A DNA stretch of 34,270 nt from an uncultured Bacteroidales bacterium (lineage in GTDB: Bacteria > Bacteroidota > Bacteroidia > Bacteroidales > Bacteroidaceae), in contig CAMGHE010000012.1 in NCBI GenBank assembly GCA_946055775.1, forward strand, positions 1 through 34,270, read 5' to 3'. Numbering within the stretch: position 1 is the first letter of the stretch; every line of letters begins with the position of its first letter. Under the pieces are notes generated by a model that was not told the origin of the DNA, did not search any database, and saw only the letters and a program-made list of their open reading frames with translations. Positions 1 through 34,270 of the stretch are shown here, piece after piece. A program made the translations under genes and the position numbers.

Positions 1-2
1 AC

Positions 3-572
3 GTATGGCTCGACCGCCGCTACACCACGCCCTACAAGTTCTACCAGTTCTGGCTGAACGTGAGCGACGACGAGGCCGAGCGCTATATCAAGATCTTCAC
101 CTCGCTGAGCAAGGAGGAAATCGACGTTCTCATCGCCGAGCACCGCGCCGACCCGGGCCGCCGCGTCTTGCAGAAGCGTCTTGGCGAGGAGGTGACGTGC
201 ATGGTCCATTCGCGTGCCGACTACGAGATGGCCGTCGAAGCCTCGGGCATCCTCTTCGGCAAGGCCACGAAGGAGAGCCTGCTGCGCCTCGACGAGGCCA
301 CGCTGCTGAGCGTCTTCGACGGCGTGCCGCAGTTTGAGGTGGACCGCAGCGCCGCCATCGGCGCCAAGGCGGCCGACCTCCTGGCCGACACCACCAAGTG
401 CTTCGCCAGCAAGGGCGAGATGCGCAAGCTCGTACAGGGCGGCGGCGTCAGCCTCAACAAGGAGAAACTGCAGGCCCCCGACCGCGTCATCGAAGAGGCC
501 GACCTCATCGGCGGCAAGTACATCATCGTACAGCGCGGCAAGAAAAACTATTTCCTGCTCACCGTCAGATAA
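3..572 (+). CDS. tyrS: Tyrosyl-tRNA synthetase, C-terminal part (5' truncated by window edge)
   Basis: Charges tRNA-Tyr with tyrosine in the cytoplasm. Only the last 189 codons are present. The frame is open from base 3, upstream of the GTG used by the ORF track, and reads [19 protein letters not shown]. In bacterial TyrRS this segment directly follows the KMSKS-type loop (KFGKS/T), so the catalytic Rossmann domain lies outside the window. The final ~60 residues ([15 protein letters not shown] to the C-terminus) form the S4-type RNA-binding domain that contacts the tRNA. A hairpin terminator starts 7 bases after the TAA stop, so tyrS appears to end its transcript here and dapB is transcribed separately. 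The family call is firm; the missing N-terminus is simply the window edge, not a broken gene. Confidence 0.95.
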
Positions 573-579
573 CCTACCT

Positions 580-640
580 GCCTGCGGCGGCCGGAGGTGC
601 GCACCCATCCTGCGTGCCACCAGCCGCCGCAGGCGCTTTT
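580..640 (+). terminator. Rho-independent terminator after tyrS
   Basis: A 12-bp perfect stem (580-591 gcctgcggcggc pairs with 623-634 gccgccgcaggc) is followed by gctttt. The long loop can itself pair (ggtgcgca with tgcgtgcc, using two G-U pairs), giving one extended hairpin in RNA. It begins 7 bases after the tyrS stop. Confidence 0.8.
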
Positions 641-672
641 GCTAACTTTCCAACACACACACTGCCACTTCC

Positions 673-1425
673 ATGAAAATTGCTCTCATAGGCTACGGCA
701 AGATGGGCCATATGATAGAACGTATCGCCCGCCAGCGTGGCCACGACATCGTGTCCATCATCGACATTGACAACCGCGACGACTTCGACAGTGACGCCTT
801 CCGCAGCGCCGATGTCGCCATCGAGTTTACCACCCCCACCGCGGCCTACGACAACTACGTCCGCGCCTTCGCCCAGGGCGTCAAGGTGGTCAGCGGCTCC
901 ACGGGCTGGCAGAAGGACCATCTGGACGACGTCAAGCGCCTCATCGCCGAGGGCAACACCCTGTTCTGGGCATCCAACTTCTCGGTGGGCGTGGCCATCT
1001 TCGCCGCCGTCAGCCGCTATCTGGCGCGCATCATGAACGCCTTCCCGCAGTATGACGCCACCATGGTCGAGACGCACCACATCCACAAACTCGACGCCCC
1101 GAGCGGCACCGCCATCACCCTGGCCGAAGGCATCTGCGCCGAGCTGGACCGCAAGGCCACATGGGCCATGGGCACCCTGACGGCGCCCGACGGCAGCGTC
1201 AGCGGAACCACCGACGTGCCCGCCGACCGCCTGCGCATCGACGCCATACGCCGCGGCGAGGTGCCGGGCATCCACGCCATCACCTACGACAGCCCGGCCG
1301 ACTGCATCACCATCACCCACGATGCCCACTCGCGCGAAGGCTTTGCCCTGGGCGCCGTTCTGGCGGCCGAATATACGCTGACCCACCAGGGCCTTCTCTC
1401 TACCGACGACCTCTTCTCCTTCTAA
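673..1425 (+). CDS. dapB: 4-hydroxy-tetrahydrodipicolinate reductase
   Basis: NAD(P)H-dependent reductase of the diaminopimelate/lysine pathway, supplying meso-DAP for peptidoglycan as well as lysine. The protein has 250 residues, normal for Bacteroidota DapB. An N-terminal Rossmann fold with GYGKMG (residues 7-12) binds the cofactor. The block ETHHIHKLDAPSGTA carries the catalytic His and Lys of the family, followed by the GEVPGIHAI and HDAHSREGFALGA substrate/tetramer blocks. The ATG gives the expected N-terminus MKIALIGYG. A near-match to the Bacteroidota -7 element (taactttc, 643-650) lies between the tyrS terminator and the start, but the last base deviates from TTTG. The next gene, lepB, begins 13 bp after the stop, so dapB probably opens a four-gene operon. 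Confidence 0.97.
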   Translation: MKIALIGYGKMGHMIERIARQRGHDIVSIIDIDNRDDFDSDAFRSADVAIEFTTPTAAYDNYVRAFAQGVKVVSGSTGWQKDHLDDVKRLIAEGNTLFWASNFSVGVAIFAAVSRYLARIMNAFPQYDATMVETHHIHKLDAPSGTAITLAEGICAELDRKATWAMGTLTAPDGSVSGTTDVPADRLRIDAIRRGEVPGIHAITYDSPADCITITHDAHSREGFALGAVLAAEYTLTHQGLLSTDDLFSF

Positions 1426-1438
1426 CGCCACACCCCTC

Positions 1439-2950
1439 ATGTCCGACACCCACACCCCCAACAACGCCCCCGCCAACGGTAACGTCCCCGATTCTGCTCC
1501 CACCACCGACGGCGATGTGCGCCTGACGCCGCGCCGCAAGGGCTGGCTCAAATTTGCCCTCTGGGGCTCGCTCTACCTGCTCTTCCTGCTATGGGTGGGC
1601 TCGTGGATGGGCCTTCTGGTGCTGCCCTTCATCTTCGATGCCTTCGTGACGAAGCGCATACCCTGGACGTGGTGGAAGCAGTCGCCCAACCCCGTCGTTC
1701 GCGCCGTCATGAGTTGGGTGGATGCCATCGTCTTTGCCCTCGTGGCCATCTACTTTATCAACCAGTTCTTCTTCCAGAACTTCGTCATCCCCTCGTCGTC
1801 GTTGGAGAAGACGCTGCTCACGGGCGACTACCTGCTGGTGTCCAAACTCTCCTACGGCCCGCGCATCCCCAACACCCCGCTGGGCATGCCGCTCACGCTC
1901 AACACCATGCCCGTCACGGGCGGCAAGAGTTACTTCGACTGGCCTCACTGGGACTATCGCCGCGTCCGCGGCCTGGGGCAGGTGGAACTCAACGACATCG
2001 TCGTGTTCAACTATCCCTCGGGCGACACCGTGGCGGCCAACTACCAGAATCAGGACTTCTACACCCTCTGCTACGGCATCGGCGCCAGCCTCTCGCAACA
2101 GGCAGGCACCTACCGCGCCCTCACGCCTTCTACCCCAGCCAGCGAGCAGCAGACAGAGTATGCCCGCCGCTATGCCCTGGGCCGCCAGTACATCGCTCTG
2201 AACAAGGATGAGTTCGGCCGCATCATGAGCCGTCCCTGCGACCGCCGCGACACCTATGTCAAGCGCTGCGTGGGCCTGCCCGGACAGCGTCTGCAGATAC
2301 GCCATGACACCATCTACCTCGACGGGCAGCCCAACGTGCAGCCCCGCAACGTGCAGTATCGCTACGACGTGCAGTTCCTCCGCGGCCTGGACGAAGAGAC
2401 AGTGCGCGAACTCGACATCACGCAGGAGGAGATGGACTATGCCGCCAGCGGTCAGGGCTTCCCCATGACCGACGCCGTCAAGCAGGCGCTCACCGAGCGT
2501 GGCATCATCGCTCCTAACCCGCCGCGCTTCCCCCTGGCGCAGGGCGACGACCTCTTCCCCCTCAACATGGCCAAGACATGGACCACGGCCGACTATGGCC
2601 CCGTGTGGATTCCGCGCCGCGGCGCCGTGCTGCGCCTCACACCGGCCAACCTGCCCATCTACGAGCGTTGCATCCGCGTCTATGAGGACAACGACCTGGA
2701 GGTGCGCGACGGCAAGATATACATCAACGGCGAGCAGACCGACACCTACCGCTTCAAGATGGACTACTACTTCATGATGGGCGACAACCGCGACAACTCG
2801 GCCGACAGCCGCTTCTGGGGCTTCGTGCCCGAAGACCACATCGTGGGCAAACCGCTCCTGGTATGGCTGTCGCTCTCGCCAGACTACGGCCTCTTCAGCG
2901 GTAAGATTCGCTGGAGCCGTCTGTTCAAGTATGTAGGCAACATCGACTGA
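1439..2950 (+). CDS. lepB: Signal peptidase I, long Bacteroidales form
   Basis: Membrane serine protease (family S26) that cleaves Sec signal peptides on the outer face of the inner membrane. It has 503 residues, longer than E. coli LepB (324) but usual for Bacteroidales. Two hydrophobic segments (about residues 36-70 and 90-118) precede the active site. The catalytic Ser lies in IPSSSLEKT (Ser121 by my count) and the general-base Lys in YVKRCVGLPGQ (Lys275). The C-terminal signature GDNRDNSADSRFWGFVPEDHIVGK is intact. A large insertion between the Ser and Lys boxes is a feature of the long form. The gene sits 13 bp after dapB and 44 bp before a second, degenerate S26 gene. The leader before the following gene is C/T-rich with no Shine-Dalgarno. 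Confidence 0.95.
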   Translation: MSDTHTPNNAPANGNVPDSAPTTDGDVRLTPRRKGWLKFALWGSLYLLFLLWVGSWMGLLVLPFIFDAFVTKRIPWTWWKQSPNPVVRAVMSWVDAIVFALVAIYFINQFFFQNFVIPSSSLEKTLLTGDYLLVSKLSYGPRIPNTPLGMPLTLNTMPVTGGKSYFDWPHWDYRRVRGLGQVELNDIVVFNYPSGDTVAANYQNQDFYTLCYGIGASLSQQAGTYRALTPSTPASEQQTEYARRYALGRQYIALNKDEFGRIMSRPCDRRDTYVKRCVGLPGQRLQIRHDTIYLDGQPNVQPRNVQYRYDVQFLRGLDEETVRELDITQEEMDYAASGQGFPMTDAVKQALTERGIIAPNPPRFPLAQGDDLFPLNMAKTWTTADYGPVWIPRRGAVLRLTPANLPIYERCIRVYEDNDLEVRDGKIYINGEQTDTYRFKMDYYFMMGDNRDNSADSRFWGFVPEDHIVGKPLLVWLSLSPDYGLFSGKIRWSRLFKYVGNID

Positions 2951-2994
2951 CGCTCCGGGGCTCCTTCCAGTCTGTCTCCCCCACCCCACCGACT

Positions 2995-3522
2995 ATGCGC
3001 CTCTTCCGCCGCCGCGCGGGCCGGCACGTCGCCCCGCCCTGGCTGCGCAGCGCCCGCCGCGCTCTGCGCAGCATCCTCTGGCCCGCCGCCATCGCCGTGG
3101 GCCTGATGTGGACGTTGCGCACCTTCGTCGTCGGCCACTATGCCGTCAGCACCTACGGCGACGGGCTGGAGACGGGCGACCGCGTGCTCGTCGATCGCCG
3201 CGCCTACGGCTGGCAGACGGCGGCCACCAGTTGGGTGGGCTACCACTGTCTGGGCGAGAGCATGCCGGACATGAACGACCTCATCGTCTATACCGACACC
3301 CTGGGACGCCCGCAGACGGGACGCGTCAACGCCCTGCCGGGCGACACCATCTACCTGCCGCACTACGGCATCGTGCCGCCCCGTGTGCTGCGCGCCGGCG
3401 AGACCCTCGTGGCGCGCGAGCAGGTGGTGGGCCGCGTATGGGCCGTCACCTTCTCCGTCATCCCCGACGCGCCGTTCTACCGCTGCCTCGACCCCCAGCG
3501 CTTCTTCGTCCGCATACGCTGA
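2995..3522 (+). CDS. Signal peptidase I paralog, probably catalytically inactive
   Basis: A 175-residue S26-fold protein directly downstream of lepB. It has an Arg-rich N-terminus, one membrane segment (about residues 27-45) and then a shortened signal-peptidase core. Anchoring on the shared GD in ETGDRVLVDRRAYG versus LTGDYLLVSKLSYG of the neighbouring LepB, the catalytic Ser position holds Thr (VSTYGDG). Anchoring on LPGD, the general-base Lys of VKRCVGLPG is Gly (TGRVNALPG). The GDNRDNS box is also absent. The fold family is clear, but protease activity is doubtful; it may act as a partner or regulator of LepB. That function is inference. It lies in the same operon as dapB, lepB and the wbqC-like gene. 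Confidence 0.8.
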   Translation: MRLFRRRAGRHVAPPWLRSARRALRSILWPAAIAVGLMWTLRTFVVGHYAVSTYGDGLETGDRVLVDRRAYGWQTAATSWVGYHCLGESMPDMNDLIVYTDTLGRPQTGRVNALPGDTIYLPHYGIVPPRVLRAGETLVAREQVVGRVWAVTFSVIPDAPFYRCLDPQRFFVRIR

Positions 3523-3562
3523 AGGGGCCCTGTCCTTTTCCTCTTCCCTCCTCTTATCCTCC

Positions 3563-4198
3563 GTGCATCCCGTCATACTCTCCTCGGCCTTCCTGCCTCC
3601 CATACAGTACTTCGCCCGCCTCTACGCCGCGCCGACCATCTATATGGAGCGGCACGACCACTATGTGAAGCAGACCTACCGCAACCGCTGCCACATCGCC
3701 GGTCCCGACGGCATGCTGACGCTCACCATCCCCATCGTCCACGACGGCACAGGACGCCAGCCCACGGGCCGGGTGCGCCTGAGCGACCATGGCGACTGGC
3801 GGCGCCTGCACTGGCAGGCCCTGACCAGCGCCTACGACAACAGTCCGTTTTTTGAGGAATACGCGGCCGATTTGCGCCCCATCTACGACGCGGGATACGA
3901 GTATCTCACCGACTTCAACGACGCGCTCTGCGGGCAGATATGCCGCCTTCTCGGCCTTGCACCGACCATCGTGCCCACTACGGCCTATGCTGACGCCGCA
4001 GCCTTGGGAGCCGACGACCTGCGCGAGGCCATACGTCCCAAGCGCCCGTGGCAGGACGACGCGGCCTTCCGCGCCGTGCCCTACTATCAGGTCTTCGCCG
4101 CCCGCACAGGCTTCCTGCCCAACCTGAGCATCATCGACCTGCTGTTCAATATGGGTCCCGAAGCCCGCCTCGTCCTTCGCGACAGCATAATTGAATAG
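3563..4198 (+). CDS. WbqC-like family protein
   Basis: A 211-residue member of the WbqC-like family. Members occur near O-antigen or glycan loci but also as conserved solo genes in Bacteroidetes; biochemical function is poorly defined. The N-terminal hallmark LSSAFLPPIQYFARL is visible, followed by YVKQTYRNRCHIAGPDG and a C-terminal LSIIDLLFNMGPEA. The only start that keeps the conserved N-terminus is GTG at 3563, because the frame's later ATG (in IYMERHD) would delete it; the ORF track's 271-residue start inside the previous gene is not credible. The upstream 40-bp spacer is strongly pyrimidine-rich. Last gene of the dapB-lepB operon. A 9-bp hairpin (4193-4201 with 4211-4219) overlaps its stop codon. 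Confidence 0.85.
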   Translation: MHPVILSSAFLPPIQYFARLYAAPTIYMERHDHYVKQTYRNRCHIAGPDGMLTLTIPIVHDGTGRQPTGRVRLSDHGDWRRLHWQALTSAYDNSPFFEEYAADLRPIYDAGYEYLTDFNDALCGQICRLLGLAPTIVPTTAYADAAALGADDLREAIRPKRPWQDDAAFRAVPYYQVFAARTGFLPNLSIIDLLFNMGPEARLVLRDSIIE

Positions 4199-4365
4199 AA
4201 GAAACAGCCGCTTCTATTCGCGCCGCGGCAAGATAGCAATGTGCATGTTCGCTGACGTAGTATTCCTATACTGAGCCACCACAGACTTCTGCTTTGATCA
4301 TTTCTTCATACGTGGCACGTCACTACATTTCGCCCACGAGGGAGCGTGAGGCTGCTCTCCTCGCA

Positions 4366-4416
4366 GCCGCCGGCGCCCTGTGCAGCCCTTCGGGTCACGC
4401 ACAGGGCGCCGGCGGC
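4366..4416 (+). terminator. Long GC hairpin ending the dapB-lepB-wbqC operon
   Basis: An 18-bp perfect inverted repeat (4366-4383 with 4399-4416; arm gccgccggcgccctgtgc), with a nested cccttcggg hairpin in the loop. No T-run follows on the plus strand (atattgg), so intrinsic termination is plausible but not textbook. The rest of the 4199-4491 gap shows no convincing gene. Confidence 0.55.
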
Positions 4417-4426
4417 ATATTGGCCG

Positions 4427-4458
4427 AAAAAAGGCCATTCCGGGGAAGGGAACGGCCT
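4427..4458 (-). terminator. Rho-independent terminator of the outer-membrane protein gene
   Basis: Read on the minus strand: a 10-bp stem (aggccgttcc / ggaatggcct, one G-U pair) followed by six T. It lies 34 bp after the stop of the minus-strand beta-barrel gene, converging on the plus-strand hairpin just to its left. Confidence 0.85.
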
Positions 4459-4491
4459 GTGTGGAGAAGAGGGCGCCAGAGAGGAGTCGGA

Positions 4492-5187
4492 TCAGAACGT
4501 GTAGGTGAACATGGCCGAAAGGGTGGCGGCAGCCTTACGCCCGGTGGCTACGGGGACGAAGCCCAGGTCGGCCTCAGCGGCGACGGTGATGCGCGAAGGT
4601 AGGCGGTAGCCAGCCGTGAGTTGCATGCCGGCATCAAAGCGACGGACGCCATCGTGGCCGAAAGTATTGTGCTCGGCATAGACCTTCTTGCTGCCGTGGC
4701 GGCTGGCGTCGCCCTTGATTTTGGTCTTTCCGGCGATGCCGAGGGCGGCATAGGGACCGCCGCCGAGCAGGATGTAGCGGCCGGGGCCGAGGCGGTGGTA
4801 GTAGCAGAGGAGGACGGGCAGCTGGAGGTAGCAGGCGGCGGCGGAGCGGCTCATGACGCCGTAGCGGGGGGTGCCGTCGTCGTTGTAGAGGGGACGGTCG
4901 TCGTCGTCGGTGAGGTGGACGGCCCGATCGGGGTCTTTCCAGCCCTTGCCGGAAAAGGTCAGGGCGGGGGCGATGCTCCAGCGCTGGCCCAGTTCGTATT
5001 CGTAGCCAACGCCAAACTTATAGGCGCCGACGGCGCGGGCGCCGCTGTAGAGGGTGGACAGGCCGCCGCCGGCCTTGACCTGGAGGTACTGGGCCCGGGC
5101 GGTCTCTGTGGTGAGGACGGCAGTCAGAGCGGCCACGCAGAGGACTGCGCAGCGGCACAGGGTGGTGAGGAGAACCGGTTTTTTCAT
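4492..5187 (-). CDS. Outer-membrane beta-barrel protein (PorT/OmpW-like porin family)
   Basis: A 231-residue secreted protein. A signal peptide (MKKPVLLTTLCRCAVLC, ending at ETARAQ) is followed by alternating amphipathic strands rich in Gly and Tyr (LQVKAGGGLSTLYSG, GVGYEYELGQRWSIAPALTF, LQLPVLLCYYHRLGPG, LTAGYRLP). It ends in FTYTF, an aromatic C-terminus typical of outer-membrane barrels. I chose the ATG giving MKKPVLL; the longer ORF-track start runs into the helicase gene and has no signal peptide at its N-terminus. It starts 49 bp after the helicase stop and may be co-transcribed with it. Ligand or role unknown; family assignment rests on overall pattern. Confidence 0.8.
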   Translation of the reverse strand: MKKPVLLTTLCRCAVLCVAALTAVLTTETARAQYLQVKAGGGLSTLYSGARAVGAYKFGVGYEYELGQRWSIAPALTFSGKGWKDPDRAVHLTDDDDRPLYNDDGTPRYGVMSRSAAACYLQLPVLLCYYHRLGPGRYILLGGGPYAALGIAGKTKIKGDASRHGSKKVYAEHNTFGHDGVRRFDAGMQLTAGYRLPSRITVAAEADLGFVPVATGRKAAATLSAMFTYTF

Positions 5188-5236
5188 CTTGGTATGGGGG
5201 TTCGTGGTCAGTGCGCTTGGGGGGAAGGTGTGGGCG

Positions 5237-7090
5237 TCAGTGCTTGAAGAACTGTCGCCAGTCGGTGCTGTCGGCGTCGTTCTGAGCGTCGTTGTCGTCG
5301 CCACCACCTCGGCGGCCGCGTTCCCGCCCCTGACGGTCGTCACGGGCGGGACGTCCACGGCGGTCATTGCGGTCATTACGGCGTGCGCCGCGGGCCACGC
5401 GGGGGTCGGGGGCATCGCGCTCGGCGTCGTTGACGATGACGTCGCGGTCGCCGACACGGGCGCGGGCCATCTTGCGGATGACGAGGGCGGCGTCCTGCTC
5501 GGGCACCTCGAAGAAGGAGCAGTTGGTGGTGAGGTCGATGCGGCCTATCTCCACCTGTCCCTTGACGTAGCGGTTGACGAGGTTGATGATCTCGCGGGCG
5601 TAGAAGTTGTCGCGCTTGCCCATGTTGATGAACAGGCGGCGGTAGCCCTCCTCGGCCTTTCGGGGCCCTGCGTTGCGCTCGCGACGCTGGCGACGGCTGC
5701 CGCTGTCGTCGCGGCCTTCGCCGCCCTCGTGGCGCTTGTGCTTGTCGCCGCGCTCGCTGACGGTGGGCTGGACAATCTCGGGAGCGTCGGCATAGTAGGA
5801 CAGGAAGCGGCCGAACTCGCGGCTGACGACGCGCTTGAGCAGGTCTTCCTTCGACAGCCACTCGAGTTTGCGATAGATTTCGGGCAGGAAGGGGGCAATC
5901 TGGTTGTCGTCCACCTCGATGCGCTCCAGTTCGTCCATGACGCGGTAGAGCTGCTTGGTGCATATCTCACGGGGCTCGGGCAGTGTGCCGGCTTCGAACT
6001 GCTTGCCGATGACCTTCTCGATGATGCGGACCTTGCCCTTCTCCTTGACGTGGATGATGGCGATGCTTGTGCCGCGCTTGCCGGCGCGTCCGGTACGTCC
6101 GGAGCGGTGGGTATAGTTCTCTACGTCGTCGGGCAGGCCGTAGTTGATGACGTGGGTGAGGTCTTCGACGTCGAGGCCGCGGGCGGCCACGTCGGTGGCC
6201 ACGAGGAGCTGCGTGCGGTGCTGGCGGAACTTCTGCATGGTGAGGTCGCGCTGGGCCTGCGAGAGGTCGCCGTGGAGCGACTCGGCGTTGTAGCCGTCGC
6301 GGATGAGGGCGTCGGCCACCTCCTGCGTCTCCATGCGCGTGCGGCAGAAGATGATGGCGTAGATTTTGGGGAAGTAATCGACGACGCGCTTGAGAGCCAG
6401 GTATTTGTCGCGCGCCTGGACCAGATAGTAGATATGGTTGACATTCTCGGCGCCCTCGTTGCGTGAGCCGACGACAATCTCCTTGTAGTCGCGCAGGTAG
6501 GTCTTGGCGATGCGCTCTATCTCGCGCCCCATGGTGGCGGAGAAGAGCAGGGTGTTGCGGTTTTCGGGCACGCCGGCCAGAATCTCGTCGATGCTCTCGG
6601 TGAAGCCCATGTTGAGCATCTCGTCGGCCTCGTCGAGGACGACATTCTCTACCGTATCGAGGCAGGCCACGCCGCGGTGCATGAGGTCGATGAGGCGTCC
6701 GGGCGTGGCGACGATGACCTGTGCGCCGCGCTTGAGGGCCCTGATTTGGCTCTCTATGCTCGAGCCGCCATAGACGGCCAGGACGTGCAGGCCGTCTATG
6801 TAGCGGGAATAGTCTTTCAGGTCGTCGGCAATCTGGAGGCAGAGCTCGCGCGTCGGACTGAGGATGACGGCTTGCGTGGTGCGGTCGTCGGGGTTGACTT
6901 TCTGCAGTAGGGGCAGACCGAAGGCGGCCGTCTTGCCCGTGCCGGTCTGAGCCAGGGCGATGACGTCGTTGCCCTCGCCGAGCAGATAGGGGATGACTTG
7001 CTCCTGTACGGGCATCGGGCTCTCGTAGCCCATTTCGGCAATGGCGCGGCGGATGGGCTCGCACACGCCCAGTTCTTCAAAACTTTTCAA
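5237..7090 (-). CDS. deaD: DEAD-box ATP-dependent RNA helicase (DeaD/CsdA type)
   Basis: Unwinds RNA duplexes, typically in ribosome assembly and cold adaptation. It has 617 residues. Motifs in order: Q motif, AQTGTGKTAAF (Walker A), PTRELCLQIAD (Ia), DEADEMLNMGF (II), SATM (III), ATDVAARGLDV (V) and HRSGRTGRAGKRG (VI). A DbpA-type RNA-binding domain follows (about residues 490-565, INLVNRYVKGQVEIGRIDL), then a disordered Arg/Gly/Asp tail (RGRPARDDRQGRERGRRGG) likely to bind RNA nonspecifically. The start is TTG: no ATG is available upstream in frame, and LKSFEELGVCEPIRRAIAEMGY matches where Bacteroides homologs begin. A good Bacteroidota promoter lies about 40 bp upstream. Confidence 0.95.
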   Translation of the reverse strand: MKSFEELGVCEPIRRAIAEMGYESPMPVQEQVIPYLLGEGNDVIALAQTGTGKTAAFGLPLLQKVNPDDRTTQAVILSPTRELCLQIADDLKDYSRYIDGLHVLAVYGGSSIESQIRALKRGAQVIVATPGRLIDLMHRGVACLDTVENVVLDEADEMLNMGFTESIDEILAGVPENRNTLLFSATMGREIERIAKTYLRDYKEIVVGSRNEGAENVNHIYYLVQARDKYLALKRVVDYFPKIYAIIFCRTRMETQEVADALIRDGYNAESLHGDLSQAQRDLTMQKFRQHRTQLLVATDVAARGLDVEDLTHVINYGLPDDVENYTHRSGRTGRAGKRGTSIAIIHVKEKGKVRIIEKVIGKQFEAGTLPEPREICTKQLYRVMDELERIEVDDNQIAPFLPEIYRKLEWLSKEDLLKRVVSREFGRFLSYYADAPEIVQPTVSERGDKHKRHEGGEGRDDSGSRRQRRERNAGPRKAEEGYRRLFINMGKRDNFYAREIINLVNRYVKGQVEIGRIDLTTNCSFFEVPEQDAALVIRKMARARVGDRDVIVNDAERDAPDPRVARGARRNDRNDRRGRPARDDRQGRERGRRGGGDDNDAQNDADSTDWRQFFKH

Positions 7091-7131
7091 TGGGAAATAA
7101 CGGGGGAAAGATACAATAATATACTTGTGGG

Positions 7132-7161
7132 CAAAGGTACGCGAAAAAATCCAATAATCAA
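7132..7161 (-). promoter_or_regulatory. Promoter of the deaD helicase gene
   Basis: On the minus strand TTG is followed by 19 bases and then tacctttg, matching the Bacteroidota sigma-ABfr consensus (TTG / TAnnTTTG, 19-21 spacing). This predicts a leader of roughly 35 bases before the TTG start. Confidence 0.75.
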
Positions 7162-7196
7162 GACTATGGCGGCTTCACAGGCCGAAGAAAAATGCT

Positions 7197-7204
7197 TACC
7201 TTTG
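7197..7204 (+). promoter_or_regulatory. -7 element for the DUF2851 gene
   Basis: tacctttg matches TAnnTTTG exactly and lies 48 bp before the ATG. A weak -33 (ttc, 20-base spacing) is at 7174-7176. It is divergent from the deaD promoter within the same 162-bp gap. Confidence 0.6.
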
Positions 7205-7252
7205 TTGGTTTCACAGCGCGCATGGCAAAATGCGCCCCAAACCTCATAGCGC

Positions 7253-8542
7253 ATGGAAATACTGCTCCATTATGTGTGGCAGCACAGGCTGTTTCCCGCC
7301 ACCATCCTCGAGGGCCTGCACGGCGAGCAAATCGAGGTCATCGACACGGGCCTGCACAACACCGACGCTGGGCCCGACTTCTTCAACGCCAAGGTGAAGA
7401 TTGACGGCCTGCTGTGGGTGGGCAACGTGGAGATTCACACCCTTGCCTCCGACTGGTTCCGGCACGGCCACGACAGCGACCGGGCCTACGACAACACCAT
7501 CCTGCACGTCTGCCAGACGGCCGACACGGAGGTGGTGACGCACAGCGGACGGCGGCCCACACAACTCACGCTGGCGGTGCCGCAGCGCGTGGCGGACAAC
7601 TACGACGAACTGCTGACGGAGAGCACCTACCCGCCGTGCTACCGTGTCATCCCCGACATCGCTCCGCTGGCGGCGCACGCCTGGCTCAACCGTCTGACGG
7701 CCGACCGTCTGGAGGAGAAGACGGCACGCATCGCCGCTTGGCTGGAACGCACGGCGGACGACTGGGAGCGGGTGGCGTTCATCACGCTGGCGCGAAACTT
7801 TGGCTTCGGCATCAACAGCGATGCCTTCGAGCAATGGGGCGCCACGCTGCCGCTGCACGCGGCGGCGAAACACCGCGACGACCTGTTTCAAGTGGAGGCG
7901 CTCTTCATGGGCCACGCGGGGCTGCTGGACGACGAGGCGGTGGCGCCGGAACGCCGCGACGACTACTTCCTGCGTCTGCAGGGCGAATGGCGCTACCTGG
8001 CGCACAAATTCTCGCTCACGCCCATCGACCACCGCCTGTGGCGCTTCCTCAGGCTCCGGCCGCAAAACTTCCCCCATGTGCGCCTGTCGCAGATGGCGGA
8101 GCTCTACCACGCACGCCGGACGGACTTCTCGGCGCTGCTGGCGGCGGCGGACATGGCGGCGCTGCGCTCGCTGCTGACGGCACACGCCACGCCCTACTGG
8201 CAGACGCACTACTCCTTCGGCCACGACAGCACACGCGCGGAGAAAACGCTACGCACGGCATCTGTCAACCTGCTGCTCATCAACACGGTGGCGCCGCTGC
8301 TCTTCGCCTACGGCCGGCAGCACGGCGACGACGGCCGCATGGAGGCGGCGGTGGCGCTGCTCGAAGGGCTGCCGCCGGAGCAGAACCACATCACGCGCCA
8401 ATGGGCCAAGGCGGGGCTGACGGCGGCACACGCGGCCGACTCGCAGGGGCTCATCCACCTGCGCCGACAATACTGCGACCGCAAGGACTGCCTGCGATGC
8501 CGCTTCGGCAAGGAGTATCTGCGCAGAAAGCCCACGGCTTAG
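7253..8542 (+). CDS. DUF2851 family protein
   Basis: A 429-residue conserved protein of Bacteroidetes/Chlorobi with no established function. Recognised from the N-terminal block EILLHYVWQHRLFP, the segment GLHNTDAGPDFFNAKV and GNVEIHTLASDW, which has the look of an acidic, possibly metal-dependent nuclease-like core (inference). The C-terminus carries a Cys cluster, YCDRKDCLRCRFGKEYL, that could bind a metal. The ATG start gives the standard N-terminus. It is followed 45 bp later by a thioesterase and then dprA, all on the plus strand. Confidence 0.88.
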   Translation: MEILLHYVWQHRLFPATILEGLHGEQIEVIDTGLHNTDAGPDFFNAKVKIDGLLWVGNVEIHTLASDWFRHGHDSDRAYDNTILHVCQTADTEVVTHSGRRPTQLTLAVPQRVADNYDELLTESTYPPCYRVIPDIAPLAAHAWLNRLTADRLEEKTARIAAWLERTADDWERVAFITLARNFGFGINSDAFEQWGATLPLHAAAKHRDDLFQVEALFMGHAGLLDDEAVAPERRDDYFLRLQGEWRYLAHKFSLTPIDHRLWRFLRLRPQNFPHVRLSQMAELYHARRTDFSALLAAADMAALRSLLTAHATPYWQTHYSFGHDSTRAEKTLRTASVNLLLINTVAPLLFAYGRQHGDDGRMEAAVALLEGLPPEQNHITRQWAKAGLTAAHAADSQGLIHLRRQYCDRKDCLRCRFGKEYLRRKPTA

Positions 8543-8587
8543 GCTGCGCCAAACTTTTCAAAGAAACAAGCCTCATAATCCTTTCTC

Positions 8588-8995
8588 ATGACTTACCATT
8601 TTGAACTGCGCATGAAGGTGCGCGACTACGAATGCGACCTGCAGGGCATCGTCAACAATGCCAACTACCAACACTACACCGAGCACACGCGCCACGAGTT
8701 TCTGCTGAGCGAAGGGGTGAGCTTTGCCGACCTCCACGCCCGGGGCATCGACGCCGTCGTGGCGCGCATGACGATGGCGTTTAAGACGCCGCTGCGCTCG
8801 GGCGACGAGTTTGTCTCGCGACTGGCCTTGCGCAAGGACGGCCTGAAGTACATCTTCCAGCAAGACATCTTCCGCGCAGCAGACGAACGCCCGGTGCTGC
8901 GCTCCACGGTGGAGGCGGTATGCCTGGTGAACGGCCGGCTTGGTACGTGTGACGAACTGGACGCAACGTTCAACAAATATATCGCCGCAGAATGA
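8588..8995 (+). CDS. Acyl-CoA thioesterase, YbgC/FadM-like hot-dog fold
   Basis: A 135-residue single-domain 4HBT-type thioesterase expected to hydrolyse acyl-CoA (or acyl-ACP) in the cytoplasm. The signature YECDLQGIVNNANYQHYTEHTRHEF matches the YbgC active-site loop, where the Asp in the D-x-x-G-x-V-x-x-x-x-Y pattern is catalytic. The length is typical. Its stop overlaps the dprA start by four bases (ATGA), indicating translational coupling, though no functional link with DprA is evident. Substrate cannot be told from sequence. Confidence 0.88.
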   Translation: MTYHFELRMKVRDYECDLQGIVNNANYQHYTEHTRHEFLLSEGVSFADLHARGIDAVVARMTMAFKTPLRSGDEFVSRLALRKDGLKYIFQQDIFRAADERPVLRSTVEAVCLVNGRLGTCDELDATFNKYIAAE

Positions 8996-10092
8996 CGACC
9001 GACAGCCTGCTGCATGCCATCGCCCTGACGCGCATCAAAGGACTGACTCAGGCGGCGGCTCTCCAACTGATACGACAGTACGGCACGGCAGAGGGGCTCT
9101 GGCAGGCACGCCACAACCTGCCGGCAAAATGGGCGGCCCTGCTGGCCGACACCTCTGAGGCGCTGGACCGCGCCAGCGCCGAACTGGCTTTCTGCGAGAA
9201 GCACGGCATACAGGTCCTGCCTTACGGCACACCGGCCTACCCTACCCTGCTGACCGAATGTCCGGACGCGCCGGCGGTGCTTTTCTACCAGGGAACGGCC
9301 AATCTGAACGCCCGGCACGTCATTTCAGTAGTCGGCACGCGCCATATCTCTAGTTATGGCCGAGACTTTTGTCAAGAGTTTTGTGCACAACTGGCGTCAC
9401 TCCTTCCTGATTGTCTTATCGTTAGCGGTCTGGCTTACGGCGTCGATATCGCCACGCATCGCGGGGCGTTGGCCAACAACCTGGCCACGGTGGCCGTTCT
9501 CGCGCATGGTTTGGACCGCATCTACCCGGCCTTGCACCGCCAGACGGCGGTGGAGATGCTTCGGCACGGCGGACTGCTCACGGAGTACATGACGAGCACG
9601 GCGCCGGACAAGGGCAACTTCGTCCGACGCAACCGCATCGTGGCGGGACTCGCTTCGGCAACGCTCGTCGTGGAGAGTGCCGACCATGGCGGCGCGCTCA
9701 TCACAGCCAACCTGGCCTTCGACTACAACCGCGAGGTCTTCGCCGTACCGGGCCGCGTCAACGACACCTACTCGGCGGGCTGCAACCGCCTTATCCGTAA
9801 CATGCGGGCGCACCTCGTCACCTCGGCGGCTGACGTGATCGACTTGCTCAACTGGACACCGCAGCACCCCACGCCACGACCGGCGGCCATACAGCGCGAA
9901 CTATTCCCCGAACTGGACGAGGCTCAACAGCGCATCGCCGCCCTCCTCAAAGACAACGACGACTACACAGCCGACCGCTTGGCCATCGCCACCGACCTGC
10001 CGCCACAAGTGCTGGCCGAAAAACTCTTCGACATGGAGATGCAGGGCGTCGTGCGCCTGCTGCCGGGCGGACGCTACCACCTCATTGGATAG
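8992..10092 (+). CDS. dprA: DNA-processing protein DprA
   Basis: Binds incoming single-stranded DNA during natural transformation and loads RecA. It has 366 residues. An N-terminal helix-hairpin-helix/SAM-like region (about 1-70, IALTRIKGLTQAAALQLIRQYG) is followed by the Rossmann-like core with SVVGTRHISSYG, VSGLAYGVDIATHRGAL and VLAHGLDRIYP, then FVRRNRIVAGLA and ALITANLAFDYNREVFAVPG. A C-terminal winged-helix domain follows (about 300-366, KDNDDYTADRLAIATDLPPQVLAEKL). All core motifs are intact. Bases ~9325-9440 use T/A-ending codons far more than the rest of the gene. The gene ends in a strong terminator. With comM also in this window, it hints at retained competence functions. Confidence 0.96.
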   Translation: MTTDSLLHAIALTRIKGLTQAAALQLIRQYGTAEGLWQARHNLPAKWAALLADTSEALDRASAELAFCEKHGIQVLPYGTPAYPTLLTECPDAPAVLFYQGTANLNARHVISVVGTRHISSYGRDFCQEFCAQLASLLPDCLIVSGLAYGVDIATHRGALANNLATVAVLAHGLDRIYPALHRQTAVEMLRHGGLLTEYMTSTAPDKGNFVRRNRIVAGLASATLVVESADHGGALITANLAFDYNREVFAVPGRVNDTYSAGCNRLIRNMRAHLVTSAADVIDLLNWTPQHPTPRPAAIQRELFPELDEAQQRIAALLKDNDDYTADRLAIATDLPPQVLAEKLFDMEMQGVVRLLPGGRYHLIG

Positions 10093-10117
10093 AACGTGCC
10101 CAACAAACCACACCGCA

Positions 10118-10153
10118 ACAAGGAAACACCGCCCAGTGTTTCCTTGTTTTTTT
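10118..10153 (+). terminator. Rho-independent terminator of the DUF2851-thioesterase-dprA operon
   Basis: A 12-bp perfect stem (10118-10129 acaaggaaacac, 10136-10147 gtgtttccttgt) with a 6-base loop and a T-run. It is the cleanest intrinsic terminator in the window. Confidence 0.92.
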
Positions 10154-10154
10154 G

Positions 10155-10162
10155 TACTTTTG
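10155..10162 (+). promoter_or_regulatory. -7 element for mnmG
   Basis: tacttttg fits TAnnTTTG and lies 21 bp before the mnmG ATG, immediately after the dprA terminator T-run. No good -33 TTG at 19-21 spacing was found; that region is the terminator's right arm. Confidence 0.6.
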
Positions 10163-10183
10163 TGCCAAACTCACAGATACGCT

Positions 10184-12061
10184 ATGGATACAGACTTCCA
10201 CTACGACATCGTGGTCATCGGCGCCGGCCATGCCGGCTGCGAGGCAGCCCGCGCGGCAGCGCTCATGGGGGCCCGCACGGTGGTCATCACGATGGACATG
10301 AACAAGATTGCGCAGATGAGCTGCAACCCTGCCATAGGCGGCATTGCCAAAGGACAGATTGTCCGCGAGGTGGACGCGCTGGGCGGTGCCACGGGCTTGG
10401 TGACGGACGCCACAGCCATACAGTTTCGTATGCTCAACCGCTCCAAAGGACCGGCCGTTTGGAGCCCCCGCGCGCAGTGCGACCGCGCCCGTTTCATCAC
10501 CACATGGCGCCATACGCTCGAAAACACCGACGGTTTGGACATCTGGCAGGACGAGGCTACAGAGATTCTCACCGACGGCCAACGCGTCACGGGCGTACGC
10601 ACCCTCTGGGGCGCCACGTTCCGCTGCCGCGCCGTGGTGGTGACGGCGGGCACCTTCCTCAACGGCCTCATGCACGTGGGACGCGTACAGGTGCCAGGCG
10701 GACGCTGCGCCGAACCGGCCGCCACACGCCTGACGGCTTCCATCAATGCCCTGGGCATCGCCTCCGAACGCATGAAAACGGGCACGCCGGTACGTATCGA
10801 CGCCCGTTCGGTCCACTTCGACCTGATGGAGGAACAGCCAGGCGAGACCGACTTCCACCGCTTCTCCTATATCAGTGCGCCACGACCGCTGCCGCAGATG
10901 AAGTGCTGGACGTGCAACACCAATGCCGAGGCGCACCGCACACTGCTCTCTGGACTGAAAGACTCACCGCTCTATAACGGACAAATACAAAGCATCGGCC
11001 CACGCTACTGCCCGAGCGTCGAGACCAAACTCGTCACCTTCCCCGAGCGCACGCAGCACCCGCTCTTCCTCGAACCGGAAGGGACGGATACGAACGAACT
11101 TTATCTTAACGGCTTCTCATCGTCGCTGCCGATGGATGTGCAGATTGCGGCCCTGCGCTGCATTCCGTGCTTCAGCGACGTGCGGGTCTATCGCCCGGGC
11201 TACGCCATCGAATACGACTTCTTCCCGCCTACCCAACTGCGCCATTCGCTCGAGACGAAGGCCGTCGAGGGCCTGTTCTTCGCGGGTCAGGTAAACGGCA
11301 CCACGGGCTATGAAGAGGCGGCGGGCCAAGGGCTCCTCGCAGGTATCAACGCGGCGCAGCGCTGCAGCGGCGGCGAACCGCTCGTGCTCCATCGCGACGA
11401 GGCGTATATCGGCGTACTCATCGACGACCTGGTGACGAAGGGGGTAGATGAGCCCTACCGCATGTTTACCTCACGCGCGGAGTATCGCATCCTGCTCCGA
11501 CAGGACAATGCCGATGCACGCCTCACACCCTACGCCGAACGCTTGGGCCTGGCATCGACAGAACGCCTGCGCCGATTCCACGCAAAGAGCGAGGCCATCG
11601 CGGCCATCACCGACTGGTGCGCGTCGCACACGCTGCGCCCCGCCGAGGTCAATGCCTATCTGGAGCAGGTGGGCAGCGTGGCGCTTCACTACGGTGCACG
11701 GGCCGACGAACTGATTTGCCGTCCGCAGGCCACGCTGGCAGGCCTCGCAGCACACGTGCCCGAACTGCAGGCATTGCTCGACGCGCCCGCCGAAGACCGC
11801 GAAGAAATCTGCGAAGCGGCCGAGGTGGCCATCAAGTATGCCGGCTACATTGCCCGTGAACGCGTCATCGCCGACAAGATGCAGCGCCTTGAGGCCATCC
11901 GCATCCGCGGCCGCTTCGACTATAACAGTCTGCAACAACTCTCCACCGAGGCGCGACAAAAACTGACGGCCATCGACCCCGAGACCATCGCACAGGCCAG
12001 CCGCATCCCCGGCGTATCGCCCAGCGACATCAGTGTGCTGCTTGTGCTCATGGGCCGATAG
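10184..12061 (+). CDS. mnmG: tRNA uridine-5-carboxymethylaminomethyl(34) synthesis enzyme MnmG (GidA)
   Basis: FAD-dependent enzyme that, with MnmE, modifies U34 of certain tRNAs. It has 625 residues, the usual size. The N-terminal FAD-binding motif is IGAGHAGCEAARAAALMG, followed by MSCNPAIGGIAKGQIVREVDALGG, the PGGRCAEPAA region, GPRYCPSVETKLVTFPERTQH and FFAGQVNGTTGYEEAAGQGL. The C-terminal GidA domain ends IPGVSPSDISVLLVLMGR, as in homologs. I chose the ATG at 10184; the ORF-track start lies in the dprA terminator. The leader is only about 15 bases. In many bacteria gidA lies close to oriC, and here a parS-like site follows the stop, which agrees with an origin-proximal location. Confidence 0.97.
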   Translation: MDTDFHYDIVVIGAGHAGCEAARAAALMGARTVVITMDMNKIAQMSCNPAIGGIAKGQIVREVDALGGATGLVTDATAIQFRMLNRSKGPAVWSPRAQCDRARFITTWRHTLENTDGLDIWQDEATEILTDGQRVTGVRTLWGATFRCRAVVVTAGTFLNGLMHVGRVQVPGGRCAEPAATRLTASINALGIASERMKTGTPVRIDARSVHFDLMEEQPGETDFHRFSYISAPRPLPQMKCWTCNTNAEAHRTLLSGLKDSPLYNGQIQSIGPRYCPSVETKLVTFPERTQHPLFLEPEGTDTNELYLNGFSSSLPMDVQIAALRCIPCFSDVRVYRPGYAIEYDFFPPTQLRHSLETKAVEGLFFAGQVNGTTGYEEAAGQGLLAGINAAQRCSGGEPLVLHRDEAYIGVLIDDLVTKGVDEPYRMFTSRAEYRILLRQDNADARLTPYAERLGLASTERLRRFHAKSEAIAAITDWCASHTLRPAEVNAYLEQVGSVALHYGARADELICRPQATLAGLAAHVPELQALLDAPAEDREEICEAAEVAIKYAGYIARERVIADKMQRLEAIRIRGRFDYNSLQQLSTEARQKLTAIDPETIAQASRIPGVSPSDISVLLVLMGR

Positions 12062-12114
12062 ACGACGACTTATAGGGGTGCCTCCGGAACGGATACCCTT
12101 CACGTGCTGCTTCG

Positions 12115-12130
12115 CGTTTCACGTGAAACA
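12115..12130. promoter_or_regulatory. parS-like centromere site (ParB binding)
   Basis: cgtttcacgtgaaaca contains a perfect 14-bp palindrome (gtttcacgtgaaac, 12116-12129). It matches 15 of 16 positions of the widely conserved chromosomal parS consensus TGTTNCACGTGAAACA. It lies in the 210-bp gap between mnmG and uvrC. A second, degenerate TTCACGTG sits about 19 bp upstream. ParB/ParA would bind and segregate the origin region; the parAB genes are not in this window. Confidence 0.8.
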
Positions 12131-12271
12131 AAGTGCCCCACCCTACCTCTGAATCAACGCTTTGCCACACTTTAACCTGTAATGCACAAACGGCCGCCTA
12201 CCTTAAAGGAACGCTCCAAGGAGCGGGTGAAAGCGGCGGCAGGGCGAGCGCAACATGAATACGGAAAAGAT

Positions 12272-14191
12272 ATGGAACAGGACCGCCCTGGCGTCGCCGA
12301 GCGCCGCGAATACCTGATGGGCATCGTGCACAACCTGCCCGAGACGCCGGGATGCTACCAGTATCTCGACGACTCGGGCACGGTCATCTACGTAGGTAAG
12401 GCAAAAAACCTAAAACGCCGCGTTTCATCCTACTTCACCCGCGACCACCAAACGCGCAAAACGCAGATGCTCGTGACGCGCATCCGCGACATTCGTTATG
12501 TCGTGGTGAAGACGGAAGAGGATGCACTGCTCTTGGAAAACAACCTTATCAAACGCTACAAACCGCGCTACAACGTCCTGCTAAAAGACGACAAAACCTA
12601 CCCTTCCATCGCCATTACCAACGAATACCTGCCGCGCATCTTCAAAACGCGACGACGTGGCGCACCGGGAGCAACCTACTATGGACCCTACTCGCACGTG
12701 CCCACCATGCTGGCGCTGCTCGACCTGTGCAAGACGCTTTACCACCCGCGGCCGTGCCATCACATCTTTACGAAAGAGGGCGTGATGGGCGGCAAGTATG
12801 AGGTGTGCCTAGACTACCATATACACAACTGCGGCGGGCCCTGCGTCGGACGCCAAAGCCGCGATGAATACATACGAAACATCGAGGCCTGCCGCGACAT
12901 CCTCAAGGGCAACACGGCCGAGGTGGCGGCGCGGCTGCGCGACGAGATGATGCGCCTGGCGGACGACCTGCGCTTTGAAGAGGCGGAGCAGATTCGCCTT
13001 AAACTCGAGGCCATCGAGCGCTTCCAAGCCAAGAGCGAGGTGGTGAGCCAGGTGCTGCACAACATCGACGTCTTCCACATAGAGGTGGACGAAAACCTCG
13101 CTTTCATCAACTATATGCACGTCACACGGGGCTGCGTCAACCAAGCCTTTACCTTTGAATACCGCAAGCGTCTGGACGAGACAGAGGCCGAACTGCTGGC
13201 CTTGGGCATCGTGGAGATGCGCGAACGCTACGGCAGCACGTCGCGCGAAATCATCGTACCTTTCCCAGTCGATCTACCGGAGGGCTACGCCATACAGACG
13301 GTGCCGCAGAAGGGCGACAAGCGCAAACTGCTGGACCTCTCGCGACTCAACGTGAAGCAGTACCGCTTCGACCGCCTCAAGCAGGCGGAAAAACTCAATC
13401 CGGAGCAGAAGGCGGTGCGTCTGATGAAGGAGATACAGCGCGACCTGGGGCTGCCGCGCCTGCCGCTGCGCGTCGAACTCTTCGACAACTCGAACATTCA
13501 GGGCGACGATGCCGTGGCGGCCTGCGTGGTATTTGAACGCCTCAAACCGGCCAAAAAACTCTACCGCAAATACGAGATAAAGACGGTGACGGGGCCTGAC
13601 GACTATGCCTCCATGCGCGAGGTGGTGGGCCGACGCTACCGACGCGCCGTCGAAGAGGACGACACCCTACCCGACCTCATCGTGGCAGATGGCGGCGCGG
13701 GACAGATGGAAATGATACGGCGCGTGGTGCAGGACGAACTGGGGCTGGACATCCCCATCGCGGGTCTGGCCAAGGATGGGCGTCACCGCACACACGAACT
13801 GCTCTACGGCTTTCCGCCGGCCTCGGTGGGCCTCAAGCCAGGCAGCGAACTCTTCCGCCTGATGACGCAGATGCAGGACGAGGTGCACCGCTTCGCCATC
13901 ACCTTCCACCGCCAAAAGCGCTCGAAGCGACAGACGGCATCGGCGCTGGACCACATCGCGGGCATCGGGCCGAAGACGCGCGAGGCTCTGCTGCGCGCCC
14001 TGGGCAGCGTCAAGCGCATCCGCGCAGCGAGCATCGGGGAAATACAGGCCGTAGCGGGCACGGCGCGCGGAGCGAAGATATGGGCCCAATTACATGCCGA
14101 TACAGACGCACCTACGGCTGCCGACGCCCCGAGCGGCGAAAAATTGCAAAACGGGGGCGACGTGGGGCTTACCTTGGGCGAAAAAGCGTAA
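12272..14191 (+). CDS. uvrC: UvrABC excinuclease subunit C
   Basis: Makes the two incisions in nucleotide-excision repair after UvrA/UvrB damage recognition. Domains: GIY-YIG nuclease (PGCYQYL ... VIYVGKAKNLKRRVSSYF), a Cys-rich middle (CLDYHIHNCGGPCVG), a UVR motif (MRLADDLRFEEAEQIRLKLEAI), an RNase-H-like endonuclease (VELFDNSNIQGDDAVA; IVADGGAGQM) and C-terminal tandem helix-hairpin-helix (HIAGIGPKTREALLRALGSVKRI). I start at the second Met (EQDRPGVAERREYL), giving 639 residues and matching the N-terminus of Bacteroides UvrC; an ATG at 12182 would add 30 basic, low-complexity residues and cannot be excluded. The C-terminus carries an ~30-residue extension beyond the HhH. Its stop codon overlaps the dtd promoter. 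Confidence 0.95.
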   Translation: MEQDRPGVAERREYLMGIVHNLPETPGCYQYLDDSGTVIYVGKAKNLKRRVSSYFTRDHQTRKTQMLVTRIRDIRYVVVKTEEDALLLENNLIKRYKPRYNVLLKDDKTYPSIAITNEYLPRIFKTRRRGAPGATYYGPYSHVPTMLALLDLCKTLYHPRPCHHIFTKEGVMGGKYEVCLDYHIHNCGGPCVGRQSRDEYIRNIEACRDILKGNTAEVAARLRDEMMRLADDLRFEEAEQIRLKLEAIERFQAKSEVVSQVLHNIDVFHIEVDENLAFINYMHVTRGCVNQAFTFEYRKRLDETEAELLALGIVEMRERYGSTSREIIVPFPVDLPEGYAIQTVPQKGDKRKLLDLSRLNVKQYRFDRLKQAEKLNPEQKAVRLMKEIQRDLGLPRLPLRVELFDNSNIQGDDAVAACVVFERLKPAKKLYRKYEIKTVTGPDDYASMREVVGRRYRRAVEEDDTLPDLIVADGGAGQMEMIRRVVQDELGLDIPIAGLAKDGRHRTHELLYGFPPASVGLKPGSELFRLMTQMQDEVHRFAITFHRQKRSKRQTASALDHIAGIGPKTREALLRALGSVKRIRAASIGEIQAVAGTARGAKIWAQLHADTDAPTAADAPSGEKLQNGGDVGLTLGEKA

Positions 14192-14196
14192 CTTTG
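14189..14196 (+). promoter_or_regulatory. -7 element for dtd, overlapping the uvrC stop
   Basis: taactttg matches TAnnTTTG; its first three bases are the uvrC TAA. The ATG of dtd is only 8 bases downstream, so the transcript would be leaderless or nearly so. No clear -33 element. Confidence 0.5.
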
Positions 14197-14203
14197 CAGC
14201 ATT

Positions 14204-14656
14204 ATGAGAATTGTTATCCAGCGCGTCAGCCGCGCCAGCGTCACCATCGACGGCCGCGAAAAAGCGGCCATCGGCCGGGGCCTGCTCATCCTGCTGGGCA
14301 TAGAAGAAGCGGACACCCGCGACGATGCCGACTGGCTCGTGGGCAAGGTGGCGGGCCTGCGCATCTTCGACGACGCCGACGGCGTGATGAACCTGAGCAT
14401 CGAGGCCATCGGCGGCGATGTCATCGTCGTCAGCCAGTTCACCCTCATGGCGTCCTACCGCAAGGGCAACCGCCCGTCCTACATCCGCGCCGCGGGACAC
14501 GCCACAGCCATCCCCCTCTACGACTACTTCTGCCGGGCCCTCTCCGAGCGTCTCGGACGCCCCGTCGGCACGGGCGAATTTGGCGCCGACATGAAGGTGG
14601 GCCTCGTCAACGACGGCCCCGTAACGATATGTATGGACACAAAAAACAAGGAATGA
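14204..14656 (+). CDS. dtd: D-aminoacyl-tRNA deacylase
   Basis: Hydrolyses D-aminoacyl-tRNAs (and Gly mischarged on tRNA-Ala), protecting translation from wrong-chirality residues. It has 150 residues, the full family length. Both diagnostic motifs are present: SQFTLMASYRKGNRPSYI (SQFTL box) and the C-terminal NDGPVTI, whose Gly-cisPro-like segment forms the chiral gate in the partner subunit of the homodimer. The N-terminus MRIVIQRVSRASV is canonical. It overlaps the next gene by four bases (ATGATGC), and deoC follows the same way, so the three genes form a translationally coupled operon. Confidence 0.97.
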   Translation: MRIVIQRVSRASVTIDGREKAAIGRGLLILLGIEEADTRDDADWLVGKVAGLRIFDDADGVMNLSIEAIGGDVIVVSQFTLMASYRKGNRPSYIRAAGHATAIPLYDYFCRALSERLGRPVGTGEFGADMKVGLVNDGPVTICMDTKNKE

Positions 14657-15048
14657 TGCCCCACCCTTTCTCTGACGAAAAGCCCGCCGCGGCGGACCTC
14701 ACGCTGCGCCAGGCGCAGGCTATGGTGGACAACTGGATACGCACCTACGGCGTGCGCTACTTCAGCGAACTGACCAACATGGCGGTGCTCACCGAGGAGG
14801 TGGGCGAACTGGCCCGCATCATGGCGCGCCGCTACGGTGACCAGTCGTTCAAGGCGGGCGAACCCACCGACCCGGCCGACGAGATGGCCGACGTGCTATG
14901 GGTGCTGCTCTGCTTGGCCAACCAGACGGGCGTGGACCTCACCGAGGCCCTACGCCGCAACATCGAGAAGAAGACGGCGCGCGACAACCGGCGCCATATC
15001 GACAACCCCAAACTTTACGACAATCCCCACACCGACAACCATGAGTAA
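14653..15048 (+). CDS. MazG-like nucleotide pyrophosphohydrolase
   Basis: A 131-residue single-domain all-alpha NTP pyrophosphohydrolase expected to convert (d)NTPs to NMP plus PPi with Mg2+, a house-cleaning role. The metal-binding pattern is visible as LTEEVGELARIMARRYGDQ (EExxE) followed by DEMADVLWVLLCLANQTG (E-x-x-D). Two in-frame ATGs (14653, 14656) are possible; the first overlaps the dtd stop by four bases. Bacteroides homologs start near LTLRQAQAMVDNWI, so the first ~20 residues may be lineage-specific. The 3' end overlaps deoC by 8 bases. Confidence 0.9.
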   Translation: MMPHPFSDEKPAAADLTLRQAQAMVDNWIRTYGVRYFSELTNMAVLTEEVGELARIMARRYGDQSFKAGEPTDPADEMADVLWVLLCLANQTGVDLTEALRRNIEKKTARDNRRHIDNPKLYDNPHTDNHE

Positions 15049-15985
15049 CCACTGCGATTGCCACTGCGACCACGACCACGAGGCGCAGCACGACCACAAC
15101 CACTACAACCGTTATGAGGAGGCTTTCGGCCTCTTCGACCTGCATCTGCACGATGAAAATGTCACCGCCGCCGTGCGCCGCCTCATCGACGAGAAGAGCG
15201 CACAGTACCGCACCGACGAGGTCAAGCGCCAACTCCTCGCCGCCATCGAACTGACCACGCTGCGCGTCACCGACTCGCAGGAGAGCGTCCTGGCTTTCAC
15301 CGAGCGTGTCAACCGCTTCGCCGACGCCCACCCCGACCTGCCCCACTTCGCCACGCTCTGCGTCTATCCCAACTTTGCCCGCATCGTGAGAGAAAGTCTT
15401 GAGGTAGAGGGCGTTGAGGTGGCCTGCGTCAGCGGAGGCTTCCCCTCGTCGCAGACGTTTATCGAGGTGAAGACCACCGAAACGGCACTGGCCGTCCACG
15501 ATGGTGCCACAGAGATTGACATGGTGCTCAACGTCGGCGCCTTCCTTAGCGGCGACTACGAGACCTGTGCCGACGAGATTGAAGAAATCAAGGCGGCTGC
15601 CCGCGAATGTCCGCTGAAGGTCATCCTCGAGACGGGTGCCCTGCAGACGGCGGTCAATATCAAAAAGGCGTCTATCCTGTCCATCTATGCTGGCGCCGAC
15701 TTCATCAAGACCTCGACGGGCAAGATTGAGCCTGCCGCCACACCCGAGGCAGCGCTCGTCATGTGCCAGACCATCAAGGAATATTACGAGAAGACGGGCA
15801 CGCGCATTGGTTTCAAGGCTGCTGGCGGCATCAGTACCGTTGACGATGCCATCGCCTACTACACCATCGTCCGCGAGGTGCTGGGCGAAGAGTGGATCAA
15901 GCAGGGCCTCTTCCGCATCGGCACATCGCGCCTGGCCAACCTCCTGGTCAGCGATATCTTGGGCGAAGAGACCAAGGCGTTCTGA
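15041..15985 (+). CDS. deoC: Deoxyribose-phosphate aldolase
   Basis: Class I aldolase cleaving 2-deoxyribose-5-phosphate to glyceraldehyde-3-phosphate and acetaldehyde in deoxynucleoside catabolism. It has 314 residues. TIM-barrel motifs: HFATLCVYPNF, EIDMVLNVGAFLSGDY (catalytic Asp region), KVILETGALQT, ADFIKTSTGK (Schiff-base Lys) and IGFKAAGGIST (second Lys). The ATG at 15041 overlaps the preceding gene by 8 bases. The first ~24 residues are strikingly rich in His, Cys and Asp (NHCDCHCDHDHEAQHDHNHY), a tail unlike the aldolase core and potentially metal-binding. A strong terminator follows. Confidence 0.95.
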   Translation: MSNHCDCHCDHDHEAQHDHNHYNRYEEAFGLFDLHLHDENVTAAVRRLIDEKSAQYRTDEVKRQLLAAIELTTLRVTDSQESVLAFTERVNRFADAHPDLPHFATLCVYPNFARIVRESLEVEGVEVACVSGGFPSSQTFIEVKTTETALAVHDGATEIDMVLNVGAFLSGDYETCADEIEEIKAAARECPLKVILETGALQTAVNIKKASILSIYAGADFIKTSTGKIEPAATPEAALVMCQTIKEYYEKTGTRIGFKAAGGISTVDDAIAYYTIVREVLGEEWIKQGLFRIGTSRLANLLVSDILGEETKAF

Positions 15986-16019
15986 CGGCCTGCCGTCAGG
16001 CCACACATACCCCATTAAC

Positions 16020-16056
16020 GCCCGCTGCGACACCTGCCGCAGCGGGCCTTTGTTTT
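16020..16056 (+). terminator. Rho-independent terminator after deoC
   Basis: A 10-bp perfect stem (gcccgctgcg / cgcagcgggc) with an 8-base loop, followed by ctttgtttt. It lies 35 bp after the deoC stop and ends the dtd-mazG-deoC operon. Confidence 0.88.
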
Positions 16057-16273
16057 GTGTGACATGGACAGTACCTGAAATAAATCTCTACTTTCAAGAC
16101 AAGCCCATCCTCATGTTCGCACACAGAGCATCACACATCGGCCATCACGCGGCGGTTCATCCCGATAGCGAGAACCGACATTTCTACAAATCGTCTTTTA
16201 GGAAAGTTTAACGGTATCGACTGCAAATTTGCCCGTTTCGCCCTCCGATTTGGCGGTCGCCCAATCTCGCCAC

Positions 16274-16332
16274 ACGGTTTGGGCGACGGTTTTTACGGTT
16301 TGGGCGACAGAAAAAACAGTCGCCCAAACCGT
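16274..16332. repeat. Triple GGTTTGGGCGAC repeat with perfect hairpin
   Basis: acggtttgggcgac occurs directly repeated at 16274-16287 and 16295-16308, and as its reverse complement at 16319-16332. The last two form a 14-bp perfect stem with a 10-base loop (agaaaaaaca). A partial fourth copy (gtcgcccaa) is at 16257-16265. Function unknown; candidates are a protein-binding site, a structured RNA or a decayed mobile-element end. Confidence 0.75.
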
Positions 16333-16352
16333 GGAAGTGCCTTTAGGACACG

Positions 16353-16376
16353 AAAAAAGGGCCCACAGAGGCCCTT
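16353..16376 (-). terminator. Minus-strand intrinsic terminator
   Basis: On the minus strand: aagggcc, a 6-base loop, ggccctt, then a T-run (six T). No minus-strand gene ends here; a strong promoter lies directly upstream on the same strand, so it would stop that transcript after a few tens of bases. Confidence 0.65.
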
Positions 16377-16391
16377 ATCGTCATTCCACTG

Positions 16392-16422
16392 CAAAGATAC
16401 AACAAAACGCGGCGAAAAGCAA
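16392..16422 (-). promoter_or_regulatory. Orphan minus-strand promoter
   Basis: Minus strand: TTG, 20 bases, then tatctttg, a near-ideal Bacteroidota promoter, running toward the hairpin terminator at 16353-16376 and the GGTTTGGGCGAC repeats. No coding gene lies downstream until the convergent deoC end. Confidence 0.6.
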
Positions 16423-16813
16423 ATCGGCGCCGGATGACGCAAAATGGCAAAATCCGTAAAAAAGGAAAATGGCGGCGGGTAGTAGTACCATGTCCATTGA
16501 CGTGGCACTCAGTTCTTGTCACGGCGCCAGCCGCGACGCCTTTTCTTTGCCACAGGAACGCGGCTGTGCCGGGAATGTCGCGCTGATTTTTATCGTTCAA
16601 GATTGTCCCATAAAGGGTGTATCAAACATAGGCAGAACATGAGACCATGTTGCATCTGTCAGCCGGTAATGAACAGAATCTGTAGTACCCACGCACAATA
16701 CTTCAAAATCTAACATCGTGATTAACGGAGTAATATCGGGTAACAGACGTTGCAGTTGGGCTAAAACAAGATAAAACTTTCGGCAATGTGTATAGGTCGT
16801 AGGCGAAAAGTGT

Positions 16814-16821
16814 TACCTTTG
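16814..16821 (+). promoter_or_regulatory. -7 element for the DUF3791-DUF3990 cassette
   Basis: tacctttg matches TAnnTTTG, 46 bp before the first ATG of the cassette. The -33 region has no clear TTG. Confidence 0.55.
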
Positions 16822-16867
16822 CCATGTAGGCGGTTTGGTTTGTCCCGACGCCTTAAAATCCTATTGT

Positions 16868-17116
16868 ATGGACGATATAATCGAAATACCTAAGACGCAA
16901 ATCGTCATGGCTTTTGTGGCCACATGTATAGAGGCTACGGCGCGGCTCTTAAACACGTCGTACAAGGAGGTTTATCGGCGGATGAAGCAGGTGGGGATGA
17001 TAGAGCACTACATCATTCCACACTACGAGGCGCTCCATAGCGAAAGCCGGGAAAACATTGCCAAAGGCATGGTGGAATGCCTCAAAGAATGGGAGGGGAA
17101 GCCATGGAAGAAGTAG
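16868..17116 (+). CDS. DUF3791 family small protein
   Basis: An 82-residue, mainly helical protein and first gene of the cassette. Pattern of DUF3791: VMAFVATCIEATARLLNTSYKEVYRRMKQVG, then MIEHYIIPHYEALHSESRENI, ending in a basic tail (EWEGKPWKK). I start at the Met of MDDIIEIPKTQ; the ORF-track Met 11 codons upstream lies in the leader. Its 3' end overlaps the DUF3990 gene by 13 bases, so the two are translationally coupled. No biochemical function is established for the family; its constant pairing with DUF3990 suggests a cognate partner or antitoxin-like role (inference). Confidence 0.8.
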   Translation: MDDIIEIPKTQIVMAFVATCIEATARLLNTSYKEVYRRMKQVGMIEHYIIPHYEALHSESRENIAKGMVECLKEWEGKPWKK

Positions 17117-17595
17117 TTGTATATCACGGCGGAACAGAAATCGTCGAGCGCCCCGACTGCAAACGCGGGCGTAAGAACCTTGATTTTGGTCAGGGCTTCT
17201 ACGTCACAGATATTCGCCAGCAGGCGGAAGATTGGGCCAAACTGACGGCAGATCGCAGGAGAATGACGCCCATACTCAACAGATACCGTTTGAACCGCGA
17301 TGCAATCATAAGCGAAGCACGCTGTAAGATCTTCAAGGCATACGACGAGGAATGGTTGGAGTTTATCGTATCAAGTCGTCAAGGACAATCGGCCGGTGAT
17401 GCTTACGACTATGTAGAAGGTGGCGTGGCAAACGACCGTGTGGTGGACACCATAAACCTGTACATGGCCGGACTGATGGATAGAGGCACAGCGCTGCGAC
17501 GACTGTCAGAGCATCAGCCAAACAACCAAATATGCCTGCTCAATCAAGGGATAACTGACAAATATCTGATTTTCGATGGAACAGAAGAAATATGA
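17104..17595 (+). CDS. DUF3990 family protein, ADP-ribosyltransferase-like
   Basis: A 163-residue middle gene. Family landmarks: VVVYHGGTEIVERPD near the N-terminus, NLDFGQGFYVTDIRQQAEDWA, a central YDYVEGGVANDRVVDTI, and a C-terminal HQPNNQICLLNQG. From memory (not checked here), DUF3990 belongs to the ADP-ribosyltransferase superfamily. The H of YHGG, the Y of GFYVT and the polar residue in NNQICL are candidates for the H-Y-(E/Q) triad that binds NAD. That would make it a possible NAD-using toxin or effector. Start at the ATG giving MEEVVVYHGG, inside the DUF3791 end. It overlaps the third gene by 20 bases. Lower GC than flanking genes. Confidence 0.8.
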   Translation: MEEVVVYHGGTEIVERPDCKRGRKNLDFGQGFYVTDIRQQAEDWAKLTADRRRMTPILNRYRLNRDAIISEARCKIFKAYDEEWLEFIVSSRQGQSAGDAYDYVEGGVANDRVVDTINLYMAGLMDRGTALRRLSEHQPNNQICLLNQGITDKYLIFDGTEEI

Positions 17596-17821
17596 CGACC
17601 CGGTAAAGTCGCCCGTCATACAGGAGATAATCCTCTGCAACCGCATCGGGGCCATCGCTGTAGAGTTGGCCAAGCGCTTGGGCGTCGATCCGGCAGAGGC
17701 GCTGGAGATGTTTTACGAGAGCAAGACCTGCGAGGACCTTCACAACAAATCTACGGGCTTATACCTCTATGGCGACCTCTATGTGGCGGATGAGTTTATG
17801 ATAGAAAAGGGGATATTATAA
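17576..17821 (+). CDS. DUF3791-like small protein, third gene of cassette
   Basis: An 81-residue protein. After a charged N-terminus, IQEIILCNRIGAIAVELAKRLGVDPAEALEMFY resembles the helical DUF3791 pattern, and CEDLHNKSTGLYLYGDLYVADEF matches the LH-containing C-terminal half. It is therefore probably a diverged paralog of the first cassette gene. It starts 20 bases before the DUF3990 stop, so all three frames are interlocked. A two-partner arrangement around one putative ART suggests one binder neutralises or localises the enzyme (inference). Function unproven. Confidence 0.72.
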   Translation: MEQKKYDDPVKSPVIQEIILCNRIGAIAVELAKRLGVDPAEALEMFYESKTCEDLHNKSTGLYLYGDLYVADEFMIEKGIL

Positions 17822-17898
17822 AGATGGGATGGTGGATGGCTGAAGACCATCCTGCTGCGCCGCATAGCGATGCCTTGAACACCGGCGTAGCACCAAAA

Positions 17899-17949
17899 TG
17901 CGGCGCAGCCGTGACACACTTTTATCAAAGGTATCACGGCTGCGCCGCA
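17899..17949 (-). terminator. Hairpin terminator between convergent DUF3990 cassette and polyprenyl synthase
   Basis: A 16-bp perfect stem (tgcggcgcagccgtga / tcacggctgcgccgca) with a 19-base loop. On the minus strand it is followed by TTTT, 22 bp past the synthase stop. It may also act on the plus strand, though without a T-run. An extra copy of one arm (gctgcgccgca, 17864-17874) could compete for pairing. Confidence 0.65.
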
Positions 17950-17971
17950 GTGGTTATCTGTGTTCCTCCCC

Positions 17972-18946
17972 CTACATGTCGCGCCCGATGACGTAGTCCA
18001 TATATAGGGTGAGGGCGCGGCGTATGTCGTCGTTGGTGAAGGCGTCGAGGCTGCGGAGGGCCTTCGTGCGGAAGTTCTCCATCACCTGACGGGCGTATTC
18101 GATGCCGCCCTGCGCCTTGACCCATTCCACGAAGGCGTAGATTTCGTTCGTCGTGGCCTCGCCCTGCTGTATGCGGCGGGCTACGTCGTGCTGGTGAGGG
18201 TCGTCGTTGACGTTCAGCGCATGGAGCGCCGGCAGGGTGAGTTTGCCCTCTGCCATATCGTTGCCGGTGGGCTTGCCAATGTGGGCGGCGGGGAAATAGT
18301 CAAAGATATCGTCGCGTATCTGGAAGCACATGCCCACCTGTAGGCCGAAATGGGTGGCAGCATCGATGGCCTGCTGGCTGGCGCCCTGCGTGAGGGCACC
18401 GAGGCGGCCGCAGGCGGCGAAGAGTTCGGCCGTCTTGCGGCGTATGACGTCGTAGTAGGCCTGCTCGTTGGCCACACCGTTGCGAATGTTGGCCAACTGG
18501 GCAATCTCGCCCTCGGAGAGCGTGCCACCGAGGCAGGCGATGACATCGACGCAACGCACGTCGCCGGTGAGGGCGCTCTGGTGGAGCGACTGGCTCAAGA
18601 GGTAGTCGCCCAGCAGGACGGCCATCTTGTTACCATACATGCCGTTGACTGAGGTCTGTCCGCGACGTTCATCGCTCTCATCGACGACGTCGTCGTGGAC
18701 GAGGCTGGCGGTGTGGAGCAGTTCGACGGTGACAGCCGCGCGATAGGTCTTCTCGGTGAGCTCGCCAAACTCGCGAGCCACGAGGGCCACGAGGAGCGGG
18801 CGCATCATCTTGCCGCGCCGTTGACGTATATAGGCCAGCGCCACCCCGAGGAAATCGTCCTCGTGGGTCAGAGCCTGTTCGAAATAGCGCTTATAGCAGT
18901 CCATCTCGGCGGCGACGGGTTGGCGTATGGCGTTGAGTATATCCAT
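17972..18946 (-). CDS. Polyprenyl diphosphate synthase (trans-long-chain type)
   Basis: Condenses IPP units onto an allylic diphosphate to make the side chain of menaquinone (IspB/HepT-like). It has 324 residues. The first Asp-rich motif is in LLHTASLVHDDVVDESDERRG, and the second in CFQIRDDIFDYFP; RRGKMMRPLL and the GNKMAVLLGDYLLSQ helix also fit. The Ser/Leu residues around the first motif suggest a long-chain product, but chain length cannot be fixed by eye. The ATG gives MDILNAIRQPVAAEM. It is divergent from polA with a 111-bp shared promoter region, and its own -7 element (taattttg) is ~20 bp upstream. Confidence 0.93.
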   Translation of the reverse strand: MDILNAIRQPVAAEMDCYKRYFEQALTHEDDFLGVALAYIRQRRGKMMRPLLVALVAREFGELTEKTYRAAVTVELLHTASLVHDDVVDESDERRGQTSVNGMYGNKMAVLLGDYLLSQSLHQSALTGDVRCVDVIACLGGTLSEGEIAQLANIRNGVANEQAYYDVIRRKTAELFAACGRLGALTQGASQQAIDAATHFGLQVGMCFQIRDDIFDYFPAAHIGKPTGNDMAEGKLTLPALHALNVNDDPHQHDVARRIQQGEATTNEIYAFVEWVKAQGGIEYARQVMENFRTKALRSLDAFTNDDIRRALTLYMDYVIGRDM

Positions 18947-18964
18947 GCTTGTGCTTTTGGCTTA

Positions 18965-18972
18965 CAAAATTA
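18965..18972 (-). promoter_or_regulatory. -7 element for the polyprenyl synthase gene
   Basis: On the minus strand, taattttg matches TAnnTTTG, 18 bp before the ATG. No convincing -33. It lies 32 bp from the divergent polA -7 element. Confidence 0.5.
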
Positions 18973-19004
18973 CTAAAATCTCTGTGTCGTGCTATTTTTT
19001 TAAG

Positions 19005-19012
19005 TACTTTTG
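19005..19012 (+). promoter_or_regulatory. -7 element for polA
   Basis: tacttttg matches TAnnTTTG, 45 bp before the polA ATG. The -33 is weak (tgt at 19-base spacing). Confidence 0.55.
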
Positions 19013-19057
19013 TGTGGCAAACGCCCAACGCTTGTCCCATCTGCCCTATCCTATCGC

Positions 19058-21811
19058 ATGAAAAAACTGTATCTGCTTGACGCCTACGCGCTGATTTACC
19101 GTGCCTACTATGCCCTGATAGCATCGCCGCGCATCAATTCGCGCGGCGAGAATACGTCGGCGGCCTTCGGCTTTGTCAACACTCTCGAGGACGTGCTCAC
19201 GCACCACCAGCCGGACGCCATCGCCGTGGCCTTCGACCCTGCGGGCCCGACCTTCCGCCACGAGGCCTACCCCGACTACAAGGCGCAGCGCGAGGCCACG
19301 CCCGAGGATATCCGTAGCGCCGTGCCCGTCATCAAAGATATCATCCGCGCCTACGGCATCCCCCTGCTCGAGGTGGCGGGCTTCGAAGCCGACGACATCA
19401 TCGGCACCATGGCCAAGCGCGCCGAGGCTGAGGGATGGGACGTCTATATGCTCACGCCCGACAAGGACTATGCGCAACTGGTCTCGCCCCACATCCACAT
19501 GTGCCGCCCGGCCAAGGGACCGCAGCCCATGGAGGTGCTCGGTCCGGACGAGGTGCGGGCGAAGTATGGCATCACGGAGCCGGCGCAGGTCATCGACCTG
19601 CTGGCGCTCATGGGCGACAAGGCGGACAATATCCCCGGCTGCCCGGGTGTGGGCGAGAAGACGGCCGTGAAATTGCTCGGCACCTTCGGGTCGATTGAGG
19701 CCATGCTCGACCGCACAGACGAACTGAAGGGCGCCATGCGCACGAAGATAGAGACCAACGCCGAGAACATACGCTTCTCAAAGTTCCTGACCACGATACG
19801 CACGGACGTCCCCATCGACGTGGCGACGGACGCCCTGGTGCGGACGACGGCAGACACAGCGGCCCTGCGCGCCATCTACGAGCGCTTGGAGTTTCGCACG
19901 TTCATCAAGCGCTTAGAGCCGGAGGCCGCCAAACCGGCCATCAAGGTCGCCGCAGAGCCCTCTCTCTTTGACGTTCTGACGGAGGACGGCGCGGACGGCT
20001 GCGCAAATGAAGCGAAATGCGCGCCAAAAACCGAATGCGTAATAATTGAAAACGTGGAGGATATGGGGGCGTTGTGTGAATTATTCTTGACATACTGGCA
20101 CTTCGGTTTTAGCGTCGTGGCCGACGGCAGCGAGCCGATGACCGCCCGTTGGGCCGGTTTGGGGCTGGCAGCCGATGACGGACGGACGTGGTACATCGCT
20201 CTGCCGGCCGACGAGGACGCGGCGGGGGCCATGGCAGCCGAAGTGGGCCGTCTGCTCTCCTGCAGCGCCGTCAAGGTGGGGCACGATGTGAAGTTTGCCC
20301 TGACGCTGCTCCACCGCTATGGCGTGGACGTAGCCGGTCCGTGGTTTGACACGATGCTGGCCCACTATGTGGTGCAGCCCGAACTGTCGCACGGCATCGA
20401 CTACCTGGCGCAGGTCTATCTGCACCGCACGCTACCCACCTCGGACGACGGCACAGCCGCCCGAAGCCGCACACGCCGCACCACAACCGACAGCACAGCC
20501 GCACTGGCTGCCGCAGGGGCCGCACGCGCCGACGCGGCGCTACACCTGGAGGAGCCGTTGCGCCAGGCCATGGACCAGACGGGCGTGGCCCGCGTCTATG
20601 ACGAGATAGAAATGCCCTTGGTGCCCGTTCTGGCACGCATGGAACAGCACGGCGTGCGTCTCGACACCACAGCACTACAGCAGACGGGCGAGGCCTTCGC
20701 CCAGCGCGAGGCCACACTGGAGGCGGAGATATATGCCCTGGCGGGACACCCCTTCACCATCACCTCGCCGCGGCAGGTGGGGGCGGTGCTCTTTGACGAA
20801 CTGCACCTGTCGGACAAGGCCAAGAAGACCAAGACGGGGCAGTACAGCACGGGCGAGGAGGTGCTGGAGAGCCTGCGCGACAAGCATCCCATCGTACAGA
20901 AGATTCTGGACCACCGCGCACTACGCAAACTGCGCGGCACCTATATCGACGCGCTACCCAAACTGATCAACACACAGACGGGGCACATCCACACGTCGTT
21001 CAACCAAGCCGTGACGGCCACAGGCCGACTGTCGTCGAGCAACCCCAACCTGCAGAATATCCCCGTGCGCGGCGACGACGGCCGCGAGATACGCAAGGCC
21101 TTCGTACCGGAGGAGGGCGAACTGTTCTTCTCGGCCGACTACTCGCAAATCGAACTACGCATCATGGCCCACCTGAGCGGCGACGAGCACCTCATCAGCG
21201 ACTTCCGCGAGGGACGCGACATCCATGCCGCTACGGCAGCACGCATCTTCCACAAAGACATCGCCGACGTCACACGCGACGAGCGACGCAAGGCCAAGAC
21301 GGCCAACTTCGGCATCATCTACGGCATATCGGCCTTCGGTCTGGCCGAGCGCATGGACGTGTCGCGTACAGAGGCCAAAGAACTCATCGACAGTTACTTC
21401 GCCACCTACCCGGGCGTCAGAGCCTACATCGACAGGGCCGTGGCTGACGCACGCAGCCGCGGTTACATCGAGACGGCCTTCGGCCGACGCCGCTACCTGC
21501 CCGACATCAACTCGGGCAACGCTGTGGTGCGCGGCTATGCCGAGCGCAACGCCGTCAACGCGCCCATACAGGGCACGGCGGCCGACATCATCAAGGTGGC
21601 GATGGTACGCATCGACAGCCGACTGCGCCAAGAAGGACTCGGCGCGGCCATGATCCTACAGGTGCACGACGAACTCAACTTCTCCGTCAGCCCCGACGAA
21701 CGGCCCCGCCTCGAGGCGCTCGTCATCGAGGAGATGGAGCACGCCTGGCAGGCCGCCGTACCCCTGCTGGCCGACTGCGGCACAGGGGCCAACTGGCTCG
21801 AGGCGCACTGA
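19058..21811 (+). CDS. polA: DNA polymerase I
   Basis: Fills gaps in repair and removes Okazaki primers. It has 917 residues. The N-terminal 5'-3' nuclease (LLDAYALIYRAYYA; FEADDIIGTMA; LTPDKDYAQLV; GDKADNIPGCPGVGEKTA) is complete. The polymerase domain is complete: RLSSSNPNLQNIP, motif A SADYSQIELRIMAHLSG, O-helix RRKAKTANFGIIYGIS, motif C LQVHDELNF. The middle 3'-5' exonuclease domain keeps its fold markers (GPWFDTMLAHYVVQPEL) but has lost the carboxylates: FDTET is FSVVA (~352-355), KYD is KFA (~412-414), and the YxxxD motif is degenerate. It should therefore be proofreading-deficient, as Taq Pol I is. The start at MKKLYLLD discards a spurious upstream extension in the ORF track. Confidence 0.97.
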   Translation: MKKLYLLDAYALIYRAYYALIASPRINSRGENTSAAFGFVNTLEDVLTHHQPDAIAVAFDPAGPTFRHEAYPDYKAQREATPEDIRSAVPVIKDIIRAYGIPLLEVAGFEADDIIGTMAKRAEAEGWDVYMLTPDKDYAQLVSPHIHMCRPAKGPQPMEVLGPDEVRAKYGITEPAQVIDLLALMGDKADNIPGCPGVGEKTAVKLLGTFGSIEAMLDRTDELKGAMRTKIETNAENIRFSKFLTTIRTDVPIDVATDALVRTTADTAALRAIYERLEFRTFIKRLEPEAAKPAIKVAAEPSLFDVLTEDGADGCANEAKCAPKTECVIIENVEDMGALCELFLTYWHFGFSVVADGSEPMTARWAGLGLAADDGRTWYIALPADEDAAGAMAAEVGRLLSCSAVKVGHDVKFALTLLHRYGVDVAGPWFDTMLAHYVVQPELSHGIDYLAQVYLHRTLPTSDDGTAARSRTRRTTTDSTAALAAAGAARADAALHLEEPLRQAMDQTGVARVYDEIEMPLVPVLARMEQHGVRLDTTALQQTGEAFAQREATLEAEIYALAGHPFTITSPRQVGAVLFDELHLSDKAKKTKTGQYSTGEEVLESLRDKHPIVQKILDHRALRKLRGTYIDALPKLINTQTGHIHTSFNQAVTATGRLSSSNPNLQNIPVRGDDGREIRKAFVPEEGELFFSADYSQIELRIMAHLSGDEHLISDFREGRDIHAATAARIFHKDIADVTRDERRKAKTANFGIIYGISAFGLAERMDVSRTEAKELIDSYFATYPGVRAYIDRAVADARSRGYIETAFGRRRYLPDINSGNAVVRGYAERNAVNAPIQGTAADIIKVAMVRIDSRLRQEGLGAAMILQVHDELNFSVSPDERPRLEALVIEEMEHAWQAAVPLLADCGTGANWLEAH

Positions 21812-21887
21812 CGCCGGAACAAGAGTTGCCACACTCCATGCAAACAAGATATTTCTTACCCCCTACTTATAACTATTATATAGAGAA

Positions 21888-23087
21888 ATGATTACTATCA
21901 AGGAAAACCTGCACTACGTCGGCGTGAACGACCGTGTCAAGCACCGCTTCGAGGGCCTCTGGTTCCTGCCCGAAGGGGTGTCGTACAATGCCTACCTCAT
22001 CGTGGATGAGAAGGTGGCCCTCATCGACACCGTGGATGTGGGATTCTGCCCCGAACTGCTGGACAACATCCGCGCCGTCATCGGCGATCGCCCCATCGAC
22101 TATATCGTGGTCAACCACGTCGAACCGGACCACTCGGGCTCACTGGCCCTGCTGCGACAGTTCTACCCCAACGTGCGCGTGGTAGGCAACAAGAAGACCT
22201 TCGACATGCTCTCTGGCTACTACGGCATCACGCCCGAAACGGGCCTGTGCGTGGCCGAGGGCGACACGCTGAAGCTGGGCAGCCGCACGCTGACGTTCCA
22301 CCTGGCGCCGATGCTCCACTGGCCCGAAACGATGGTGACACACGTGGCCGACGAGGGCATCCTGTTCTCGGGCGACGCCTTCGGCTGCTTCGGCGCACTC
22401 AACGGCGCCGTCGTGGACCGCGACATGGACTGCACGCGCTTCTGGCCGGAGATGGAGCGGTACTACGCCGCCATTCTGGGCAAGTTCGGCGCCCCGGTAC
22501 GCACGGCGCTCAAGAAACTGGGCGGCCTGGACATCCGCATGATATGCCCCACCCACGGACCTGTATGGGCCGACCAGGCGGCGCGCGCCATCGACACCTA
22601 CCGTCGCATGGCGTCGGGCACGACCGAAGAGGGCCTGGTCATCTGCTACGGCTCAATGTATGGCCACACCCAGCGCGTGGCTGAGGCTGTGGCACAGGGC
22701 GCCGCCGAGGCGGGACTCAAACGCATCATCGTACACAACCTGAGCGTGACACAACCGTCGTTCGTCCTGGCCGACATCTACCGCTACGGGGCGCTGGCCA
22801 TCGGCGGACCGACCTACAACGGCGGCATCTTCCCCGTGGTGGAAGACCTGCTGAAACGCCTGGCCGGACGCGAAGTGAAGGGACGCAAGATGGGATGCTT
22901 CGGCGGCTTCACCTGGACACCGGCAGCGGTGAAGGTCATCGACGAGTATAACGCCAAGATGGGCCTTGACATGGTGGCCCCGGGCATAGAGTGGAAACAG
23001 AAGGCCGGCGACGACACCCTCGGTCAAGCTCGCGCCCTGGGACACGCTTTGGCCCAAGCAGTCATGGCCAACGCCACGCAGCAGTGA
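21888..23087 (+). CDS. Flavodiiron protein (FprA/A-type flavoprotein)
   Basis: Cytoplasmic O2- and/or NO-reductase of anaerobes. It has 399 residues. The N-terminal metallo-beta-lactamase-like diiron domain carries ligands in VNHVEPDHSGSLALL (HxExDH), MLHWPETM, SGDAFGCFG and CPTHGPVW. The C-terminal flavodoxin domain (from about residue 250) binds FMN through CYGSMYGHTQRVAEAVAQG and GGPTYNGGIFP. All expected ligands are present, so it should be active; there is no rubredoxin or NADH-binding extension, so electrons must come from a separate partner. It starts 76 bp after polA behind an A/T-rich leader. No TAnnTTTG element was found there, so read-through from polA is possible. Fits an obligate or near-obligate anaerobe. 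Confidence 0.94.
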   Translation: MITIKENLHYVGVNDRVKHRFEGLWFLPEGVSYNAYLIVDEKVALIDTVDVGFCPELLDNIRAVIGDRPIDYIVVNHVEPDHSGSLALLRQFYPNVRVVGNKKTFDMLSGYYGITPETGLCVAEGDTLKLGSRTLTFHLAPMLHWPETMVTHVADEGILFSGDAFGCFGALNGAVVDRDMDCTRFWPEMERYYAAILGKFGAPVRTALKKLGGLDIRMICPTHGPVWADQAARAIDTYRRMASGTTEEGLVICYGSMYGHTQRVAEAVAQGAAEAGLKRIIVHNLSVTQPSFVLADIYRYGALAIGGPTYNGGIFPVVEDLLKRLAGREVKGRKMGCFGGFTWTPAAVKVIDEYNAKMGLDMVAPGIEWKQKAGDDTLGQARALGHALAQAVMANATQQ

Positions 23088-23184
23088 ACCACCAGACACA
23101 GTATATGACGAAAAGAACAACGCAAAGCCGAAAACTTTCCAATTCTTTTAGACCTACTTGCTACGATGCAAGGAAATAATTGCG

Positions 23185-23192
23185 TAACTTTG
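23185..23192 (+). promoter_or_regulatory. -7 element for the TPR/OmpA-like lipoprotein gene
   Basis: taactttg matches TAnnTTTG, 35 bp before the ATG; the -33 is not convincing. The leader is A-rich just before the start, typical of well-translated Bacteroidota genes. Confidence 0.6.
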
Positions 23193-23227
23193 CGCCGCGA
23201 CACAAAAAAACCTTACCACAAACAACA

Positions 23228-24931
23228 ATGTATAGCAAAACCTATCTCTCGTTGGCACTGGCCTCCACACTGGCGCTGACTTCTTGCAGCAAACTCGGCG
23301 AACTCTCAGCCGACAACTTCACCGTAACCCCCTCGCCGCTGGAAGAAAGCGCCGGAAAGGTTGGCGTCACCATCAACGGACGCTTCCCCGAAAAGTATAT
23401 GAAGAAAAAGGCCGTCGTGACGGTCATCCCCGAACTGCGATACGGACAGGGCAGCGCTACACGCGGTCAGGCTGCCACCTTCCAGGGTGAAAAGGTCCTG
23501 GGCAACGACCAGGAAATTTCTTACAAACTGGGCGGCAACTACACCATGCGCAACACCTTCGCCTATGTGCCCGAAATGGCTCAGAGCGAACTCTATCTGA
23601 CCTTCGACGCCCGCATCGGCAACAAGACGATGAACGTGCCCGCCGTCAAGGTGGCCAACGGCGTTCTCGCCACCTCGACCCTGCTCGGCCGCACGCTCAG
23701 CAGCGTATCGACGGCCACGGGCGAGGACAAGTATCAGTATGCCATCGCACAGTCGAAGCAGGGACAGATTAAGTACCTCATCAACCAGGCCAACATCCGC
23801 ACGAGCGAACTCAAAAGCGTGTCCGTACAGGAGTTCATCCAGACGCTGAAGGACATCAAGGCCGACAGCAAGGGATTCGAGATGGACGGCATCGAAATCT
23901 CGGCCTACGCTTCGCCCGAAGGCCGCCTCGACTTCAACACCCGCCTGGCTGAGAAGCGCCAGAACACCTCCAGCCGCTTCGTGGCAGAACAGCTCAAAAA
24001 GACGGGCCTCGAAGCCGAAGTGACCAGCGGCTACACGGCTGAAGACTGGGACGGCTTCCAGGAACTGGTGGCCGCCAGCAACATCCAAGACAAGGACGTC
24101 ATCCTGCGCGTGCTCTCCATGTACCAAGACCCCGAAGAACGCGAAAAGCAGATTCGCAACCTCTCGGCTGCCTTCACCGAACTGGCCGACGCCATCCTGC
24201 CCGAACTGCGCCGCGCACGCATGATCATCAACTACAACATCATCGGCCGCACGGACGACGAAATCCAGGCTCAGTATAAGAGCGACGCCAGCAAACTCTC
24301 GGTAGAGGAACTGCTTTACGCTGCCACACTGGCCGAGACCGATGCCGAGAAGAAGGATATCTACGCCACGGCAGTTCGCCTCTACCCCAACGACTACCGC
24401 ACGCACAACAACCTGGCACAAATGGAGATACAGGGTGGCAACTACGCCGCTGCTGCCTCGCTCCTCCAGACGGCTCTGAAGCAGAATGCCAACAGCGCCG
24501 AGGCCAACGCCAACATGGCCATCATTGCCCTGCAGCAGGGTAAGGCTGAGGCTGCAGAGACGCTCCTGGGTAAGGCTACGGAGGCTGCCAACTACAACGA
24601 AGTGCTGGGTAACCTCAACATCGCCAAGGGCAACTACACCGCTGCTGCACAGCAGCTTGCCGGCGTGAAGAGCAACAGCGCCGCACTGGCACAGATTCTG
24701 GCCAAAAACTATGAGGCTGCCAACGAAACGCTCGCCGGTATCGCACAGCCCGACGCTACGACCAGCTACCTCAAGGCCATCGTTGCCGCACGCACCAAGC
24801 AGCAGGCCAACGCACTGGCCGCCCTCAAGGATGCCGTGGCCAAGGACGCCTCGCTCAAGGCTCGCGCAGCCACCGACCTGGAGTTCGCCCGCTACTTCAG
24901 CAACAGCACGTTCCAGAGCCTCGTGAAGTAA
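23228..24931 (+). CDS. TPR-containing lipoprotein with OmpA-like segment
   Basis: A 567-residue envelope lipoprotein: signal peptide MYSKTYLSLALASTLALTSC with a lipobox Cys at residue 20. The N-terminal part (30-200) is a beta-rich domain unfamiliar to me. The segment MDGIEISAYASPEGRLDFN with LAEKRQNTSSRFVAEQL (~230-265) resembles an OmpA-type peptidoglycan-binding fold. Residues ~375-540 are Ala/Asn-rich tetratricopeptide-like helices (YRTHNNLAQMEIQGGNYAAAASLLQTAL and further repeats). Homologs are common as abundant surface or periplasmic proteins of Bacteroidales. The ATG at 23228 is preferred over the ORF-track start because it begins the signal peptide. Codon choice (many GCT, GGC, AAC) suggests high expression. 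Own promoter and terminator: a monocistronic unit. Confidence 0.82.
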   Translation: MYSKTYLSLALASTLALTSCSKLGELSADNFTVTPSPLEESAGKVGVTINGRFPEKYMKKKAVVTVIPELRYGQGSATRGQAATFQGEKVLGNDQEISYKLGGNYTMRNTFAYVPEMAQSELYLTFDARIGNKTMNVPAVKVANGVLATSTLLGRTLSSVSTATGEDKYQYAIAQSKQGQIKYLINQANIRTSELKSVSVQEFIQTLKDIKADSKGFEMDGIEISAYASPEGRLDFNTRLAEKRQNTSSRFVAEQLKKTGLEAEVTSGYTAEDWDGFQELVAASNIQDKDVILRVLSMYQDPEEREKQIRNLSAAFTELADAILPELRRARMIINYNIIGRTDDEIQAQYKSDASKLSVEELLYAATLAETDAEKKDIYATAVRLYPNDYRTHNNLAQMEIQGGNYAAAASLLQTALKQNANSAEANANMAIIALQQGKAEAAETLLGKATEAANYNEVLGNLNIAKGNYTAAAQQLAGVKSNSAALAQILAKNYEAANETLAGIAQPDATTSYLKAIVAARTKQQANALAALKDAVAKDASLKARAATDLEFARYFSNSTFQSLVK

Positions 24932-24977
24932 ACGGCAGACATCTGCCCTACTCTCCTAAAAGGCTCCGCCCATCATA

Positions 24978-25029
24978 CAAGCGTCCCGGCGTACAGACCA
25001 TGTCTCCGCCCGGGACGTTTGCGTTTTTT
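24978..25029 (+). terminator. Rho-independent terminator after the TPR lipoprotein
   Basis: A 12-bp stem (caagcgtcccgg / ccgggacgtttg, one G-U pair) followed by cg and six T. Confidence 0.85.
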
Positions 25030-25096
25030 CTCCTTCTCCCCTACCCTCTCCCCCACCCTCTGTCTCACTCTCCCTGACACGCACACCCCAACGCCC

Positions 25097-26119
25097 ATGA
25101 AGCCCATGAAGCGCCTGCTCAACCTCTCTCTCATCGCCCTGGCTGCCCTGCTGGTCACAGCCTGTTCTGCCGACAAGACGCACTTCCGTCTGGAGGGACG
25201 GATTGACAACATCGACCAGTCGGAGTTTTACATCTATAGCCCCGCCGCCGACTTCGACGGCATGGATACCATCCGCGTCAAGGGGGGCCGCTTCACCTAC
25301 GAACGCACGCTGGAGCACAGCATGGTGCTCACGCTGCTCTTCTCGGACAAAGGCCAATTGACGCTCGTGGCCGAACCAGGAACGAAGGCGCGCCTGCGCG
25401 GCGATGCCACACGCTTGGGCGAGGCCGAGATAACAGGCACCGAGGCCAACGACTTGCTCACCGACCTGCGCACCGACATCATGAGCGGCAGCCAGCAACA
25501 GACCATGCTCAAGGCAGCCCACTTCATACGCAGCCACAAGGAGAGCCCAGCGGCTACAGCGGCCTTCCTACGCTACCTGGCTAACCCGGACGAGGGCGAC
25601 GCCAACACCACGCGCGAAATGCTCGACCTGCTGGCACAGGGACAGCCCAACAGCCTCACCGTGGCGCGGATAAAGGAGCGCCTCACGCCCTTCATCAACA
25701 CGGCCAAGGGGCAGAAACTGCCCAAGTTCTCGCTTCCGCTGCTCGATGGCGGCCGCTTGGAGAGCAAGCAATGCACGGGGCAGCCATTACTCTTCGTGTT
25801 TTGGGCGCAATGGTCGTCAAACAGTTATGCCATGATGCGCGAGGCACGCAAGATGGGCCAGCGCTTTGCCCCGCACCTCAAGGTGGTCTATGTCAACATC
25901 GACACCGACCGCCATACCTGCCGCACGCGGGCACAGCGCGACACGCTGGGCACGAACGTGGTCTTTGACGGCGAAGGGCCCACCGGACCAGCGGCCACGG
26001 TTCTGGGCATGCGCTCCACAACGGAGTGGTTCGTCTGCGACCGCCAGGGACGTATCACCACCCGCGGCACAAGCACCGAGACGATGCGCGAAGCCGTCGA
26101 GCAGGCTTGCGCCAAATAG
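25097..26119 (+). CDS. DUF4369/thioredoxin-like lipoprotein lacking the CxxC motif
   Basis: A 340-residue envelope lipoprotein: signal peptide [23 protein letters not shown] with a lipobox Cys at residue 23. Residues ~30-120 form a DUF4369-type beta domain ([20 protein letters not shown] ... [17 protein letters not shown]). The C-terminal ~140 residues are thioredoxin/TlpA-like ([64 protein letters not shown]). Where TlpA proteins have WCxxC, this one reads WSSNS, so no thiol redox centre is present and a disulfide role is unlikely. I start at the ATG giving MKPMKRLL; the ORF track's extra residues come from a C/T-rich leader. Confidence 0.82.
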
Positions 26120-26201
26120 CGCCCGCTCCTCCCCCACTCCGCCCTTCGCTCCATCCTCCTCCATCCTCTTTCCTCTTCTTCCCCATCCCCACACCGACAC
26201 C

Positions 26202-27743
26202 ATGCTGGTCAACATCCACACTGCTGCCCTGAACGGCCTGGACGCCGTCCCCATCCTGCTCGAACTGAACCTAAGCAAGGGCCACGACTTCTTCATGGTC
26301 GGTCTGCCCGACAACGCCGTGCGCGAGAGCCGCACCCGCGTGATGAGCGCCTTGGAAAACTCGGGCTATCCCTCAGACATGGCCTGCGAGACAACGGTCA
26401 ACTTCGCGCCGGCCGATATCCGCAAGGAGGGCTCGGGCTATGACCTGCCGCTGGCCGTGGCCCTGCTCGTGGCCCACCGCTTCGCCCAAAACGACCGCTT
26501 AGACACGATGATGTTCGTTGGCGAACTGGGCCTCGACGGGTCGCTCCGCCCCGTCAGAGGGATGCTGCCCATCGCTATCGAGGCACGCCGCATGGGCATC
26601 ACCGACCTCATCGTGCCGGCTGCCAACGTGCGCGAAGCGGCGGTGGTCAACCAGGTGCGGGTGTATGGCGCAGACAACCTGCGCCAGGTGGCCGACTGGC
26701 TCAACGGCGCCGACACGCTCCAGCCTACGGTCATCGACACGCGGGCCAACTTCTATGCGGCACAGGCGCAGCACACCTGCGACTTCGCCGACGTCAAAGG
26801 ACAGCAGAAGGTAAAGAGGGCCTTCGAGATAGCGGCAGCGGGCGGGCACAACCTCATCCTCATCGGCTCGCCAGGCTGCGGCAAGAGCATGATGGCCAAG
26901 CGCCTGCCGTCCATCCTGCCGCCGCTCACACTGGCCGAGAGCCTCGAAACGACGCGCATCCACTCGGTAGCAGGAAAGGTGGAGAACGGCGGCACGCTCA
27001 TCGCGCAGCGCCCGTTCCGCAGTCCGCACCACACCATATCGGACGTGGCGCTCATCGGCGGCGGCAACACCCTGCAACCGGGCGAAATATCATTGGCACA
27101 CAATGGGGTACTCTTTCTGGACGAACTGCCCGAATTTTCCCGCTCGGCACTGGAAACCATGCGCCAGCCGCTGGAGGACCGCCAGATTACCATCTCGCGT
27201 ACACGCTACACCTGCACCCTACCCTGCTCATTCATGCTCGTGGCGTCGATGAACCCCTGCCCTTGCGGCTACTACGGCCACCCCACACGCCAATGCGTAT
27301 GCTCGCCGGGACAACGCCTGCGCTATATGAACAAAATTAGCGGACCGCTCATGGACCGCATCGACCTGCAGGTGGAGGTGGCGCCAGTGTCAATCGAAGA
27401 GATGGCCAGCAACCAACCGGAGGAACCGAGCGCCGCCATACGCGAACGGGTTGTGAGGGCCCGAGAGATACAGGCCGAGCGTTACCGCACATCCCCGGGC
27501 ATACACTGTAACGCACAGATGACGAGCGCCCTGATCCGCGAGCACGCCGTCATGGACGACGCGGGCCGACAGCGTCTGCAAACGGCCATGGAGCGTCTCA
27601 ACCTATCGGCACGCGCCTACGACCGCATCCTCCGCGTGGCACGCACCATCGCCGACCTGGACGGCAGCACCACCATTCAGGCGCAACACCTGGCCGAGGC
27701 CATCGGCTACCGCAACCTCGACCGCGCCGACTGGGCAGGATAA
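26202..27743 (+). CDS. comM: YifB/ComM-type magnesium chelatase-like AAA+ ATPase
   Basis: Helicase of the ComM family that promotes branch migration during natural transformation; annotated YifB in many genomes. It has 513 residues. The N-terminal ChlI-like domain shows [35 protein letters not shown] and [14 protein letters not shown]. Walker A is [17 protein letters not shown], and Walker [12 protein letters not shown]. The family-specific Cys-rich segment [21 protein letters not shown] and the sensor [16 protein letters not shown] are present. The C-terminal region ([20 protein letters not shown]) is intact. The start follows an 82-bp leader that is about 85% pyrimidine by my count. With dprA in the same window, it fits a competence-capable cell, though comM alone is widespread. 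Confidence 0.93.
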
Positions 27744-27827
27744 GGGCGTGCGGAGGAGGCACCGCAATGACGTCAGGTGACGATGGCAGAACGAGGAGCC
27801 GACGGCGTGATAAACCGATGGAAAGAA

Positions 27828-27871
27828 GGCCGACGTTGTGATGCCCTGCCATGGGCATTGCAACGTCGGCC
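27828..27871. repeat. 19-bp near-perfect hairpin in the comM-MG2 gap
   Basis: ggccgacgttgtgatgccc pairs with gggcattgcaacgtcggcc (two G-U pairs) around a 6-base loop. It begins 85 bp after the comM stop. No T-run follows on either strand. It could be an unconventional terminator or a structured RNA. The rest of the 327-bp gap shows only the downstream promoter. Confidence 0.6.
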
Positions 27872-27968
27872 ACGCTTATATCCCTACAAAAGGTCTGTCG
27901 CGGTTGACCTGCATTAAGATTCTGCTTGGCACGCGGGCAGACATGTGCCCACTGTGGCAGATAATTGC

Positions 27969-27976
27969 TATATTTG
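27969..27976 (+). promoter_or_regulatory. -7 element for the MG2-like protein gene
   Basis: tatatttg matches TAnnTTTG, 94 bp before the ATG, implying a leader of roughly 85-90 bases. The -33 is weak. Confidence 0.55.
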
Positions 27977-28070
27977 CACGGTTGCCCCACACGTCCCATC
28001 ACTTGTGGCGGTGCACCCCTCTTTCTCACATTACTAACCTCGACATCCTTTTGTTTCCTAATTGTTAACC

Positions 28071-30806
28071 ATGTATCGTTTACGCTATGTGCTTTGCGTG
28101 CTGCTCGCCGGTCTTTCTGGTGCGCTGACGACGCTACATGCCCAGGTGGTGGCCGACAATGGCGCTGTGCCGGCAACTGAGGCAGACAACGCCCTGGTCC
28201 GCGACTATCGCACCATCCTGACCCACCTGTACCGCGCTGCTGGCTTCGACAACGAATATCCCCGCGAGAAGGTCTATCTGCACTTAGACAACAACGCCTA
28301 CTTCACGGGCGATACCATCTGGTACAAAGCCTATGTGGTGCGCGCCTCAACGCTGCGCCCCGAACCCGTGAGCCGCGTGCTCTACGTCGAACTCCTCGAT
28401 GCTGGCGGGCGCATGGTCGATCAGAAACTGCTCCGCCTCGACTCTCTGGGGCAAGCCCACGGCGACTTTGTGCTGCAGCAGCCCGTCCACGCCGGCTATC
28501 ACGAGGTCAGGGCCTATACCCGCGAGATGACCAACTGGGGTCCCGAGGCCTGCTTCTCGCGCGTCATCCCCGTCTTCGACCGCCCCAAGGAGGGCCGCCA
28601 ACTGACGCTCAACACGCCCGAGGTGGACCGCAGCAAGGGCGACTACATCGGCCATATCCGCCCCTTCTACAACGACCGTCCGCGGGCCCTCTCGCTGTCC
28701 TTCTATCCCGAGGGCGGCTGGCGCGTGACGGGGGCGGCGCAACGCATCGCCTTCCGTCTGGTGGACAACAAGGGGGCGGCCGTGCCCGACAGCCTCACCG
28801 TCTATGCCGCCACGGGCACTATGGCGGGCCGCGCTGTGGCCACGACGGCGGCCTGGCACCAGGGCATGGGCACCTTCGTCCTGCCCGCCGGCGTCGATAG
28901 CGCCTATGCCGTGGTGGGCAAGAAGCGCATCCCCCTGCCTTCGCCCCAGCCGCTGTGTCGCTATGCCCTGACGGCAGGTGCCGAGGCGGATACCATCCGT
29001 CTGGACATCAGCCCCACGCCATCGGCGCCGCAGGGCGACGTGGTGGGCGTGGCGGGCTTCTGCCGTGGCCGCCTGTTCTACCGTGGCTGCTTCGTGCTGA
29101 ACGACCAGGTGCGGGCCGACGGAGTCCATCTGGCGCTGCCGCGGACGGCGCTGCCGGGCGGCATCCTGCAGTTTGTGCTCTTCAACACCGAGGGGCAGAC
29201 GCTGGCACGCCGCATGGTGTGGAACGACGCCGAGGCCACGCAGGCTCAGGTCAGCATTCGCCAGAATGCGCGCACCTATCAGCCCTACCAGCCCGTGGTG
29301 CTGGAGATGGATGTCAACGATGCTCAGGGGCAGCCGCTGCAGGGCACGTTCTCGTTGGCGGTGCGTGACGATGGCGGCGAACTGGTTGTCGCCGATGCTG
29401 CCGACACGCAGACGGCCATGCTCCTCTCGTCGGAGGTGCGCGGCTACATCCACCGCCCCGAACAGTACTTTGCCGTCAACGACGCGGCCCACCGCCGGGC
29501 CCTCGACCTGCTGCTCATGGTGCAGGGCTGGACGGCCAACACCTTCGAGCAGATGTGCGGCCGCGACACCATGGAGGTGCGCCAGCCCATCGAGGAGAGC
29601 CTGACGCTGCGCGGTCAGGTGTTCCGCGCCAACAACCGCCGTGAGCCCTATCCCGGTCTGGCGCTGAAGATACAGATGTACAGCCAGGCCGGCGCCTCGC
29701 TCAGCGCCGAGGCCGTGACCGACAGCGCAGGGCGCTTTGCCTTCGTCAGCAACGTGGACTATGTGGGGCCGTGGATTGCCGTCGTCACCACACGCGACAG
29801 CACCGACCGCCGACGCATGAGCCGCGTCACCTTCGACCGCTGGTTCTCCCCCCAGCCACAGCGCTTCTGTGCCGACCAGCTGTCTATCGCCACGCCGCAG
29901 CCTGCCGATACGGCCGACGTGCGCTACATCGCCGACGACGAGGTGTTTGCCTGGACCGATACCATCCGTCGCTACGTGCGCTACGACCTTGGCGAGGCCG
30001 TGGCCAAGGCGCGCCGCCGCTACCGCGGTCTGCAGGGCACGCGCTATTCGGTCAACGGCGGCGAGAAGGCGGGCATGCGCCGCGCGCACATCTTCATCAA
30101 CGTGGAGCGCGAGCTGGAGCGCTACAAGGATGCGGGCGAAGCGCCGGGCACGGCGGCCGAGTTTATCAGCCGCCTCATCTCGGGCTCCAGTCTGCGCTAC
30201 AGCCACCAGCAGACATCGGCGGAGATGGCGGGCGCCCTGAGCGAGGTCAGTGGCAACATACAGGAGAGCCGCGAGATGGGCGATGTGGCTTCGGAGAGCA
30301 TCTTCGAGCCCGACGCTGAGAATGAGCAGCAGGTGCTGTGGGTGGGCAACGAAGAGGCCCGCGTCCTGCTCAACAACGCCGAGATGAACGATTCGCAGAT
30401 TCCGCTCAACGAAAAGGACGTGGAGGAGATACGCAGCATCGCCATCATGTCGGCCCAGAGCGGCGGACAGGTGTCCAACACGCAGGCGTCCGACACCAAG
30501 CGCTGGACCGTCAGCATCTACGAGGAGCCCATGGCCTATCGTTTCCGCACGAAGCGCGGCGTGGATAAGCGTCGCATGATGGGCTATGCCGAGCCGCTCA
30601 AGTTTTTCAGTCCGTCCTACAACGGCCTGGACCTGCCCTCCGAAGCCGACCAGCGCCGCACACTCTACTGGAATCCCGACCTCCGCACCGATGCCAAGGG
30701 TCACGCCAACATCCTCTTTTACAACAATGCCCACAGCGACGTCGTCCTGCGCCTGTCGCTGCGCGGCGTCACGCCCGACGGCACCTTCGTCGATTTCGAC
30801 CGATAG
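28071..30806 (+). CDS. Large secreted MG2 (macroglobulin-like) domain protein
   Basis: A 911-residue exported protein of a Bacteroidetes family annotated as MG2-domain or TonB-associated surface protein. Signal peptide MYRLRYVLCVLLAGLSGALTTLHAQ ends at a likely signal-peptidase I site. The N-terminal REKVYLHLDNNAYFTGDTIWYKAYV is the family hallmark (MG2-like, compare alpha-2-macroglobulin linkers), followed by several Ig-like beta domains; a carboxypeptidase-regulatory-like segment (LRGQVFRANNRREPYPGLALKI) lies near residue 520. The C-terminal TDAKGHANILFYNNAHSDVV block is also typical. No protease or thioester motif is visible. The TTG at 28062 in the ORF track is ignored. Role likely in outer-membrane or extracellular matrix handling; substrate unknown. 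The neighbouring GH43 pseudogene follows 67 bp later on the same strand. Confidence 0.82.
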   Translation: MYRLRYVLCVLLAGLSGALTTLHAQVVADNGAVPATEADNALVRDYRTILTHLYRAAGFDNEYPREKVYLHLDNNAYFTGDTIWYKAYVVRASTLRPEPVSRVLYVELLDAGGRMVDQKLLRLDSLGQAHGDFVLQQPVHAGYHEVRAYTREMTNWGPEACFSRVIPVFDRPKEGRQLTLNTPEVDRSKGDYIGHIRPFYNDRPRALSLSFYPEGGWRVTGAAQRIAFRLVDNKGAAVPDSLTVYAATGTMAGRAVATTAAWHQGMGTFVLPAGVDSAYAVVGKKRIPLPSPQPLCRYALTAGAEADTIRLDISPTPSAPQGDVVGVAGFCRGRLFYRGCFVLNDQVRADGVHLALPRTALPGGILQFVLFNTEGQTLARRMVWNDAEATQAQVSIRQNARTYQPYQPVVLEMDVNDAQGQPLQGTFSLAVRDDGGELVVADAADTQTAMLLSSEVRGYIHRPEQYFAVNDAAHRRALDLLLMVQGWTANTFEQMCGRDTMEVRQPIEESLTLRGQVFRANNRREPYPGLALKIQMYSQAGASLSAEAVTDSAGRFAFVSNVDYVGPWIAVVTTRDSTDRRRMSRVTFDRWFSPQPQRFCADQLSIATPQPADTADVRYIADDEVFAWTDTIRRYVRYDLGEAVAKARRRYRGLQGTRYSVNGGEKAGMRRAHIFINVERELERYKDAGEAPGTAAEFISRLISGSSLRYSHQQTSAEMAGALSEVSGNIQESREMGDVASESIFEPDAENEQQVLWVGNEEARVLLNNAEMNDSQIPLNEKDVEEIRSIAIMSAQSGGQVSNTQASDTKRWTVSIYEEPMAYRFRTKRGVDKRRMMGYAEPLKFFSPSYNGLDLPSEADQRRTLYWNPDLRTDAKGHANILFYNNAHSDVVLRLSLRGVTPDGTFVDFDR

Positions 30807-30873
30807 GCCGATGCAGCATCACCGCTTGTCGGCACTCACCTGATAACACAAATTCTAACACTTAATTTCCCCA

Positions 30874-31477
30874 ATGAAACGTTTTTCCTCTTTATCTGCT
30901 CTGCTCATCGCCGCCTCGCTGGCCCTTGCGCCATCGCTCCACGCCCAAAAGGGATGGAGTGCCGACAACGGCGATGGCACGTTCACCAACCCCCTGCTAT
31001 GGGGCGACTGGCCCGACCCCGACGTCATCCGCGTGGACGACACCTATTATATGGTCTCCACCAGCATGCACTACGTGCCGGGCGTGCCCGTGCTCTCATC
31101 GCGCGACCTTGTCCACTGGAAGCCCGAAAGCTATGCCGTCGCCCGCTACGACGAAGACCCACGCTACGACATGCAGGGCGGCACGCTCTATCTCAACGGT
31201 GCTTGGGCCTCGTCCATCCGCCACCACAACGGCAAGTTTTACGTCGCCTTCTGCACCCCCTACGGCTGGGGCACGAAGGATGGCCACTTCTCCATCTGCG
31301 AGGCCGACAGTCCGAAGGGCCCCTGGAAGCGCACGATATTCCCCGACTACCTCTACGACCCCGGTCTGTTCATCGACGAGGACGGCCGCGGCTATGTGGT
31401 GCATGGACAGGGTACGCTGCGTGTCACGCCGCTCGGGCTATGCCGACTTCGACAAATTCCGTCTGATCACCAAATAG
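30874..31477 (+). pseudogene. GH43 glycoside hydrolase with internal deletion
   Basis: Remnant of a secreted family-43 beta-xylosidase/arabinofuranosidase. The signal peptide (ending LALAPSLHAQ) and first ~190 residues are intact: NPLLWGDWPDPDVIRVDDTYY (catalytic base Asp region), LSSRDLVHWKP, and DPGLFIDEDGRGYVVHGQG. Then the frame breaks near 31425-31440. A different frame supplies only GYADFDKFRLITK and a stop, which looks like the extreme C-terminus of such enzymes. So the catalytic blades 3-5 and the C-terminal beta-sandwich, roughly 1 kb, appear deleted. The ORF track's 254-residue version continues into noncoding sequence and the terminator hairpin. It could be a real deletion or an assembly collapse. 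Confidence 0.8.
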
Positions 31478-31527
31478 CGCAGCGCAGGGCACACGCTGCC
31501 CCCCCGACCTTCTTTTTGACCAATTAT

Positions 31528-31587
31528 AAGAACTCTCCCTATAGAGCCCATTGCTGCGGCTCTGTGGGGAGAGTTCTTTTGTTGTTG
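31528..31587 (+). terminator. Intrinsic terminator between GH43 remnant and yqeY
   Basis: A 12-bp stem (aagaactctccc / gggagagttctt) encloses a second 6-bp stem (agagcc / ggctct), followed by a T-rich ttgttgttg tail. It sits between convergent genes and may act on both strands. Confidence 0.85.
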
Positions 31588-31634
31588 TGCTGTAAGGCTT
31601 GGCCCCACCAGCACAATCGCTTATTTGGGCCGTT

Positions 31635-32087
31635 TTAGGCCGTGAGAAGGCGTTTCACCAGGTCGGCGATGGCTTTACCGTCTGCCTTACCTGCCAAGCG
31701 CTTAGAGACCACGCCCATGACGCGACCCATATCCTTCGGACTGGCGGCACCCGTCTCGGCGATGATGGCGCGCACCTCGGCCTCCAGTTCTTCGGCTGTC
31801 AGGGCGCGGGGCAGATAGCCCTCGATGACGGCAGCCTGTCCGTCCTCTTCCTCGGCCAGGTCGGGGCGGTTCTGCTCACGGTAGAGGGCGGCGGTATCGC
31901 GGCCCTGCTTAGCCAGTTTGGCGAGTATTTTCAGTGCGACGTCGTCGGTCAGCGTATCGTTGGCGCCCGGGGCGGTCTTGGCTTCGATGAAAAATTTCTT
32001 GATGTTGCGGAGCGCTTCGAGGCGCACCTTGTCTTTGGCCTTCATGGCGGCCACGATGTCTTTCGACACCTGTTCAAACAATGTCAT
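31635..32087 (-). CDS. GatB/YqeY domain-containing protein
   Basis: A 150-residue protein of the YqeY family, homologous to the tail domain of amidotransferase subunit GatB and possibly tRNA-binding; physiological role unclear. Recognised from MTLFEQVSKDIVAAMKAKDKVRLEALRNIKK at the start and the C-terminal SPKDMGRVMGVVSKRLAGKADGKAIADLVK. The ATG is chosen because the ORF-track extension upstream overlaps ftsZ. It lies 37 bp after the ftsZ stop, the same order (ftsZ then yqeY) as in other Bacteroidales, so it is probably the last gene of the division cluster transcript. Confidence 0.92.
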   Translation of the reverse strand: MTLFEQVSKDIVAAMKAKDKVRLEALRNIKKFFIEAKTAPGANDTLTDDVALKILAKLAKQGRDTAALYREQNRPDLAEEEDGQAAVIEGYLPRALTAEELEAEVRAIIAETGAASPKDMGRVMGVVSKRLAGKADGKAIADLVKRLLTA

Positions 32088-32124
32088 GATGCAGTAATGG
32101 TTATGAGTTGGAGTTGTTGTTCTG

Positions 32125-33429
32125 TCAAGGGTTACCGGCGGTGAAGTCAATCTCGGGGCCTGCGTTGTCCAGAGGCTGTGTGGTGCCCTGCATGGCCGCC
32201 AGTTGTGCCAGTTGCTGGCTAGTGCGGCATGCTGTGGGCACGGCATCGACCGCCTCGACCAGGGCCTCGTCGTCCAGGTGTTCGTCGTCGTAGAGGAAGA
32301 TGCGCGTATGTCGGCGGCGTGGTTGTGTGGCCGCAGCGCGATCCAGTTCGGGATAGGCTGCGGTGCGGCGTTCGCGGCGCTCGTCGTCGGCCGGTCCTTG
32401 GGGTGGGGTGGGCACGGGGCGCTCCATTGGCGTGGCAGCGGTGTCGCTATTGTCCTTGCGGCGGTAGAGGGTGTAGCCCGAGGCCAGGATGGTGATGCGC
32501 ACGGCATCGCCGACGCTGTCATCGACCGTCAGACCCCACTTGGTATCGACGTCGGTCGTCATGCGAGCGGTGAACTGGTTCACCTCGGCCATCTCCTCCA
32601 TGCGCAGCATCTGGTCGGGGCGGCTGCTGGTGGTGATGCTCAGGATGAGGCGGCGGGCGCGATAGACGTCATTTTGGTTGAGCAGGGGCGAGTAGAGGGC
32701 GTCCTCGATGGCGCGTGTGACGCGCCCCTCGCCGCGTCCGTAGCCGGTGGACATGATGGCCACGCCACCGTTGCGCAGGACGTTGCTGACGTCGCGGAAG
32801 TCGAGGCCCACGCGGCCCCTCATGGTGATGATCTCGACGATGCTGCGCACGGCCGTGGTGAGCGTCTGGTCGGCCTTGCGAAAGCCGTCGATGACGGTGA
32901 GATTGGGGTATATCTCAAAGAGCCGCTGGTTGTTGATGACCAGAACGGCGTCGGCCTCGGCGGCGAGGGTCTCGAGGCCGTCGAGGGCCTTGTCGATGAC
33001 GCGCTCACGCTCGAAGAGGAAGGGCAGGGTGACCACACCCACCGTCAGTATGCCGCGGCGTCGGGCCTCGCGGGCAATGATGGGCGAGGCGCCGGTTCCT
33101 GTGCCACCGCCCATGCCGGCGGTGACGAAGACCATCTTGATATGCTTGTCAAAGGCGGCCCCGATGGCCCCGATGGCCTCCTCGGCCAGGTGGCGTCCTG
33201 TCACGGGTGAGCCGCCGGCGCCCAGACCTGGCCCCATCTGCAGTTTGTCGGGCACGATGTTGGTCTCAAGGGCCTTGCGGTCGGTGTTGCAGATAAGGAA
33301 GTTGACGCCGTCGATGCCCTCGCGGTACATCTGTGCCACGGCATTGCCGCCACCGCCGCCCACACCAATCACCTTGATGATGGAGGGCGTGGCCATGATG
33401 GTGGGTTCAACGAGCAGGGTATCGTTCAT
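32125..33429 (-). CDS. ftsZ: FtsZ paralog, second (downstream) copy
   Basis: Tubulin-like GTPase of the division ring. It has 434 residues. Nucleotide-binding elements are intact: IKVIGVGGGGGNAV (T1), CNTDRKAL, GPGLGAGGSPVTGR (T3), the tubulin signature AGMGGGTGTGASP (~105-117) and INNQRLFE. The T7 synergy loop, normally N-x-D-F-x-D, reads GRVGLDFRDV: the Asn equivalent to E. coli N207 is Gly, while both Asp remain. The C-terminal linker is Pro/Arg/Asp-rich and ends with RRRHTRIFLYDDEHLDDEALVEAV, resembling the other copy. It lies 158 bp downstream of another ftsZ on the same strand, with no terminator between. The two are clearly diverged paralogs, not a recent duplication. Confidence 0.93.
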   Translation of the reverse strand: MNDTLLVEPTIMATPSIIKVIGVGGGGGNAVAQMYREGIDGVNFLICNTDRKALETNIVPDKLQMGPGLGAGGSPVTGRHLAEEAIGAIGAAFDKHIKMVFVTAGMGGGTGTGASPIIAREARRRGILTVGVVTLPFLFERERVIDKALDGLETLAAEADAVLVINNQRLFEIYPNLTVIDGFRKADQTLTTAVRSIVEIITMRGRVGLDFRDVSNVLRNGGVAIMSTGYGRGEGRVTRAIEDALYSPLLNQNDVYRARRLILSITTSSRPDQMLRMEEMAEVNQFTARMTTDVDTKWGLTVDDSVGDAVRITILASGYTLYRRKDNSDTAATPMERPVPTPPQGPADDERRERRTAAYPELDRAAATQPRRRHTRIFLYDDEHLDDEALVEAVDAVPTACRTSQQLAQLAAMQGTTQPLDNAGPEIDFTAGNP

Positions 33430-33587
33430 GAGGCGTGGGGATGAAGGGGTAGGGGAGAAGAGGGAGGCGGAAGATGGAAGCTACAGGGAAGGGGGCCATT
33501 AACGCCGCACTGCGCCCCCCGCCCGCCGTGTGGATGGGGGCATGGGCGGCGCAGCGCAAGAGGGGGGGGAGGGTAGGGGAGCCGGCG

Positions 33588-34270
33588 TCAGAAGGATATG
33601 ACGCTGCTGACCGACTCGGGCTCAACGGCAGCATCGCCGAAGGCCTTGTTTTTGATGGCGTTGAGTTCCTCCTTGTTGCGTTTGTAGGTGGGTGTCATCT
33701 CCACGAGCGAGATGATTTCCTCGTTGTCCAGGTCTTCCGGTCCGAAGAGGAAGACGCGCGGATGGCGGCGCTGTCCGCGGCGCTTCTCGTTGGTACCGTA
33801 ATACTGGCTGCGGCGGTCGTCATACTCCTCCTGTCGTTCGGCGGCCTGCTGGCGGCGCTTCTCGTCTTCCATCTCCATCTTGGCCTGCATACCCGGCACG
33901 TTGCTGATGCCGAAGCCCGTGGCCAGGATGGTAATCTTGACGCGCTTTTCGAGCGAGGGGTCGGTGGAGAGTCCCCATTTGGTCTCTACATCGTCGTGAA
34001 ATTTCGACATGAAGTCGTGCACCTCGTTCATCTCCTCCATCATGAGCGAGTCGCCCTCCTTCTCGGCGCAGAAGGAGATGGAGAGGAGCACCTTCTTCGA
34101 GTTGAAGATATCGTTATTGTTGAGCAGGGGCGAGTGTAGAGCATCGTTGATGGCCTTGGTGACACGTCCCTCGCCCTCGCCGAAGCCGGTGGACATGATG
34201 GCCACGCCGCCGTCTTTGAGCACGGTGCATACGTCGCGGAAGTCGAGGTTGATGATGCCGTGCATGGTGA
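33588..34270 (-). CDS. ftsZ: FtsZ, first copy (5' truncated by window edge)
   Basis: C-terminal 227 codons of a second FtsZ; the GTPase N-terminal half lies beyond base 34270. The T7 loop is canonical (IINLDFRDV, with Asn), followed by GGVAIMSTGFGEGEGRVTKAINDALHSPLLNNNDI, and the C-terminal domain VKITILATGFG. The linker is Glu/Arg/Gln-rich and probably disordered, then RRHPRVFLFGPEDLDNEEIISLVE and TPTYKRNKEELNAI, the C-terminal segment expected to bind membrane anchors such as FtsA. The frame continues past the ORF-track Met to the window edge (TMHGII), so that Met is not the start. This copy looks like the ancestral, functional FtsZ of the dcw cluster. Confidence 0.93.
   Translation of the reverse strand, partial: TMHGIINLDFRDVCTVLKDGGVAIMSTGFGEGEGRVTKAINDALHSPLLNNNDIFNSKKVLLSISFCAEKEGDSLMMEEMNEVHDFMSKFHDDVETKWGLSTDPSLEKRVKITILATGFGISNVPGMQAKMEMEDEKRRQQAAERQEEYDDRRSQYYGTNEKRRGQRRHPRVFLFGPEDLDNEEIISLVEMTPTYKRNKEELNAIKNKAFGDAAVEPESVSSVISF

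Follow-up and report, generated by a model that had tools for sequence, protein, structure and literature searches.

Why would a bacterium keep two ftsZ genes side by side, and what might the second one do once residues of its GTPase site have been replaced? This question is raised by a contig from an uncultured Bacteroidales bacterium, on the minus strand of which two diverged ftsZ copies lie in tandem. The window, meaning the entire stretch of DNA analyzed here, is the whole of contig C12 (34,270 nucleotides), which belongs to a 2.2-Mb assembly of 193 contigs that is 85% complete.

The tandem pair and its gene order

The downstream gene, ftsZ2 (32125..33429, minus strand), is complete and encodes a 434-aa protein (Z2) with a GTPase domain, T7 loop, C-terminal domain, variable linker, and the C-terminal peptide VPTACRTS. 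Upstream of it lies ftsZ1 (33588..34270, minus strand), present only as a C-terminal half that begins shortly ahead of the T7 loop and extends through the C-terminus, since the contig ends inside the gene. A 158-bp spacer (33430..33587, minus strand) separates the ftsZ1 stop from the ftsZ2 start, and yqeY (31635..32087, minus strand; PF09424, E 3e-41) follows as the conserved 3' neighbor of ftsZ2, as judged by synteny. The first-pass annotation had described two tandem ftsZ genes that are homologous but far from identical, and both points hold. Specifically, Z2 matches the two FtsZ domains PF00091 (E 3e-36) and PF12327 (1.5e-12), the half-gene of Z1 matches PF12327 (6.5e-15), and the proteins are 43% identical over their shared part. 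Beyond yqeY, the adjoining GH43-like gene (30874-31638) is truncated, with approximately 990 bp absent relative to the corresponding locus (L167) of the closest relative, G029; the junction, at 31425-31434, joins L167 positions 8875 and 7888.

The N-terminal half of Z1 was not found on any other contig of the 85%-complete assembly, which raises the concerns that the upstream gene might lack its GTPase half or that the pair might be an assembly duplication or a chimera formed at the contig end. The former is answered by G029 (JALEZQ010000057; Bacteroidales MAG SUG481), whose Z2 is 84% identical to that of the window at the protein level and which carries, directly upstream of it, a full-length Z1 with intact T1, T3, T4, T6, and T7. 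As for an artifact, the cut Z1 and its missing half would fit one, but the two copies are only 43% identical, and the search for relatives with the same arrangement found the pair adjacent in 36 of 58 sampled genomes of this Prevotella-like genus (which includes Prevotella sp. MGM2, L034); in other species it lies inside long contigs, among them a single 2.9-Mb contig in G004. An assembly origin is therefore rejected as barely conceivable.

Within the genus, ftsZ is present in 57 of the 58 genomes, and the gene order is murC-ftsQ-ftsA-ftsZ1-ftsZ2-yqeY, where the ftsQ label reflects position and conservation and has no Pfam match behind it. In two further genomes (G051 and G056), Z2 is on a different contig than Z1. 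In G056 (L087, L088), ftsZ2-yqeY and murC-ftsQ-ftsA-ftsZ1 occupy separate contigs that each exceed 1 Mb, from which it follows that the unit has moved. A single ftsZ is the norm for the order, as previously supposed: of the 292 genomes that gave a match in an even Bacteroidales sample, approximately 36 had at least two copies by hand count.

Additional ftsZ genes of other lineages occur in several Bacteroidaceae genera. In genus g11 (L046, L048, and L054), the extra gene lies upstream of the canonical copy and apparently represents an independent tandem duplication. In g5 and g13, the second FtsZ is unlinked and belongs to a separate clade found in other Bacteroidaceae (e.g., L149:4258-5781, L151:3357-4748, and L156:3556-4854), including one-contig genomes; an unannotated gene of 195-210 aa with no Pfam match adjoins the unlinked ftsZ in L149 and L151. 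Two genomes, G008 and G034, possess three ftsZ genes, two of them forming the tandem pair and the third unlinked. Finally, in the basal genome G035 (L078), the upstream ftsZ is highly diverged, with 38% identity and an end branch of 2.45 in the tree, and the downstream ftsZ has Gly in its T7 loop.

Origin and retention of the second copy

In trees built from these copies, all downstream genes of the genus form one starred clade, with SH-aLRT values of 97 in the 139-row tree and 99 in the 116-row set. The Z2 subclades mirror those of Z1, indicating joint vertical descent. A free quick tree placed Z2 outside all canonical Bacteroidaceae copies; this placement was rejected as long-branch pull because a tree holding Z2 and genus-core Z1 together as one clade is 16.2 lnL better (p-AU 0.694), and the data thus agree with a single tandem duplication within the genus. 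A relationship with, or import from, the unlinked extra FtsZ, which a common Gly in the T3 loop had suggested, was also discarded, as the two groups form separate starred clades in both tree sets. Judged from sequence, a single tandem duplication of ftsZ1 gave rise to ftsZ2, an FtsZ paralogue that is specific to the genus and has remained within the division gene cluster.

The paralogue has also been cleanly lost several times. In G012, G013, G023, and G049, all nested among Z2 carriers, ftsZ1 is followed directly by yqeY, and these clean losses imply that Z2 is dispensable in evolution. Where it is kept, Z2 is evidently no pseudogene and is under purifying selection, evolving several times faster than Z1. 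Between close species, dN/dS ranges from 0.05 to 0.35 for Z2 and from 0.007 to 0.11 for Z1, with some dS values saturated; Z2 remained below 0.4 in all 11 pairs and above Z1 in every pair for which both could be computed. The pair that includes the window gave 0.27 for Z2 and 0.036 for Z1.

Active-site residues and fold of Z2

GTP hydrolysis by FtsZ takes place between two subunits, where N208, D210, and D213 come from the T7 loop of one, and the GTP-binding subunit contributes D46, Q48, G72, E139, and R143, among others (PMC8936486). Residues are numbered here after S. aureus FtsZ (SaFtsZ), as mapped by alignment, and the comparison covers 38 Z2, 34 Z1, and 20 outgroup canonical copies. The Asn-to-Gly replacement noticed in the T7 loop of the downstream copy is real: the window's Z2 reads GLDFRDV, with ggc (Gly) at codon 208 (32808-32806, minus strand; E. 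coli N207), and its Z1 reads NLDFRDV, with aac (Asn) at 34250-34248 (minus strand). The T7 pattern NxDFxD is thus broken in the window's Z2 at its Asn, with the Phe and the catalytic Asp pair kept (D210 and D213, within DFRD at codons 210-213; 32791..32802, minus strand), and the protein is an FtsZ by descent. A second altered active-site residue had been overlooked and, by alignment, is the arginine-finger-like position of R143, where codon 144 of the window's Z2 (32998..33000, minus strand) encodes Val in place of a basic residue.

The accompanying claim that the GTP-binding motifs are intact stands for T1 (GGGGGN, fitting GGGGxN) and for T4 with the tubulin signature (GGGTGTG), and fails for T3 (GAGG for GAGN) and T5/H5 (FERERV for FEGxKK). 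The T3 change, at codon 73 (33211..33213, minus strand), is a class signature: Gly73 is found in 38/38 Z2, and each of the 54 canonical sequences (Z1 plus outgroup) has Asn. Further residues of the class are Leu or Tyr81 (37/38) and Val194 (34/38). The core of the site is well kept, with N25, N44, D46, G72, E139, N166, F183, D187, D210, and D213 invariant in every Z2; Z2 fully conserves 60 of the 144 positions that do not vary among canonical copies, and the GTP loops, D46, D210, and D213 belong to these 60. The description of an additional FtsZ in which the GTP-binding core is retained and the GTPase half-site is altered at T7 is supported.

The Asn-to-Gly change is, however, evidently a lineage-specific state and not the mark of the Z2 class. 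Alignment of the T7 loops of all second copies, which the first-pass annotation had proposed, showed Asn208 lost in 12 and kept in 26 of 38 (Gly in 5, Leu in 2, and Asp, Tyr, Thr, Met, and Ile in one each), and the change was thus rejected as a class-defining event; in the canonical comparison, Asn208 is present in 34/34 Z1 and 20/20 outgroup copies. At the R143 position, all 54 of these canonical copies have Lys. The residue found there in Z2 is Gln in 17, Arg in 10, Lys in 6, Val in 2, Asn in 2, and Thr in 1, making it non-basic in 22 of 38, a loss more frequent than that of Asn208. Each of the two positions has undergone at least seven state changes on the tree, and a linked loss of N208 and R143 was rejected for want of any association (Fisher p = 1). 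Asn is also missing from two canonical-position copies, those of G040 (His) and G035 (Gly), so losing it is not necessarily disabling in this lineage, and a T7 change alone is poorly read as lost activity.

An AlphaFold2 model of Z2 (pLDDT 81) has the FtsZ fold, and its top PDB match is SaFtsZ bound to GDP-BeF3-Mg (7ohk; TM-score by target, 0.90). Z2 thus has in common with canonical FtsZ (TIGR00065; SaFtsZ 7ohk, 7ojb, and 7ojd) the fold, T1 and T4, the catalytic Asp pair, and the C-terminal domain. Unlike canonical FtsZ, the window's Z2 lacks N208 and the R143 equivalent, has Gly73 in T3, and scores 283.4 bits against TIGR00065, just below the NCBIfam equivalog cut-off of 295.2. In the C-terminal peptide, which in its PTYKR-type form serves membrane tethers, PTxxR is retained by most Z2; an aromatic residue is present in 9/37 Z2, 20/34 Z1, and 16/20 outgroup canonical copies. 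Beyond this peptide, many Z1 and Z2 proteins terminate with a short hydrophobic sequence of the VISF, EIDF, or TIVF type (for instance, at 33588-33620 and 32125-32160 in the window), possibly a second binding motif.

Possible roles for Z2

It is tempting to suggest that the ftsZ2 product is a GTP-binding accessory subunit, non-essential to the cell, that joins FtsZ1 filaments, slows hydrolysis, and tunes ring turnover, and this reading has about an even chance of being correct. The T7 face of Z2 would still offer the catalytic Asp pair to a neighboring subunit. Its nucleotide face would keep GTP binding but often lacks the positive charge that helps hydrolysis (the R143 position, Val in the window), and in some species, including that of the window, the T7 Asn is missing as well. 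Z2 would bind GTP and be held at interfaces with Z1, and with these alterations, hydrolysis at Z2-containing interfaces would be expected to be slower than at Z1-Z1 interfaces. Slower hydrolysis would in turn allow Z2 to stabilize or locally cap the filaments and thereby tune the turnover of the ring. In S. aureus, the R143K and Q48A substitutions lower GTPase activity approximately 6-fold and make filaments more stable, and R143Q, N208L, D210N, and D213N prevent assembly (PMC8936486). Slow hydrolysis, as first proposed for the second FtsZ, is consequently not automatic, and assembly with Z1 has to be assumed, because N208L and R143Q abolish assembly of SaFtsZ (PMC8936486). By the same token, Z2 might stay out of filaments altogether. 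A basic residue occupies position 143 in 16/38 Z2 and Asn208 is kept in 26/38. As the degenerate site is not uniform across Z2, one common mechanism may not fit all species.

Alternatively, the Asn-to-Gly change may be functionally mild and Z2 an active GTPase with altered kinetics, which is possible but clearly less probable than an accessory subunit. In SaFtsZ, Q48 locks the T7 potassium ion; a Lys at this site may stand in for the ion that N208 helps to hold, making the Asn side chain dispensable. The corresponding Lys52 is present in 38/38 Z2 and 34/34 Z1. In a 173-row set, the 14 FtsZ proteins without Asn208 all have Lys48, including the canonical-position copies of G040 and G035, as does a fifteenth such row, a remote homologue of 22% identity; Asn208 is lacking in none of the 33 Gln48 copies, and the converse combination, Gln48 with Lys208, occurs in one unlinked copy. 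This pattern is confounded by phylogeny, as nearly all sampled Lys48 copies come from related genera, and a mild T7 change leaves the loss of the R143 equivalent unexplained. A further idea is that Z2 is an independent second FtsZ with its own filaments and a separate task, such as another stage of division. The class-specific fixed residues at positions 73, 81, and 194 would suit a separate task, as would a linker and tail that share only 18% and 33% identity with those of Z1 in the same genome. Nevertheless, both halves of a Z2-Z2 site in the window are degenerate (Gly208 and, in place of R143, Val), the single mutations N208L and R143Q already block assembly of SaFtsZ, and Z2 remains in an operon with ftsZ1, all of which make this an unlikely explanation.

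A redundant duplicate under relaxed selection, heading for loss and without a specific role, would account for the long branches, the several clean losses, and dN/dS values (up to 0.35) above those of Z1 in every computable pair. These values are nevertheless far below 1, and 60 invariant positions are retained genus-wide; reading frames are full-length across the Z2 clade, save for one fragment at a contig end. Together with the conserved class-specific substitutions and the retention of Z2 alongside saturated dS, this renders mere redundancy rather improbable. Equally doubtful is a heteropolymer model, drawn by analogy with alpha/beta-tubulin, in which FtsZ1 and FtsZ2 would form a bacterial filament with unequal interfaces, where Z2 would bind GTP with poor hydrolysis at its own nucleotide face and lend its catalytic Asp pair to Z1.

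A functional precedent for an accessory subunit is seen in plant plastids, where AtFtsZ1 restrains AtFtsZ2 filaments (PMC8142252). There, likewise, two paralogues descend from an old duplication and one changes the dynamics of the other (PMC8142252). However, plant FtsZ1 keeps its GTPase activity, which is required for its effect (PMC8142252), in contrast to the reading favored for Z2; the plastid duplication is unrelated to that of Z2, and the plastid genes form no bacterial tandem operon. Bacterial extras are known from Agrobacterium tumefaciens, in which one of three FtsZ homologues is essential and full-length and the others are non-essential (PMC13170164). None of those additional homologues is a full-length protein that includes a linker and a C-terminal peptide, whereas Z2 has a linker and a peptide of this kind and lies in tandem with ftsZ1. 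In archaea (Haloferax and Odinarchaeota), a dual FtsZ system shows division of labor (PMC12583498); that pair stems from an ancient duplication, and Z2 is confined to one genus. Extra FtsZ copies are thus already known from alphaproteobacteria, archaea, and plastids. The literature searched contained no report of paired tandem ftsZ genes from Bacteroidales, although this is not proof of absence.

Taken as a whole, the catalytic half-sites of Z2 decay independently across many species and amount to a natural mutagenesis series, in which the cells of approximately 38 species each contain a canonical FtsZ together with an altered one. Such a series allows one to ask which active-site residues serve assembly and which serve hydrolysis only, and whether a bacterial ring can set its turnover by means of a non-hydrolysing subunit.
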